NCBI RefSeq assembly: GCF_900129495.1
Contig: NZ_FQVX01000005.1
Coordinates: 124,001 to 188,000 of the forward strand
Direction: 5' to 3'
Length of the DNA stretch: 64,000 bases
DNA from: Geodermatophilus nigrescens
GTDB taxonomy: Bacteria > Actinomycetota > Actinomycetes > Mycobacteriales > Geodermatophilaceae
The position numbers were made by a program, and so were the translations under genes. Below are positions 1-64,000 of this stretch, piece by piece. The stretch's first letter is position 1. Each line of letters opens with the position of its first letter. The notes under the pieces are model-generated. The model was not told the origin of the DNA. It saw nothing but the letters and a program-made list of their open reading frames with translations, and did not search any database.

Positions 1-179
1 ACGGTGCGGGTGTAGGGGCCGACGTCGGCGGCCGGCTCGAGGTAGGCCGCGATCCCGGCCTCGCGCAGCACGTCGAGGAGGTGCTCGCCGACCCGCGGGT
101 CGACGTCGCGCAGCGGGGCCCACAGGGGCGCGTCGAGGCCGTTGTCCCGGCGGCCGCGGCCGCGTCGCGGGGTCGTCAC
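1..179 (-). CDS. Conserved actinobacterial protein of unknown function, 5' part only
   Basis: Reading leftward from a GTG at 179 the frame stays open to the window edge and gives about 59 residues. They include PLWAPLRDVDPRVGEHLLD and LEPAADVGPYTR, a pattern I associate with an uncharacterised actinobacterial family. The rest of the protein lies outside the window. An AGGGG about 10 bases upstream could be the ribosome binding site. It is divergent from the acyltransferase at 333. No function can be assigned; the start could also lie slightly upstream. Confidence 0.55.
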   Translation of the reverse strand, partial: MTTPRRGRGRRDNGLDAPLWAPLRDVDPRVGEHLLDVLREAGIAAYLEPAADVGPYTRT

Positions 180-223
180 GACGGCGACCCCTGCGCGGGA
201 ACCGGGGACGGCGCTGCAGCCAC
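176..223 (-). other. Possible 15-codon leader ORF coupled to the partial gene
   Basis: A GTG at 223 stands about 4 bases after a strong GAGGAGGA (plus strand 228-235). It opens a 15-residue frame (MAAAPSPVPAQGSPS) whose TGA overlaps the GTG of the partial gene at 179 in a GTGA arrangement. It may be a translated leader or simply chance. The Shine-Dalgarno match is better than that of the downstream gene. Confidence 0.25.
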
Positions 224-283
224 GGGGTCCTCCTCGGCGGACGGCGGTCGGGCCGGTGCGGACGCGCGCGACCGGGGGGTCGA

Positions 284-313
284 TTGTCGCCGGGACGCCC
301 GGCTCCCTAGTCT
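284..313 (+). promoter_or_regulatory. SigA-type promoter for the acyltransferase gene
   Basis: TTGTCG at 284-289 and TAGTCT at 308-313 are separated by 18 bases. They lie upstream of an AGGGAGG ribosome binding site and the GTG at 333. Confidence 0.45.
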
Positions 314-332
314 GGCAGTTCCACAGGGAGGC

Positions 333-1079
333 GTGTTGTTCTACTGGTTCCTCAAGTTCGTCGCGATCGGCCCCGCCGTGAGGCTGGTCTTCCGGCCGCG
401 GGCCGAGGGTCGGGAGCACGTCCCCGCCGACGGCGCGGCGATCCTCGCGAGCAACCACCTGTCGGCCGCCGACTGGATCTTCATGCCGCTGTCGCTGCGG
501 CGGCGGGTCACCTTCCTGGCCAAGGCCGAGTACTTCACCGGCCGCGGCGTGAAGGGCCGCCTGCAGCGGGCGTTCTTCTCCGGCGCGGGCCAGGTGCCGA
601 TCGACCGGTCGAGCGCCACCGCGGCCGAGGGCGCGATCCGCACCGGCATCGGCATCCTCGAGCAGGGCAGGCTGCTCGGCATCTACCCGGAGGGCACCCG
701 CTCGCCCGACGGCCGGCTCTACCGCGGCAAGACCGGCGTCGCCCGCATGACGCTGGAGACCGGCGCCCCCGTCGTCCCCGTGGCCATGACCTACACGCCG
801 CGGCGGATGCCGTTCGGGTCGCGGCTGCCGCGGGTCTGCGTGCGCTTCGGCGAGCCCCTGGACTTCTCCCGCTACGAGGGCCTGGCCGGTGACCGGTTCG
901 TCGAGCGGTCGATCACCGACGAGATCATGTACGAGGTCATGACGCTGTCGGGCCAGGAGTACGTCGACGTCTACGGCGCCTCGGTGAAGAAGGCGCAGGC
1001 CGCCGGCGGGCGGCCCGGCGTGCTGCCGCCCCCGGCCGGCGAGGCCGGCGACCGCGCGCCCGACACCCTCGCCGGCTAG
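333..1079 (+). CDS. Lysophospholipid acyltransferase (PlsC-like)
   Basis: This 248-residue member of the 1-acyl-sn-glycerol-3-phosphate acyltransferase family should transfer an acyl chain to a lysophospholipid or a similar lipid at the membrane. The catalytic NHxxxxD box is NHLSAADW (about residues 37-44), and the substrate-binding EGTRS box is YPEGTRSPDGR (about residue 115), followed by VPVAMTYTP. The open frame continues upstream, but the GTG at 333 follows AGGGAGG and starts at the first conserved hydrophobic residues (LFYWFLKF). Its position near RNase AS and aroG matches Rv2182c of M. tuberculosis. The exact acceptor lipid is not known. Its stop overlaps the stop of the convergent TetR gene. 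Confidence 0.85.
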   Translation: MLFYWFLKFVAIGPAVRLVFRPRAEGREHVPADGAAILASNHLSAADWIFMPLSLRRRVTFLAKAEYFTGRGVKGRLQRAFFSGAGQVPIDRSSATAAEGAIRTGIGILEQGRLLGIYPEGTRSPDGRLYRGKTGVARMTLETGAPVVPVAMTYTPRRMPFGSRLPRVCVRFGEPLDFSRYEGLAGDRFVERSITDEIMYEVMTLSGQEYVDVYGASVKKAQAAGGRPGVLPPPAGEAGDRAPDTLAG

Positions 1080-1672
1080 CGGTCCAGCAGCCGGCCCAGG
1101 ACGTCGGTGAGCAGCGCGAGCAGGTCCTCGCGGCTGGTCGCGGGCTCGCGCACCCACTGGTGCACCAGGTCCTCGGTGAAGGCGAACCAGGAGCGCACCA
1201 ACTGCCGACGCAGCGGGTCCTCGAGGCCGCCGGGCGCGCCGATGCCGAGCGCTCCCATGCCCAGGTCGACCAGCGCCTCGCGGGTCTCCTCGTAGACCTC
1301 GGCCACCCACGGGTCGCCACCGGCCGCGCCGCGGACGAACGCCAGGTGGGTCTCGCGGTAGGTCTCCACCCAGCCGACGTAGCGGTCGAGCATCCACGCG
1401 GGACGGTCCGCCGCGGGGACGCCGTCCGGCGGGGTGAGGTGGGTGCGCAGCAGGTCGGCCGCCGCCCGGGTCACCGCCCGGTAGTAGTCCCGCTTCGACG
1501 GGAAGTAGTGGAACAGCAGGCTGCGGCTGATGCCTGCCCGCCGGGCCACCTCGTCGATGGTCAGCTCCTGCACCGGCGTGGTGGGCAGCAGCTGCAGGCC
1601 GATGCCGACCAGCTGTTCCCGCCGGTCGGCGGCCGACCGGCGGGAGCGCGGGGGAGGGGCAGGAGCGGTCAC
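1076..1672 (-). CDS. TetR family transcriptional regulator
   Basis: This is a 198-residue one-domain repressor type. The helix-turn-helix at about residues 25-65 reads LTIDEVARRAGISRSLLFHY followed by FPSKRDYYRA, the classic TetR DNA-binding motif. The C-terminal helical part should bind a ligand or dimerise. The GTG at 1672 lies 11 bases after the stop of the hydrolase gene, so the regulator is the last gene of the monooxygenase-hydrolase operon. It is the obvious candidate to bind the palindromes at 4156-4204 that control this operon and the divergent SDR gene. The ligand is unknown. Confidence 0.85.
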   Translation of the reverse strand: MTAPAPPPRSRRSAADRREQLVGIGLQLLPTTPVQELTIDEVARRAGISRSLLFHYFPSKRDYYRAVTRAAADLLRTHLTPPDGVPAADRPAWMLDRYVGWVETYRETHLAFVRGAAGGDPWVAEVYEETREALVDLGMGALGIGAPGGLEDPLRRQLVRSWFAFTEDLVHQWVREPATSREDLLALLTDVLGRLLDR

Positions 1673-1683
1673 GGCCGGCCGGC

Positions 1684-2625
1684 TCAGGCGGCGGCCCGGG
1701 CGGCCGCGGCCTCGGTCAGCAGCCGGGCGATCGACGCGGCGACCAGGGAGGGCCGCTCGTCGGGGAGCATGTGGCCGGTGCGCGGCACCACCTGCAGCCG
1801 GGCGTCGGGCAGCGCCTGCGCCAGCTGCCGGCTGTGCCGCACCGGGGTCAGCCTGTCGCCGTCGCCGACGAGCACCTCCACCGGCACCCGGGTGAGGGCG
1901 GCGAGCTCGGTGCGCACGTCGTGGTCGCCCAGCGCCGGCAGGAACGCCGTGAACGCCCGCACCGTGGTCGCGTGCATGATCTCGGCGCCCGCCCGCACCA
2001 TCGCGTCGGTCGCGTCGGCGCCGTAGAGCAGGTCGCGCACGACCGCCCGGTGCCGGGGGTGCTCCGGCGGCACGAGGCGGCGCAGCCGCTCGACCACGCG
2101 CGCGCCGGCCAGTGCCAGCGTCAGCGCGCCGGGGGTGAGCCGCTGCCGGACCCGCTCGGCGCGGGTGCGCGGGGCGGGCTGCAGGTCGCCGGCCGACGTC
2201 GAGACGAGCGCGACGCCGCGGACGCGGTCGCCGAAGAGCCCGGGACGGGCGGCGGCCAGGCACATGATCGTCATGCCGCCCATCGAGTGGCCGCCGAGCA
2301 CGACCGGGCCGGTGGGGGCGAGCGCGGCGAGGACGGTGGCGAGGTCGGCGCCGAGCCGGTCGATGGAGACGTCCGCGGTGCCCCAGCTCGAGCGGCCGTG
2401 GCCGCGCTGGTCGTAGCGCACCAGCCGCAGCCGGCCGTCGGCGACCTGGCCGCCCAGCAGCGCGGCGACGTCGTCCCAGGCGGCCTGCGACAGGGTCCAG
2501 CCGTGCGCGAGGACGAGGGTGACGGGGGCGTCGTCGCGGCCGTCGACGGTGGCGTGCAGCAGGGCGCCGTCGTCGGTGGCGACGGCGGCCGTACGGCGCA
2601 GGCGGAGGGGCGGGGGCGTGCTCAC
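1684..2625 (-). CDS. Alpha/beta hydrolase (esterase-like)
   Basis: This 313-residue alpha/beta hydrolase has an oxyanion-hole region VLAHGWTLSQAAWD, a nucleophile elbow GHSMGG (Ser about 120), an acid residue in VLVGDGDRLTP and a catalytic His in RTGHMLPDE near the C terminus. The start GTG at 2625 overlaps the stop of the upstream monooxygenase gene (GTGA), so translation is probably coupled. A Baeyer-Villiger enzyme makes esters or lactones, and a co-transcribed esterase to open them is a frequent partner; that role here is inferred from context. Other hydrolase functions (epoxide, haloalkane) cannot be excluded from sequence alone. Confidence 0.8.
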   Translation of the reverse strand: MSTPPPLRLRRTAAVATDDGALLHATVDGRDDAPVTLVLAHGWTLSQAAWDDVAALLGGQVADGRLRLVRYDQRGHGRSSWGTADVSIDRLGADLATVLAALAPTGPVVLGGHSMGGMTIMCLAAARPGLFGDRVRGVALVSTSAGDLQPAPRTRAERVRQRLTPGALTLALAGARVVERLRRLVPPEHPRHRAVVRDLLYGADATDAMVRAGAEIMHATTVRAFTAFLPALGDHDVRTELAALTRVPVEVLVGDGDRLTPVRHSRQLAQALPDARLQVVPRTGHMLPDERPSLVAASIARLLTEAAAARAAA

Positions 2626-4130
2626 GCGGCGGCCTCCGGGGTGCCGACGTAGTTCTCCCGGTCCAGCCGCCGGGTCAGCCTGCGGAACCGGAAGGTGAAG
2701 TCCGGCCAGAGCGTGGTGTTGTGGCCGTGCCGGTCGAGGTACCAGCTGGCGCAGCCGCCGGCGAGCCACACCGTGCCGCGGGAGCGGCGGGCGACGAGCT
2801 CGCGGTAGGCCTCCTGCGCCTCCGGCGTGGTCTCCAGGACCGCCAGGCCCTCGGCGGCCATGGTCCGCAGCGCGTCGTCGACGTAGGCCACCTGCGACTC
2901 GATCATGTAGACCATCGACGTGTGGCCGACGCCGACGTTCGGCCCGACCAGCAGGAACAGGTTGGGGAAGCCGGCCACGGTGCTGCCGCGGTTGGTGGCC
3001 ATGCCCTCGGACCACACGTCGGCGAGGGTGCGGCCGTCGCGGCCGGTGATCCGCCGCGCGATCGGCAGGTCGGTGACGGCGAACCCGGTGGCCAGCACGA
3101 TCGTGTCGGTGGGGCGCTCGACGCCGTCGACGGTCACCACCGAGTGCGGGCGCACCTCGGCGATGCCCGCGGTGACCAGCTCGACGCCCGGTGCCGAGAC
3201 CGCCGGGTAGTAGTCGTTGCTGATCAGGATGCGCTTGCAGCCGATCGTGTAGTCCGGCGTCAGCGCCCGCCGCAGCCGCGGGTCGCGCACCTGCCGCTGC
3301 AGGTGGGCCCGCGCCACCCGGCCCACGGGCCGCAGGAACCGGCGGTCCTTCGCCAGGCCGACGACGAGGAACTCGCGCACGAGGTAGAGGACCGCGCGCA
3401 CCAGCCGCTGCAGGCCGGGCACCCAGCGGTAGAGCCGCTGCACCCGCGGGGACACCGGGTGGTCGGTGCGCGGGACGATCCACGGCGGCGTCCGCTGGTA
3501 GACGGCGAGGCTGCCCGCCCGCGGCTGGATCGCCGGGACGATCTGGACGGCCGAGGCGCCGGTGCCGACGACGGCGACGCGCTCGCCGGTGAGGTCGTGG
3601 CCCTCGTCCCAGCGCGCGGAGTGCATGACGGTGCCCGCGAAGGACGCGAGCCCCGGGATGTCGGGGTACACCGGGTCGGCCAGCGCGCCGGCGGCCGAGA
3701 CGAGCACCCGGGCCCGGAACCGGCCGGCCGTCGTCTCGATCTCCCAGCGCCGCGCGGCGTCGTCCCAGCGGGCGGCGGTGACCTCGGCGCCGAACACGCA
3801 GTGCCGGCGGACGTCGAAGCGGTCGGCGGTGGCCTGCAGGTAGGCCTGGATCTCCGGCTGCTCGGAGTAGGAGCGCGGCCAGTCGGGGTTGGGCGCGAAG
3901 GAGAAGGAGTACAGGTTGGACTGCACGTCGCAGGCGGCCCCCGGGTAGGCGTTGTCGCGCCACGTGCCGCCGACGTCGTGCGCCCGCTCGAGCAGCACGA
4001 GGTCGGTCTCGCCGCGCCGCCGGAGGGCGATGGCCATCCCGAGGCCGGCGAAGCCCGACCCGATGATCGCGACGCCCACCTCGCGGGTGCGCTCCGCGCC
4101 CGGGGCGGGCCTGTCCAGCGTGCTCGTCAC
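2622..4130 (-). CDS. Baeyer-Villiger type flavin monooxygenase
   Basis: This 502-residue protein has the layout of class B FAD/NADPH monooxygenases: an N-terminal FAD site GSGFAGLG (about residues 26-33), the fingerprint FAGTVMHSARWD that matches FxGxxxHxxxW(P/D) of Baeyer-Villiger enzymes, and a second nucleotide site GTGASAVQ for NADPH. It should insert oxygen next to a ketone to give an ester or lactone. The chosen GTG at 4130 follows GAAGGAG by 7 bases; an upstream ATG at 4166 lies inside a palindrome and downstream of the promoter and is not favoured. It is first in an operon with the hydrolase and TetR and divergent from the SDR. The substrate is unknown. Confidence 0.88.
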   Translation of the reverse strand: MTSTLDRPAPGAERTREVGVAIIGSGFAGLGMAIALRRRGETDLVLLERAHDVGGTWRDNAYPGAACDVQSNLYSFSFAPNPDWPRSYSEQPEIQAYLQATADRFDVRRHCVFGAEVTAARWDDAARRWEIETTAGRFRARVLVSAAGALADPVYPDIPGLASFAGTVMHSARWDEGHDLTGERVAVVGTGASAVQIVPAIQPRAGSLAVYQRTPPWIVPRTDHPVSPRVQRLYRWVPGLQRLVRAVLYLVREFLVVGLAKDRRFLRPVGRVARAHLQRQVRDPRLRRALTPDYTIGCKRILISNDYYPAVSAPGVELVTAGIAEVRPHSVVTVDGVERPTDTIVLATGFAVTDLPIARRITGRDGRTLADVWSEGMATNRGSTVAGFPNLFLLVGPNVGVGHTSMVYMIESQVAYVDDALRTMAAEGLAVLETTPEAQEAYRELVARRSRGTVWLAGGCASWYLDRHGHNTTLWPDFTFRFRRLTRRLDRENYVGTPEAAA

Positions 4131-4155
4131 CAGGGAGCTCCTTCGGTCGACCGGC

Positions 4156-4204
4156 TTGCTGAGCAACGGTCAGCACGCTACAACGGCTCTTGAGCAGTGC
4201 TCAA
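4156..4204. promoter_or_regulatory. Divergent promoters with two palindromic operators
   Basis: TTGAGCAGTGCTCAA (4190-4204) and TTGCTGAGCAA (4156-4166) are perfect palindromes. On the minus strand TTGAGC (4204-4199), 18 bases and TAGCGT (4180-4175) form a promoter for the monooxygenase. On the plus strand TTGCTG (4156-4161), 17 bases and TACAAC (4179-4184) form a promoter for the SDR. Each palindrome covers one -35 box, so one dimeric repressor could silence both directions; the TetR gene at 1076-1672 is the likely source. Confidence 0.6.
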
Positions 4205-4233
4205 CGAGGAGCGCGCCGACCGAGGGAGTCGCC

Positions 4234-5139
4234 ATGGCGCCGTGGTCCCGCAGGAGCCGCACCCCGCTCACCGGGAAGGTCGTGCTGGTCACCGGCGCGG
4301 CCCGGGGGATCGGCGCGGAGCTGGCCCGGCGGGCCGCGCGCCGCGGCGCCCGCGTGGCGCTGGCCGGCCTGGAGCCCGAGCTGCTCGCGCAGGTGGCCGC
4401 CGAGCTCGGTCCCGAGCACCTGTGGGTGGAGTGCGACGTCACCGACGCCGAGGCGCTGCGCACCGCCGTCGCGCGGACCGTGGACACGTTCGGCGGCCTC
4501 GACGTCGTCGTCGCCAACGCCGGCATCGCGCCGCTGACCACGGTGATGACCGGCTCCGCGCACGCGCTGTCGCGCACGATCGAGGTGGACCTGACCGGAG
4601 CCATGCTCACCGCGCACGCCGCGCTGCCGGCCATCGCGGAGCGGCGCGGGCACGTGCTGCTGGTGAGCTCGGCGGCGGCGTTCACCGTGCTGCCGGGGAT
4701 GAGCGCCTACTGCGCGGCCAAGGCGGGCCTGGAGCGCTTCGGTGACGCGCTGCGGCTGGAGGTGGCGCACCGCGGCGTGACCGTGGCCAGCGCCCACCCG
4801 ACGTGGATCGACACCGACATGGTGCGCGACACCGAGGAGGCGCTGCCCACCTTCGCCGAGGCGCGGCGGTCGCTGCCGGGGCCGCTGGGCGCCTACACCT
4901 CGGTGGAGGACTGCGCCGAGGCGCTGGTGGAGAACCTGGAGACCCGCGGGCGGCGGGTGTTCGTGCCGCGGTCGGTCGGCGTCGTCTCGGCGCTGCGCCA
5001 GGCGGTCACCGGTGCCGTGGCGGAGAAGTTCGTGCTGAGGCTGTCGGCCGCCCGCGTGCCGCAGCTCGAGCGCGACATCGCGGCACTGCGGGGCCGGGAG
5101 TTCGGCCGGTCCTCCCTGGGCGGGCGCCGGGCCCGCTGA
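4234..5139 (+). CDS. Short-chain dehydrogenase/reductase
   Basis: This 301-residue classical SDR has the cofactor motif TGAARGIG (about residues 18-25), the structural NAG in VVANAGIAP, the catalytic Ser in LLVSSAAAF and the YxxxK pair as YCAAK. The C-terminal extension of about 60 residues is typical of this actinobacterial subgroup. The ATG at 4234 follows GAGGGAG. It is divergent from the Baeyer-Villiger operon and shares its control region, so it may oxidise an alcohol to the ketone used by the monooxygenase; this is inferred, not shown. Confidence 0.85.
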   Translation: MAPWSRRSRTPLTGKVVLVTGAARGIGAELARRAARRGARVALAGLEPELLAQVAAELGPEHLWVECDVTDAEALRTAVARTVDTFGGLDVVVANAGIAPLTTVMTGSAHALSRTIEVDLTGAMLTAHAALPAIAERRGHVLLVSSAAAFTVLPGMSAYCAAKAGLERFGDALRLEVAHRGVTVASAHPTWIDTDMVRDTEEALPTFAEARRSLPGPLGAYTSVEDCAEALVENLETRGRRVFVPRSVGVVSALRQAVTGAVAEKFVLRLSAARVPQLERDIAALRGREFGRSSLGGRRAR

Positions 5140-5151
5140 GGAGGGACGGGG

Positions 5152-5194
5152 GTGGACCGGTCGCGCCCCGCCGGGCGGTACACGTCCGGTCCAC
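5152..5194 (+). terminator. Possible hairpin after the SDR gene
   Basis: GTGGACCGG (5152-5160) and CCGGTCCAC (5186-5194) are perfect 9-base arms around a 25-base GC-rich loop, 12 bases after the SDR stop. There is no T-run. Confidence 0.35.
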
Positions 5195-5272
5195 GCAGGA
5201 TGTGGCGGTGTCCCGAGTCCTGTCGTGCCGAGGCACCTCCTCGATGCCCCGCCGACCCCGTGGTGGACGGCG

Positions 5273-6568
5273 GTGAGCCTGGAGCCCACGGGCCTGGCCT
5301 ACGCGGCCGCCGGGGTCGCCGCCCTCCTGGCGGCGCTGCTGCCCCGCCTGCTCGACCGCCGGCCGCTCTCGCTGCCCATCGTCTTCGTGGCCCTCGGGGC
5401 GCTGGCCTTCGCGCTCGTCGAGGAGCTGCCGACGCCGGACCCGGTGCAGCACGAGACGGTGACCGTCCACCTCACCGAGTTGGTCGTCATCGTCTCGCTG
5501 CTCGGGGCCGGGCTGGCGCTCGACCGGCCGGTCGGCTGGCGGCGCTGGGGGACCACCTGGCGGCTGCTGGCGCTGACGATGCCGTTGACCGTCGTCGCCA
5601 TCGCCCTGCTCGGCGGCTGGCTGCTCGGGCTGGGCGCGGCGGCCGCCGTCCTCCTCGCCGCCGCGCTCGCCCCCACGGACCCCGTCCTCGCCACGGAGGT
5701 GCAGGTGGGGGAGCCGACGGAGGACTGCGACAGCGAGGACGAGGCGCGCTTCGCGCTGACCTCCGAGGCCGGCCTCAACGACGGGCTGGCCTTCCCCTTC
5801 ACCTACGCCGCCATCGCGATCGCCGCGGCCGGGGCCGCACCCGGGGGATGGCTGCTGGAGTGGGTGGCGGTCGACGTCGTGTGGCGCCTCGCCGCGGGGC
5901 TGGCCGTCGGTGCGGCGTGCGGCTGGCTGATGCGCGTCCTGTTCTTCTCGCGCACCGCGGAGCGGACCGGCGTGGCCGAGCGTGCGGAGGGCTTCGTGGT
6001 CCTCACCGCGATCCTGCTGACCTACGGCCTCGCCGAGCTCGCCGAGGGCTACGGGTTCGTGGCGGTCTTCGTGTGCGCCTGCACCATCCGCGCGGCCGAG
6101 CGGGCCCACGGACGGCACCAGGTGCTGCACGCGCACGTCGAGCAGCTCGAGCGCTTCCTCACGGTGGTCCTCCTGGTGCTCGTCGGCGGCGCCCTGGCGC
6201 GCGGCGTCCTCGCCGGGGTCGGCTGGGCCGAGGTCGTCCTCGCCGCCGCCGTCCTGCTCGTCGTCCGCCCCCTGGCGGGGTGGCTCGGGCTGGCCGGCGG
6301 GCGGACCGGCCGTGGCGAGCGCGCGGTCATCGCCTTCTTCGGCGTCCGCGGGATCGGCTCGCTCTACTACCTGGCCTACGGCCTGTCGGAGGCCGAGATC
6401 CCCGGCGGGGAGCAGCTGTGGTCGGTCACGGTCCTCGTGGTCGGGGGCTCGGTGGTGCTGCACGGTGTGACGGCGGGACCGGTGATGTGGTGGCTCGACC
6501 GGCGGCGGGCGGCCCGGGCCCGGGCGGAGACGGGCACGGCCGAGGCCGCGCCCGTCACCGCGGCCTGA
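5273..6568 (+). CDS. Cation:proton antiporter, CPA1 family
   Basis: This is a polytopic membrane protein with about 12 hydrophobic segments, from LEPTGLAYAAAGVAALLAALL to the C terminus. The conserved region LAAALAPTDPVLATEVQ followed by SEAGLNDGLAFPF matches the ATDP and ND signatures of Na+/H+ exchangers of the NhaP/CPA1 type, where the Asp residues carry the exchanged ions. It should act in pH and sodium homeostasis. The GTG at 5273 is chosen because it starts at the first membrane segment and follows GGTGG; an in-frame GTG at 5225 would add 16 residues but has no good ribosome site. Confidence 0.85.
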   Translation: MSLEPTGLAYAAAGVAALLAALLPRLLDRRPLSLPIVFVALGALAFALVEELPTPDPVQHETVTVHLTELVVIVSLLGAGLALDRPVGWRRWGTTWRLLALTMPLTVVAIALLGGWLLGLGAAAAVLLAAALAPTDPVLATEVQVGEPTEDCDSEDEARFALTSEAGLNDGLAFPFTYAAIAIAAAGAAPGGWLLEWVAVDVVWRLAAGLAVGAACGWLMRVLFFSRTAERTGVAERAEGFVVLTAILLTYGLAELAEGYGFVAVFVCACTIRAAERAHGRHQVLHAHVEQLERFLTVVLLVLVGGALARGVLAGVGWAEVVLAAAVLLVVRPLAGWLGLAGGRTGRGERAVIAFFGVRGIGSLYYLAYGLSEAEIPGGEQLWSVTVLVVGGSVVLHGVTAGPVMWWLDRRRAARARAETGTAEAAPVTAA

Positions 6569-6580
6569 GACGGCCGGACC

Positions 6581-6586
6581 TACGGT
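6581..6586 (+). promoter_or_regulatory. -10 box of a probable leaderless promoter
   Basis: TACGGT ends 7 bases before the GTG at 6594. No Shine-Dalgarno is needed if transcription starts at or next to the codon. Confidence 0.4.
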
Positions 6587-6593
6587 GAGTGCC

Positions 6594-7082
6594 GTGCGGC
6601 GGTACTTCTACGACACCGAGTTCATCGAGGACGGGACGACGATCGACCTCGTCTCCATCGGCGTCGTCGACGAGACCGGGCGCGAGTTCTACGCGGTGAG
6701 CACCGAGTTCGACGAGCGCCGCGCCATCCCGTGGGTGCGCCGCAACGTGCTCGACCAGCTGCCGCCTCCGTCGGACCGCGCCTGGCGCGACCGCCGGCGC
6801 ATCCGCGACGACCTGCTCGCCTTCCTCACCGGACCGGGGGAGGAGGTGGAGCTGTGGGCCTGGTTCGCCGCCTACGACCACGTCGCGCTGGCCCAGCTGT
6901 GGGGCCCGATGACGGCGCTGCCGCGCGCGGTCCCGCGGTTCACCCGCGAGCTGCGGCAGCGCTGGGACGACGCCGGGCAGCCCGCGCTCCCGCCGAAGCC
7001 GGCCGGCACGCACGACGCGCTCGTCGACGCCCGCTACAACCTCGCCCGCTGGAACGCGATCGAGGCCGCCCGGGCCCGCTGA
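6594..7082 (+). CDS. RNase AS, 3'-5' exoribonuclease (Rv2179c type)
   Basis: This 162-residue DEDDh-fold exoribonuclease begins RRYFYDTEFIEDG, the hallmark of the Rv2179c family, in which the Asp and Glu of DTE bind metal. The third acidic residue is in WFAAYDHVAL and the final His/Asp pair in GTHDALVDARYN. The family degrades poly(A)-type RNA 3'-5'. The GTG at 6594 is preferred because homologues start here and a TAnnnT box lies 7 bases upstream; a GTG at 6585 would add three residues. Its neighbourhood with aroG is conserved in mycobacteria. Confidence 0.9.
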   Translation: MRRYFYDTEFIEDGTTIDLVSIGVVDETGREFYAVSTEFDERRAIPWVRRNVLDQLPPPSDRAWRDRRRIRDDLLAFLTGPGEEVELWAWFAAYDHVALAQLWGPMTALPRAVPRFTRELRQRWDDAGQPALPPKPAGTHDALVDARYNLARWNAIEAARAR

Positions 7083-7111
7083 GCGGTCGGCCCGGACGGC
7101 CTCGATCGGGA

Positions 7112-7128
7112 CGCCTCCGCGGGAGGCG
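7112..7128. terminator. Bidirectional hairpin between RNase AS and MCP genes
   Basis: CGCCTCC and GGAGGCG form 7-base arms around GCG in the 51-base gap between two convergent stops. Confidence 0.5.
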
Positions 7129-7133
7129 CGCGG

Positions 7134-9263
7134 TCAGACGGTGAAGACGGCGAGCAGGCGGGTGAGCTCCTGCGACAGGCCGTCGAGCTCGACCGCCGCG
7201 GCGTGCGCCCGGTCGACGTCGACCGCGCTGTCGCGGGCGTCGGTGCTCACCACGGTGAGGGTCGAGGACACCGAGCCCGCGCCGTCGGCCGCCGCGGCGA
7301 CGCTGCGGGTCAGCTCGCGGGTGGTCGCCGACTGCTCCTCCACCGCGCTGGCGATGGTGAGCTGGTGGTCGTTCATGGCGTGCACGACCTCGGCGATGCG
7401 GGTGATCGAGCCGACCGCGGTGCCGGTGTCGGCCTGGATGGCCTCCACCCGGCGGGCGATGTCGTCGCTGGCGCGGGCCGCCTCCTGGGCGAGCTCCTTG
7501 ACCTCGTTGGCCACCACGGCGAAGCCCTTGCCGGCCTCGCCGGCGCGCGCGGCCTCGATGGTCGCGTTGAGCGCGAGCAGGTTGGTCTGCTCGGCGACGG
7601 CGGCGATGACCCGCACGACCTCGCCGATCTCGGCCGAGCTGGTGCCGAGCGCGGCGATGGCGCCCTCGGTCTGGCGGGCCAGCTCGGCGGCCTGCCGGCC
7701 CACCTCGGCGGCCTCGCCGGCGCTGCGGGCGATGTCGGAGATCGACAGCCCCATCTCCTCCGCGCCCGCGGCCGCCGCCGACACCCCGGCGCTGATGTCG
7801 CTGGCCGCGGTCTGCGCCGCCTGCGCCTGGTCGCGGCTGCGCGCGGCCCGGCCGGCCAGCCCGTCGGCCACGGAGGCGACCCCGGAGGCCGACGCGGCCA
7901 CCTGGCGGGCGCACCCGCCGATGTCGCGGATGGTGCCGGCGACCTTCTCGACGAAGCGGTTGAACGCCGCGGACAGCTGGCCGACCTCGTCGTCGCCGCT
8001 GACCGGCATGCGCTGGGTCAGGTCGCCCTCGCCGTCGGCGATCTCGGCCATCCGGGCGCGCAGCTGCTCCAGCGGCGCGGTGAGCCGGCGGCCGAGCTGC
8101 CAGGCCACGACCCCGCCGAGCAGGGCGACGAGGACGGCGGCCAGCACCAGGGCGGTGACCATCGCGCTGCGGCCGTCGTCGAGCCGGTCGACCGGGCCGG
8201 TGAAGTCGGCGTCGCGGGCGATCGTGACCAGCACCCAGTCCCACGGCGCGTAGTAGGTGACGGTGGCGGTGCTCGGGCCGGCCTCGGGGTCGGTGAAGGC
8301 CACGGTCGCCTGCGCGCCGTCCTCCAGCGCCACGGCGGCGTCGACGATCTCGCGCACCCACGGGCGGCCGTCGGCGTCGGTGGCGTCGATGAGCTGCTCG
8401 CCGTCGCGCTCGCCGCCGGGGCTGACCAGCACGGTGCCCGCCCGGTCGCCGGTGCCGCCCCAGACCTCGACGTGCCCGTTCTCGCCGACGCCGGTGGCCT
8501 CGAGGCTCTCGCGCAGCGCCGGGATCGACTGCTGCTTCTCGCCCACGTAGAGCATGCCGACGAGCTGGCCGGCCCGGTCGAGCAGCGGCGTGTAGGCCGA
8601 GACGTACCAGGAGTCGACGACGAACGCGTTGCCCCGGTAGGTCTGCCCGGCGGTGACCGCGGAGACGACCGGGTTCGGTGCGCCGTCGGGGTTGGTGGCC
8701 GGGATGTAGGTGCCGATCGCGCGGGTGCCGGTCGCCGAGACGACGTTGGTCGCCACGCGCAGCATGTCGCCCGACGGCGTCCGCTGGAAGACCGTGGCGG
8801 TGCCGCCGACCAGCGCCTTGATCTGGTCGACGACGGCGGTGGGCACGGCGGGGTCGGCGTTCTGGCCGAGCCACGCGCCGCCGACGGTCACCCGAGGCAG
8901 GTCCATCGGGGTGACCTCGCCGGAGAGCTGGTTCTTGGCCTCCCAGCGCACGGGTCCGCCGGGGCCGCCCACGGTCAGGCCGCCGGAGCGGGCGAGCACG
9001 TCGAGGGCGACGGCGAGCTGGCTGTCGACCACCGCGGCGGTCGACTGGCCCTGGGTGGCGACGACGTCGTGCACGCCGGCCGCGGTCCGGGCGACGCTGT
9101 CGTCGACCAGCTCGGTGACCGAGTCGTGGGTCGTGTCGGCGAAGCGCGCGCTCTGCCAGGCGCTCACCCCCGCCATGGCGCCGCCGGTGACGGCCACGCT
9201 CACGACCGCGAGCGCGACCACCTTCGTCCTGATGCCCCACTGGCCGATCCCCGGCACGCGCAT
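7134..9263 (-). CDS. Methyl-accepting chemotaxis protein with Cache sensor
   Basis: This 709-residue transmembrane chemoreceptor has a first membrane helix at about residues 11-33, an extracytoplasmic sensor of about 280 residues that looks like a fused Cache domain (GGTATVFQRTPSGDMLRV and VVDSWYVSAYTPLLD), a second helix before LGRRLTAPLEQL, a HAMP linker, and the signalling hairpin with the tip EQTNLLALNATIEAARAGE. It should control CheA activity in response to a small ligand. GGGAGG precedes the ATG at 9263. No che genes lie nearby, so it is a stand-alone receptor gene. The ligand is unknown. Confidence 0.9.
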   Translation of the reverse strand: MRVPGIGQWGIRTKVVALAVVSVAVTGGAMAGVSAWQSARFADTTHDSVTELVDDSVARTAAGVHDVVATQGQSTAAVVDSQLAVALDVLARSGGLTVGGPGGPVRWEAKNQLSGEVTPMDLPRVTVGGAWLGQNADPAVPTAVVDQIKALVGGTATVFQRTPSGDMLRVATNVVSATGTRAIGTYIPATNPDGAPNPVVSAVTAGQTYRGNAFVVDSWYVSAYTPLLDRAGQLVGMLYVGEKQQSIPALRESLEATGVGENGHVEVWGGTGDRAGTVLVSPGGERDGEQLIDATDADGRPWVREIVDAAVALEDGAQATVAFTDPEAGPSTATVTYYAPWDWVLVTIARDADFTGPVDRLDDGRSAMVTALVLAAVLVALLGGVVAWQLGRRLTAPLEQLRARMAEIADGEGDLTQRMPVSGDDEVGQLSAAFNRFVEKVAGTIRDIGGCARQVAASASGVASVADGLAGRAARSRDQAQAAQTAASDISAGVSAAAAGAEEMGLSISDIARSAGEAAEVGRQAAELARQTEGAIAALGTSSAEIGEVVRVIAAVAEQTNLLALNATIEAARAGEAGKGFAVVANEVKELAQEAARASDDIARRVEAIQADTGTAVGSITRIAEVVHAMNDHQLTIASAVEEQSATTRELTRSVAAAADGAGSVSSTLTVVSTDARDSAVDVDRAHAAAVELDGLSQELTRLLAVFTV

Positions 9264-9421
9264 CTCGTCCCCCTCCCGACCCGGGCGGGTGCACCCGGCG
9301 TCGCGCGGCAGCGTCGGCACCTCACGGCCGGACCTGTACCGGAACGGGCGGCCGCGGGACCGGTGGGACGGGTGGGACGAGTCGCGACGGCGGTGTGACC
9401 CCCCGGTGTGATCGACGGGGG

Positions 9422-9817
9422 TCAGGCGGGACCGAGGACCGCCTGGGTCTGGGTGACCGAGGCGACCGGCCGGCCGTCGTCGTCGGTCACCTCGGTGAGG
9501 ACGACGATCGTCGAGCGGCCGACGTGCAGCGGGCGGGCGGTGGCGTGCGCGGCGCCGCCCCGGACGGCGCGCAGGAGCGAGGTGGCCGAGGCGAGCGTCG
9601 AGGTCGTCGCCCCCGGCGGCAGGTTGAGGAAGGCGCAGACGGCGCCGACGGTGTCGGCCAGCGTCATGAGCGCGCCGCCGTGCAGCACCCCGCCGGCGGT
9701 GCAGCGCTCCGGCGCCCACGGCAGCCGGCCGGTGACCTCGGCGGGGGAGGCAGAGTGGAGCTCCACCCCGGCGGTGACGGCGAAGGGCATCTGGGCGAGC
9801 AGCGCGGCGGGGTCCAC
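9422..9817 (-). CDS. PaaI-family thioesterase (hot-dog fold)
   Basis: This 131-residue single hot-dog domain carries the signature GGVLHGGALMTLADTVGAV, in which HGGA and the following Asp belong to the active site of PaaI/YbgC-like acyl-CoA thioesterases. The GTG at 9817 follows AGGA by about 9 bases and gives the usual family length; the open frame extends further upstream without conserved residues. The substrate is unknown; phenylacetyl-CoA derivatives are typical for characterised relatives. Confidence 0.82.
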   Translation of the reverse strand: MDPAALLAQMPFAVTAGVELHSASPAEVTGRLPWAPERCTAGGVLHGGALMTLADTVGAVCAFLNLPPGATTSTLASATSLLRAVRGGAAHATARPLHVGRSTIVVLTEVTDDDGRPVASVTQTQAVLGPA

Positions 9818-9909
9818 GCGCCGGATCCTGCCCGGTCCGCCCCCTCCTCGGCGGGCCCGATCTGCGGCAGGATCACGCCCGGACCTGCGGTTCGTCCCCG
9901 GGAGCACGC

Positions 9910-13304
<3,395 letters not shown>

Positions 13305-13323
13305 CGCCCGGTCGGGCCGGGGC

Positions 13324-13650
13324 CTACGAGCCGGGCGGGCGGTACTGCACCTGACCGACCCGCCGCAGCGCGTCGAGGGTCTCCTCGACGGTCAGCAGGA
13401 CCGTCGTCTCGAGCGACCGGATCGCCCCGCCGCTGCTGAGGGCGATCGCGACGGTGGCCATCGACACGTGGTCGGGCGCCTCCCAGAGCGTGTAGCCGTC
13501 GTGCGTCCCGAACGCGTACCAGAAGCCGTGCAGCGAGCCGCCGACCGACTCGATGTAGGCCCCGGCCGCCGTCCTCCGGTCCTCGGGGTTCCCGGCCAGC
13601 CGCGCCCAGGTCTCCGGCGTGTAGCTGAACCTCGACAGGTAGAGCGCCAT
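13324..13650 (-). CDS. GYD domain protein
   Basis: This 108-residue single-domain protein belongs to the GYD family (ferredoxin-like fold). It starts ALYLSRFSYTPETWARL and has the characteristic block FWYAFGTHDGYTLWEAPDH. The family is common in actinomycetes and has no settled function. It is convergent with the threonine aldolase gene, with only 19 bases between the stops. Confidence 0.75.
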   Translation of the reverse strand: MALYLSRFSYTPETWARLAGNPEDRRTAAGAYIESVGGSLHGFWYAFGTHDGYTLWEAPDHVSMATVAIALSSGGAIRSLETTVLLTVEETLDALRRVGQVQYRPPGS

Positions 13651-13785
13651 GGTGGCTCCCCCTCGCGCGAGTGGAGTCCTGCCGGACGCGCGGGAGCCTA
13701 GCCCCGCCCGGCAGCCGGGGGCGGACTCCTCGCCCTGCCCGATCGGTCGTCGACGACGGGAGGCGCACGGGGCCCGGCGCGGCGC

Positions 13786-14660
13786 TCAGGCGGCGGAGGT
13801 CTCCAGCGGGCGGCCGTCGCGGAGGGCGCAGAGCAGGGCGATGTCGCGGGCGTGGCCGCGGTCGGCGCTCGGCGTCTCCACCACCACCGGGACGCCGGCC
13901 ATCGACGGGTGGGCCAGCAGCTCGCCGAAGGCCGCGGCGCCGATCGAGCCCTCCCCGATCGTGGTGTGCCGGTCGCGCTTCGAGCCGCGCTCGTCGAGGG
14001 AGTCGTTGGCGTGCACCAGCCCGAGCCGGCCCGGGCCGACGGCGGCCTCCAGCGCATCGAGCGTCGCCGTCGCCCCGCCCGGGGTGGCCAGGTCGTGCCC
14101 GGCCGCCCACGCGTGGCAGGTGTCCAGGCAGACGCCGACCTTCGGGTGCATGTCGAGCGCCGCGAGGTAGGGGCCGAGGTCCTCGACGGTGGCCGCGAGC
14201 GAGCGCCCACCGCCGGCCGTGGGCTCGACCAGCAGCCGCGGGCCGTCGTCGGGCAGCGCGTCGAGCACCGGCAGCAGCCGCTCGCGCAGCTGGCGCAGCG
14301 CGGCCTCGTAGCGGTCCTGGTCGACGGCGGAGCCCGCGTGCACCACGACGCCGCGGACGCCGAGCTGCACGCCGCGGGCGAGGTCGGCGGCGATGGTCTC
14401 GACGGAGCGGTCGACGGTGGCCGCGGTGGGGGAGCCGACGTTGACCAGGAACGGCGTGTGCACGAACGACGGGATGCCGCGCTCGGCGAGGCCCTCGACG
14501 AAGGCGGCGTCCTGCGCGGGGTCGCCGGCGCTGCGCTTCCAGCCGCGCGGGTTGCCCACGAACACCTGCACGGCCCGGGCGCCGACGTCGTCGGTGTAGC
14601 GCAGTCCTCCGGTGGCCAGACCGCCGGCGACCTGGATGTGCGCCCCGATCGGGGGCGGGG

Positions 14661-14664
<4 letters not shown>
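13786..14664 (-). CDS. nfo: Endonuclease IV (AP endonuclease)
   Basis: This 292-residue TIM-barrel enzyme incises DNA at abasic sites in base-excision repair. The three-zinc site residues are recognisable in FVHTPFLVNVGS, VVVHAGSAVDQDRY, LLVEPTAGGG, VGVCLDTCHAWAAG, GLVHANDSLDERGSKRDRH and HTTIGEGSIG. The start GTG overlaps the stop of the kinase gene as GTGA, so the two genes form an operon. Confidence 0.93.
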
Positions 14665-16670
<2,006 letters not shown>

Positions 16671-16727
16671 GCGTCGAGTCTAGGAGCGCCCGGCGCGGGA
16701 ACGGCGGACACACGCGCAGGCGGCGGA

Positions 16728-16771
16728 CCGGCGCACCCTCCCGTCACACCGGTCACGGGAGGGTGCGCCGG
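16728..16771 (-). terminator. Strong hairpin terminator after glyA
   Basis: Two perfect 17-base arms (16728-16744 and 16755-16771) enclose a 10-base loop just after the glyA stop on the minus strand. As usual in GC-rich actinomycetes there is no T-run. Confidence 0.75.
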
Positions 16772-16776
16772 ACCGG

Positions 16777-18231
16777 CTACAGCTCCAGGCCGGGGTAGAG
16801 CGGGTGGGCGGCGACGAGCTCGGCGGCCGCGGCGCGGGTCTTGTCGGCCAGGCCGCCGTCGACGGCGTACTTCGCCTTGGACGGCGACCCGTCCCGCGTG
16901 GTGGTCGGCGTCGTGTTGCGGAGCACGTCGACGATGAGTTCGGCGGTGCGGTCGAACTCGGCGGCGCCGAACCCGCGGGTGGTCAGCGCCGGGGTGCCCA
17001 GCCGGACGCCGGAGGTGTACCAGGCGCCGTTCGGGTCGGCCGGCACGGAGTTGCGGTTGGTGACGATGCCGGCGTCGAGCAGCGCGGACTCCGCCTGGCG
17101 GCCGGTCAGGCCGAAGCCGGAGACGTCGAGCAGCACGATGTGGTTCTCGGTGCCGCCGGTGACGAGCGTCGCGCCGCGGCGGGACAGGCCCTCCGCGAGG
17201 GCGACGGCGTTGTCGACGACGGTCTGCGCGTAGGTGGCGAACTGCGGGCGGCGCGCCTCGGCGAACGCGACGGCCTTGGCGGCCATGACGTGCGGCAGCG
17301 GCCCGCCGAGCACCATCGGGCAGCCGCGGTCGACGGCGTCGGCGTACTCGGGCTGGGCGAGCACGAACCCGCCGCGCGGGCCGCGCAGCGACTTGTGGCT
17401 GGTGCTGGTGACGACGTGCGCGTGGGGCACCGGGTCGAAGTCGCCGGTGAACACCTTCCCGGCGACCAGGCCGGCGAAGTGGCTCATGTCGACGATCAGC
17501 GTGGCGCCGACCTCGTCGGCGATCTCGCGCATCCTCGCGAAGTCGACCTTGCGCGGGTAGGCGGAGTAGCCGGCCATCAGGATCAGCGGGCGGAACTCGC
17601 GGGCGCGGGCGCGGACGGCGTCGTAGTCCAGCAGCCCCGTCTCCGGGTCGGTGCCGTAGGAGGACTGGGCGAACATCTTGCCGCTGATGTTCGGGCGGAA
17701 GCCGTGGGTGAGGTGGCCGCCGGCGTCGAGGCTCATGCCGAGCATCCGCTGGTCGCCGAGGGCGTGCCGGAGCGTGGCCCAGTCCTCGTCGGTGAGGTCG
17801 TTGACGTGCCGGACGCCGGCCCGCTCGAGCGCGGGGGACTCGATGCGCTGGGCGAGCACGGCCCAGAAGGCGACGAGGTTGGCGTCGATGCCGGAGTGCG
17901 GCTGGACGTAGGCGTGCGGGGCACCGAACAGCTCGCGGGCGTGCTCGGCGGCCAGCGCCTCCACGGTGTCGACGTTCTGGCAGCCGGCGTAGAAGCGGTG
18001 CCCGACGGTGCCCTCGGCGTACTTGTCGCTGAACCAGTTGCCCATGGTCAGCAGCACGGCGGGGGAGGCGTAGTTCTCGCTCGCGATGAGCTTGAGCGAG
18101 CCGCGCTGGTCGGCGAGCTCGGCGCCGATCGCGTCGGCCACGCGCGGCTCGACCTCGGCGATGACCGACAGCGCGCTGCGGTAGGCCGTGGACGCGGCGG
18201 CGGCGTCGAAGGAGGGGGTCACGTCGCTCAT
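16777..18231 (-). CDS. glyA: Serine hydroxymethyltransferase
   Basis: This 484-residue PLP enzyme interconverts serine and glycine with tetrahydrofolate and feeds one-carbon units. Family blocks are [42 protein letters not shown] and the PLP-lysine region [16 protein letters not shown]. It is longer than the E. coli enzyme (417) and resembles the actinobacterial long form, with an insertion at about residues 120-170. The ATG lies downstream of a ZTP riboswitch (18261-18340), which places it under control of the purine intermediate ZMP/ZTP and hence folate status. Confidence 0.95.
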
Positions 18232-18260
18232 GGGGGCTCCTGGCGGGTGTCGTCGTCAGC

Positions 18261-18340
18261 GGTGCCCAGGCGCCCGGCGGGGAGGTGCAGGCCGCTCCCC
18301 GGTGGTGTCCCACCTCGATGCGCCAGTCACGGCCTGCCGC
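18261..18340 (-). ncRNA. ZTP (pfl) riboswitch upstream of glyA
   Basis: Read on the minus strand, the leader contains CGTGACTGGCG (about 18331-18321), then a CACC-rich stem with CCACCGGGGAGCGG, a variable stem, and the terminal conserved CGCCTGGGCA (about 18272-18263). These are the signature blocks of the ZTP riboswitch (first helix bulge and 3' pseudoknot). It binds ZMP/ZTP, which accumulates when 10-formyl-THF is short, and switches on one-carbon genes such as glyA. The distance to the ATG at 18231 is about 30 bases, so control of translation or early termination are both possible. Confidence 0.85.
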
Positions 18341-18379
18341 CGATGGTAGCCGGGGAGCCGGTCCGGCGGATCCCGCAGG

Positions 18380-18829
18380 TCAGGGGAGGGCGTACCCGAC
18401 GGGACGCACCTCGAGGCGGCCCGAGCGGGGGTCGGCGGTGAACAGCAGCGCCCCCTCGCGGGAGCTCTGCGCGGGCACGTAGTCCAGGGTCGCCGTCGCC
18501 TCCTCGCTCGTCCCGCCCGACTCCAGCGTCCCGGTCACCTCCACCTGCCCGACGGCGGCGCCTCCGCTGTTACGCACCGAGAAACGGGCCTGCCACCCGC
18601 CCTCCACCTGCTCGATGCCGGTGACGGTGGCGGTGAGCCGCGGTCCCGTCTGCCGGACCGCGAGCGCCTGGTACCCGAGGAAGGCCAGCAGCGCCAGGAC
18701 GAGGAGCAACCCCAGCGCGCCGACGGCGTACTCGCCGCGCGTCGGCCGGTCGGCCGCGCTGTGCCCGGACGCCCGCTCCGGTCCGTCGTCCACCGTGTCC
18801 GTCTCCTCCACCGGTCCGTCTCCCCTCAC
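18380..18829 (-). CDS. TIGR02588-type membrane-anchored protein
   Basis: This 149-residue protein has an acidic N terminus, one membrane helix (YAVGALGLLLVLALLAFLGY, about residues 35-55) and an extracytoplasmic beta-rich part (LTATVTGIEQVEGGWQARF, then SVRNSGGAAVGQVEVTGTL). It matches the general pattern of the TIGR02588 family, which is regularly encoded next to TIGR02587 proteins as here. The GTG overlaps the TIGR02587 stop (GTGA). Function unknown. Confidence 0.65.
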   Translation of the reverse strand: MRGDGPVEETDTVDDGPERASGHSAADRPTRGEYAVGALGLLLVLALLAFLGYQALAVRQTGPRLTATVTGIEQVEGGWQARFSVRNSGGAAVGQVEVTGTLESGGTSEEATATLDYVPAQSSREGALLFTADPRSGRLEVRPVGYALP

Positions 18830-19635
18830 AGCACCAGCCGGGCGGCGGCGGGGCCCAGGCTGCCCGGCAGGGCCAGGACGACGCACTGGGTGAGGGCCGC
18901 GCCCGCGCCCGTGCCGTCGAGCCGGCCGAAGGTCCAGAGCAGGTACGCCGACACGGCCAGCGTGAGCACGTACCCGACGACGGTGAAGACGACGAAGGTC
19001 CGCAGCACGCCGCCGGTGGGCGCCTCCTGCCCCTTGAAGCCCACCGAGTACACGAAGCCGTGCATGAGGGCGAGGCTCAGCCCGACCAGGGCCAGCGCGT
19101 GCCACGGGCCGGTGCGCGCGGCCAGCAGGACCACCTCCTCGGTGGGCGCGATGTTGGCCGAGAAGACGACCGCGCCCGCGACCATGAGCAGCAGCTCGTC
19201 GGCGTAGCCGGTGACCCGCGACGGGCGCGCGGTGCGCCCGAGCTGGCCCCGGGCGTAGGACGCGCCGACCGCGGCCGGGAGCAGCTCGATCGCCAGCACC
19301 GAGAGCGCGTCGCGCCACTCGGGCAGCGGGGACAGCACGGCGAGGGCGGTGAGGACGAGGGTCGCCGCGACGGCCGCCATGACGACCGCGATCCCCGCGT
19401 CGGTGACGATGCCGCGCCAGCCCTCCCGGGCCGTCGTCGCGCCGAAGAAGCGGGTGAGCAGCAGGACCAGCACGACGGTCGCCAGCGTGAGCAGGGCCAG
19501 CCGGTACCGGGGGACGACCAGGCCCAGCTGCCAGACCTCCATCGTCATGAAGATCGGGGACGCGAACAGCAGGGCGCCGCCCAGCGCCCGTCCGGTGCCC
19601 TGCAGGAGGACGCGGCCCTCCGACTCGGTCGCCAT
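18826..19635 (-). CDS. TIGR02587-type integral membrane protein
   Basis: This 269-residue protein is almost entirely hydrophobic, with about seven to eight membrane segments. It starts with a short polar N terminus (MATESEGRVLLQG) and includes GALLFASPIFMTMEVWQLG and FSANIAPTEEVVLLAA, a conserved pattern of TIGR02587 proteins. It is translationally coupled to the TIGR02588 gene, so the two products may form a complex. GGGGAG precedes the ATG. Function unknown. Confidence 0.65.
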   Translation of the reverse strand: MATESEGRVLLQGTGRALGGALLFASPIFMTMEVWQLGLVVPRYRLALLTLATVVLVLLLTRFFGATTAREGWRGIVTDAGIAVVMAAVAATLVLTALAVLSPLPEWRDALSVLAIELLPAAVGASYARGQLGRTARPSRVTGYADELLLMVAGAVVFSANIAPTEEVVLLAARTGPWHALALVGLSLALMHGFVYSVGFKGQEAPTGGVLRTFVVFTVVGYVLTLAVSAYLLWTFGRLDGTGAGAALTQCVVLALPGSLGPAAARLVL

Positions 19636-19707
19636 GCTCCCCAGGTGTCCTCGGTGGTCGTCCGGGGGAGCAGTCTGGCAGCCGCCCGGCCGGCGGTACC
19701 GGCGTCC

Positions 19708-19713
19708 TAGGCT
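19708..19713 (+). promoter_or_regulatory. -10 box of a probable leaderless promoter (Rv2175c-like gene)
   Basis: TAGGCT ends 6 bases before the GTG at 19720. Confidence 0.4.
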
Positions 19714-19719
19714 CGGACC

Positions 19720-20058
19720 GTGCAGTCCGACGAGATGCAGACCCTCACGCCGGCCGAGGTCGCCGCCGCGCTCGGGGTCTCGCCGAACAAGGTCCGGCAG
19801 CTGGTCCGCGAGGGCAAGCTCATGGCCGTCCCGGGCAGCGGGAACAGCCGCATCCCGGCCGACTTCCTCCAGGACGGCGCCGTGCTGCGCCACCTGCCGG
19901 GGCTGATCACCGTCCTCCGCGACGGCGGCTTCTCCGACACCGAGGTGTTCGAGTGGCTGTTCCGCGAGGACGAGTCGCTGCCGGGCACCCCGGTGGCGGC
20001 GCTCCGCGGCGACCGGCACACCGAGGTGACGCGGCGGGCGCAGGCCCTCGCGTTCTGA
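19720..20058 (+). CDS. Rv2175c-family DNA-binding protein
   Basis: This 112-residue protein has an N-terminal excisionase/MerR-like winged helix (LTPAEVAAALGVSPNKVRQL, then VREGKLMAVPG) and a C-terminal helical part with GFSDTEVFEWLF. In M. tuberculosis Rv2175c is a DNA-binding substrate of the kinase PknL; the PASTA kinase gene 3 kb away makes a similar link plausible here. The N terminus has few Thr residues (Thr8 or so) that could be phosphorylated. The start lies 6 bases after a TAnnnT box without a ribosome site. Confidence 0.82.
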   Translation: MQSDEMQTLTPAEVAAALGVSPNKVRQLVREGKLMAVPGSGNSRIPADFLQDGAVLRHLPGLITVLRDGGFSDTEVFEWLFREDESLPGTPVAALRGDRHTEVTRRAQALAF

Positions 20059-20065
20059 CGAGGTG

Positions 20066-20116
20066 TAGGAAGCGATGCGCACGTGTCAGGAGCTGACGCG
20101 TGCGCATCGCTTCCTA
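20066..20116. terminator. Long inverted repeat between convergent genes
   Basis: Arms of 23 bases (20066-20088 and 20094-20116) match at 22 positions, and the odd one becomes a G-U pair in RNA. The loop is GGAGC. It fills the gap between the Rv2175c-like stop and the crtB stop, and the crtB TAG is the last triplet of the repeat. It should terminate both transcripts. Confidence 0.75.
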
Positions 20117-21039
20117 TGCCCTGCGGGTGCGGGACCGGAGGCGGACGGCCTGGGCGCTCGCGAGGCGGCGGGCGAAGATGCCGAGCCGGCGCGGCTTGGA
20201 CACCGTCACCCGGCGGTCGAGGACGCGGTGGTCGGCGCGCTCGATCTCGGTGAGGATGCCGCCGTAGAGCGCCGTCGCCGCCCGCACGCAGTCGCGGGAC
20301 TCCGGCGCGAGCATCGGCGTCCCGGGGGCGGCGTCGTCGTAGCGGCGGCGGACGATCTCCACCATCTCCTGCATCAGCGCGCGGAAGCGGGCGTCGTACC
20401 GCTTGGCCTCGAGCTGCTCACGGGTCACGCCGTGGGCGGCCATGACGTCGGCCGGCAGGTAGACGCGGCCCCGGTCGGCGTCCTCGGCCACGTCGCGCAG
20501 GAAGTTCGTCAGCTGGAACGCCTCGCCGAGCGCGATGGCGTGCGGCGCGGCCTCCTCGCGGGTGACGCCGGGCGCGGTGCCGAGCACCGGCAGCACCTGC
20601 AGCCCGATCACCGATGCCGAGCCCCACATGTACCGGTCGAGCGCGGCGATGTCGGCGTAGCCGGTGACGGTGAGGTCGCTGGTCATCGCGGCGAGGAAGT
20701 CGACGAGGTGCTCGACCGGGATCCGGTACCGCCGGTAGGTGTGCACCGTGGCCAGGCGCACCGGGTCGTCGGACCAGCCGGCCTCGAGCTCGTCGAGCAA
20801 CGCCCGCGACCAGTCGGCGAGGTCGCGCTCGGGGTCGGCGCCCGGGTGGTCGACGAGGTCGTCGGCGGTGCGCGCGGCGGCGTAGAGCGCGTGGACGGCC
20901 GGCCGGCGGTCGGCGGTGAGCAGCCGGGTGGCCAGGTGGTAGCTCTTGCCGTGCTCGGCGTTGACCGCCGCGCAGTACCGGTAGGCGGCGTCGAGGCGCT
21001 CCTGCCGCTCGGCCGTGGTCAGCGGCCGCTCGGTCGCCG

Positions 21040-21043
<4 letters not shown>
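20114..21043 (-). CDS. crtB: Phytoene synthase
   Basis: This 309-residue trans-isoprenyl synthase of the squalene/phytoene synthase family condenses two geranylgeranyl diphosphates into phytoene. The first Asp-rich motif is in RTADDLVDHPGADPERD and the second in LRDVAEDADRGRVYLP; ALGEAFQLTNFLRD precedes the latter. The ATG overlaps the crtI stop (ATGA). It is the third gene of crtE-crtI-crtB, and transcription should end at the inverted repeat that includes its stop codon. Confidence 0.94.
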
Positions 21044-22530
<1,487 letters not shown>

Positions 22531-22532
22531 GC

Positions 22533-23732
22533 TCAGGCGGTCCGGGTGGTGGCGGCGACGGCGAGCGCGTCGAGGGCGGCGCGGGCCTCCGCGGCGATCG
22601 GCGCATCGGCGATCGCGGCGCGGGCGGTGGCGGTGCGCTCGGCGATCCGCTCCTCGACCCGGGCGCGGGCGCCGGTCCGCTCGATGAGCGCGCGCAGGGC
22701 GGCGAACTGCTCCTCGCCGGCGTCGGGGTCGCCGAGGGACTCGTGCAGCAGCCGTCGGCCCGCGTCGTCGGCCGCCTCCTCGGCGAGGACCACCAGCAGC
22801 GTCTGCTTGCCCTCGCGCAGGTCGTCGTCGGCGGACTTGCCGGTGACCGCCGGGTCGCCGAACACGCCGAGGACGTCGTCGCGCAGCTGGAACGCCTCGC
22901 CGAGCGGCAGGCCGATGGACGTGTAGACGTCGGCGGCGCGCGGGCCGGCGCCGGCGATCGCGGCACCGAGCTGCAGCGGGCGCTGCACCGTGTAGCCGGC
23001 GCTCTTGTACCGGGCGACGGTCAGCGCGCCCTGGGCGCCGGGCAGGCCGCCGGCGGCGCGCAGCAGGTCGAGGTACTGCCCGGCGGTCACCTCGGTGCGC
23101 ATCGTGTCCCACACCGAGCGGGCGCGGGCCAGGGCCGGCGCGGAGATGCCGGAGCGGCGCAGCAGCTCGTCGGACCACACGAGGGCGAGGTCGCCGACGA
23201 GGATCGCCGCGCCGACGCCGAAGGCGGTGCCGTCGCCGGACAGGCCGTCGTCGCCGTGCCGGGAGGCGAAGCCGACGTGGGTGGCCGGGCGGCCGCGGCG
23301 GGTCAGCGCGCCGTCCATGACGTCGTCGTGGACGAGGGCGCTGGCGTGCACGAACTCCAGGGCGGCGACGGCGCGCAGCACCGCGGCGTCGTCCTCGGCG
23401 GGGCCGCTCACGTCCTCGGTGACCCCGCGCCAGCCCCAGTAGGCGAACAGCGGGCGCAGCCGCTTGCCGCCGTCGGCCAGCGCGCAGACCTCGTCGACGA
23501 GGGGAGTCAGCGAGGGGTCCATCGCCGACAGCGTGGCCCGCTGCTCCTCCAGGAAACCGGTCAGCGCGGCCGACACGGCGCCGCGGATGCGGGTCAGGTC
23601 GGCGGCGGTCAGGGGCGTCGGCAGCGCCCGGACGACGGATCCGTGCTGCTCAGCCGCGCCGGTGATCACCCGGCCAGTATCGCCCCATGTAGTCGTGCGC
23701 GTCCCGTCCAGGGGCCGATGGGCCTTGCTCAC
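22533..23732 (-). CDS. crtE: Polyprenyl (geranylgeranyl) diphosphate synthase
   Basis: This 399-residue prenyltransferase builds C20 prenyl diphosphate. The first Asp-rich motif is in [18 protein letters not shown], the second in [13 protein letters not shown], and GGKRLRP lies near the N terminus. The first residues are extra compared with relatives of about 350-370; the GTG at 23732 is taken because GAGGAGAG lies 4 bases upstream, but a GTG 21 codons later is possible. It heads the carotenoid operon and is divergent from metF, the same arrangement as idsA2/Rv2172c in mycobacteria. The product length is inferred from the carotenoid context. Confidence 0.9.
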
Positions 23733-23822
23733 GGGGCTCTCCTCGCCGTCGCGCCGTCGCCGTCGGGGGTCCTTCTGCCCGGACCGGGCGGGCGGATGCA
23801 CGGCCGCCGACCGTCCCGCACG

Positions 23823-23828
23823 TACCCT
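23823..23828 (+). promoter_or_regulatory. -10 box of a probable leaderless promoter (metF)
   Basis: TACCCT ends 8 bases before the GTG at 23837, in the gap between divergent crtE and metF. Confidence 0.4.
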
Positions 23829-23836
23829 CGGATCCC

Positions 23837-24769
23837 GTGAGCGCAAGCGTCCGAGAGCTGCTGGCCTCCTCGCGGCCGACCTGGTCGTTCGAGTTCTTCC
23901 CCGCGAAGACGCCCGAGGGCGAGGCCCAGCTGTGGACCGCCCTGCGGCAGCTGGAGCGGCTGCAGCCGTCGTTCGTCTCGGTCACCTACGGGGCGGGCGG
24001 CTCCACCCGCGAGGGCACCGTCGCGGTCACCGAGCGGATCGCCGCCGAGACGACGATGACGCCGCTGGCGCACCTGACCGCCGTCGACCACTCCGTCGCC
24101 GAGCTCCGGCACGTGGTCAGCCGGCTGGCCGCCGCGGGCGTGCGCAACGTGCTGGCGCTGCGCGGCGACCCGCCGGGCGCCGACCCGCAGGCCCACTGGG
24201 TCAAGCACCCCGAGGGCCTCGAGTACGCCGCCGAGCTGGTCGAGCTCATCCGCTCCATGGGCGACTTCTCCGTCGGCGTCGCGGCCTTCCCGGAGCGGCA
24301 CCCGCGCTCGCCGGACCTGGACACCGACGTCGAGATGTTCGTCCGCAAGTGCCGGGCGGGCGCCGACTTCGCCATCACGCAGATGTTCTTCCGCGTCGAG
24401 GACTACCTGCGGCTGCGCGACCGGGTGGCCGCCGAGGGCTGCGACGTCCCGGTGATCGCGGGCGTCATGCCGGTGACCAACGCCCGGCAGATCACCCGGA
24501 TCGTCCAGCTGTCGGGGCAGGCCTTCCCCGAGGAGCTGGCCGCCCGCTTCGCCGAGCTCGACGGCGACTCGCCGCGGCACAAGGCGGCGGTGCGCGCCTA
24601 CGGCGTCGAGGTGGCGACGGCGATGTGCCGGCGGCTGCTGGACGAGGGCGTGCCCGGCATCCACTTCATCACCATGAACCGGTCGACGGCGACGCGTGAG
24701 GTCTTCCTCAACCTCACCGACCCGGCCACCGGGACCTCGGTGCCCTCGACGCTGGCCGGCGTCTCCTGA
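23837..24769 (+). CDS. metF: Methylenetetrahydrofolate reductase
   Basis: This 310-residue TIM-barrel protein reduces 5,10-methylene-THF to 5-methyl-THF for methionine synthesis. The family start [46 protein letters not shown] and the flavin-region block [16 protein letters not shown] are present. It begins without a ribosome site, 8 bases after TACCCT. With glyA it gives two one-carbon enzymes in the window. Confidence 0.93.
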
Positions 24770-24788
24770 GCTGCTGGACCGGCAGCCG

Positions 24789-25430
24789 CTAGACCGTCAC
24801 GGGGCGCGCGGGGCCGAGCAGGTCGGCGGTCATCCGCGCCGCCTTGCGCAGGGCCTCGCGCTCCGCGGCGTACCCGCCGAGGACGCCGACGACGGGCAGG
24901 TTGGCCAGCGCCCGCGCGCCCAGGCGCCCCTTCGGGCGGGCGTCGAGCGCCTCGTCGATGCGGCCGAGCAGCCGGGCGGCCCGCCAGACGGTGCGCGCCG
25001 CCCCGGACAGGCCCACGCGCTCCTCCCGCGCGCCGAACGCGGTCTCGGTGTAGGCGCCGCGCACCCGCTCGAGCAGCGGGCGCACCCGGTCGGCCGGCAG
25101 GTCGCGCGCGAGCAGCACCCGCGAGAGCAGCGACACCCGCTCGGCCGGGTCGGTGACGCCGTGCTCGCCGGCGACCCCGAGGACCACCAACGACTGCACG
25201 GCGGTGCCGACGGTGTTCTGCAGCGGCAGGACGTCGGCGAGCCGCCCGGCCAGCCGCGGCAGGCCGCTCGCGGCGGCGGCCACCCGCGAGGCCCGGTCGG
25301 CCCACCAGTCGTCGCGCTCGGCGGCCGGCAGCTGCGGCGGGCGACCCAGCCGGGTGACCAGCGGCGCGGTGAGCCGGTCGAGGCGGCGCAGGACGTCGAC
25401 GACGACGGCATCGCTGAGGGGAGGGGCCAT
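24789..25430 (-). CDS. Conserved hypothetical protein, possibly EcsC-like
   Basis: I do not recognise this 213-residue protein with confidence. It is mostly helical, rich in Ala, Arg and Leu, without a signal peptide. The stretch LPLQNTVGTAVQSLVVLGVA and the Gly-rich LANLPVVGVLGGYAAEREAL could be amphipathic or membrane-associated helices, reminiscent of EcsC-type proteins, but this is weak. It is convergent with metF (19 bases between stops) and divergent from the LolA-like gene. Confidence 0.6.
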   Translation of the reverse strand: MAPPLSDAVVVDVLRRLDRLTAPLVTRLGRPPQLPAAERDDWWADRASRVAAAASGLPRLAGRLADVLPLQNTVGTAVQSLVVLGVAGEHGVTDPAERVSLLSRVLLARDLPADRVRPLLERVRGAYTETAFGAREERVGLSGAARTVWRAARLLGRIDEALDARPKGRLGARALANLPVVGVLGGYAAEREALRKAARMTADLLGPARPVTV

Positions 25431-25510
25431 GACGGGCGCATACCCGCCGGTGCGCCGCGCTCACGTCCGCGCTGCGCGACGGTCCGGGCGGCCGGGTTGC
25501 GGGCCGCTCG

Positions 25511-25516
25511 TAGCGT
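25511..25516 (+). promoter_or_regulatory. -10 box of a probable leaderless promoter (LolA-like operon)
   Basis: TAGCGT ends 7 bases before the ATG at 25524. Confidence 0.4.
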
Positions 25517-25523
25517 GGCGCGC

Positions 25524-26627
25524 ATGTCGGGGCACGGCCGGGGCCGCCGGTGGGCGGTGGTCGCCGCGCTCGTCGCCGTCCTGTGCGCGCTGCCGGCGGT
25601 CGTGGCGGCGCTGCCGGCCGACGACGCCGACGTCGCGGCGGCCGACCTCCGCGACGCCGTGCTGGCCAGCGGCGGCGTCGGGTTCTCCGGCTACGCGGTC
25701 TCGGCCGGCGGGCTGAGCCTGCCGGTGAGCGACCAGCTGCCCGCCGTCGCCGACCTGCTCAGCGACCGCGTGCAGCTGCGCGTGTGGTGGCGCGGCGAGG
25801 ACGAGCACCGGGTCGACGTCGTGGGCGCGGCGGGGGAGACCGGCGTGCACACCGACCCGGCGGGCACCTGGACCTGGGAGTACGAGTCGGCCACCGCCGA
25901 GCGCACCGGCCCCGCGCCGCTCACCCTGCCCGCGCCGCCGGACCTGGTCCCCGCGAGCCTGGGCCGGCGGCTGCTGTCGGAGGCCGGCGACGACGAGCTG
26001 GCGCGGATCGGCGCCCGCCGGGTGGCCGGCCGCGACGCCCTCGGCCTGCGCCTGGTCCCGGCCGCGGCGGCGTCGTCGGTGGCCCGGGTGGACGTCTGGG
26101 CCGACGCCGCCACCGGGCTCCCGCTGGCCGTGGAGGTCCTCGCCGAGGGCGCGACGATGCCGGCGCTGGACACCCGCTTCCTCGACCTCGACCTCGCGGT
26201 GCCCCCGGCCGGCGTCGTCGCCTTCGACCCGCCGCCGGGCGCCCGCGTCCGGCAGGGCGCGGACCCCGGCGGGCTGCTCCGGGAGGCCGCCGACCGGGCG
26301 CTGTCCCCGGGCCGGCTGCCCGCCGAGCTGGCCGGACTGCCCCGGCGCACGCTCGAGGGGGCGCCGGAGGCGGTGGGCCTCTACGGCCGGGGCGTCACCC
26401 TGCTCGCCGTCGCGCCGGTGCCGGGCCGGCTGGCCGCGGGCGTGCGCTCCGCGCTGGCCGCCGCACCCGACGCCGTCCGCGACGAGCGCGGCACCCGGAT
26501 CGCCGCCGGCCCGCTCGGGCTGATGCTCGTCGACGCCCCGGGCGCGGGCACCTTCCTGCTCACCGGCACCGTCGACCTCGACGCGCTCGCCGACGCCGCC
26601 GCCGCGCTCACCGGGGCGCCGTCGTGA
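25524..26627 (+). CDS. LolA/RseB-like exported protein of an ABC operon
   Basis: This 367-residue protein has an N-terminal signal or membrane anchor (RWAVVAALVAVLCALPAVVAAL) and a long beta-rich extracytoplasmic part (FSGYAVSAGGLSLPV; LRVWWRGEDEHRVDV; TWTWEYESATAERT) of the kind found in LolA/LolB/RseB lipid-binding folds. Genes of this type in actinomycetes usually precede an ABC ATPase and permease, as here; the ATPase GTG overlaps its stop. It may bind a lipid or sense the envelope, but no ligand is known. Confidence 0.65.
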   Translation: MSGHGRGRRWAVVAALVAVLCALPAVVAALPADDADVAAADLRDAVLASGGVGFSGYAVSAGGLSLPVSDQLPAVADLLSDRVQLRVWWRGEDEHRVDVVGAAGETGVHTDPAGTWTWEYESATAERTGPAPLTLPAPPDLVPASLGRRLLSEAGDDELARIGARRVAGRDALGLRLVPAAAASSVARVDVWADAATGLPLAVEVLAEGATMPALDTRFLDLDLAVPPAGVVAFDPPPGARVRQGADPGGLLREAADRALSPGRLPAELAGLPRRTLEGAPEAVGLYGRGVTLLAVAPVPGRLAAGVRSALAAAPDAVRDERGTRIAAGPLGLMLVDAPGAGTFLLTGTVDLDALADAAAALTGAPS

Positions 26628-27541
26628 GCTCGGTCGTCGTCACCCGCGGGCTGGTCAAGCAGTACGGCCGGGTCCGCGCCGTCGACGGGATCGACCTCGA
26701 CGTGCGCACCGGCGACGTCTACGGCTTCCTCGGCGCCAACGGCTCGGGCAAGACGACGACGGTGCGGATGCTGCTGGGCCTGGTGCTGCCCACCCGCGGG
26801 GAGGTGGAGCTGCTCGGCGAGCGGATGCCGCGGGCCGGACGGCGGGTGCTGCCGCGGGTCGGTGCGCTCATCGAGGGCCCGGCGCACCACCGGCACCTGT
26901 CCGGCGCGGCCAACCTGGCGCTGCTCGACGCCGCCGGGCCGGGCGGGTCCCGCCGCACGCGGAGGCGGCGGGTCGCCGAGGTGCTCGACCAGGTCGGCCT
27001 CGGCGGGGTGGGGCGCCGGAAGGTCGGTGCCTACTCGCTGGGCATGCGCCAGCGGCTCGGCCTCGCCGGCGCGCTGCTGCGCCGTCCCGAGCTGCTGGTC
27101 CTCGACGAGCCCACCAACGGCCTGGACCCGCAGGGCATCTCCGAGGTCCGCGAGCTGCTGCTGGACCTGCACCGCGGCGGGACGACGGTGTTCCTGTCCA
27201 GCCACCTGCTCGCCGAGGTGGAGCAGCTGTGCAGCCGGGTCGGCGTGCTCGACCGCGGCCGGCTGGTGCTCCAGGACGAGATGGCGCACCTCACCGCGCC
27301 GACCGGCGCCACCGTCGTCGACACCCCGGCGCCCGAGCGGGTGCGCGCGGTGCTCGACGGCCGGGTGCTGTCCGCCGACGGCGGGCGGGTGGTCGTGCGC
27401 GGCGCCGACCCGGCGGAGGTCAACGCGCTGCTCGTGGGCGCGGGTGTGCCGGTGCGCGGGCTGGCCCTGCAGCGGCCCACGCTCGAGGAGGTGGTGCTCG
27501 CCGCCGCGGGCACCAGCGCCGACCGGGTGGAGCGGGCGTGA
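26624..27541 (+). CDS. ABC transporter ATP-binding protein
   Basis: This 305-residue ATPase has a Walker A GANGSGKTT, a signature close to YSLGMRQRLGLA (the ABC-2 exporter form of LSGGQ), a Walker B LLVLDEPTNGLDP and the switch His in FLSSHLLAEVEQL. The C-terminal 80 residues are the regulatory tail of the DrrA/NatA type. It is coupled by 4-base overlaps to the LolA-like gene before and the permease after. The exported substrate is unknown. Confidence 0.88.
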   Translation: MSSVVVTRGLVKQYGRVRAVDGIDLDVRTGDVYGFLGANGSGKTTTVRMLLGLVLPTRGEVELLGERMPRAGRRVLPRVGALIEGPAHHRHLSGAANLALLDAAGPGGSRRTRRRRVAEVLDQVGLGGVGRRKVGAYSLGMRQRLGLAGALLRRPELLVLDEPTNGLDPQGISEVRELLLDLHRGGTTVFLSSHLLAEVEQLCSRVGVLDRGRLVLQDEMAHLTAPTGATVVDTPAPERVRAVLDGRVLSADGGRVVVRGADPAEVNALLVGAGVPVRGLALQRPTLEEVVLAAAGTSADRVERA

Positions 27542-28350
27542 TCGGCGTCGAGCTGCGCAAGACCTTCGGGCGGCCGCGGACGTGGGTGACCATCGCCGTC
27601 CTCAACGCCCTGCCTGTGCTCGTCGCGGTGCTGCTGCGGCTCACCGACCTGGCGCCGCGGCCGGGGGAGGGCCCGCCGTTCCTGTCGGCCGTGCTCACCA
27701 ACGGCCAGCTCTACCCGCTGGCCGCGCTGGCGATCGTGCTGCCGCTGTTCCTGCCGATCGCCGTCGCGGTGGTCAGCGGGGACGCCGTCGCGGGGGAGGC
27801 GCAGGCCGGGACGCTGCGCTACCTGCTCGCCCGCCCGGCCGGGCGCACCCGGCTGCTGGTGGCCAAGCTGGTGGCCGTGCTGGCGTTCGTCGTCGTCACG
27901 GTCGTGGTGGTCGCCGCCGTCGGCTACCTGGTGGGCACGCTGCTGTTCGACGCGCGGCCGGTCGCCGGCGGCACGTCGGTGTCGGGCACCTCGCTCACGC
28001 CGGAGGAGCTGGCGGTGCGGACGCTGATGGCGATCGGCTACGTGGCGGTGTCGATGCTCGGCGTCGCCGCGTTCGGGCTGTTCTTCTCCACGCTCACCGA
28101 CTCGCCGCTGGCCGCGGCGCTCGGGGCGCTGGCGGTGCTGGTGACCTCGTCGCTGCTGTTCACCCTCGACGCCGCCTCGCCGATCGCGCCGTACCTGCCC
28201 ACGCGGTACTGGCTGGCCTTCGTCGACCTGTTCCGCGACCCCGTCCTGTGGCGCGACGTGGTGCGCGGGCTGGCGCTGCAGGGCGTCTACGTCGGCGTGC
28301 TGCTCGCCGCGGCGTGGGCCAACTTCACGACCAAGGACGTCACCTCGTAG
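27538..28350 (+). CDS. ABC-2 type transporter permease
   Basis: This 270-residue integral membrane protein has about six helices. It starts IGVELRKTFGRPRTWV, typical of ABC-2 permeases, and contains SGDAVAGEAQAGTLRYLLAR followed by RPAGRTRLLVAKL, the cytoplasmic coupling region. It forms the membrane part of the exporter with the ATPase upstream. Its end overlaps the end of the convergent ArsR-SRPBCC gene by 11 bases. Confidence 0.85.
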   Translation: MIGVELRKTFGRPRTWVTIAVLNALPVLVAVLLRLTDLAPRPGEGPPFLSAVLTNGQLYPLAALAIVLPLFLPIAVAVVSGDAVAGEAQAGTLRYLLARPAGRTRLLVAKLVAVLAFVVVTVVVVAAVGYLVGTLLFDARPVAGGTSVSGTSLTPEELAVRTLMAIGYVAVSMLGVAAFGLFFSTLTDSPLAAALGALAVLVTSSLLFTLDAASPIAPYLPTRYWLAFVDLFRDPVLWRDVVRGLALQGVYVGVLLAAAWANFTTKDVTS

Positions 28351-29128
28351 GAGCCGGCATCTCCCACGGCGCCGCGGGCAGCACCTCGCCGGTCTCCAGC
28401 AGCGACTTGAGGTTGGCGAGCACCGCGGGCCACCCCTGCGAGACGTCGCGCAGCCCCTGCTCGTCGGGCAGGTCCTCGTGGGTGACGGTGAGCCGGACGA
28501 TGCCCTCGCCCTGCTCGACGAGGAACGTGACGCGCGAGTCGCCGGGCGTCTCCTCGGGCCCGCCGAAGGTCATCACCAGCCGGTGCGGGGGATCGGTCTC
28601 CAGCACGCGGCCGCCGGCGTCGGCGACGTCCGAGCCGTCGGTGCGACGGTGCTCCCAGCGGCTGCCCGGCTGCCAGTCCGACACGTTGGCGTGCCCCCAG
28701 TAGCGGGCGGTGAGGTCGGCGTCGGTGAGCGCCTGCCAGACCTGCTCGGCGGTGGCGCGGACGTAGGTGACGTAGACGTAGGTGGGGACCGCTGCGTACA
28801 TGGCGAGCTCCTCTGCTCGGGACCGGATGGCGGAGAGGGCCTCGAGGCGAGGCCGGTCGAAGGCGGAGATCCAGCGCTCCGCGATGTCGTACAGGGGCAC
28901 CGCGTTGAGGAAGTGCAGGCGCTCGCGGCCGCGGCGGACGACGGTGACCAGGCCGGCGCGGACGAGGACGTCGAGGTGCTGGGTGGCCGACTGCCGGGCC
29001 ATGCCGAGCCGTGCGCACAGCTCGCCGAGGGTCTGCCCGTTCTGCTCGCGCAGCCGGTCGAGGAACGACCGCCGGGTGGGGTCGGCGAGGGCCCGGAAGA
29101 CCGCGTCGACGTCCCGTCCGTCGTCCAC
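28340..29128 (-). CDS. ArsR-type regulator fused to a SRPBCC (AHSA1) domain
   Basis: This 262-residue fusion has an N-terminal winged helix (AVFRALADPTRRSFLDRL; LCARLGMARQSATQHLDVL; VRRGRERLHFLN; about residues 8-95) followed by an AHSA1/START-like domain (YVTYVRATAEQVWQALTDA; RLVMTFGGPEETPG; LPDEQGLRDVSQGWPAVL). In most genomes these are two adjacent genes; here they are one chain, which suggests that the hydrophobic cavity senses a ligand for the DNA-binding part. The GTG at 29128 lies 8 bases downstream of the inverted repeat at 29136-29159, a likely autoregulatory operator. Confidence 0.8.
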   Translation of the reverse strand: MDDGRDVDAVFRALADPTRRSFLDRLREQNGQTLGELCARLGMARQSATQHLDVLVRAGLVTVVRRGRERLHFLNAVPLYDIAERWISAFDRPRLEALSAIRSRAEELAMYAAVPTYVYVTYVRATAEQVWQALTDADLTARYWGHANVSDWQPGSRWEHRRTDGSDVADAGGRVLETDPPHRLVMTFGGPEETPGDSRVTFLVEQGEGIVRLTVTHEDLPDEQGLRDVSQGWPAVLANLKSLLETGEVLPAAPWEMPAPTR

Positions 29129-29135
29129 GCCCGGA

Positions 29136-29159
29136 TCATGCAGGTATCTGCCTGCATGA
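29136..29159. promoter_or_regulatory. Inverted repeat, probable ArsR operator
   Basis: TCATGCAGG (29136-29144) and CCTGCATGA (29151-29159) are perfect 9-base arms around TATCTG, directly before the ArsR-SRPBCC start on the minus strand. Confidence 0.5.
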
Positions 29160-29282
29160 GTCAACGGGCGGCCGGATGGTGCGTCCCGTCCCCTCGCACC
29201 CCCGTCTCGGGGGGAGACGCCCGACGGTCCGGTGACCGGGACCCGCTGCGGGCGGTCCGGCCGGGATCGCACGTCCGGGACG

Positions 29283-29311
29283 GGAACCATCCGGGGGTCG
29301 CACTGCGACAG
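29283..29311 (+). promoter_or_regulatory. ECF-type autoregulatory promoter
   Basis: GGAACC (29283-29288), 17 bases, then CGACAG (29306-29311), which ends 7 bases before the sigma factor ATG. GGAAC with a CG-containing -10 is the general ECF pattern; the -10 differs by one base from CGTC. Confidence 0.4.
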
Positions 29312-29318
29312 TCCTGGC

Positions 29319-29873
29319 ATGCGAGCCGGACCGGCGGACGAGGACGCCGCCCTGCTGGCCGCCCTGGCCGATGGGGACCTCGCGGCCATGCGCCGGCTCT
29401 ACGAGCGGCACGCGCCGTGGCTGTCCGCTCGCCTCCTGCGCCGGTGCAACGACCCGGACGTCGTCGCCGACGTGCTCCAGGACAGCTTCCTCGCGTTGTG
29501 GCGGGGCGCCGAGCGCTGGCGCGGCGACGGTGAGGTCGCGGCCTGGCTCTGGGGCATCGCCGTCCGACGGCTGGTGTCGCGGCTGCGCGGGCGGCGGGCC
29601 GCGGTGGTGCTGCCGCTGGAGGAGGAGGCCGACCCGGGGACCGCGCCGAGCGCCGAGGAGGTCGCGTTGCTCGGCGTGGAGTACGGCGACCTGGGCTCGG
29701 CCCTGCTGCGGCTCTCACCGGAGATGCGGGCCGTGGTGCAGGCGACCGTGCTCGACGGGCTGTCCACCCGGCAGGCCGCCCGGCTGCTCGGCATCCCTGC
29801 CGCCACCGTCAAGACCCGTCTGCACCGCGCGAAGGCACACCTGCGTCGAGAACTGGCCGGAGGCCTGGCATGA
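29319..29873 (+). CDS. ECF RNA polymerase sigma factor
   Basis: This 184-residue sigma factor has region 2 at about residues 20-85 (LYERHAPWLSARLLRR; DVVADVLQDSFLALWRGAER) and region 4 at about 120-175 (LRLSPEMRAVVQATVLDG; STRQAARLLGIPAATVKTRL). No region 3 is present, as expected for ECF sigmas. The ATG lies 7 bases after a -10-like element of an ECF-type promoter, so it probably transcribes its own operon. The anti-sigma gene overlaps its stop by 4 bases. Confidence 0.88.
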   Translation: MRAGPADEDAALLAALADGDLAAMRRLYERHAPWLSARLLRRCNDPDVVADVLQDSFLALWRGAERWRGDGEVAAWLWGIAVRRLVSRLRGRRAAVVLPLEEEADPGTAPSAEEVALLGVEYGDLGSALLRLSPEMRAVVQATVLDGLSTRQAARLLGIPAATVKTRLHRAKAHLRRELAGGLA

Positions 29874-30703
29874 GCACGTCGACCGGCGGGTGGCACGCCG
29901 ACGAGGACCTGCTGTCCCGCTACGTGCGGGGGGACGCCGGCCCGGTGGCGGCGGCCTCGCTGGAGCAGCACCTGCTGCGCTGTGCGTCCTGTCGGGACCG
30001 CATCGCCGCGCACGTGCCGGTGCCGCTGCTGGACGCGGCCTGGGAGCGGGTGCGGGACGAGGCGGTCGCCGGGCGCCCGCGCCGGCTGGAGCGGCTGCTG
30101 GTCCGCCTCGGCGTCCCCGCCCCTGACGCCCTCCTCGTCGCCACCGCGCCGTCGCTGCGCACCTCCTGGCTGGTGGGACTGGTCGTGACGCTGGTCTTCG
30201 TCGGCCTCGGGGCCGCCTACGGCGGCGACCGCGGGCTCACCTTCTTCCTGCTCGTGGCGCCGCTCGTCCCGGTCGCGGGCGTCGCGTTCGCCTACGGCCC
30301 CGACGCCGACCCCTCCCACGAGGCGGCGCTGGCCACGCCGTACCCCGCGACCCGCCTGCTGCTCCTCCGCACGGCCGCTGTCCTGGCCGCCTCCCTGCCT
30401 CCGGTGCTGCTCGCAGCACTGCTCGTCCCGGCCCTGTCCTGGACGGCGGTCGCGTGGCTGCTGCCGGCCCTGTCCCTCACAGCGGCGCTGCTGGCCGCCT
30501 CGACCTGGGTGCGGCCGACCGTCACCGCCGCCGCCCTCGGTGCCGGCTGGACAGCCGCGGTGACCTCGGCGTCCCGGGCCGCCGACCCCACCGCCGTCCT
30601 CGCGCCGGCCCTCCTCGTCGCCTACGCCGTCCTCGGCTGCCTGGCGCTGCTCGTGCTCGCCCTCCGGTCCCGTTCCCTCACCACCCTGGGGAGTCCGTCA
30701 TGA
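29870..30703 (+). CDS. Zinc-finger anti-sigma factor, membrane protein
   Basis: This 277-residue protein has a ZAS-type N-terminal domain with HLLRCASC (HxxxCxxC; about residues 34-41), followed from about residue 100 by six or so membrane helices (SWLVGLVVTLVFVGLGAAYG onward). It should hold the co-encoded sigma factor at the membrane until a signal arrives. The polytopic membrane part is longer than the single helix of typical anti-sigmas. Overlaps of 4 bases with sigma and ABC genes indicate one operon. Confidence 0.8.
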   Translation: MSTSTGGWHADEDLLSRYVRGDAGPVAAASLEQHLLRCASCRDRIAAHVPVPLLDAAWERVRDEAVAGRPRRLERLLVRLGVPAPDALLVATAPSLRTSWLVGLVVTLVFVGLGAAYGGDRGLTFFLLVAPLVPVAGVAFAYGPDADPSHEAALATPYPATRLLLLRTAAVLAASLPPVLLAALLVPALSWTAVAWLLPALSLTAALLAASTWVRPTVTAAALGAGWTAAVTSASRAADPTAVLAPALLVAYAVLGCLALLVLALRSRSLTTLGSPS

Positions 30704-31575
30704 CCGTCGTGCCGACCGTCGCGCTCACCGGCGTCACCAAGCGCTTCCGCGGTACCGCCGCCCTGGACGACGTCCACCTGACGCTCGGGCCCGGGATCAC
30801 CGGGCTGCTCGGACCCAACGGGGCGGGCAAGACGACGCTGCTGCGGATCACGGCCACCGTGCTGACCCCCGGCGCCGGCGAGGTCGTGCTGTTCGGAACC
30901 CGGCCGGCCGGGCCCGAGCAGCTGGCCGCGGTCCGCCGCCGGCTGGGCTACCTGCCGCAGGAGATGGGCCACCCGCGCGGCTTCACCGGGTTCGGCTTCG
31001 TCGACTACATGGCCGTCCTCAAGGAGTGGACCGACCGGGCCGCCCGGCACGCCGAGGTGCGCCGCGTGCTGGAGCTGGTCGACCTCGACGGCGTGGCGGC
31101 CCGGCGGGTCTCCGCGCTCTCGGGTGGCCAGCGGCGCCGGTTGGGCCTGGCGCAAGCCCTGCTCGGCGACCCCGACCTGCTGCTCCTGGACGAGCCGACC
31201 ACCGGCGTGGATCCCGGGCAGCGCGTGACCCTGCGTCAGGTGCTGTCCCGGGCGGGGGAGCGGTCGACCGTCCTGCTGTCGACGCACCAGACCGAGGACG
31301 TCGCCGCGCTCTGCGACCGCGTCGTCGTGCTCGACGGCGGCCGGGTGCGCTTCGACGGCGCGGTCGCCGACCTGGTGGCCACCGCCGCGGGCCGGGTGTG
31401 GCTGGCCGACGCGCCGGACCCCGCCGCCCGCGCCTCCTGGCGCACCGGCACCGGCCGCCACCGCGTCGTCGGGCAGGCCGCCCCAGCCGGCGCCGAACCG
31501 GCCGAGCCCACGCTCGAGGACGCCTACCTGCTGCTGCTCGGCGAGCGCGCGCGGACGACGGGGGTGGCGGCGTGA
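30700..31575 (+). CDS. ABC transporter ATP-binding protein
   Basis: This 291-residue ATPase has a Walker A GPNGAGKTT, the signature SALSGGQRRRLGLAQAL, a Walker B LLLLDEPTTGVDP and the switch His in LLSTHQTEDV. A short C-terminal tail follows. It is the third gene of the sigma operon; its likely membrane partners are the two downstream membrane proteins. The substrate is unknown; with a sigma/anti-sigma pair upstream an envelope-stress or antibiotic export role is possible. Confidence 0.87.
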   Translation: MTVVPTVALTGVTKRFRGTAALDDVHLTLGPGITGLLGPNGAGKTTLLRITATVLTPGAGEVVLFGTRPAGPEQLAAVRRRLGYLPQEMGHPRGFTGFGFVDYMAVLKEWTDRAARHAEVRRVLELVDLDGVAARRVSALSGGQRRRLGLAQALLGDPDLLLLDEPTTGVDPGQRVTLRQVLSRAGERSTVLLSTHQTEDVAALCDRVVVLDGGRVRFDGAVADLVATAAGRVWLADAPDPAARASWRTGTGRHRVVGQAAPAGAEPAEPTLEDAYLLLLGERARTTGVAA

Positions 31576-32426
31576 GCGCCGTGCTGGCTCGGCCCGCGCC
31601 GTCGACCCGGGGTGCGACCCTGCGGACCCTGGCCGCCGCGGAGGCGCGCCGCTACGCCCGCTCCCCGGTGTTCCTCGCCGGCGTGCTCCTGCTGCTCTGG
31701 GCCACCGCGACCTCCCTCGGCGACCTCGACGACGCCGGCGGTGACCTGGCCGTCGTCCCCGCAGCCTGCCTCGGCCTCGCCGGCGTCCTGGTCGGCCACT
31801 CCCTGACCCGCTCGACGTCGCGGCCGGGGGACGCGGTCCGGGCGGCACCGGCCGACGGCGCCCTGCGCACGGCGGCGCTGGCTCTCGCCTGCCTGGTCCC
31901 GGGTGCGGTGGCCCTGGCGTGGGCGGTCTGGGTGGCGCTCGCGCTGGCGGCGGCGGACCTGCCGGTCGCGATCGGGTGGGGCCGGCAGGCCGGGATGCTC
32001 GCGACCGGCGTGGTCGCCGCCGTGGGCGGTCCGCTGGTCGGCGTCCTCGTCGGCCGCTGGACGCGCTTCCCCGGCGCCGGGCTGGTCGCCGCCGTCGTCC
32101 TGACCGGCTGGACGCTCGCCTGCACGGCCGGCCTGATGATGACGGCCACCCGGTGGGGGACGCTGGTCCACCTCAACGCGCCGTTCGCCACGTGGACCTC
32201 CGCCGACGGGCCCGACGCGCCCCCGTGGCTGGCCGGCGGGTCGCCCTGGTGGTACGTCGCCTACCAGGTCGCGCTGTGCGGGCTGGCGGCGACGGCGGCC
32301 ATGGTCCACGAGGCGACCGGTGCCCGGCGGACGCGGCTGTGGCGGGTGCTCGCCGTCCTGGCCGTCGTCGCGGTGGGCTGCCTCGCGTTGGCCTGCGCGG
32401 CCGACCCCACCCGGGTGTTCCTGTGA
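31572..32426 (+). CDS. Membrane protein of the sigma/ABC operon
   Basis: This 284-residue protein has about six membrane helices (VFLAGVLLLLWATATSLG; LALACLVPGAVALAWAVWVA; GLVAAVVLTGWTLACTAGL). It starts with a cytoplasmic segment LRTLAAAEARRYARSPVFL, like the amino terminus of ABC-2 permeases, and probably forms the exporter with the ATPase upstream. Start and stop overlap the neighbours by 4 bases each. Confidence 0.7.
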   Translation: MSAVLARPAPSTRGATLRTLAAAEARRYARSPVFLAGVLLLLWATATSLGDLDDAGGDLAVVPAACLGLAGVLVGHSLTRSTSRPGDAVRAAPADGALRTAALALACLVPGAVALAWAVWVALALAAADLPVAIGWGRQAGMLATGVVAAVGGPLVGVLVGRWTRFPGAGLVAAVVLTGWTLACTAGLMMTATRWGTLVHLNAPFATWTSADGPDAPPWLAGGSPWWYVAYQVALCGLAATAAMVHEATGARRTRLWRVLAVLAVVAVGCLALACAADPTRVFL

Positions 32427-33025
32427 GCCCGCGGGGCGTCGACCCGGTCGCGGTGGGCGGCGCCTCCGCCGTGGGCGCGGTGCTGCTGGCCGGCTGCGTG
32501 CTCGCGGCGGGGGACGGCCCGCCCTACGCCTGGCTGCACCTGGCCCTGGTGCCACCGGCCGTCGCGGCGGCGTTCGTGCTCGACGAGCCGGCGGCGGCAG
32601 CGGCCGACGCCGTGCCGTCCTCCCTCCGCCGGCGCACCGCGGGGCGCCTGGCCGCCCTCTCCGTGCCCTGCGGCCTGTGGACGGCGGGCGTCGCGGCGGT
32701 GGCAGTCCGGGCGCCGGGCACCGCTGTCGGCGCCCTGCTGGTCAGCGCGGGCGGGGTGCTCGCGCTGACGCTCGCGGCCGCGGCGGTGCTGCGCCGCGCC
32801 GGCGTCGCCGAGCCGGGGGAGGCGGTCGCGGCAGGGGCCGGGGGCCTGCTGCTCGCCACGCTGGTGTTCGCCCCGGCGGCGGTGCCGATGCCCCCGGAGG
32901 GCACGCTCGCGTGGGCGGTCGCCGCGCTCGCCGGAGCGCTGGTCGTGACCCTCGCGACGGGCGGGGGCGCATGGCCGCGGCGTCCTGGCTCACCGCCGCG
33001 CGTCCTGGCTCGGCGTCGGCGGTGA
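32423..33025 (+). CDS. Small membrane protein, last gene of the sigma operon
   Basis: This 200-residue protein has about five hydrophobic segments (GGASAVGAVLLAGCVLAAG; WTAGVAAVAVRA; LTLAAAAVL; GLLLATLVFAPAAV; VAALAGALVVTLA) and no recognised domain. The GTG overlaps the stop of the previous gene. It may be a second membrane subunit of the transporter. Its last codons and stop lie inside the inverted repeat at 32980-33035, so the terminator stem begins within the coding sequence. Confidence 0.6.
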   Translation: MSPRGVDPVAVGGASAVGAVLLAGCVLAAGDGPPYAWLHLALVPPAVAAAFVLDEPAAAAADAVPSSLRRRTAGRLAALSVPCGLWTAGVAAVAVRAPGTAVGALLVSAGGVLALTLAAAAVLRRAGVAEPGEAVAAGAGGLLLATLVFAPAAVPMPPEGTLAWAVAALAGALVVTLATGGGAWPRRPGSPPRVLARRRR

Positions 33026-33035
33026 GCCAGGACGC
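32980..33035. terminator. Inverted repeat ending the sigma operon
   Basis: Perfect 19-base arms (32980-32998; 33017-33035) flank an 18-base loop. The loop itself repeats the CGTCCTGGCTC of the left arm, so an alternative pairing is possible. The lipase gene ends on the other side (33072), so it may act in both directions. Confidence 0.6.
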
Positions 33036-33040
33036 GCTCC

Positions 33041-33057
33041 GATCAGGTCACCTGATC
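33041..33057. repeat. Short palindrome before the lipase stop
   Basis: GATCAGGT-C-ACCTGATC is a perfect 17-base palindrome between the larger repeat and the lipase stop; it may be the lipase terminator or a protein site. Confidence 0.4.
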
Positions 33058-33071
33058 CCCGCCGCGCCGGG

Positions 33072-33881
33072 TCAGCCGCCCAGGCGGGCGCAGTCGCCGG
33101 GGCCCAGGGGCACCGGGTCGCCGGCCGCGAGCTGGGCCAGCACCATCGCCTGCACGAGCGGGTCGCGGGGGAGCTGCCCGTGGCCCACCTGCGCCTGCGC
33201 GCACACCGACTGCACCTCGAGCTCCAGCGCGCCCTCGAGGCGGGCGGACTCCGGCGGCGTCACCGTCTGGTCCTGCGCCGTCCAGATCGACACCCAGGTG
33301 GGGCCCGCCGGCGTCTCGTCGTCCTCGTTCAGCCCGGTGAGCAGGTCGCTGCCGGTGGCCAGCTGGCGGCACGCCTCCGGGCACTGCTCCGGGGCGACGG
33401 AGAGGGCCAGGTCGGCCAGCCGCGTGCCGTGGTGGGGCGACCCGAGCGTCACGATCCGCCGCGCCCGTTCCGCGCCGCCGTCGGCCGCCCACAGCCGCGC
33501 CACCACCCCGCCGGCGGAGTAGCCGACGACGTCGACGCTGCGGGCGCCGGTCCGCGCCAGGGCGTCCTCGGCGGCGGCGTCCAGTGCGTCGGCCGCGGCG
33601 GCCAGGTCGCCGGTGCCCCCGTCCGGCAGTGCGACGACGGTGGCGTCGCGGCCCTCGGCGGTCAGCCGTCCGGCCAGCGACGCCAGCGAGCCGGTGGACC
33701 CGCCGTAGCCGGGGACCAGCAGCACCGGGCCGGGCTCGTCCTGGGACACCGGGGCGGCGGGCGCGGCGTCGTCGCCGCTGCCGGTCAGCAGCAGTGCGGC
33801 GACGGCGGCCACCGCGACGACGACGAGCGCGAGCAGCGCCAGCAGCAGGCGGCGGCGGGCGGGGGCGAGGCCGGCGAGCAC
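33072..33881 (-). CDS. Lipase/esterase, membrane-anchored or exported
   Basis: This 269-residue alpha/beta hydrolase has an N-terminal hydrophobic segment (LLLALLALVVVAVAAVAALL) as anchor or signal, a lipase box GYSAGG, an acid in WTAQDQTV and a His in QVGHGQLPRD. LLVPGYGGSTGSLASLAG is the oxyanion region of the bacterial lipase group that includes Streptomyces LipA-like enzymes. The start is uncertain: GTG at 33881 gives nine residues before the membrane segment, and GTG at 33923 would add 14. It is divergent from the CDP-alcohol transferase. Confidence 0.75.
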   Translation of the reverse strand: MLAGLAPARRRLLLALLALVVVAVAAVAALLLTGSGDDAAPAAPVSQDEPGPVLLVPGYGGSTGSLASLAGRLTAEGRDATVVALPDGGTGDLAAAADALDAAAEDALARTGARSVDVVGYSAGGVVARLWAADGGAERARRIVTLGSPHHGTRLADLALSVAPEQCPEACRQLATGSDLLTGLNEDDETPAGPTWVSIWTAQDQTVTPPESARLEGALELEVQSVCAQAQVGHGQLPRDPLVQAMVLAQLAAGDPVPLGPGDCARLGG

Positions 33882-33969
33882 CGCTCCACTGTCCCCGGTC
33901 CCGGCCGGACGGTGGCTCGGCACTGGCGGGCCGCGGTCCCTCCCCGTGTCGCTGCGGGAGACTGCGCCC

Positions 33970-34653
33970 GTGCTGAGCCGCGACGAGTACCTCGCCGAGT
34001 GGTCGCGGTGGCACGGCGGCACCGACCCGGCCGCCAGCCGCCTGGTGCACGGCTGGCTGTCGCTGGCCTACGCGCTGGCCCGGGCGCTGTCCTGGCTGCC
34101 GCCGCTCGCCGCGACGGCGCTCGGCCTGCTCGTCGCGCTGGCCGCGGTCGGTCCGGCGGTGGCCGGCGGCGCGTGGCTGATCGCCGGCGGGCTGCTGGTC
34201 GGGCTGTCGGGCCTGCTCGACTCCCTCGACGGGGCGTTGGCGCTCGCGGGCGGGCGGGCCTCGCGCCGCGGTTACGTCCTGGACTCCGCCGTCGACCGGC
34301 TCACCGAGGCCGCCTACGCGCTGGCGCTGTGGGCCGCGGGGGCGCCGGGCTGGCTGGCCGCCGTCTTCGGGGCGCTGTGCTGGCTGCCGGACTACCTGCG
34401 CGCCCGAGCCGGGCAGGCCGGGGTGGCCGAGACCGGGTCGATCTCGGTCTGGGAGCGGCCCACCCGGGTGGCGATGACCGGCTTCACCGTGGGCGGGGCG
34501 GGCATCGTGGCCGCGACCGGGCTGGACGCGGCGGCCGGGGTCGACGGCGGCCCGGCGCTGGTGGTCACCGCCGGTGCCGCCGTCGGCGCCCTGCTCGGCC
34601 TGGTCGGCACCGCGCAGCTCGGCGTCTCGCTGCGCCGGGCGCTGGGCGACTAG
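33970..34653 (+). CDS. CDP-alcohol phosphatidyltransferase-like membrane protein
   Basis: This 227-residue membrane protein has about six helices and a CDP-alcohol phosphotransferase motif with correct spacing, DSLDG then G and D/D in GYVLDSAVD (about residues 78-102). The normally conserved Arg after DGxxA is Leu here (DGALAL), so either the family is divergent or activity is altered. It should join a CDP-lipid to an alcohol at the membrane. GGGAG lies 9 bases before the GTG. It overlaps the stop of a small convergent gene. Confidence 0.72.
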   Translation: MLSRDEYLAEWSRWHGGTDPAASRLVHGWLSLAYALARALSWLPPLAATALGLLVALAAVGPAVAGGAWLIAGGLLVGLSGLLDSLDGALALAGGRASRRGYVLDSAVDRLTEAAYALALWAAGAPGWLAAVFGALCWLPDYLRARAGQAGVAETGSISVWERPTRVAMTGFTVGGAGIVAATGLDAAAGVDGGPALVVTAGAAVGALLGLVGTAQLGVSLRRALGD

Positions 34654-34817
34654 TCGTTCTCCTCCGCGTGCTCGGTCAGCCGCTCCAGGGCCGAGTCGCG
34701 GTCGGGCTCGGCGTCGCTGCGCCAGCCGCAGGCGCAGACCGCGACGTGGTCGCCGGGGCCGCCCCCGCCGCGCGCGGGGTCCAGCTCCTCCATCGTGGCG
34801 AGCGTGTGGTCGGTCAT
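34650..34817 (-). CDS. Small (55 aa) conserved-looking protein with CxCGW motif
   Basis: An ATG at 34817 opens a 55-residue frame that ends at a TAG overlapping the TAG of the convergent CDP-alcohol gene. The sequence is acidic, with VAVCACGWRSDAEPDRDS in the middle and an EHAEEND end. The CACGW pair looks like half of a small metal site or a truncated zinc ribbon. Codon third positions are almost all G or C, which supports coding. Function unknown. Confidence 0.6.
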   Translation of the reverse strand: MTDHTLATMEELDPARGGGGPGDHVAVCACGWRSDAEPDRDSALERLTEHAEEND

Positions 34818-34921
34818 GGCACGGGCCTACCCGTCCCGCCCGCACCCCACGCCGCGCGGCGGTCCCCCGGGAGCGCCTCTTAGGGTGGGCGGGTTCCGCC
34901 GTCCCGTCCCGAGGAGCCCCC

Positions 34922-35896
34922 GTGCCCGTCGTCGTCACCGGCTCCATCGCCACCGACCACCTGATGACCTTCCCCGGCCGCTTCACCGAGCAGTTCGTGG
35001 AGGGGCAGATGGAGAACGTCTCCCTGTCGTTCCTGGTCGACGACCTCATCCAGCACCGCGGCGGCGCCGGCGCGAACATGGCCTACGGCATGGCCCTGCT
35101 CGGCCTCGCGCCCGTGCTGGTCGGCTCGGTGGGCAACGACTTCGCCGACTACGACGCCTGGCTGACCCGCCACGGCGTGGACACCCGCGACGTCCGCTGG
35201 TCCGAGCTCAAGCACACGGCGCGCTTCGTGTGCACCACCGACGCGGTGAACAACCAGATCGCCTCCTTCTACTCGGGCGCGATGAGCGAGGCCGGGCAGA
35301 TCGAGCTGGCCCCGGTGTGCGACCGCGTCGGCGCGCCCGACCTCGTCGTCATCGGCCCCAACGACCCGACGGCGATGGCCCGGCACACCCAGGAGTGCCG
35401 CGACCGCGGCTACCCCTTCGCCGCCGACCCCAGCCAGCAGCTGGCCTGGGCCGACGGCGACCTGATCCGCGACCTCGTCGACGGCGCCGACCTGCTGTTC
35501 ACCAACGAGTACGAGTCGGCGCTGCTCATGCAGAAGACCGGCTGGGACGCCGCGGAGATCCTCGGCCGCGTGAGCACCTGGGTCACCACCCGCGCCGCCC
35601 AGGGCGTGCTCGTCCGGCAGCGCGACGCCGACCCGATCGAGGTCATCGCCGTCCCGGAGACCAAGCCGGTCGAGCCCACCGGCGGCGGCGACGCCCTGCG
35701 CGCCGGCTTCATCGCCGGCCGCACCTGGGGACTGTCGCTGGAGCGGGCCACCCAGCTCGGCTCCGCGGTGGCCACCGAGGCCGTCGAGGTGGTCGGCACC
35801 CAGGAGTACGAGCTGCGCCGCGAGCCGTTCCTCGAGCGGTTCGCCGACGCGTTCGGCGCCGACGCCGCCGCCGAGGTGGCCGCGCACCTGCCGTGA
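34922..35896 (+). CDS. Adenosine kinase-type PfkB sugar kinase
   Basis: This 324-residue ribokinase-fold enzyme resembles actinobacterial adenosine kinase (AdoK, Rv2202c). It begins VVVTGSIATDHLMTFPGRF, contains GGAGANMAYGMALLG, and ends with the anion-hole and catalytic motif PTGGGDALRAGF where the Asp is the base. It should phosphorylate adenosine to AMP. GAGGAG lies upstream of the GTG, and a TAGGGT box at 34881-34886 may be its -10. It faces the flavin reductase gene across a long inverted repeat. Confidence 0.85.
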   Translation: MPVVVTGSIATDHLMTFPGRFTEQFVEGQMENVSLSFLVDDLIQHRGGAGANMAYGMALLGLAPVLVGSVGNDFADYDAWLTRHGVDTRDVRWSELKHTARFVCTTDAVNNQIASFYSGAMSEAGQIELAPVCDRVGAPDLVVIGPNDPTAMARHTQECRDRGYPFAADPSQQLAWADGDLIRDLVDGADLLFTNEYESALLMQKTGWDAAEILGRVSTWVTTRAAQGVLVRQRDADPIEVIAVPETKPVEPTGGGDALRAGFIAGRTWGLSLERATQLGSAVATEAVEVVGTQEYELRREPFLERFADAFGADAAAEVAAHLP

Positions 35897-35897
35897 C

Positions 35898-35958
35898 AGG
35901 CATGGGAGGCTTTCCCCACGTCCTGCGCCGCAGGACGTGGGGAAAGCCTCCCATGCCT
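35898..35958. terminator. 61-base perfect palindrome between convergent genes
   Basis: Thirty bases on each side of C35928 are perfectly complementary. It begins 2 bases after the kinase stop, and its last base is the last base of the flavin reductase stop codon. It should terminate both transcripts as one of the strongest stems in the window. Confidence 0.75.
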
Positions 35959-36629
35959 CAGCCGCCGCGGACCTGCTCGCCGATCGAGGGGTCCTCGGCC
36001 CACTTCGCGTAGGGGATCCGCGGGATCGTGCGGATGTCGCCGACGGTGCACCACTCGTTGCCGCCGAGGCGCGCCAGCGGCCGCAGCTCCTCGATCCGGG
36101 GCCGGCCGTCGCGGACGGCGTCGCTCACCACGGTCACCCACTCCACCCGGCCGAAGACGACGGTGCTGTCGCCCAGCCGCAGCGTGGAGTGCAGCGTGCA
36201 CTCGATGCTCACCGGCGACTGCGCCACCCGCAGCGCGCCCACCTTCTCGCTCGGCTCGAGCCGGATGCCGGCGGCCTCGGCCTCGCTCTGGTCGGGCGGG
36301 AAGTCGGTGCCGGTGGCGTTGGCCTGCTCGAACAGCTCCTCGGGCACCAGGTTCACGGTGAACTCGCCGGTGGCCTCGATGTTGGTCAGCGAGTCCTTGC
36401 GGCCCACCGAGGTGAACTGCACGACCGGCGGCTGCACGCACGCCACCGTGTAGAAGGAGTGCGGCGCCAGGTTGTGCACGCCCTCGGCCGAACGGGACAG
36501 CACCCACGCGATCGGCCGCGGCACGACGACGGAGTTCATCACCCGGTAGAAGTCCGACGGGCGCATCTGCCCCGGGTCGAAGGGCGTGCGGGGGCGGCTG
36601 GTCTCGGGCGGGTCCACGGGCGAGGTCAC
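35958..36629 (-). CDS. Flavin reductase family protein
   Basis: This 223-residue FMN-binding split-barrel protein has MNSVVVPRPIAWVLSRS, NLAPHSFYTVACVQPPVV and KDSLTNIEATGEFTVNLV, typical of the flavin reductase/HpaC-like family that supplies reduced flavin or acts as a flavoenzyme. It starts at a GTG preceded by GATGGGGC. It stands alone; no partner monooxygenase gene is adjacent, and the 36649 operon on the same strand reads toward it. Confidence 0.8.
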   Translation of the reverse strand: MTSPVDPPETSRPRTPFDPGQMRPSDFYRVMNSVVVPRPIAWVLSRSAEGVHNLAPHSFYTVACVQPPVVQFTSVGRKDSLTNIEATGEFTVNLVPEELFEQANATGTDFPPDQSEAEAAGIRLEPSEKVGALRVAQSPVSIECTLHSTLRLGDSTVVFGRVEWVTVVSDAVRDGRPRIEELRPLARLGGNEWCTVGDIRTIPRIPYAKWAEDPSIGEQVRGG

Positions 36630-36648
36630 GCCCCATCCTCACCCCGGG

Positions 36649-37749
36649 TCAGCGCAGCGCGCGCCCGCGCCAGGTGAGCGTGCCCCGGCGCCGCCCCGAC
36701 AGCGACCCGGCCAGCAGCAGGTCGAGCGCCAGCAGCGAGACCGGGTGCGCCAGCGCGTCGGGCCACACCCGCCCGCCCGTGACCGCCGCGGCCACCGCCC
36801 GGCCGGTCACCCCGGCCGCCCAGCCGAGCAGCCCGGCCCGCGAGCCGCGCAGCGCCGCCAGCGGGGGGACGACGCCGACGGCGGTGAGCACCGCGGCCGC
36901 CGCCACGGACGCCGCCGGCGAGCCGCCGACCGACGCCCACAGCGACTTGCCGTAGCCCTCGCGCATCGCCGCCCAGCCGTCGTACATCCGGCACTCGGCC
37001 AGCGCCGCGCCAGCCGCCGGGACCGCGCGCCCGCCCGAGCGCTTGACCGCCCGGGCCAGGGCGACGTCCTCCACCACCTCGTCGCGCACCGCCGCGTGCC
37101 CGCGGGCGCGCAGGTACCCGCGCCGGGTGAGCGCGAGGAACTGGCCGTTGGCGGCGGTCAGCGACGGCCGCGGCGAGCGCTCGGCGGCCCGCAGCGGCAG
37201 CGTCGTCATCCACAGCCACGGCGACAGCGGCTGCACCAGGCGCTCGGCGAGCGTGCCGGCCACCGGCCGCGGCCACGGCGAGACCAGGTCGAGGTCGTGC
37301 GCGTCGAGCAGCGCCACCGCGGCGGCGACGGCGTCGGGGGCGAGCCGCACGTCGGCGTCGACGAAGACGAGGTAGCCGTCCTCGCGCATGGTCTGCGCGC
37401 CCACCCAGCAGGCGTGCGGCTTGCCCAGCCACCCGGCGGGGAGGTCACCCGCCGGCACGAGCTCGACCCGGGGGTCGCCGATCGCGCGCACCCGGGCGGC
37501 CGTGCCGTCGGTGGAGCCGTCGTCGACCACCACCACCCGCAGGCCGGGCACCCCGCGCGAGGCCAGTACCGCGGCCAGGCAGGCGCCGACCTGTGCCTCC
37601 TCGTCGCGCACCGGGACGACGACGGTGACCGGCCGGGTCACCTCCGGCGGGCGGGCCGGCGCGCGCCGCAGCAGGGCGGCGTTCACGGCCGCGTGCGCGG
37701 CGCCGGCGACGGCCAGGCCGGACAGCGCCCGGACGGCCGCGCCGCTCAC
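36649..37749 (-). CDS. Glycosyltransferase family 2 of a carotenoid operon
   Basis: This 366-residue GT-A glycosyltransferase has VTVVVPVRDEEAQVG, the nucleotide-binding VVVDDGSTDGTAA, the DxD motif in LVFVDADVRL, the catalytic acid region in RDEVVEDVALARAVKRSG and C-terminal membrane segments. It is last in an operon with a CruF-like protein and a desaturase-like oxidoreductase, so a carotenoid (CruG-like) acceptor is inferred. The GTG overlaps the stop of the CruF-like gene. Confidence 0.8.
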   Translation of the reverse strand: MSGAAVRALSGLAVAGAAHAAVNAALLRRAPARPPEVTRPVTVVVPVRDEEAQVGACLAAVLASRGVPGLRVVVVDDGSTDGTAARVRAIGDPRVELVPAGDLPAGWLGKPHACWVGAQTMREDGYLVFVDADVRLAPDAVAAAVALLDAHDLDLVSPWPRPVAGTLAERLVQPLSPWLWMTTLPLRAAERSPRPSLTAANGQFLALTRRGYLRARGHAAVRDEVVEDVALARAVKRSGGRAVPAAGAALAECRMYDGWAAMREGYGKSLWASVGGSPAASVAAAAVLTAVGVVPPLAALRGSRAGLLGWAAGVTGRAVAAAVTGGRVWPDALAHPVSLLALDLLLAGSLSGRRRGTLTWRGRALR

Positions 37750-38552
37750 CGCCGGCGGGCCTGCACGGCGAGGACGGCGACGACGACCGCCGTCAGCCCC
37801 GCGCCCCAGGCCGCCGACCCGGGCAGGTCCAGCCACAGCGCGTGGGCGAGCGCCCCGCCGGCGACCATCCAGCCGATCACCAGCAGCGGGGCGGCGTCCG
37901 CGCGCGGCCCGCCGGGGACCGCGGTGCGCGCGACCACCAGCTCCAGCACGGCCATGAGCACGAGCCCCGCGAGCAGCCAGCCGCCCAGGTTGGTCAGCGG
38001 CACGGTGTCGATGCCGGGCAGCCCGGGGGTGGGCTCCGCCCAGGTCCAGTAGCCGGCCTGCACCAGCTGCGGGTCGAGCACGACGTCCCACCCGGCGAAC
38101 ACCGCCGCGGCGACGACGACCCGCGCGGCCCGCCGCCGGCCCGGGCGCACGCGGCGGGTGAGCAGCTCGGCGAGCACCCGGCTCGGCCAGGCCATCATCA
38201 GCCAGGCCAGCGGCACCAGGTACGGGACCTCGAGCACCTGTGGGCCCAGCGCGTCGGTGTAGGTGTAGGGCCCGTAGGGGAACCCGGTCGCCGTCCCGAC
38301 CGCCTCGAAGGCGATCGCCGCGACCACCACGACGGCGAGCACGGCCGCGCCGGTGCGCCCGCCGTGCCGGGCCGCGGCCGCGGTCACCGACACCGCCGAG
38401 CCGAGCAGCACGATCGTCCAGGAGACCGCGTCGCGGGCGGTGCCGTCGGTGAGCGGGTAGGCGATCGCGGCCAGCACGAGCAGGACGGCGAGGAGTAGCG
38501 GCACCCGCGCCGGGGCGCCGGCCCCCCGCACGGCCGCCGTCGCGGCGCTCAC
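37746..38552 (-). CDS. CruF-like carotenoid hydratase (membrane protein)
   Basis: This 268-residue protein has about seven membrane helices and the blocks TGFPYGPYTYTDALG, WDVVLDPQLVQAGYWTW and GIDTVPLTNLGGWLLAG, which mark the DUF422/CruF carotenoid biosynthesis family. CruF adds water to the psi end of carotenoids (C-1' hydroxylation). Start and stop overlap the neighbouring desaturase and glycosyltransferase genes by 4 bases, so the three are expressed together. Confidence 0.8.
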   Translation of the reverse strand: MSAATAAVRGAGAPARVPLLLAVLLVLAAIAYPLTDGTARDAVSWTIVLLGSAVSVTAAAARHGGRTGAAVLAVVVVAAIAFEAVGTATGFPYGPYTYTDALGPQVLEVPYLVPLAWLMMAWPSRVLAELLTRRVRPGRRRAARVVVAAAVFAGWDVVLDPQLVQAGYWTWAEPTPGLPGIDTVPLTNLGGWLLAGLVLMAVLELVVARTAVPGGPRADAAPLLVIGWMVAGGALAHALWLDLPGSAAWGAGLTAVVVAVLAVQARRR

Positions 38553-40219
38553 CGCACCGCCCGCAGCAGCCGGCCGGCCGCCCCCTGCACGCGGGCGCGG
38601 GCGCGGGTGACGAGGCCGCGGTCGGCGAGCACCGCGCGCGCCGCCGTGCGGCCGGAGTTGCCCGACACCCCGCCTCCGGGGTGCGTGGAGGCGCCCGCCA
38701 GGTAGAGGCCGGCCAGGCCGGGGACGCGGTAGCCCGACAGCGCCGGCGTCGGCCGGAAGGCGAACATGCTGGCCAGACCCATCTCCACGTGCATGACGTT
38801 GCCCCGCAGCAGGGACAGCTCGCGCTCCAGCAGCAGCGGCGTCTGCACGTACACGTCCTGCACGGACGCGGCGAACCCGGGCGCGAACCGCTCGACGGCG
38901 TCGACCAGCCGCTGTGCCTCGCCCGCGGCGAGGGCGTCCCAGTCGCCGCCGCCGGCGAGGTCGTAGGGGTACCACTGCCCCCAGATCGTGACGACGTGCC
39001 GCCCGGGCGGGGCGAGGGTGTCGTCGCTCGCGGAGAACGACATCGCCAGCGGCACCGGCTCGCGCGGCAGCCGGCCGGACAGCCAGTCGCCGTGCGCGGC
39101 GGCGAGCTGCGCGCGGTCGGTGCACAGCAGCTGCAGGCCCTGCGCGGACACCGCCGGGTCGACCCCCGGGTAGCGCGGGACGGCGTCGGTGAGGCAGCGC
39201 AGCACCAGCCCGAAGCCGTTGCCCACCGGCGGGGCGGCGTCGGCCAGCGCCGGCGGTGCGTGGTCCCCGGCGAGGTCGCGGGTGGCCAGCACGTGGCAGG
39301 CGGCGACCACGACCGGCGCCTCGATCCGCCGTCCGGACACCGTCTCGACGCCGGTCACCCGGTCGCCGTCGACCAGCAGCCGCGCGGCGCCGTCGCCGAG
39401 GGTGACCCGGCCGCCGTCGGACTCCAGCCGGGCGCGCAGCGCCGCCGTCAGCCCGCCCGAGCCGCCCACCGGGTGGCCCGGCGGGGTGTCGTGCAGCAGC
39501 GCGACCCAGGCGACCATCGCCGCGGTGCCGGGCTCGGACATCGGCGGGCCGGACTGCGCGCCGAACCAGGCCAGCGCCGCCTTGAGCCGTTCGGAGGCGA
39601 ACCAGCGGTCGAGCAGCGCGTCGCCGGAGCCGAGGAAGTCGACGGCGAGGTCGCCGCCGGGGGTGCGCGGGTTGCCGCCGGTGGGCGCGCCCAGCGGCCA
39701 GAACGCGCGGGCCAGGCCCAGCGGGGTGGGGCGGCGGCCGAAGGAGTCGACGACGGCGCGGCTGCGCGGCCCCCACACCCCGACGAAGCGGCGGTAGGCG
39801 TCGGCGTCGGCCTGCCCGCAGGCGGCGGCGATCGAGGCGCAGGTGGCGTCGAGGTCGACCGAGAAGACCAGCGGCAGGCCGTCCGGGCCCGGGTCGCCGG
39901 GGGAGGGCGCGGGCGCGAAGCCCCAGGGGTCGCAGTCGACGTAGGTCAGCCCGTGGGCGGCGAGGTCGAGCTCCTCGACGACCCCGCTGTGCCGGACGAT
40001 CACGTGCGCGCTGGAGCCGCGGTCGACCCGCACCCCCGGCCAGCGCTCGACGGTGGACACCGCGCCGCCGAGGACGTCGTCGCGCTCGACGACCTCGACG
40101 GTCAGCCCCTCGCGGGCCAGGTAGCAGGCGGCGACGAGCCCGTTGTGGCCCGCGCCGACGACGACGGCGTCGACCCTGCGGTCGGCGGCCCCGCCGGCGG
40201 CCCGGTCGGGTCCCGGCAC
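38549..40219 (-). CDS. CrtI/CrtO-like FAD oxidoreductase
   Basis: This 556-residue phytoene-desaturase-like flavoprotein has an N-terminal FAD motif VVVGAGHNGLVAACYLAREG, HPVGGSGGLTAALRARLESD in the middle and the C-terminal block GLYLAGASTHPGGGVSGNSG. It is closer to the CrtO/AL-1-like branch (GAGHNGL start) than to CrtI at 21040. It may desaturate or oxidise a carotenoid together with CruF and the GT2. The GTG lies 2 bases after the stop of the GNAT gene. Confidence 0.82.
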   Translation of the reverse strand: MPGPDRAAGGAADRRVDAVVVGAGHNGLVAACYLAREGLTVEVVERDDVLGGAVSTVERWPGVRVDRGSSAHVIVRHSGVVEELDLAAHGLTYVDCDPWGFAPAPSPGDPGPDGLPLVFSVDLDATCASIAAACGQADADAYRRFVGVWGPRSRAVVDSFGRRPTPLGLARAFWPLGAPTGGNPRTPGGDLAVDFLGSGDALLDRWFASERLKAALAWFGAQSGPPMSEPGTAAMVAWVALLHDTPPGHPVGGSGGLTAALRARLESDGGRVTLGDGAARLLVDGDRVTGVETVSGRRIEAPVVVAACHVLATRDLAGDHAPPALADAAPPVGNGFGLVLRCLTDAVPRYPGVDPAVSAQGLQLLCTDRAQLAAAHGDWLSGRLPREPVPLAMSFSASDDTLAPPGRHVVTIWGQWYPYDLAGGGDWDALAAGEAQRLVDAVERFAPGFAASVQDVYVQTPLLLERELSLLRGNVMHVEMGLASMFAFRPTPALSGYRVPGLAGLYLAGASTHPGGGVSGNSGRTAARAVLADRGLVTRARARVQGAAGRLLRAVR

Positions 40220-40221
40220 GC

Positions 40222-40794
40222 TCAGCGGCGCACCGGCTGCAGCGGCAGCCGGGCGCCGAGGATGGCGAAGGGCCGCGCGTCGCCGGGGAAGTGGTGGCCG
40301 CGGGCGAGGTCGACGAAGCCGTCGGCGTGGTACAGCCGGAAGGCCTTGGTGTCGGCGTCGGGCGTGGACAGCAGCGCGGCCGGCGCGTCGACGCCCTCGA
40401 CCAGGGCGTGCAGCAGCCGCCGGCCCAGGCCCCGGCTCTGCGTCTCGGGGTGCACGTGCAGCTCGCAGACCTCGAAGGCGCCCGGGAGCCAGCGCTTGGC
40501 GGTGCGCCGGTCGAGCGCCGCGCGCACCTGGTCGTGCCACCACTGGCCCGGGGCGACGAGGTAGCCGTAGCCGAAGCCGACGAGCTGCTCGCCGTCGGGC
40601 GTGGGCGCGAACCCGCCGACGGCGCGGAAGCCCGGGCGCTCGGTGTGCTGGACGGCGTACCCGTAGCGGCCGGCCACCACCGAGGCGTCGTAGCCCATGG
40701 CGGCGCCGTAGATGGCCAGCGCCTCGTGCATGTGGTCGCGCAGCCAGCCGGCGGGCAGCTCGGTCACCCGGGCGGCGGGCGTCGTGCCGGTCAC
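40222..40794 (-). CDS. GNAT family N-acetyltransferase
   Basis: This 190-residue acetyltransferase carries the CoA-binding motif A in ELHVHPETQSRGLGRRLLHA (R/QxxGxG/A as SRGLGRR) and a C-terminal LYHADGFVDLARGHHF. GAGGAGA lies a few bases before the GTG. It is second in the operon that begins with YbaK and continues into the carotenoid genes. A similar GNAT (Rv2170) neighbours this region in M. tuberculosis. The substrate is unknown. Confidence 0.8.
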   Translation of the reverse strand: MTGTTPAARVTELPAGWLRDHMHEALAIYGAAMGYDASVVAGRYGYAVQHTERPGFRAVGGFAPTPDGEQLVGFGYGYLVAPGQWWHDQVRAALDRRTAKRWLPGAFEVCELHVHPETQSRGLGRRLLHALVEGVDAPAALLSTPDADTKAFRLYHADGFVDLARGHHFPGDARPFAILGARLPLQPVRR

Positions 40795-40807
40795 GGTCTC
40801 TCCTCGC

Positions 40808-41335
40808 TCACTGACCCACCGCACCCGCGGGGGTCTGCAGGGTCTCCTGCGGGCCGTCGCCGACCTCGGCGGCGGTGCCGCCCGTCAGGCGCAGCAGCTC
40901 GTCGTAGGTGGTGGGGAAGACCGCCGACGGGTGTCCCGCGGCGGCCCAGACGCGCTCGTGCCGGGCCAGCTCGACGTCGACGAGCGTGCCGATCGGCTCG
41001 GGGTGGCCGATCGGGGCGACCCCGCCGATGGGCTGGCCGGTGTGCGCGCGGACGAAGTCGGCCGACGCGCGCTCGACGCGGGGCACGCCGAGCAGGGTGG
41101 CCACCTTCGCGGTGTCGACCCGGTGGGCGCCGCTGGTGAGCACGAGCAGCGGGAGGCCGCCGACGTCGAACACCAGGCTGCTGGCGATCGCCCCGACCGG
41201 CACGCCGAGCCCGGCGGCGGCGTCGGCCGCGGTGCGCGCCCCGGCGGGGACCTCGCGCACCTCCCCGGCGGCGCCGGCCGCGGCGAGCAGCCCGGCGATC
41301 GCTGCCACCCGGGGGTGGGCGGCGGGTCGGGTCAT
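40808..41335 (-). CDS. YbaK/EbsC family aminoacyl-tRNA deacylase
   Basis: This 175-residue protein has the YbaK/ProX fold: VGAIASSLVFDVGGLPLLVL, TSGAHRVDTAKVATLLGV and IGGVAPIGHPEPIGTLVD, where the GxxPxGH segment forms the editing pocket. Such enzymes hydrolyse mischarged tRNA (for example Cys- or Ala-tRNAPro). It is first in the minus-strand operon and divergent from the SOS operon at 41550. Confidence 0.85.
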   Translation of the reverse strand: MTRPAAHPRVAAIAGLLAAAGAAGEVREVPAGARTAADAAAGLGVPVGAIASSLVFDVGGLPLLVLTSGAHRVDTAKVATLLGVPRVERASADFVRAHTGQPIGGVAPIGHPEPIGTLVDVELARHERVWAAAGHPSAVFPTTYDELLRLTGGTAAEVGDGPQETLQTPAGAVGQ

Positions 41336-41419
41336 GGCGGCGATCCTGCCACCGCTGTCACACCCCCGCCGTACCGTCCGGCGCGCGGACGGGGAGTCCT
41401 CCGGCCGGGCGCGTCCGGC

Positions 41420-41472
41420 TTGACGCGACCGGCGGGGTCGGGTCTACTCGAACTGTTCGAACAGACGTTCGA
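41420..41472 (+). promoter_or_regulatory. LexA-controlled promoter of the dnaE2 operon
   Basis: TTGACG (41420-41425), 17 bases and TCTACT (41443-41448) form a good SigA promoter. TCGAAC-AGAC-GTTCGA (41457-41472) matches the actinobacterial SOS box exactly. Just upstream, TCGAAC-T-GTTCGA (41448-41460) is a second pair of half sites with wrong spacing, overlapping the -10. Bound LexA would cover the transcription start. Confidence 0.85.
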
Positions 41473-41549
41473 ACGGGTCGAGCACCGCCCCGGGACTTCC
41501 CCGCCCGGGCGGGAGGCAGGCCGTCAGCGGCGCGGGGTGGGGAGTCGTC

Positions 41550-41870
41550 ATGAGCCGGGTGCTGGGTGACGTCGGCGAGCGGGTCGGCGAGGAGGTGCGG
41601 GTCGAGCGCGGGCCGCTCGGGCCGGCGCAGTTCTGGCGCGGGCAGGGCCGCTACGTCGTCGGCGAGCTGCTCGACTCGTGGGTGGAGACCGCGCCCTGGT
41701 GGCAGCGGACCGCCGCCGGCGGCGCCTCGGCCGACCTCGTCGCCCCGCGCGAGGTGTACCGGGTCGAGGCGGTGCGGGCCGGGCGCTCGCGGATGAGCTT
41801 CGCCGGCGTCTACGACCTGTGCTGGGACGCGGCGGACAACCGCTGGTCGCTCGTGCGGGTGCACGACTGA
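41550..41870 (+). CDS. DUF6504 family protein, SOS operon
   Basis: This 106-residue protein has VEVRVERGPLGPAQFWRG-like residues near position 17 (EVRVERGPLGPAQFWRGQGR) and ends with SFAGVYDLCWDAADNRWSLV. Proteins of this type (DUF6504, as I recall the name) are encoded beside Y-family or DnaE2 polymerases in actinomycetes. It is the first gene after the LexA box, and the HEPN gene begins at its stop (TGATG). Its role in mutagenesis is untested. Confidence 0.72.
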   Translation: MSRVLGDVGERVGEEVRVERGPLGPAQFWRGQGRYVVGELLDSWVETAPWWQRTAAGGASADLVAPREVYRVEAVRAGRSRMSFAGVYDLCWDAADNRWSLVRVHD

Positions 41871-42361
41871 TGGGCGCCGCGCACGCCATGACCTACGACG
41901 GGACCGGCCAGCTGCCCCTCCCGCCGCCGCTGCCCGCGGCCACGGCGCAGCTGCTCGACCAGGCCACCCGGGCCCTGGCGGAGGCCTCCCGCGCCGCCGA
42001 CGCGCGGGACCGCTACGCCACCGCCCACCTCGCCGCGCTGCGCGCCGCCGCCGCGGTGCTCTCGGCCCGCACCCGGCCCGAGAGCGGCCGCCGCCGGCCG
42101 TGCAGCGCCTGGGTGCTGCTCGAGCAGGTCGCCCCCGAGCTGGGGGAGTGGGCCACCTTCTTCGCCGCCGGCGCGGCCAAGCGGGCCGCGGCCGAGGCCG
42201 GGCTGTCCCGCGCGGTCACCGAGCGCGAGGCCGACGACCTGGTCCGCGACTCCGGCGCCTTCCTCGCCGTGGTCGAGGAGGTGCTGGCCCGCACGCCGGA
42301 GCCGGCGCCCCGGCCGCGCCTGGTCGGCGGCACCGCCCACCGTCCCGCGCGCGGGCGGTGA
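41870..42361 (+). CDS. SAV_6107-type HEPN domain protein
   Basis: This 163-residue helical protein contains ARDRYATAHLAALRAAAAVL, in which R48 and H53 make an R-x4-H motif, the ribonuclease signature of many HEPN domains. A second part has WVLLEQVAPELGEWATFFA and VTEREADDLVRDSGAFLAVV. It matches the family commonly called SAV_6107 HEPN. It sits between DUF6504 and dnaE2 in one LexA-controlled operon with 1- and 4-base overlaps, so it is made with the mutagenic polymerase. Whether it cuts RNA or is a scaffold is unknown. Confidence 0.75.
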   Translation: MGAAHAMTYDGTGQLPLPPPLPAATAQLLDQATRALAEASRAADARDRYATAHLAALRAAAAVLSARTRPESGRRRPCSAWVLLEQVAPELGEWATFFAAGAAKRAAAEAGLSRAVTEREADDLVRDSGAFLAVVEEVLARTPEPAPRPRLVGGTAHRPARGR

Positions 42362-45300
42362 GCGGCGACCCCTTCGTCCACCTGCACGTCGCCTCCGGGT
42401 ACTCCCTGCGCCACGGGGCCAACCACCCCGCCGACCTCGTGGCCCGCGCCGCCGAGCACGGCATGGGTGCGCTGGCCCTGACCGACCGCGACGGCCTCTA
42501 CGGGGCGGTCAAGTTCGCGCAGGCCTGCCGGTCGGCCGGGGTGCGCCCGCTGTTCGGGGTCGACCTCGCGGTCGCCCCGGCGGTGGACACCACGGTGCCG
42601 CCGGCGCTGGCGCGCGTGCTGGGTGAGGACGACGAGCTGGCGGCCCGGCGCGCGGGTGGACGCGGTGCGGGTGGGCACGGTGCGGGTGAACACGGTGCGG
42701 GTGGGCGCGGTGCGGGTGGGGTGGCGCCGGTGCGGCGCAGCCCGGTGCGCGGCGGGGCGAGCGTCGACCCGCGGCTGCCGCGGGTCACCTTCCTCGCCCG
42801 CGACGGCGCGGGCTGGCGGTCGCTGTGCCGGCTGACGAGCGCCACGCACCTGCGCGGCACCCGCGGCGAGCCGGTCGCCTCGCTGGCGCTGGCCGCCGAG
42901 CACGCGCCCGGCCTGGTCGCGGTGCTCGGTCCCGACTCGCCGGTGGGCCGCGCGCTGGCCGCCGGCCGGGCCGACGTCGCCTCCGCACGCCTGGACGCCT
43001 GGCGGTCGGTGTTCGGCCCCGGGTCGCTGGTGGTCGAGCTGGTGCACCACCGCGGCCGCGGTGACCGGCTGCGCGCCCAGCGGCTGATGCGCTTCGCCGC
43101 CGAGGAGGGTGTGCCGGTGGTGCTGAGCAACGCCGTCCGCTACGTCGACGCCATCGACGCGCCCACCGCCGACGTCCTCGACGCCTCCCGGCGGCTGGTC
43201 GCCCTCGACACCCGGCACGTCGACCGGCGCACCGCCGAGGGGTACCTCAAGTCGGGCAAGGAGATGGCCGAGGTCGCCGAGGAGATCGCCGGCCCCGACC
43301 GCGACGCGGCGCTGCGGCTGCTCGAGCGCACCGCCCGGCTGGCCGAGCAGTGCGCCGTCGACGTCCGCGAGGACCTCGGCATCGGCACCGTGCGCTACCC
43401 CGAGCTCGACGTCGTCACGTCCCCGGCGGAGCGGGGGATGGGCCCCTCGCAGGTGCTGCGGGCCCGCTGCGAGGCGGGGCTGGGCCGGCGCGGGATGGCG
43501 CGCAGCGAGAAGGTGCTGGTGCGGCTGGAGGAGGAGCTCGCCGTCATCGACTCCCTCGGCTACCCCTCCTACTTCCTCACCGTCGCCGACGTGGTCGACC
43601 TCATCAAGGGCCTGCGGGTCCGGGCGGCGGCGCGGGGGTCGGGCGCGGGCAGCCTGGTCACCTACCTGCTCGGCATCTCCGACGTCGACCCGATCCGCTA
43701 CGGCCTGCTCATGGAGCGGTTCCTCTCCCCGCTGCGCCACCAGCTGCCCGACATCGACATCGACGTGGAGTCCGCCCGGCGGATGGAGGTCTACGACGCG
43801 GTCATCGCCCGCTTCGGCGCCCACCGGGTCAGCTGCATCTCGATGATGGACACCTACCGGGTGCGGCACGCGATCCGCGACGTCGGCGCCGCGCTCGGCC
43901 TGCCCCCGGGCGAGATCGACGCCGTCGCCAAGGCCTTCCCGCACATCCGGGCCGACCAGGTGCACGCGGCGCTGCGCGACCTGCCCGAGCTGCGGGCCAG
44001 CCGGCTGGGCTCCCAGCGCGGCGGCGGCACCGGCGACCTCGACCTGCTGTTCGACCTCGTCGCCCGGCTCGACGGCCTGCCCCGGCACATCGCGCTGCAC
44101 CCGTGCGGGGTGCTGCTGTCCGACGCCACGCTGCTCGACCGCACGCCGGTGGAGAGCAGCTACCTCGGCTATCCGATGAGCCAGTTCGACAAGGACGACG
44201 TCGAGGAGCTCGGGCTGCTCAAGCTCGACCTGCTGGGCATCCGGATGCAGTCGGCGATCGCGCACGCCATCGACGAGGTGGCCCGGGTCGACGGCGAGAC
44301 CGTCGACATCGACGCCGTCCCGCGCGACGACCCGACCACCTTCGAGCTGATCCGCTCGACCCGGACCCTCGGCATGTTCCAGATCGAGTCGCCGGGGCAG
44401 CGCGAGCTGGTCGGCAAGTTCGGGCCGGAGACGTTCGAGGACATCGTCATCGACATCTCGCTGTTCCGGCCCGGGCCGGTGAAGAGCGACATGGTGACGC
44501 CGTTCCTGCTCGCCCGGAACGGCTGGCGCGACCCGGTCTACCCGCACCCCGACCTCGCGCCGTACCTGCGGGAGACCGCCGGCGTCGTCGTCTTCCACGA
44601 GCAGGTGCTGCAGATCGTGGCGCAGATGACCGGCTGCGACCTCGCCCAGGCCGACGAGGCCCGCCGCGCGCTCGGCGACAAGGAGCTGCACGCGGAGGTG
44701 CGGGCCTGGTTCATGCCGGAGGCGCTGCAGCGCTACCCGGTCGAGGTGGTGGAGAAGGTGTGGGAGGTGCTGGTCGCCTTCGGCTCCTTCGGGTTCTGCA
44801 AGGCCCACGCGGCGGCGTTCGCGCTGCCCACCTACCAGTCGGCGTGGCTCAAGACCCACCACCCGGCGGCCTTCCTCGCCGGGGTGCTCACCCACGACCC
44901 GGGCATGTACCCGAAGCGGCTGATCCTCGACGACGCCCGCAACTTCGGCGTCCGGGTGCTCGGCCTCGACGTCAACGCCTCGGACGCCACCTACCGGGTG
45001 GAGCGGCTGGCCGAGGAGGACCGCCCGGAGGAGCCGCCGCGCCGGCCGGAGTGGATGCCCGCGGCGATGGCCGACCCGTCGGCCCACGGCATCCGGCTGT
45101 CCCTCGCCGACGTCAAGGGCATCTCCGACGACGAGGTGGCCCGGATCGTCGCCGGGCAGCCCTACCGCTCGCTGCCCGACTTCTGGAACCGGGCGTCGGT
45201 GTCGCGGCCGGTGGTGGAGCGGCTGGTGCTCGCCGGCGGGTTCGACTCGCTCTACGGGTTCGGCGTGCGCGACCGCGAGGCCGGCCGGCCCACCCGCTCC

Positions 45301-46188
45301 CGGCAGTCGGTGACCCGCCGCGACCTGCTGCTGCAGATCAGCGAGCTCGACCGGTGGAGCCGCAGCGGGAAGCGGGCCGGCTCGGTGGGGCAGCTCAGCC
45401 TCGACCTGCTCGGGCTCGACACCGGGGACGACGCCGAGGAGGGCATGGGGGAGGAGACGGACGGCGCCGGGTGGGCCGGGTCGGAGGCGGCCGGCTCCGG
45501 GCTGCCGGAGTTCACCGACGCCGAGCTGGTGCGCGCCGAGCTCGAGGTGCTGGGCCTGGACGCCAGCCGGCACGTCGTCGACTTCTACCGGCCGTTCCTG
45601 TCCGCGGTCGGCGCGGTGCCGGCCGGCGAGCTGCTCGGCTGCCGCAGCGGCGCGGAGGTGCTGGTAGCCGGGGTCAAGGTGGCCACCCAGACGCCGCCGA
45701 TCCGGTCGGGCCGGCGGGTAGTGTTCGTGACCCTCGACGACGGCACCGGCTGCACCGACTCGACCTTCTTCGAGGACGTGCAGGGCCCCTACGCGGCCAC
45801 GGTGTTCCACTCCTGGCTGCTGGTCATCCGCGGGGTGCTGCGCCGCACCGGCCCGCGCGGGGTGTCCATCCGGGCCACCGGCGCCTGGGAGCTGCCGGCG
45901 CTGTACGAGGCGTGGGAGACCGGCGGCCTGGCCGGGGTGTCGGAGCTGATGGCCGCGCCGGGGGAGTACACCGAACAGGCCATCGCCGGGGCGGCGGCCT
46001 CACACGGGTCGCGGCCGGTGGTGGTCAAGCCGGTGCTGGTGCACCCGACGGGCTTCCGGATGTCGCCCTACGCCGACATCAAGCCCGCCGGCGACGACGC
46101 CGGGACCGCGGTGCGCAAGGCCGCGGCGCAGCGGAGCGCGGCCCCGCGCAAGCTCTGGCACTCCAGCCCCGGCAGCTCCGGCCACTGA
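42358..46188 (+). CDS. dnaE2: Error-prone DNA polymerase DnaE2
   Basis: This 1276-residue C-family polymerase carries out damage-induced translesion synthesis. The N-terminal PHP domain (FVHLHVASGYSLRHGANHPADL-type start) leads to the palm with the catalytic Asp residues in LPDIDIDVESARR, GDKELHAEVRAWF for DnaE-type fingers, the HhH region (DVKGISDDEVARIV) and a C-terminal OB fold (VLVAGVKVATQTPP; VFVTLDDGTGCTD). A pentapeptide repeat at about residues 99-123 is inserted in the PHP domain. It is the last gene of the LexA operon and ends at a strong hairpin. Confidence 0.94.
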   Translation: MSGDPFVHLHVASGYSLRHGANHPADLVARAAEHGMGALALTDRDGLYGAVKFAQACRSAGVRPLFGVDLAVAPAVDTTVPPALARVLGEDDELAARRAGGRGAGGHGAGEHGAGGRGAGGVAPVRRSPVRGGASVDPRLPRVTFLARDGAGWRSLCRLTSATHLRGTRGEPVASLALAAEHAPGLVAVLGPDSPVGRALAAGRADVASARLDAWRSVFGPGSLVVELVHHRGRGDRLRAQRLMRFAAEEGVPVVLSNAVRYVDAIDAPTADVLDASRRLVALDTRHVDRRTAEGYLKSGKEMAEVAEEIAGPDRDAALRLLERTARLAEQCAVDVREDLGIGTVRYPELDVVTSPAERGMGPSQVLRARCEAGLGRRGMARSEKVLVRLEEELAVIDSLGYPSYFLTVADVVDLIKGLRVRAAARGSGAGSLVTYLLGISDVDPIRYGLLMERFLSPLRHQLPDIDIDVESARRMEVYDAVIARFGAHRVSCISMMDTYRVRHAIRDVGAALGLPPGEIDAVAKAFPHIRADQVHAALRDLPELRASRLGSQRGGGTGDLDLLFDLVARLDGLPRHIALHPCGVLLSDATLLDRTPVESSYLGYPMSQFDKDDVEELGLLKLDLLGIRMQSAIAHAIDEVARVDGETVDIDAVPRDDPTTFELIRSTRTLGMFQIESPGQRELVGKFGPETFEDIVIDISLFRPGPVKSDMVTPFLLARNGWRDPVYPHPDLAPYLRETAGVVVFHEQVLQIVAQMTGCDLAQADEARRALGDKELHAEVRAWFMPEALQRYPVEVVEKVWEVLVAFGSFGFCKAHAAAFALPTYQSAWLKTHHPAAFLAGVLTHDPGMYPKRLILDDARNFGVRVLGLDVNASDATYRVERLAEEDRPEEPPRRPEWMPAAMADPSAHGIRLSLADVKGISDDEVARIVAGQPYRSLPDFWNRASVSRPVVERLVLAGGFDSLYGFGVRDREAGRPTRSRQSVTRRDLLLQISELDRWSRSGKRAGSVGQLSLDLLGLDTGDDAEEGMGEETDGAGWAGSEAAGSGLPEFTDAELVRAELEVLGLDASRHVVDFYRPFLSAVGAVPAGELLGCRSGAEVLVAGVKVATQTPPIRSGRRVVFVTLDDGTGCTDSTFFEDVQGPYAATVFHSWLLVIRGVLRRTGPRGVSIRATGAWELPALYEAWETGGLAGVSELMAAPGEYTEQAIAGAAASHGSRPVVVKPVLVHPTGFRMSPYADIKPAGDDAGTAVRKAAAQRSAAPRKLWHSSPGSSGH
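42652..42720 (+). repeat. 15-bp tandem repeat inside dnaE2
   Basis: Four units of 15 bases (42652-42711; GCGGGTGGnCnCGGT type) and a partial fifth encode AGGRG, AGGHG, AGEHG, AGGRG and AGG. The copies differ by one to three bases. They extend a loop of the PHP domain without breaking the frame. Confidence 0.85.
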
Positions 46189-46209
46189 GCCGCCGGCCCG
46201 CGGTGGTGT

Positions 46210-46251
46210 GCACCTGGGGCGCGGTCCGGGCCGGGAACGCGCCCCAGGTGC
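46210..46251 (+). terminator. Hairpin after dnaE2
   Basis: Perfect 14-base arms (46210-46223; 46238-46251) enclose a 14-base loop, 22 bases after the dnaE2 stop. Confidence 0.65.
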
Positions 46252-46320
46252 CCATCGCCTCCGCGAGGCCGCCGACGGCGTCCCCACCTGGACCGCCCGG
46301 TGGCGGGGCAGCGGCGGCAC

Positions 46321-46326
46321 TAGGGT
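46321..46326 (+). promoter_or_regulatory. -10 box of a probable leaderless promoter (methyltransferase)
   Basis: TAGGGT ends 7 bases before the GTG at 46334. Confidence 0.4.
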
Positions 46327-46333
46327 CGGTCGG

Positions 46334-47092
46334 GTGCCGCCGACTGCCCCCGACCCGTCCTCCGGCGAGCAGCTGCCCGTCCGGACCGCCGCGGTGTGGG
46401 CCGCGCTCGACCCCCTGGTCGGCGCCGGCAGCGCGTTGCGGGTGCTCGACGTCGGCGGCGGCAGCGGCGGCTTCGCCGTCCCGCTCGCCCGCCTCGGCCA
46501 CGAGGTCACCGTCGTCGACCCCAGCGCCGACGCCCTCGCCACCCTCGAGCGCCGCGCCCAGAACGCCGGCGTCGGGGCGCGCGTCCGCGGGCTGCAGGGC
46601 GATGGCGACCAGCTGCACGAGCTGCCCCTCGGCGGGACCGGCGACGACGGCGGCGGCTACGACCTGGCGCTGTGCCACGCCGTCCTCGAGGTGGTCGACG
46701 ACCCGGCCACCACGCTGCGCGAGATCACCCGCGCGCTGCGGTCGGGCGGGCAGGTCAGCGTGGCGACGGCGAACCGCGCCGGCGCCGTCCTCGCCCGCGC
46801 GCTGTCCGGGCACCCCAAGGAGGCGCTCGCGCTCCTGGAGGACCGCGACCCCGCGCCCGGCCGCACCCGCCCCGCCCGCCGCCGGTTCGGCCCCGCCGAC
46901 CTGCTCGCGCTGGTCGAGGACGCCGGGCTGACCCCGGGGGAGTGGCGCGGCGTCGCCGTCGTCGCCGACCTGCTCGACGCGAGCTCCGGCGCCGACCCGG
47001 CCGCCGTCCGCCGGCTCGAGCTGGCCCTGGCCGCCGCCTCGCCCTACCGCGACGTCGCCACCGGCCTGCACGTGCTGGCCACCCGCCCGTGA
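46334..47092 (+). CDS. Class I SAM-dependent methyltransferase
   Basis: This 252-residue protein has a Rossmann-fold methyltransferase core: motif I LRVLDVGGGSGGFAVPLA, the acidic turn in VTVVDPSADALATL, and LALCHAVLEVVDDPATTL before the post-core region. It resembles the SmtA/CmoA-like group. The next gene overlaps its stop by 4 bases (GTGA). The substrate is unknown. It starts 7 bases after a TAGGGT box. Confidence 0.82.
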   Translation: MPPTAPDPSSGEQLPVRTAAVWAALDPLVGAGSALRVLDVGGGSGGFAVPLARLGHEVTVVDPSADALATLERRAQNAGVGARVRGLQGDGDQLHELPLGGTGDDGGGYDLALCHAVLEVVDDPATTLREITRALRSGGQVSVATANRAGAVLARALSGHPKEALALLEDRDPAPGRTRPARRRFGPADLLALVEDAGLTPGEWRGVAVVADLLDASSGADPAAVRRLELALAAASPYRDVATGLHVLATRP

Positions 47093-48258
47093 CCGTGCTC
47101 CCCGACGGGCTGGTCCGCCCCGCCTACGGCGACCGCACCCTCGCCGACGTGCTGCCCGGCGTCGCCACCGCCCTCGGGGTCGCCGTCGACCGCGCCGGCC
47201 TGCCGCCGGACCCGCTCGGCCTCACCGCCGCGCTCGGCGGGGCCCGCCGGGTCGCCGTCCTGCTCGTCGACGGCCTCGGCGCGCAGCTTCTGCGCGACCA
47301 CGCGCACCTCGCGCCCACCCTCGCGGCGCTCACCGGCCCGGCCGGCGACCTCGACGCGCCCTGCCCCAGCACCACCCCGGTCAGCCTCACCACCCTCGGC
47401 ACCGGCGTCCCCCCGGGCGGGCACGGCGTCCTCGGCTTCGTCACCGCCGTCCCCGGCGAGGACCGCCTGCTCAACCACGTCGCCTGGACCGACGACCCCG
47501 ACCCGCGCGACTGGCAGCCCCGCCCCACCGTCTTCGAGCAGGCCGCCGCGGCCGGGCTGCCGGTCACCGCGGTCGCGCCGTACGCCTACGACGGCTCGGG
47601 GCTGTCCACCGCCGCCTACCGCGGCGCCACCTACTCGGGCACCGTCAGCGCCGGCGACCTCTCCGCCGTGCTGCTGCAGTCCCTCGCGCTCGCGCCCACC
47701 GGTCTCGTCTACGGCTACACGCCCGAGCTCGACCTCACCGGCCACGTCCGCGGCGTCGACTCCGACAGCTGGCGCATGCAGCTCGCCCTCGTCGACCGGC
47801 TCGTCGAGCAGGTCGTCGACGGCCTCCCCGACGACGCCGCCCTGCTGGTCACCGCCGACCACGGCATGCTCGACGTCCCCGCGCACACCCGCGTCGACGT
47901 CGACGACGAGCCGGCCCTGCTCGACGGCGTCGCCCTGCTGGCCGGCGAGCCGCGGGCCCGCTACGTGCACGCGGTGCCCGGCGCCGCGGCCGACGTCCTC
48001 GACGCCTGGCGCGGCGTCCTCGGCGACCGCGCCTGGGTGGCCGGCCGCGACGAGGCGGTGGCCAGCGGCGTCTTCGGCGACGTCGACGCCGCCCTCGCCG
48101 GCCGGATCGGCGACGTCGTCGCGCTGGCCCGCGGGCCCTGGGCGATCACCGCGTCGGGCACCGAGCCCGGCCCCAGCCGGCTCGCGGCCTACCACGGGTC
48201 GCTCACCGCGGCCGAGGTGGCGATCCCGCTGCTGCTGGCCCGCGGGCGCGCGCTCTAG
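47089..48258 (+). CDS. Alkaline phosphatase superfamily nucleotide pyrophosphatase/phosphodiesterase
   Basis: This 389-residue enzyme has the metal-binding and nucleophile pattern of the superfamily: VAVLLVDGLGAQLL (Asp), CPSTTPVSLTTLGTGVPP (nucleophile Thr), TPELDLTGHVRGVDS (Asp/His) and LLVTADHGMLDV (Asp-His). It has no signal peptide, so it acts in the cytoplasm on a phosphodiester or phosphomonoester not identifiable from sequence. Its TAG overlaps the stop of the convergent ferredoxin-like gene. Confidence 0.83.
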   Translation: MTVLPDGLVRPAYGDRTLADVLPGVATALGVAVDRAGLPPDPLGLTAALGGARRVAVLLVDGLGAQLLRDHAHLAPTLAALTGPAGDLDAPCPSTTPVSLTTLGTGVPPGGHGVLGFVTAVPGEDRLLNHVAWTDDPDPRDWQPRPTVFEQAAAAGLPVTAVAPYAYDGSGLSTAAYRGATYSGTVSAGDLSAVLLQSLALAPTGLVYGYTPELDLTGHVRGVDSDSWRMQLALVDRLVEQVVDGLPDDAALLVTADHGMLDVPAHTRVDVDDEPALLDGVALLAGEPRARYVHAVPGAAADVLDAWRGVLGDRAWVAGRDEAVASGVFGDVDAALAGRIGDVVALARGPWAITASGTEPGPSRLAAYHGSLTAAEVAIPLLLARGRAL

Positions 48259-49226
48259 GAGAACGCCAGCGCCGTCCACTCCCGCGGGTGCGCGGCGTGC
48301 AGCGCCTTGCAGGTCAGCTGTGCGGCCTCCGCGGCCGGCCGGCTCTCCACCCGCACGGCGACCTCGCCGTCGGGGCCGCCGAGGACGACGTCGAACAGCT
48401 CCACCCCGTCGCCGTCCGGGTCGGGCAGCCGGCGGGTGCCGAGCGGCGGCAGGTCGTCGACGCCGAGCAGGCCGAGCCGCTCGCGGGCGAAGTGCTGCGC
48501 GGCCTGCACCGGCAGCGGCATCCCCGCCCGCCCGCGCAGGAACGGCAGCGCCACCTCGCCGCGGGCGTGCGCGCCCACCACGTCCGCGCCGTCGCCGGGC
48601 ACCTGGGCGTAGGCGAACCCGTGCGGCAGCACGAGCACGTTGGTGGCGAACCGGCAGCCGCCGAGGTGGCTGCACTCCCAGACGTCGAGGGCGTCGGGCA
48701 CCGGCATCGACCGCGCCAGCGGCCGGCCGCGCAGCGCGCAGCAGGCGTCGTGCTGGCCGTGCGTGCACACCAGGTACAGCGGCCGCTCGGCGCGCTCGCC
48801 GGCCGAGCCGTCCCACGGCGCCTCGAGCAGGTCGGCGTCGGCCTCCCGCTCGGACCACCACAGCCCCTCGTGGCCGGGGCGGCCGTCGGCGTAGGCCCAC
48901 CGGCGCCCGGGCCCCGCCGCGCGCTCGCCCGGCTGGCGGACCAGCAGCACCCGCACGCCCTCGGCGCGGGCGCGGCGGGCCAGCTGCGGGGCGACGGCGG
49001 CGTCGAACCGGGACGCGGTGAGCGCGTCGCGGCCCCACGGGCCCGGCTGCTCGACCAGCAACCAGCGCTGCGCCGGCCCGGCCGTGGCGACGGGGGAGTC
49101 GCCGCGGGCCAGGGCGGTCACCGAGCAGCGGGTCGGATCCAGCCGTCCGGTCCGGACCGCGGCGCTCACCCGGGGGAGCGCCGCGGGCTCACGACCCGGT
49201 CCCGAGGGCGTCGGCACGCTCCCCAT
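48255..49226 (-). CDS. Sucrase/ferredoxin-like (thioredoxin-fold Fe-S) protein
   Basis: This 323-residue protein of the sucraseferredoxin-like family has LVCTHGQHDACCALRGRPLA and WECSHLGGCRFATNVLVLPH, in which Cys and His residues can hold a [2Fe-2S] cluster, as in the thioredoxin-like ferredoxins. It is third in an operon with the JmjC oxygenase, so it could deliver electrons to it; this is inference. The ATG at 49226 lies inside the end of the oxygenase gene (38-base overlap); GTG at 49169 is an alternative that removes the overlap. Confidence 0.75.
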   Translation of the reverse strand: MGSVPTPSGPGREPAALPRVSAAVRTGRLDPTRCSVTALARGDSPVATAGPAQRWLLVEQPGPWGRDALTASRFDAAVAPQLARRARAEGVRVLLVRQPGERAAGPGRRWAYADGRPGHEGLWWSEREADADLLEAPWDGSAGERAERPLYLVCTHGQHDACCALRGRPLARSMPVPDALDVWECSHLGGCRFATNVLVLPHGFAYAQVPGDGADVVGAHARGEVALPFLRGRAGMPLPVQAAQHFARERLGLLGVDDLPPLGTRRLPDPDGDGVELFDVVLGGPDGEVAVRVESRPAAEAAQLTCKALHAAHPREWTALAFS

Positions 49227-50622
49227 CGTCCCCGCCGGCGTCGGGCGCGGGCGCACCCGGCCCGGCCGGCCCCGGCTCCGGCGCGGTGGCGGGCACGCCG
49301 TCGACGGCGTGATCGACGGCGCCGTCGGCGGGACCGGGGTGCGCGTCGGCGACGACCGCGACCGACTCGGTCACCAGCCGGCGGGCCAGCGTCAGCTGGT
49401 CGGCGGGCTCGAGGCCGGCCAGGTCGGCCACCTTGAGCTCGCCGCTGGCCAGCAGCGCCTCCAGCGCCGGGCGGGTGGCGGCGGGGAACTCGTGCGACCG
49501 GCGGCCGCCGAGCAGCGTGACCCGGTCGCCGCCGGCCGGGTCGGCGGAGGAGGGGCGCAGGGCGGTGCGCAGCCGGGGGCGCAGCCGCAGCACGCTGTCG
49601 GGCGACAGCGCGGCGGCCGCGGTGGCCTGCGCCAGCGGGGCGACCGGCTCGGGCCGGACCTGCGCCCAGGCGCGCCCGCGCACCCGGTCGGCGACCTGGT
49701 CGGCGTCGACCCGGCCCAGCCACTCCTGCAGCGCGCCGACCACGGTGGCGACGTCGTCGCGCAGCGCGCCGGGGTCGGCCAGGTCGACGCCCAGCGGCAG
49801 CGCGCGGCGCAGCTCGCGGTCGTCGGCGGCCAGCGTGCGCACCAGGTCGAGCACCGACTCCACCGCCGACCAGCGGGTGACCGAGTGCACGCCGATGGTC
49901 AGGTGGGCGCTGGTCTGCCCCAGCGCGACGGCCGAGTGCAGGTAGCCGCGGGGCAGGTAGAGCGCGTCGCCGGGGCGCAGCACGGCGTCGATCACCGGCT
50001 CGCGCCGCGCGGCGGCGGCCACCTCGGCGGCCCGGTCGTTCCACGGCTGGGTGCGCAGCGGCTCCTCGAGCACCGGCTCGTGGATCGTCCAGTGCTTCTC
50101 GCCGGCGACCTGCAGCACGAAGACGTCATGGACGTCGTAGTGCGGGCTGAACCCGCGCGAGGACGGCGGGGTGACGTAGGCGTTGACCTGCGTGGGGTGT
50201 CCCAGGTCGGCGGCCAGCTGGTCGGCGAATTCGATCAGCGGCGGCCAGAGCCGGTGCAGGCCCTGCAGGACCACGGTGCTGCCGTCGGCGAACAGGCGCA
50301 GCACGGCGTCGGAGGAGACCTGGTCGGTCACCTCGGCGCCGGCGCCGCCGGAGGTGGTGAACCGCTTCGCGTCGACGACGGCGCCGTCCTTGGCGATGCG
50401 GATGAAGGGGGTGCGCAGCCCGCGGCGGGAGAGCAGCTCGTCGACGTCGGCCAGCGTGAGCAGGTCGGCGAAGGACTCCCCGGTGTCCTCGGCGCGGGTC
50501 AGCAGCGGGCGACGGGACCAGTGCTGCTCGGCGAAGACGGCGGGGTCGAGGTGGGTGCACCGGCGCAGGGCCGGGCGGAGGTCAGCTCCGCCCGGCCCCG
50601 CGACGGCCGGGTCCTGGTTCAG
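49189..50622 (-). CDS. JmjC (cupin_4) 2-oxoglutarate oxygenase with a CTG start
   Basis: This 477-residue protein belongs to the ribosomal-oxygenase-like JmjC group. Fe ligands are H161 and D163 in SPHYDVHD and H229 in LYLPRGYLHSA; Lys176 in GEKHW may hold 2-oxoglutarate. An N-terminal part with the family motif EQHWSRRPLL (about residues 34-43) is encoded upstream of the first GTG (50331) in an unbroken frame that contains no ATG, GTG or TTG. The frame begins at CTG 50622, which overlaps the TGA of the repeat protein (CTGA), as ATGA/GTGA do elsewhere here. A 97-residue loss would follow from starting at 50331. Confidence 0.8.
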   Translation of the reverse strand: MNQDPAVAGPGGADLRPALRRCTHLDPAVFAEQHWSRRPLLTRAEDTGESFADLLTLADVDELLSRRGLRTPFIRIAKDGAVVDAKRFTTSGGAGAEVTDQVSSDAVLRLFADGSTVVLQGLHRLWPPLIEFADQLAADLGHPTQVNAYVTPPSSRGFSPHYDVHDVFVLQVAGEKHWTIHEPVLEEPLRTQPWNDRAAEVAAAARREPVIDAVLRPGDALYLPRGYLHSAVALGQTSAHLTIGVHSVTRWSAVESVLDLVRTLAADDRELRRALPLGVDLADPGALRDDVATVVGALQEWLGRVDADQVADRVRGRAWAQVRPEPVAPLAQATAAAALSPDSVLRLRPRLRTALRPSSADPAGGDRVTLLGGRRSHEFPAATRPALEALLASGELKVADLAGLEPADQLTLARRLVTESVAVVADAHPGPADGAVDHAVDGVPATAPEPGPAGPGAPAPDAGGDDGERADALGTGS

Positions 50623-50918
50623 GCCGAACCGTCCGCGCCGCCGTCGGCACCACCGTCGGCACCGCCGTCCGAGCCGCCGCCGGCCGCACCGCCGTCGGCC
50701 GGGCCGTGGCCGGCACCGCCGTCGGCGCCACCGTCCGCACCGCCGTCCGCACCGCCGTCGGAGCCGCCGCCCGCCGCGCCACCGTCGGCCGGGCCGTGGC
50801 CCGCGCCGCCGTCGGCGCCACCGTCGGCACCGCCGTCCTGGTGGCCGGGCGTGCCCTCGCCGGCGCCGCTGTCGGCCGGACCCTCCACGCTGGTCATGTC
50901 GTCGTCGTCGAGCGCCAT
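50619..50918 (-). CDS. Gly/Asp/Ala repeat protein, possible oxygenase substrate
   Basis: This 99-residue protein starts MALDDDDMTSVEGPADSGAG and continues into GGAD-type repeats. A longer unit (DGGADGGA, GAGHGPADGGAAGGGS) occurs twice, then three more GGAD units close the chain. There is no Cys, no signal peptide and no hydrophobic core, so it should be unfolded. GGAGGAA lies 6 bases before the ATG. It is translationally coupled to the JmjC oxygenase, and its repeated Asp, Asn-free GHGPAD blocks are candidates for hydroxylation. It might instead be a calcium-binding or stress-related disordered protein. Confidence 0.75.
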   Translation of the reverse strand: MALDDDDMTSVEGPADSGAGEGTPGHQDGGADGGADGGAGHGPADGGAAGGGSDGGADGGADGGADGGAGHGPADGGAAGGGSDGGADGGADGGADGSA

Positions 50919-51094
50919 CGAGTTCCTCCGGTCACTGTCGCAGCCGTCCGCCGGACGGCGGTCGGTCGTGTCCCACCTAACCCGATCGGCAGCGCGCCAC
51001 ACATGCCCCCACCAGCCGTTTCCCGACACGCACGGACACCTCCGCCGACGGCGCGCCGGGGACCGCGGCGGGCGGCTAGTCTCCTCCGGTCGGT

Positions 51095-51110
51095 CCGAAC
51101 ACGTGTTCGA
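51095..51110 (+). promoter_or_regulatory. LexA (SOS) box upstream of dinB
   Basis: CCGAAC-ACGT-GTTCGA differs from the TCGAAC-N4-GTTCGA consensus at the first base only. It begins 12 bases downstream of a TAGTCT -10 box (51077-51082) and ends 13 bases before the dinB ATG. Confidence 0.75.
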
Positions 51111-51123
51111 GAGGCGGGGCGGG

Positions 51124-52341
51124 ATGGCAGCGGGGCGTGCGGAGGGGTGCAGCGTGCTGCACGTCGACATGGACGCCTTCTTCGCCAGCGTCGAGGTGCG
51201 CCGGCACCCCGAGCTGGCCGGCACGCCGGTGATCGTCGGCGGCGCGGGCAACCGGGGGGTGGTCACCTCGGCCACCTACGAGGCGCGCGCGTACGGCGTG
51301 CACGCCGCGATGCCCACCGCCCGCGCGCTGCGGCTGTGCCCGACCGCCACCGTGCTGCCGGGGGACATGGCGCTCTACGCGGAGGTCTCCCGCTCGGTCA
51401 TGGCGCTGTTCCGGTCGGTCACGCCGCTGGTCGAGCCGCTGAGCCTGGACGAGGCGTTCCTCGACGTCTCCGGGGCCGGCCGCCGGCTCGGCGACGCGGC
51501 GGAGATCGGCGAGTACCTGCGCGCCCGGGTCTTCGACGAGCAGGGCATCACCTGCTCGGTCGGGGTGGCCGGGACGAAGTTCGTGGCCAAGCTCGCCTCC
51601 ACCCGGGCCAAGCCCGACGGCCTGCTCGTCGTCCGCCCGGCCGAGGTCATCGACTTCCTGCACCCGCTGCCGGTGGGCGCGCTGTGGGGGGTGGGCGCCA
51701 AGACCGAGGAGGTGCTCCTGCGGCTGGGGCTGCGCACCGTCGGCGACCTCGCGCACGTCCCGGCGCGCACCCTGCAGCGGGCGGTCGGCCCGGCGGCCGG
51801 CGGCTCGCTGCACGAGCTGGCCTGGGGCCGCGACCCCCGGCGCGTGGTCCCCGACGAGCCGGAGCGCTCGATCGGGCACGAGGAGACCTTCGGCACCGAC
51901 GTCGACGACCCCGCCGTCATCCACCGGGAGCTGCTGCGGCTGGCCGAGCGGACGGCGGGCCGGCTGCGGGCGGGGAGCTGGCTGGCGCGCACGGTGAGCA
52001 TCAAGGTCCGCTTCGCCGACTTCACCACGATCACCCGCAGCCGCACCCTCGACGTCCCCACCGACGTCGGGCAGGACCTCTACGACACCGCCCGCGCCCT
52101 CTTCGACGCCCTGGGCCTGGACCGGGCGCGGCTGCGGCTGGTGGGCGTGCGCGCCGAGCGGCTGGTGCAGGCCGGGTCGACGCCGCGCCAGCTCGAGCTC
52201 GGCGAGCGCGAGCACGGCCGCCGCGACGCCGAGCTGGCCGCCGACCGGGCCGCTCGGAGGTTCGGCGCGGGGGCCGTCCGGCCGGCCACGCTGCTGCACC
52301 GCGACCGCGACCGGCGGGTCCGCGACCGCCCGCGGGGGTGA
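51124..52341 (+). CDS. dinB: DNA polymerase IV (Y family)
   Basis: This 405-residue translesion polymerase has the Y-family active site in LHVDMDAFFASVEVRR (first Asp pair) and PLSLDEAFLDVSG (Asp-Glu), a helix-hairpin-helix region GVGAKTEEVLLRLGLRTVGD and a little-finger domain with SIGHEETFGTDV. It ends in a basic, disordered tail without an obvious clamp-binding motif. A LexA box lies directly upstream. It is the only Y-family gene in the window and could serve DnaE2, since no imuB is present in the dnaE2 operon. Confidence 0.92.
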   Translation: MAAGRAEGCSVLHVDMDAFFASVEVRRHPELAGTPVIVGGAGNRGVVTSATYEARAYGVHAAMPTARALRLCPTATVLPGDMALYAEVSRSVMALFRSVTPLVEPLSLDEAFLDVSGAGRRLGDAAEIGEYLRARVFDEQGITCSVGVAGTKFVAKLASTRAKPDGLLVVRPAEVIDFLHPLPVGALWGVGAKTEEVLLRLGLRTVGDLAHVPARTLQRAVGPAAGGSLHELAWGRDPRRVVPDEPERSIGHEETFGTDVDDPAVIHRELLRLAERTAGRLRAGSWLARTVSIKVRFADFTTITRSRTLDVPTDVGQDLYDTARALFDALGLDRARLRLVGVRAERLVQAGSTPRQLELGEREHGRRDAELAADRAARRFGAGAVRPATLLHRDRDRRVRDRPRG

Positions 52342-52415
52342 TCCGGGTCCACCGTGGGCGGGTCGCCGCGCGCTCGCCTTTCGCACCCCGTGAACGGCTC
52401 GTATCCTCGTGGGTA

Positions 52416-52436
52416 CCGCCGGGGGGGACCCGGCGG
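52416..52436 (+). repeat. Hairpin in the DUF3040 leader
   Basis: CCGCCGGG (52416-52423) and CCCGGCGG (52429-52436) enclose GGGGA, 30 bases before the DUF3040 GTG and 75 after the dinB stop. It could end dinB transcription or shape the next leader; TTTCGC-N17-TATCCT just upstream (52379-52407) is a possible promoter. Confidence 0.4.
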
Positions 52437-52465
52437 ATCAGGCCTTGGCCCACCTGGAGGCATCC

Positions 52466-52873
52466 GTGCCGCTCTCCGAGCACGAGCAGCGACTGCTGGA
52501 GCAGATCGAGCGCGCCCTCGTCGACGACGATCCGAAGTTCGCCTCCTCCGTCCGCACGGGTGACCGCAGGCTCAGGGCCCGGCGGAAGCTGCAACTGGGT
52601 GCGCTGCTCGTGGTGGTGGGCCTCGCGGTCCTCGTCGGTGGCGCCGTCGCCCCCTCGGTCCCGCTCGGCGTCCTCGGCTTCCTCGTCATGTTCGGCGGCG
52701 CCGCGCTCGGCGTGCTGAACTACCGCTCCGCCACCGGCGCGGTCGAGGCCGGCCCGGCCGGGCCGGCCGGTGCCCGCGGCGGCAGCACCGCCCGCGGCCG
52801 CGGCGGCAAGCCCCGCAAGCAGCCGCTGAAGAACCGCCTCGAGGAGCGCTTCCGCCGCCGCTACGACCAGTAG
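52466..52873 (+). CDS. DUF3040 membrane protein (Rv2169c type)
   Basis: This 135-residue protein starts PLSEHEQRLLEQIERALVDD, the invariant beginning of DUF3040, followed by KFASSVR and two membrane helices (LQLGALLVVVGLAVLVGGAV and GVLGFLVMFGGAALGVLNY) and a basic C-terminal tail (KPRKQPLKNRLEERFRRR). The GTG at 52466 follows CTGGAGG by 5 bases. Function unknown; it precedes the mra cluster in many actinomycetes, including mycobacteria. Confidence 0.85.
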   Translation: MPLSEHEQRLLEQIERALVDDDPKFASSVRTGDRRLRARRKLQLGALLVVVGLAVLVGGAVAPSVPLGVLGFLVMFGGAALGVLNYRSATGAVEAGPAGPAGARGGSTARGRGGKPRKQPLKNRLEERFRRRYDQ

Positions 52874-52886
52874 CCCGCAGCCTCCC

Positions 52887-52925
52887 CCGACGGCCGCCGT
52901 CCCGCACCGGGACGGCGGCCGTCGG
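52887..52925 (+). terminator. Strong hairpin after the DUF3040 gene
   Basis: Perfect 18-base arms (52887-52904; 52908-52925) around CAC, 13 bases after the stop. Confidence 0.7.
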
Positions 52926-52999
52926 CGTTCCCGGGACCGTCCGGGTGCGTGGCCCGCGCCGGTCGGGCCGCGCGCCACGTGCCCGACCTCCCGCCGCGC

Positions 53000-53031
53000 G
53001 CCCGGCCTCGCGCTGCAGCGCGAGGCCGGGC
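53000..53031. repeat. 32-base perfect palindrome
   Basis: The sequence from 53000 to 53031 is its own reverse complement (16 bases per side, no spacer). It lies between the DUF3040 terminator and the end of the transglutaminase gene on the minus strand and may be the terminator of the latter. Confidence 0.55.
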
Positions 53032-53068
53032 ACCACACGGCGAGGGTGGGTGGACCGGTGCCCGGGGG

Positions 53069-53107
53069 CAGGCGGACCGGGCAGGCGGACCGGGCAGGCG
53101 GACCGGG
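53069..53107. repeat. Three perfect 13-bp tandem repeats
   Basis: CAGGCGGACCGGG is repeated three times without a change, 41 bases beyond the transglutaminase stop. No coding sense is apparent. Confidence 0.8.
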
Positions 53108-53147
53108 ACGGCGGGAGAGGGAGGACCGGGCCGGCGACGGCGGCCGG

Positions 53148-55601
53148 TCAGGCCGCGGGACGGCGGCGCGGGAGCCGGGACCGGAGCCGGTCGACGAGCC
53201 CGCCGCCCAGCGCGTCGGCCAGCGAGGCCGGCCACAGCAGCGCCCGCAGCCGCACCCGCGCCGGCACCGCGGCGGCCAGGCCCCTGCGGGCGGCCCGGAG
53301 CGCCGCGACGGCGGACGGGTCGCCGGGCGCCGCGCCGGGGCGGCCGTAGCTGGCCGCCTCCTCCGCGCGGGCCAGCCGCTCGACCGCCTCGGCCGCGCCC
53401 GGCGAGCCCGCCCGGTGCGCCCCGGCGGTGGTCCCCAGCGTCCGGGCGAGGCCGGCCGCCTGCTGCCGCGGCGTGCGCGCCGGGTCCCACGGCAGGCCGA
53501 GGTCGCGCGCGGTGGCGGCGAGCTCGTCCCACAGCGCCGCCGGGCCGCCGTCGTCGAGGCGCCGGCGCCGCTGCAGCGCGCGCACCCCGGCCGGGGCGCC
53601 CAGCAGCGCGGCCAGGCCCAGCAGCACGCCGGCGGCGACCAGCACCGGCCGGGCCGACCCGGGATCGCGGGACCCCGGCATGCCCGTCGTGATCCCGCCG
53701 CCGTCCACCCGGTCCACCTGCGGCGCGGGCACCACCGGCGCCGGGGCCGGCACCGCCGGGGCGCCGTCCGGCGTCGAAGCGTCCTCCTGCGGCGTCGGCC
53801 GCGGCGCCCAGGGCAGCTCGACGGCGCGGTCGGTGTCGATCGGGGTGGGGTCGAACGGGATCCAGCCGAGGTCGTCGAAGTAGACCTCCACCCACGCGTG
53901 CGCGTCGGAGCTGGTGATCAGCCGCTCGCCGCCGGGCTGGATGCGGCCGGGGGTGTAGCCCAGCGCCACCCGCGCCGGGATGCCCGCCTCGCGGACCATC
54001 GCCGCCATCGCCCCGGCGTACTGCTCGCAGTAGCCCTGCTTGAGGCGCAGGAAATCGGCGAGGTCGTCGCCGGTGGTGCCCGGCGCGGTGGCGAGGCTGT
54101 AGACGAAGCCGTTCTCCCGGGAGAACCACCCGTGGATCGACCGGACCGCGTCGTAGGGGGTGGCGGCGCCCGCGGTCAGCTGGTCGACCAGGTCGGTGAC
54201 CTCGGGGGCCAGTGGCGGGATGGCGGTGTCGCGCTCGCGCACCGGGTCGTCCGCGCGCAGCGGCCCGGCGGCGCGCAGCTCGTCCTCGCTCGGCCGCGGC
54301 TCCACCGCGGTCACCCGGTAGCCGGCCGAGGCGGTGGTGGTGTCGCGGCCGAAGACCGTGCCGGTGACCGGGTCGAACCGCCAGGCGTCGGGGTCGGCGA
54401 TGTCCACGGTCAGCGGGGAGGTGAGCACGGGCAGGAACCGGTCGTCGTGGCCGACCGCGGTGATCGTGGCCTCCACCGGCCGGCCGCCGCGGCGCCCGGG
54501 CAGCGGCGCCAGCGGGTCGGGCTGGGCCACCGACGCCTCGCCGTCGAGGTTGCCCGTCGTCCAGCCGTCCTCGGCGGTGTACCGGTCGAGCGTCACGACG
54601 CGCAGGTAGCCGGGGTCGTCGACCGAGGCGTCCACCCGCAGCAGGTCGATCGGCTCGGGGAGGGTCAGCTGGCCCTGCAGCGCGGCGGCCGGGTCCAGCG
54701 CCGTCCCGGTGGCGCCGCCGCCCCCGCCCGGGCCGAAGCCCGAGGCGAACCGGCCCTCGGGGAGGGTGGGGACGACGCTGCCGGCCACCAGTGCCACCGC
54801 CAGCGCCGCGAGCGCGGTGCCCGCCGCGGCCGCGGACCCGGCGCCGTGGCCGCCCGCCCGGCCGGTGCGCGCGGCCAGCCGCCGGGACTGGTCGGCCCAC
54901 AGCAGCAGCGCCAGGCCCGCCGCCGGGGCGGCCAGCGCCCCCAGCCCGACGTCGCCGGTGACGGTGCTGACCGGCACGCAGAACAGCACCAGCAGGCCGA
55001 GCCCGGCCAGCGCCGGCTGCCGCCCGCCGACGGCGACCAGGTCGACGGTGACCGCGACCATCCCCACGAGCAGGACGGTCAGCGCCAGCAGCCCGGTCAG
55101 CGGCAGCGCGGGGGTGGCCTGCTCGCGGATCTCCGCCGACCCCGCGGTCAGGACGGCACCCAGCGACCCGAGGCTGCGCGGGGTCGGCAGCCACCCGCCG
55201 ACCGCCCGCGCCGGGGCGAACAGCGCCGTCATCAGGCAGGTGAGGGCGGCGAGCTGGCCCAGCGGGACCAGTGGCACGCCGAGGGCCGCGGCGCGCGCGG
55301 GCAGCGCGCGCCCGCCCGAGGCCCACGCCCACAGCGCGGGGCCCGCCGCGCGCAGCGCCAGGCCGGTGAGCGCGACGACGGCGATCGCGGCGAGGGCCGG
55401 CGCCAGCCAGTCGGGCCGGGTGAAGACGGGGAACAGCGCGCACGCGCCGAGCGCGGTGGCGACGGCGGCGGCGACGGTCGTGCCGCCCTCGCGGCGCAGC
55501 GTCCCGGGCGGCCGGGGCGGGGGAGGGCGGCGCGCGACCGGGACGCGCGGCGGCGGGGCGGGCGCCGGGGGAGCGGCCGGCGGCGGCGCGAGCGCGGTCA
55601 C
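53148..55601 (-). CDS. TgpA-like transglutaminase membrane protein
   Basis: This 817-residue protein has about six N-terminal membrane helices (to about residue 260), an extracytoplasmic transglutaminase-like domain with the catalytic Cys in LKQGYCEQYAGAMAAMV, His in SSDAHAWVEVYF and Asp in GWIPFDPTP, then one helix (VLVAAGVLLGLAALLGAP) and a cytoplasmic tail. Proteins of this layout go with DUF58 and MoxR genes, as here. The activity of the enzyme domain in actinomycetes is not established. The GTG overlaps the stop of the DUF58 gene. Confidence 0.88.
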   Translation of the reverse strand: MTALAPPPAAPPAPAPPPRVPVARRPPPPRPPGTLRREGGTTVAAAVATALGACALFPVFTRPDWLAPALAAIAVVALTGLALRAAGPALWAWASGGRALPARAAALGVPLVPLGQLAALTCLMTALFAPARAVGGWLPTPRSLGSLGAVLTAGSAEIREQATPALPLTGLLALTVLLVGMVAVTVDLVAVGGRQPALAGLGLLVLFCVPVSTVTGDVGLGALAAPAAGLALLLWADQSRRLAARTGRAGGHGAGSAAAAGTALAALAVALVAGSVVPTLPEGRFASGFGPGGGGGATGTALDPAAALQGQLTLPEPIDLLRVDASVDDPGYLRVVTLDRYTAEDGWTTGNLDGEASVAQPDPLAPLPGRRGGRPVEATITAVGHDDRFLPVLTSPLTVDIADPDAWRFDPVTGTVFGRDTTTASAGYRVTAVEPRPSEDELRAAGPLRADDPVRERDTAIPPLAPEVTDLVDQLTAGAATPYDAVRSIHGWFSRENGFVYSLATAPGTTGDDLADFLRLKQGYCEQYAGAMAAMVREAGIPARVALGYTPGRIQPGGERLITSSDAHAWVEVYFDDLGWIPFDPTPIDTDRAVELPWAPRPTPQEDASTPDGAPAVPAPAPVVPAPQVDRVDGGGITTGMPGSRDPGSARPVLVAAGVLLGLAALLGAPAGVRALQRRRRLDDGGPAALWDELAATARDLGLPWDPARTPRQQAAGLARTLGTTAGAHRAGSPGAAEAVERLARAEEAASYGRPGAAPGDPSAVAALRAARRGLAAAVPARVRLRALLWPASLADALGGGLVDRLRSRLPRRRPAA

Positions 55602-56983
55602 GCCGGCACCCCGATCCCGCCGGCCCGCAGGCCCGCGCCGCGCTGGGCGGCGAGGTCGGCCCAGACCGCCTCGACGCCGCGGCCGGCCCCGGCGACGGCC
55701 ACCTGCCAGCCCGCGCCGCGCAGCAGCGACGCCGACTCCTCCACCTGGGCGGCCAGGTGCGCCCGCGACGTCGCCGACAGCGAGCGGCGGCTGCGCCCGC
55801 CCGGGTCGGCCCAGCTCGCGACGTCGAGCAGGACCGCGACGTCGGTGTGCGGGCCGGAGCGGGCGGTGACCAGCTCGGCGAGGTCGTCGGGCCCGACCGC
55901 GCCCAGCAGCGCCACGACCGGGCCGTCGCCGGCCACCCGGTGCAGCAGATCGGCGGCGGGCGCGAGAGAGGAGCCGCGCGCCGGGCCGAGCACGGCCAGC
56001 CGGTCGAGCAGCTCGGTGGGTCCGAGGCCCGCCGCTCCCTCACCGGGCGTGAGCTCGCCCTCGGGGGTGACCACCCGCAGCACGGCGCCGCGGCGGGCCA
56101 GCGAGCTGCCGATGCTGGCCGCGGCCTCGACCAGCCACTCGAGGCTGTCCGGCGGCGGGGACGGGTCGCCGGGCGGGCCGGGGACGGACGTGGCGGCGGG
56201 CCCGGGGCCGGCGGCCCGGGTGAGCAGGTGGGCGCGCACCCGGGTGTCGAGCAGCAGCGCCGCCTGCGCCCGCCAGGGCCGCTCCTCCATCCGCACCATG
56301 AGCTCGCCGGTGCGCGCGGTGGCCCGCCAGTGCACCTTGCGGAGGTCGTCGCCGTGCCGGTAGGCGCGGGTGCTGACGTCGTCCTCGCCGTGCACCGCGA
56401 TCGAGCGGCGGGCGCCGTCCCCGCCGCCGCCGTGGCCGCCGGCCGGCCCGCCGGGCCCGAGCGGGCGCACCCGCGGGACGACGAGCAGCGGGGCGCCGTC
56501 GGTGCCGCTGGTGGTGCGCTGCACCAGGCCGAACGGGTCGACCAGCCGCAGCCGCAGCGGGCCGAGCCGGAACCGGCCGCGCCGCCCGCCGTGCACCCGG
56601 TAGGGCAGGGCCGCGGTGCGCCCGGCGGGCAGCCGCTCGACGACGAAGCCGGGGGAGCGGCCGGCGTCCTCGGGCAGCTCCTCGGACAGCAGCCACAGCC
56701 GGCCGGTGCGCCGGTCGGTGTTGGTGACCTCCAGCAGCACGTCGGCGTCCTCCCCGCGCGGCACGCGGGCCGGGGTGACCGTTCGCCGCACCGCCACGCG
56801 GAAGCGCTGCCGGGCCACCAGCACCGCCGACAGCAGCGGCAGGGCCAGCAGGAACACCGCGATCTGCACCAGCGGCCGCTCGCCGAGCAGCGCGCCGAGG
56901 CCGAGCAGCGTCAGGCCGGCGGCGACCAGGCAGCGGCCGCGCAGGGTGAGCGAGGTCAGCGCGCTCCGGAGCTGGCCCGCCAC
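55598..56983 (-). CDS. DUF58 protein
   Basis: This 461-residue protein has two N-terminal hydrophobic helices (LVAAGLTLLGLGALLG; IAVFLLALPLLSAVLVA), a beta-rich part, and the DUF58 hallmark VSTRAYRHGDDLRKVHWRAT followed by a VWA-like C-terminal domain. DUF58 proteins accompany MoxR ATPases and are thought to be part of a chaperone or assembly system in the envelope. It starts 3 bases after the moxR stop and overlaps the transglutaminase gene. Confidence 0.88.
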   Translation of the reverse strand: MAGQLRSALTSLTLRGRCLVAAGLTLLGLGALLGERPLVQIAVFLLALPLLSAVLVARQRFRVAVRRTVTPARVPRGEDADVLLEVTNTDRRTGRLWLLSEELPEDAGRSPGFVVERLPAGRTAALPYRVHGGRRGRFRLGPLRLRLVDPFGLVQRTTSGTDGAPLLVVPRVRPLGPGGPAGGHGGGGDGARRSIAVHGEDDVSTRAYRHGDDLRKVHWRATARTGELMVRMEERPWRAQAALLLDTRVRAHLLTRAAGPGPAATSVPGPPGDPSPPPDSLEWLVEAAASIGSSLARRGAVLRVVTPEGELTPGEGAAGLGPTELLDRLAVLGPARGSSLAPAADLLHRVAGDGPVVALLGAVGPDDLAELVTARSGPHTDVAVLLDVASWADPGGRSRRSLSATSRAHLAAQVEESASLLRGAGWQVAVAGAGRGVEAVWADLAAQRGAGLRAGGIGVPA

Positions 56984-56986
56984 CGC

Positions 56987-57970
56987 TCAGCGCCCGCGCA
57001 GCACGGGCACCGAGCCGAGCAGCCCGGTGACGACCTGCTCCGCGGTGCGCCGCGCGGCCGCGGCGTCGGCGGTGAGCAGCAGCCGGTGGGACAGCACGGG
57101 CAGCGCCATCGCCTGGACGTCGTCGGGGAGCACGTGGTCGCGGCCGGCGAGCGCCGCGGCGGCGCGGGCGGTGCGCAGCAGCTGCAGGCCGGCCCGCGGG
57201 GAGGCGCCCAACCGCAGGTCGGGGGAGCGGCGGGTGGCCTCGACCAGGGCGACGACGTAGCGGCGGACGGCGTCGGAGACGTGCAGGGTGCCGACGGCGG
57301 CCACCAGGGCGCGGACGGTCGCGGCGTCGGCGACCGGCGTCAGCTCGGCGAGCGGGTCGCCGGTGCCGCGGTCGTCGAGCATGGCGACCTCGGCCTCCCG
57401 GTCGGGGTAGCCCATGGACACCCGCGCGGTGAACCGGTCGCGCTGGGCCTCGGGGAGGGGATAGGTGCCCTCCATCTCCACCGGGTTCTGCGTGGCCATC
57501 ACCAGGAACGGCCGGGCCAGCTCGTAGCTGACGCCGTCGACGGTGACCTGCCGCTCCTCCATGCACTCCAGCAGCGCCGACTGCGTCTTCGGCGAGGCCC
57601 TGTTGATCTCGTCGGCGACCACGACGTTGGCGAACACCGCGCCCGGGCGGAACTCGAAGGCGCGCGTCTCCTGGTCGTAGATCGCCACGCCGGTGACGTC
57701 GCTCGGCAGCAGGTCGGGGGTGAACTGGATGCGGCGCACGCTCGCGTCGATCGAGGCCGCGAGCGCCTTGGCCAGCGTCGTCTTGCCGACCCCGGGCACG
57801 TCCTCGACGAGCAGGTGGCCCTCGGCGAGCAGCACGACCAGCGCCAGGCGGACGACGTCGGGCTTGCCCTGGACGACCCGGGAGACGTTGGCGGCGATCC
57901 GCGCGCCCTCCGCGGCGACGTCGACCGGCAGCCCCGCCGTCCCGTCCGCCGCACGCATGGTGTCGGTCAC
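56987..57970 (-). CDS. MoxR family AAA+ ATPase
   Basis: This 327-residue ATPase has a Walker A EDVPGVGKTTLAKAL, a Walker B VVVADEINRASPKTQSALLE, sensor motif FLVMATQNPVEMEGTYPLPE, and sensor 2 RLGASPRAGLQLLR. MoxR ATPases work as chaperones for partner proteins, here presumably the DUF58 and transglutaminase proteins downstream. The GTG at 57970 is taken; an ATG four codons later (57958) is equally possible. It is divergent from mraZ. Confidence 0.9.
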   Translation of the reverse strand: MTDTMRAADGTAGLPVDVAAEGARIAANVSRVVQGKPDVVRLALVVLLAEGHLLVEDVPGVGKTTLAKALAASIDASVRRIQFTPDLLPSDVTGVAIYDQETRAFEFRPGAVFANVVVADEINRASPKTQSALLECMEERQVTVDGVSYELARPFLVMATQNPVEMEGTYPLPEAQRDRFTARVSMGYPDREAEVAMLDDRGTGDPLAELTPVADAATVRALVAAVGTLHVSDAVRRYVVALVEATRRSPDLRLGASPRAGLQLLRTARAAAALAGRDHVLPDDVQAMALPVLSHRLLLTADAAAARRTAEQVVTGLLGSVPVLRGR

Positions 57971-58085
57971 CCGGCCCACGGTACGTGCCCGCGGCGCGTC
58001 CGGAGCCCGTCGCGGACCGCCCCGTCCGGCTCCCCACCCGGGCGCGTCCTCGGCTCCCTCCGCAGGCCCGCGGGCCGCTCCCGGC

Positions 58086-58122
58086 CCCCACCGCTCCCCA
58101 CCGGGCGCCCCACCGCGCCCCA
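58086..58122 (-). promoter_or_regulatory. TGGGG repeats facing the moxR operon
   Basis: Read on the minus strand, TGGGG occurs at 58122, 58112, 58100 and 58090, with spacings of 10, 12 and 10 bases. They lie 116-152 bases upstream of the moxR start. The spacing within pairs is that of MraZ binding repeats. Confidence 0.35.
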
Positions 58123-58192
58123 CCGGCCGCCCCGCGCGCCCCGACCGGCCGCTGACCTGCACGGGGAGGCGTGGGGAGAAGCGGTCACGACA

Positions 58193-58247
58193 TGGTGTCG
58201 AGTGGTGTCCGGTGGGGCGTAGTGGGTTAGTGTGTGGCGCGGTGGGG
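58193..58247 (+). promoter_or_regulatory. Phased TGGGN-type repeats, probable MraZ operator and mraZ promoter
   Basis: Pentamers TGGTG, TGGTG, TGGGG, TGGGT, TGTGG and TGGGG start at 58193, 58203, 58213, 58223, 58233 and 58243, exactly 10 bases apart. MraZ binds TGGGN repeats separated by 5 bases in its own promoter region. A TAGTGT -10-like box (58228-58233) lies within the array, so bound MraZ would block its own transcription. Confidence 0.65.
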
Positions 58248-58309
58248 AGCCAGGGCCCGTCCCGGGTCCGCGGTGGACACGAGGAGGGCCACATGGGGGA
58301 GGTGATCCG

Positions 58310-58744
58310 GTGTTCGTCGGCAACTACTCGTTGCGGCTCGACGAGAAGGGCCGGCTCGCACTCCCCGTCCGGTTCCGCGAGCAGGTGGCCGACGGCATGG
58401 TGATCAAGAAGGGCCAGGAGCGCTGCGTCTACGGCCTCACCATGGCCCGGGTCGCCGAGCAGAGCCGCGCCGCCGCCAGCATGGCCCCCGCCGACACCGC
58501 CGAGGCCCGCATGCGCGCCCGCCTGAGCTTCGGCTCGATGGTCGAGGTCGAGCCCGACAAGGCCGGCCGCATCACCATCCCCGCGAGCCTCCGCCAGTAC
58601 GCCGGCCTCGACCGCGACGTCGTGGTGGTCGGCGTCGACACCCGCTTCGAGATCTGGGACCAGGCCGCGTGGGACGCCTACGAGGCAGAGCAGGAGGCGG
58701 TCTTCGCCGCCATGGAGAGCGAGGGGATGCCCACGCTCTCCTGA
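58310..58744 (+). CDS. mraZ: MraZ transcriptional regulator of the division cluster
   Basis: This 144-residue protein has two AbrB-like domains: the first starts FVGNYSLRLDEKGRLALPVR and the second has VEVEPDKAGRITIPASLRQY, each with the DxxGR motif. MraZ forms rings that bind TGGGN repeats and represses the mra/dcw cluster in E. coli. The GTG at 58310 follows GGGGGAGG by 7 bases; an ATG at 58293 belongs to another frame. It is the first gene of the cluster that continues to murE. Confidence 0.95.
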   Translation: MFVGNYSLRLDEKGRLALPVRFREQVADGMVIKKGQERCVYGLTMARVAEQSRAAASMAPADTAEARMRARLSFGSMVEVEPDKAGRITIPASLRQYAGLDRDVVVVGVDTRFEIWDQAAWDAYEAEQEAVFAAMESEGMPTLS

Positions 58745-59193
58745 CCCCGTGCCGCCGGTCGCCCGGCAGCCGCGCACCGTCGCGAGCCGTCTTCCCCGCG
58801 GCTCGACCGGATGCGGCCCGAACCGCCTTCCCCGCGGCTCGGTCCGCCGCAGCGGCACCGCGACCGGCACCCGGCCCCACCCCCCGCGGGGTCCTCCTGA
58901 CGCACTTCCCCGGCGCCAGGCGGCCCTCGCGGGGGGTGGGGACCCCACTCCGCCCCACCGGCCCCACGCCGCCCCACCGCGGTCGCCGTCCCCGCGCGAC
59001 CTCCTCCGCTCAGGACCTCCTCCGCTCAGGCACCCCCTCCCCGCGACCCGCGCCCGTCCCCGGCGCCCCACCGGTCGCGCGGCACGCCCGCCGAGCTCCC
59101 CCAGCCGACCCGCTGTCCGCGCCACCATGTGCAGCACGTGCGTCCCGGTGACGCCCGTCCCCGCGCGGGGAGCCCGACCCGAGGAGACCGACG
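58745..59193. other. 449-base intergenic region between mraZ and rsmH
   Basis: No coding frame with convincing protein sequence is visible. The stretch holds a 7-base-arm hairpin (58783-58789/58799-58805), a repeated CTTCCCCGCGGCTCG (58791 and about 58828), CCCCA pentamers at 58943, 58953, 58962 and 58972 (TGGGG on the other strand) and a perfect 16-base tandem duplication at 58998-59029. It presumably contains regulatory sites for rsmH. Confidence 0.6.
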
Positions 59194-60219
59194 ATGAGCA
59201 CGCCCGAGCCCCCGCGGCCCGCGCCGCAGGACTCGGCGGCATCCACACCGCGGGACACGGCGGCGCCTCCCGTGCACGTGCCCGTCCTCCTCGACCGCGT
59301 CACCGACCTGCTCGGCCCGGCCTGCGCTGCGGAGGGCGCCGTGCTGGTGGACGCCACCCTGGGCCTCGCCGGCCACGCGCTGGCCCTCCTCGACGCCCAC
59401 CCCGGCCTGCGGCTGGTCGGCCTCGACCGCGACCCGCACGCCCGCGCCGAGGCCGCCGCCCGGATCGCGGCCGCCGGCCACGCCGACCGCGCCACGCTCG
59501 TGCCGGCGGTCTTCGACGAGCTGCCCGACGTCCTCGACCGCCTCGGCCTCGACGAGGTGCACGCGGTGCTGTTCGACCTCGGCGTCAGCTCCCTGCAGCT
59601 CGACCGCGCCGACCGCGGCTTCAGCTACGCCGCCGACGGCCCGCTGGACATGCGCATGGACCCCGGCGCGCCGCGCACCGCCGCCGACGTCGTCAACACC
59701 TACTCCGCCGCCGAGCTCGCCCGCGTCCTGCGCGTCTACGGCGAGGAGCGGTTCGCCTCGCGGATCGCCGGCGCGATCGTCCGCGAGCGCGCCCGGGAGC
59801 CGTTCACCGGCACCGAGCGGCTCGCCCACCTGGTGCGCGACTCGATCCCCGCCGCCACCCGCCGCACGGGCGGCAACCCGGCCAAGCGGACGTTCCAGGC
59901 GCTGCGGATCGAGGTCAACGACGAGCTCGGCGTCCTCCGGCGGGCGCTGCCGGCGGCACTGGACGCGCTGGCGGTGGGCGGCCGGGTCGCCGTCATCACC
60001 TTCCACTCCCTCGAGGACCGGATCGTCAAGCAGGCCCTCGCCGAGCTCGCCACCGACCGGACCCCGCCGGAGCTGCCCGTCCGGCTGCCCGAGTACGGGC
60101 CGGTGCTGCGGCTGCTCACCCGCGGCGGCGAGGCCGCCTCGGAGGCCGAGGTGGCCGCCAACCCCCGGGCCGCCTCGGCCCGCGTCCGCGCCGCCGAGCG
60201 CATCCGGCGGGCCGCGTGA
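59194..60219 (+). CDS. rsmH: 16S rRNA (cytosine1402-N4)-methyltransferase
   Basis: This 341-residue MraW/RsmH enzyme methylates C1402 in the 16S rRNA decoding site. [32 protein letters not shown] (SAM motif I), [28 protein letters not shown] and [16 protein letters not shown] are family blocks. The first 25 residues are an extra disordered Pro/Ala stretch. GAGGAGA precedes the ATG. The next gene overlaps its stop by 4 bases. Confidence 0.95.
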
Positions 60220-60917
60220 GCGCCGCTGCCCGCGCGCCCCGCGAGGGCGCCGCCCGCGCCGTCCCGCCGTCCCCGGGGGGCGCGACGGCGTCACGGTCGG
60301 CGACGACGAAGGCCACGACGGCGACGGCGAAGGCGGCGACGGCGACGGCGACACCGAAGGCGACCGGGACGCCGGCCAGGACGCCCACGGCGACCACCGG
60401 CTCCGGGCACGCCGCCCGGCCGCTGCGCGCCCTGCCCTCCCGGCCCGTCCGCACGCTGCCCTCCCGGCCGGTGCGCGCCGGGGCGACCCGCGCCACCGGG
60501 CCCGCGCCGCGCGTGCCGTCGGTGCCGGACCTGCGACTGCTCACCGGCGGGGCGGGCCTCGCGCGGGCCACCGGTGCCCGCCGCGCACCGTTCGTGCTGC
60601 TGGTCGTGGTGCTGCTGGTGGCCACCACCATCGCGCTGCTCGTGCTCAACACCGCCATCGCCGTGAACTCGCTGCGGGCGGGGGAACTGCGCAGCGAGAA
60701 CGCCGAGAAGGCGGAGGAGGTGCAGGAGCTCGAGCGGCAGGTCGTCCAGGGCGGCGCGCCCGCGCAGCTCGCCGCCGCGGCCGTGGCCGCCGGGCTGGTC
60801 CCCGCCGGCACCGCCGCCTACCTGGTCGTCGGCCCCGACGGCACCGCCACCCTGCGCGGCACCCCCGAGCCGGCGCCCGCGCCGGAGACCGCACCGCCCG
60901 CCGCGAACGGAGGCTGA
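60216..60917 (+). CDS. FtsL-like septum protein (Rv2164c position)
   Basis: This 233-residue bitopic protein has a long low-complexity cytoplasmic N terminus of about 120 residues rich in Ala, Thr, Pro and Arg, one membrane helix ([20 protein letters not shown]) and an extracellular coiled coil ([20 protein letters not shown]) followed by a Pro/Ala-rich end. Between rsmH and ftsI this layout is that of actinobacterial FtsL, which joins the divisome with FtsQ and DivIC. The N-terminal extension is longer than in E. coli FtsL. Confidence 0.82.
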
Positions 60918-60919
60918 CC

Positions 60920-62965
60920 GTGGGCCCGAGCGACCCCCCGCGCGACCGCCGTCGCGACCTCCCGCGCGAACGGCCTCGCGACCTCGGCCGCGACGGGGCG
61001 CCGTCCCCCCGCGGCGCCCGCGTCCCGCGCGCCGGCGTCCCCCGGGACGGCTCCCGCGGCCGCCCGGCCTCCGTCCCGCGCCCCGTGCCCTCCCGCGACG
61101 GCGCCCCGCGCGCCGGCGGCCCGCGCGGCGGCGGGGCGACCCGCTCCGGCGCGTTCGAGCCGCGGCGCCCCGCCGGCCGCCGGCACAGCGGCCGCGCGCT
61201 GACCGTCGGACCCGCCCGCCTGTGGTGGGGCCTGGTGCTCGTCGTCGTCCCGCTGCTGGTGGTCACCACCCGGCTGGTGTGGCTGCAGGGCGTCGACGGG
61301 TCCGACCTCGCCTACCGCGCCGAGCAGAGCCGGCTGGCCGAGTACCCGCTCTCGGCGCTGCGCGGGGCGATCCTGGACCGCGACGGCAACCCGTTCGCCT
61401 ACACCGTCGACGCGTCCCGCGTGACCGCCGACCCGCAGGCCGTCGAGGACCCGGAGCGCACCGCGCTGGCCCTCACCGCGCTGCTCGACGTGCCCGTCGA
61501 CGAGCTCACCGAGCAGCTCGGCGGCGACGGCCGCTACGTGGTGCTGGCCCGCCAGGTGCCGCCGGAGACCGTCGACGCCATCCAGGACCTGGGCCTGGCC
61601 GGCGTGCTGTTCGAGGACGACCCGGTGCGGCTGTACCCGACCGGGACGGTCGGCGGCCAGGTGGTCGGGTTCACCGGCCGCGACGGCACCGGCCTGGGCG
61701 GGGTCGAGCTGCGCTTCGAGGACACCCTCGCCGGCACCGACGGCGACCGGCGGGTGGAGGTCGGCAGCGGCAACAACCCGATCCCCGCGGGCATCGACGA
61801 GTCGACGCCGGCCGTCGACGGCAGCACCGTCGAGCTGACCCTCGACCAGGACGTGCAGTTCGTCATGGAGCAGCGCCTCGCGCAGGCCTGTGCCGACGGC
61901 GCCACCACCCGCGCCTCGGCCGTCGTCCTCGACGTGCACACCGGCGAGGTCGTGGCCATGGGCTCCTGCCCGGGCTACGACCCCGCGCAGGCCGGCCGCA
62001 CCGACCCGGAGCTGCTCGGCAACCCCGTCGTCTCCGACGTCTTCGAGCCCGGCTCGGTCATGAAGGCGGTGACGCTGGCCGCCGCGCTCGAGGAGGGCGT
62101 GGCCGAGCCGGACACCGTGCTGAACGTGAACGGCCACATCCAGGCCGGCGACGTCGTCGTCACCGACGCCCACGACCACGCGCCGGTGGACTGGACGGTC
62201 ACCGGCATCCTCGCCAAGTCCAGCAACGTCGGCACGATCATGCTGGCCCGCGAGGTGGGCGACGAGCGGCTCGAGGAGTACCTGCGGGCCTTCGGCGTCG
62301 GGGCGGAGACCGGCGTCGAGCTGCCCGGGGAGAGCGCCGGCATCCTGCAGGACTCCGCGGAGTGGACCGAGAGCCGCGCGGCCAACGTGCCGATCGGCCA
62401 GGGCGTCTCGGTGACCACGCTGCAGATGGCCTCGGTGTACCAGGCCATCGCCAACGACGGCGTGCGCATCCCGCCGCGGGTGGTCTCCTCGGTGACCGCG
62501 CCCGACGGCACGGTGACCACCCCGGACGCGCCCGAGCCCGTCCGCGTGGTCAGCGAGCGGACCGCCGACGACCTCGCCTACATGCTCGAGGCCGTCGTCG
62601 GCCCCGGCGGCACCGCGCCGCTCGCGCAGGTCGAGGGCTACCGCGTCGCCGGCAAGACCGGCACCGCGCAGCGGGCCAACCCGGAGTGCAACTGCTACGA
62701 CGGCGGCGGCTACGTGACGACGTTCGTCGGGTTCGCCCCGGCCGACGACCCGCAGTACGTCGTGGCCGTCGACCTCGAGCGGCCCAGCAGCTCCGCCGAG
62801 GGCGGGCAGGTGGCCGCGCCGGTGTTCGCCGACGTCATGCGCCACGTGCTCACCGACGCCGGCGTCGTGCCGTCGGGCACCGCCCGCCCCGAGTTCGCGA
62901 TCACCCGCGAGGACCTCACCGGGGCGGCGGCGGGCGGACCGCCCGGCGGGCCCGCCGGCGACTGA
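60920..62965 (+). CDS. ftsI: Septal peptidoglycan transpeptidase (PBP3/PbpB)
   Basis: This 681-residue class B penicillin-binding protein has an Arg-rich cytoplasmic N terminus of about 95 residues, one membrane helix ([25 protein letters not shown], about 99-117), a dimerisation domain starting at [16 protein letters not shown], and the transpeptidase domain with active-site SVMK in [15 protein letters not shown] in [11 protein letters not shown] and KTGT in [10 protein letters not shown]. It crosslinks septal peptidoglycan. It starts 2 bases after the ftsL-like stop. Confidence 0.95.
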
Positions 62966-63039
62966 CGCCGGACCCGCGCGGGTGCGGGCGGTGCCCGGCG
63001 CGCGGGGCGCGGGTGCGCGGGGCCGGACCGGTCCGCCGG

Positions 63040-63045
63040 TAGATT
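63040..63045 (+). promoter_or_regulatory. -10 box of a probable leaderless promoter (murE)
   Basis: TAGATT ends 8 bases before the murE GTG at 63054, within the 88-base gap after ftsI. Confidence 0.4.
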
Positions 63046-63053
63046 GGCCCGAC

Positions 63054-64000
63054 GTGACCCCGACCGGAACCGGGTCGGTGCCCCGGCCCCGGGGGACCCG
63101 CCCGCAGCCCCTCGCCGCGCTCGCCGACCTCGTCGGCGACCCCGTCCAGGGCGACCCCGCCACCGAGGTCGGCGGCGTCACCCTCGCCTCCACCGAGGTG
63201 CGGCCCGGCGACCTCTACGCCGCCCTCCCCGGCGCCCGCACGCACGGCGCCCGCTTCGCCGCCGACGCCGCCGCCCGCGGCGCCGTCGCCGTCCTCACCG
63301 ACCCGGCCGGCCGCGAGCAGGCCGCCGCCACCGGGCTGCCGGTGTGCGTCGTCGACGACCCCCGCGGCCGCCTCGGCGACGTCGCCGCCCGCGTCTACGG
63401 CGAGCCCGCCCGCCGGCTGCCGGTCGTCGGCATCACCGGCACCAACGGCAAGACGACGACGAGCTACCTGGTCGAGGCCGGCCTCGCCGCCGCCGGCCGC
63501 GGCACCGGGCTGATCGGCACCGTGCAGTCGCGCACCCGCGCCGGCGGCACCGAGACGGCGTTCCCCAGCGTGCGCACCACCCCCGAGGCGCCGGTGCTGC
63601 ACGCGCTGCTGGCCACGATGGCCGAGTCCGGCGTGGACGCCGTCGTCATGGAGGTCTCCAGCCACGCGCTGGTGCAGGGCCGCGTCGGCGGGGTGCCCTT
63701 CGCCGCGGCCGGGTTCACCAACCTCAGCCAGGACCACCTCGACTTCCACCGCGACCTCGAGGACTACTTCCAGGCCAAGGCGCTGCTGTTCGACGGGCGC
63801 GCCGCGCGCGAGGTGGTCGTCGTCGACGACGACGCCGGCCGGCGACTGGCCGGGATGCTGGGGGAGCGGGCGGTCACCGTCTCCGCCGACGGCGCCGCCG
63901 CGCACTGGACCGCCACCGACGTCACGCCCGCCCCCGACGGCGGCTCCACCTTCACCGTCAGCGGCCCCGGCGGGTCGTGGCCGGCCAGCGTGCGGCTGCC
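63054..64000 (+). CDS. murE: UDP-MurNAc-tripeptide synthetase, truncated by window end
   Basis: The first 315 residues of MurE are present. The enzyme adds meso-diaminopimelate (in most actinomycetes) to UDP-MurNAc-L-Ala-D-Glu. The ATP-binding loop is [19 protein letters not shown], with [30 protein letters not shown] (catalytic region) and [18 protein letters not shown] following. The amino-acid specificity loop (DNPR in DAP enzymes) lies beyond the window. The start GTG has no ribosome site but follows a TAnnnT box by 8 bases. Confidence 0.95.

Follow-up and report, generated by a model that had tools for sequence, protein, structure and literature searches.

The closest described relatives of the actinobacterial JmjC oxygenase considered here are the human ribosomal histidyl hydroxylases NO66 (RIOX1) and MINA53 (RIOX2), which share its predicted fold at about 24% sequence identity, followed by YcfD, the bacterial uL16 arginyl hydroxylase, which is more distant in sequence (E 5e-8). 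To our knowledge, none of these ribosomal oxygenases depends on an encoded partner, and no repeat partner of YcfD is known. The actinobacterial enzyme differs from NO66 and MINA53 in having such a partner, a repetitive peptide encoded beside it, and in carrying an invariant glycine at the place of a serine (Ser 421/257 of NO66/MINA53) which is reported to hydrogen-bond the substrate histidine (PMC9994133).

RiPP systems that employ 2-oxoglutarate (2OG) oxygenases offer a second comparison. A study of the biphenomycin RiPP system presents BipG as a JmjC-domain ornithine hydroxylase, and such systems resemble the unit described here in bringing a small precursor gene and a JmjC-type hydroxylating enzyme together in one operon (PMC12707348). 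Unlike RiPPs of the BipG type, the actinobacterial unit has a single recognisable modifying enzyme and a long, low-complexity, multi-site core, no adjacent protease or exporter is recognised, and its oxygenase is matched in 92 of 96 genomes of one family, the Geodermatophilaceae. Bregman 2025 describes PF08007 proteins of fish and algae that carry a fused RRE-like fold, places their bacterial homologues, at about 30% identity, in RiPP-like settings, and in its accessible text names no actinobacterial repeat precursor (PMC12710340). The principle of an encoded peptide with an oxygenase is already known. The pairing of a multi-site Gly/Asp core with an NO66-type enzyme and a Suc_Fer protein, present almost throughout one family, is not: neither the repeat words, nor the name "BatC protein" borne by one relative (see below), nor a description of this system was found in the literature searched, with Xia et al. 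2025, a paper on 2OG-oxygenase RiPPs that Bregman 2025 cites, as possible prior art.

A conserved three-gene unit in actinobacteria

Within the window, the whole 64-kb stretch of Geodermatophilus nigrescens DNA that was analysed, three genes lie on the minus strand (Table 1), and open reading frames (ORFs) together with Pfam matches place them where the preliminary description had put them. No Pfam family matched the 99-residue repeat protein at E 1, and NCBIfam gave no match at E 1 for any of the three proteins. The Suc_Fer gene overlaps the 3' end of the JmjC gene, and the DNA of the repeat gene is made up of a 90-bp tandem repeat (50629-50838); a search of the whole genome gave a best repeat-protein match of E 1e-42 and a next best of E 0.05. 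Short GC-rich tandem repeats are numerous in the window. One of 15 bp (42652-42720), encoding Gly/His-rich low-complexity GHGAG/GRGAG units, lies within a long plus-strand ORF (42100-46188) that, judged by eye, reads like an error-prone DnaE polymerase.

Table 1. Features of the three-gene locus, in window coordinates.
Feature	Position	Strand	Remarks
Gly/Asp/Ala repeat protein (proposed precursor/substrate)	50619..50918	-	99 aa; ATG 50918, TGA 50621-50619
Shine-Dalgarno GGAGG of repeat gene	50925..50929	-	ATG 6 nt further on
N-terminal leader MALDDDDMTSV of repeat protein	50886..50918	-	Kept across most families, core varies
JmjC 2-oxoglutarate oxygenase, NO66-like	49189..50622	-	PF08007, E 2.4e-28; probable start CTG 50622-50620
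RNA hairpin	50566..50600	-	About 18 nt past repeat-gene stop, within 5' end of JmjC frame
Suc_Fer-like protein	48255..49256	-	PF06999, E 1.9e-15; start GTG 49256 or ATG 49226

The gene pair recurs widely in other actinomycetes. Counting each actinobacterial JmjC locus once and requiring 150 nt or more of upstream sequence leaves 199 loci, and in 194 of them an Asp-rich repeat ORF stands directly before the JmjC gene (184 with a first type of core, ten with a second). The set is not random, being drawn from 90 of the 94 places in the Geodermatophilaceae (a family delimited by record names), 40 loci selected from the matches in the order, the best 80 by JmjC similarity, 30 places of the class sample (best by score) and 11 more. 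The five misses comprise two loci with less than 240 nt upstream (L116, L287), one in which inspection of the sequence showed a short type-B-like ORF (L117) and two with none (L226, L270). Carriers include Geodermatophilus, Blastococcus, Modestobacter, Klenkia, Motilibacter, Actinokineospora, Kribbella, Paractinoplanes, Micromonospora, Pseudonocardia, Saccharopolyspora, Cellulomonas, Herbiconiux, Kineosporia and Marmoricola.

Genome samples of the order and the class, drawn irrespective of the repeat, give the same association from the other side. The preliminary description had proposed that the repeat protein is the private substrate of the oxygenase, an idea that stood to fall if the repeat protein occurred mostly without the enzyme, and this main proposal came through its own test. 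Among 200 genomes of the order, searched separately for the two proteins, 125 have a JmjC match at E 0.001, some being fragments or paralogues; the repeat-protein profile matched 94, every one of them JmjC-positive, and none of the 75 genomes without a JmjC match (Fisher p 5e-30, a value to be read with the relatedness of the genomes in mind, the events not being independent). The association follows the strength of the JmjC match: at 300 bits or more, 91 of 95 matches have a repeat no further than 600 nt away, and the remaining four are contig ends (G019, G160) or sub-threshold repeats confirmed by eye (G184, G240); at 200-300 bits it is present in one of 15, the rest mostly belonging to the one family with the other core type; and below 200 bits, in one of 34, mostly paralogues or fragments. 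Of the 246 genomes in the class sample, 40 matched the repeat profile, 37 of them next to a JmjC match when the tables were compared by eye, with the three others looking like noise, and 36 of the 37 genomes with a JmjC match of at least 300 bits have a repeat match (the exception, G344, carries locus L270), while the JmjC matches of 200-300 bits in G288 and G442 are without one. Repeat matches in the JmjC-negative genomes G321, G343 and G419, and a second one in G030, were set aside as low-complexity noise with neither leader nor JmjC match. A putative precursor gene thus stands beside the gene of its candidate modifying enzyme and is conserved with it, as in RiPP systems.

The ferredoxin-like third gene, too, belongs to the operon, as had been claimed: a Suc_Fer gene lies within about 1.5 kb downstream of JmjC in 88 of 90 Geodermatophilaceae loci, the two others running out of sequence (L094 ends at JmjC, L064 has 71 nt left), and in 33 of 40 loci of other families, the seven without it including all five of Micromonospora type (f16). 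The protein matches the Suc_Fer profile and has its conserved Cys/His residues, Cys164-x-His166-x2-His169-x2-Cys172-Cys173 and His197 being invariant in 85 aligned loci (at most 60% identity); by sequence it has no relative of solved structure at E 1 or better. We take PF06999 to be linked to ferredoxin-like proteins of the Apd1/Aim32 type, with which the protein shares the Pfam match and the Cys/His residues and from which it differs in its genomic link to the JmjC/precursor pair; it may serve as an Fe-S electron donor. Outside the three genes the neighbours vary with the family (protein kinase, aminotransferase, DUF72, TerC, FKBP, FtsK-like and others), and, on their sequences, the three genes travel as one unit. 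No protease or exporter was recognised in 20 flanking ORFs picked by a composition rule and scanned, five of which have no Pfam match at E 1e-8; genes for leader removal or export may lie elsewhere in the genomes.

Leader and core of the repeat protein

The repeat protein of the window opens with the acidic stretch MALDDDDMTSVEGPADSGAG and continues in GGAD runs with two GHGPADGG modules. A leader of the form M-[A/S]-[L/I]-x-D-D-D-[I/M]-T-[T/S] is common to the repeat proteins of most families, reduced in several members (for example L243, L271 and L272), and is followed by a varying number of units such as EGPADGGSNPEGHDGGADGTA, of which L130 has three perfect copies, or by GGAD runs. The first core type, with the motif EGPADGG..HDGGADGG, accounts for the 184 loci mentioned above, and the second, PGGDADQGDS..QVDPAGSDPAG, occurs in one family behind a similar leader (LRDEDITT). 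Read from the alignments, the leader is constant while the core varies, as in precursor peptides, and this is the leader/core organisation of a RiPP precursor. Past residue 12, 154 distinct ORFs picked up by one detection method contain 39% Gly, 21% Ala and 17% Asp, with few hydrophobic residues and with Lys, Cys and aromatic residues almost absent, figures that are approximate because some starts are misplaced.

The composition bears on the residue that might be modified. Asp and His had been proposed as equivalent target sites. Of the two, Asp is constant, present in all types of repeat protein, while His is absent from about 34 of 188 repeat ORFs (an approximate count, some ORFs being incomplete) and from all ten loci with the second core type, and His was rejected as a general common target.

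When the L130 repeat protein was compared with 5.8 billion proteins, 160 relatives emerged; among the 120 listed, none has a Pfam domain, and every name given is "hypothetical protein" apart from a single "BatC protein" (Leifsonia poae). Individual members show further variation. In L200 (Geodermatophilus ruber) the GGAD run is interrupted midway by a non-repetitive insert, LIDKVRDKVRDVIGGDK, and in L126 (genome G153 of the order) the protein reaches an unusual 222 aa, with RGVERGADAGADVGAD units between EGPADGG modules. Genome G227 has two JmjC copies (L289, L290), each with its own repeat protein of type B (DADQGDS/VDPAG). Upstream of the JmjC gene of Kribbella pratensis VKM Ac-2573 (L226) there are, instead of a GGAD ORF, long frames with a GNPGNL/REPGEPR-like tandem repeat, which may represent a third type of core or else mark a loss.

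The junction between repeat gene and oxygenase gene

From the repeat-gene stop onwards, the JmjC frame of the window has no ATG, GTG or TTG up to codon 98, a GTG at 50331 that lies within the conserved core, and the TGA of the repeat gene shares bases with a CTG that opens the JmjC frame (CTGA). That CTG is, from the sequence, most likely the start that fits the junction. Of the translational coupling proposed in the preliminary description, the overlap of stop and start stands, and an ordinary start codon does not, the overlapping codon being CTG. In 65 of 90 Geodermatophilaceae loci the stretch between stop and core is likewise free of ATG, GTG and TTG. The amino acids of this linker are not conserved (48 loci compared) and its length is variable, yet the distance from stop to core is 2 modulo 3 in 86 of the 90 loci, so the linker is read in the JmjC frame. 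The exceptions are L072 and the Klenkia-genus loci L090-L092. L072 (genome G006, in the same genus as the Modestobacter records) is without the hairpin stretch that the linker of the closely related L066 contains, and its JmjC frame is out of register with the start; this may be an artefact of assembly or of a deletion at that point.

The missing ordinary start of the JmjC gene and the constant frame of the linker led to a frameshift fusion of repeat protein and JmjC being considered. Several variant junctions speak against it, though for the majority-type junction it keeps some probability: in L090-L092 JmjC is preceded by a Shine-Dalgarno site and a GTG of its own, a long way past the repeat stop, GTG is the third linker codon in 15 of the 90 loci, GTGA replaces CTGA in L048, and in the Mycobacteriaceae-type loci L130 and L131 an in-frame stop directly precedes the JmjC ATG. 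The simplest reading of these junctions is re-initiation at a weak overlapping start, which would yield two separate proteins.

Shortly downstream of the repeat-gene stop lies a hairpin of 15-16 bp. In the 48 distinct Geodermatophilaceae loci with a 59-nt spacing, pairing is kept in 96.9% of 768 cells, the covariation score is 0.165 as against 0.082 in shuffles, and both sides have changed in 27 cells as against 5.6 in shuffles. In the first 80 nt after the stop, a stem of 10 bp or longer occurs in 79 of 90 Geodermatophilaceae loci and in 51 of 89 further loci, which mostly belong to other families; in base-shuffled sequences the longest stem averages about 6 bp. Four Mycobacteriaceae-type loci (L113, L131, L274, L276) have short gaps between repeat gene and JmjC and no long stem. 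No Rfam family matched between 48000 and 51300 of the window.

The oxygenase and the reading of the operon

The predicted structure of the JmjC protein has the JmjC, dimerisation and winged-helix architecture of the NO66/MINA53-type three-domain fold, and the protein is nearer to these two than to YcfD. His161, Lys176 and His229 occur in all of 250 aligned JmjC loci and Asp163 in 249; His161, Asp163 and His229 presumably form the Fe(II) triad HxD...H, and Lys176 presumably binds 2OG, an assignment also obtained from the aligned NO66 residues. To judge from these residues, the catalytic site is intact. Gly244, which aligns with the substrate-binding Ser of NO66/MINA53, is found in 250 of 250 loci.

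The reading that we favour, at a probability of roughly two in three, is that of a dedicated, RiPP-like peptide-oxidation operon with the repeat protein as private substrate; it is the best one because the repeat protein is confined, in the order sample, to JmjC genomes and Suc_Fer is part of the unit. Some observations count against it: Suc_Fer was not found downstream in the seven other-family loci noted above, L226 and L270 have no recognisable repeat ORF, and a Gly/Asp protein of such low complexity might simply accompany the enzyme without being modified. Moreover, leader removal and export are not evident, since no protease or exporter is recognised among the flanking ORFs scanned.

Other explanations fare less well. 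That the genes are chance neighbours and the repeat mere GC-rich tandem DNA, as the wealth of short GC-rich tandem repeats in the window might suggest, has practically no probability left, being refuted by the co-occurrence across many families (194/199 loci) and opposed by the single significant repeat-protein match in the whole genome. It is very improbable, too, that the repeat ORF is a translated leader controlling JmjC expression through coupled re-initiation and the hairpin, the protein itself being irrelevant; the CTGA overlap and the conserved hairpin would suit such a role, but loci with a different junction still retain the amino-acid motifs (L090-L092; L113, L131, L274, L276).

Two further alternatives accept the protein as functional. 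It could be an unmodified metal-binding or scaffold partner that serves the oxygenase and the ferredoxin-like protein, for instance by holding Fe(II) or Ca(II) on its Asp residues, in keeping with its approximate composition (rich in Asp and Gly, few hydrophobics) and with a Suc_Fer protein of invariant Cys/His in the same operon; we judge this quite unlikely, the leader/core organisation, conserved repeat units and two core types exceeding what metal buffering needs. Unlikely as well, if the least so of the four, is that JmjC is an ordinary ribosomal oxygenase (of uL2, uL15 or uL16), with the repeat protein as decoy, inhibitor or assembly partner. In its favour, the enzyme is predicted to fold like NO66, MINA53 and YcfD, each of which is a ribosomal oxygenase, His-Asp-Gly-Gly motifs occur in the core of many repeat proteins, and one source raises regulation of MINA53/NO66 by competing unoxidised peptides (PMC9994133). 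Against it stand the invariant Gly at the serine position, the fact that a decoy needs neither many tandem sites nor the swap of its whole core to another Asp-rich motif, and the known ribosomal oxygenases, which are not known to need an encoded partner.

In the favoured RiPP-like operon, the repeat protein would be a precursor, its short acidic leader followed by an Asp-rich core with many sites, which the JmjC enzyme, as a 2-oxoglutarate/Fe(II) oxygenase, would bind and oxidise at many equivalent positions. The likeliest site is C-3 of Asp, giving beta-hydroxyaspartate, a departure for this fold because human NO66 and MINA53 hydroxylate His. The C-terminal winged-helix region of the JmjC model may hold the leader, and Suc_Fer would most likely maintain the active-site iron or the product in a reduced state. 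The hairpin and the weak overlapping start (CTG in most Geodermatophilaceae members) might keep JmjC scarce relative to its substrate. More tentatively, and as a possibility rather than an expectation, the NO66-type oxygenase could make, with Suc_Fer as redox partner, a poly-beta-hydroxyaspartyl peptide acting as a multi-dentate Fe or Ca ligand, one of a widespread, undescribed actinobacterial class of ribosomal peptide, and the animal ribosomal His hydroxylases could descend from, or share an ancestor with, such precursor-reading enzymes.

The system itself is real, conserved and, as far as searched, undescribed, its chemistry being putative. Should the favoured reading be true, the unit would provide a genetically simple bacterial system for the NO66/MINA53 type of enzyme, and a repeat peptide that contains about 18 Asp residues, and little else in its side chains to compete with them, would give a clear chemical readout in stepwise +16 Da increments and a possible route toward programmable poly-hydroxyaspartate. 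It would also mean that a unit of two to three genes, which almost every sampled genome of one family carries and which is found in many further actinobacterial families, makes a modified peptide that the literature searched does not describe.
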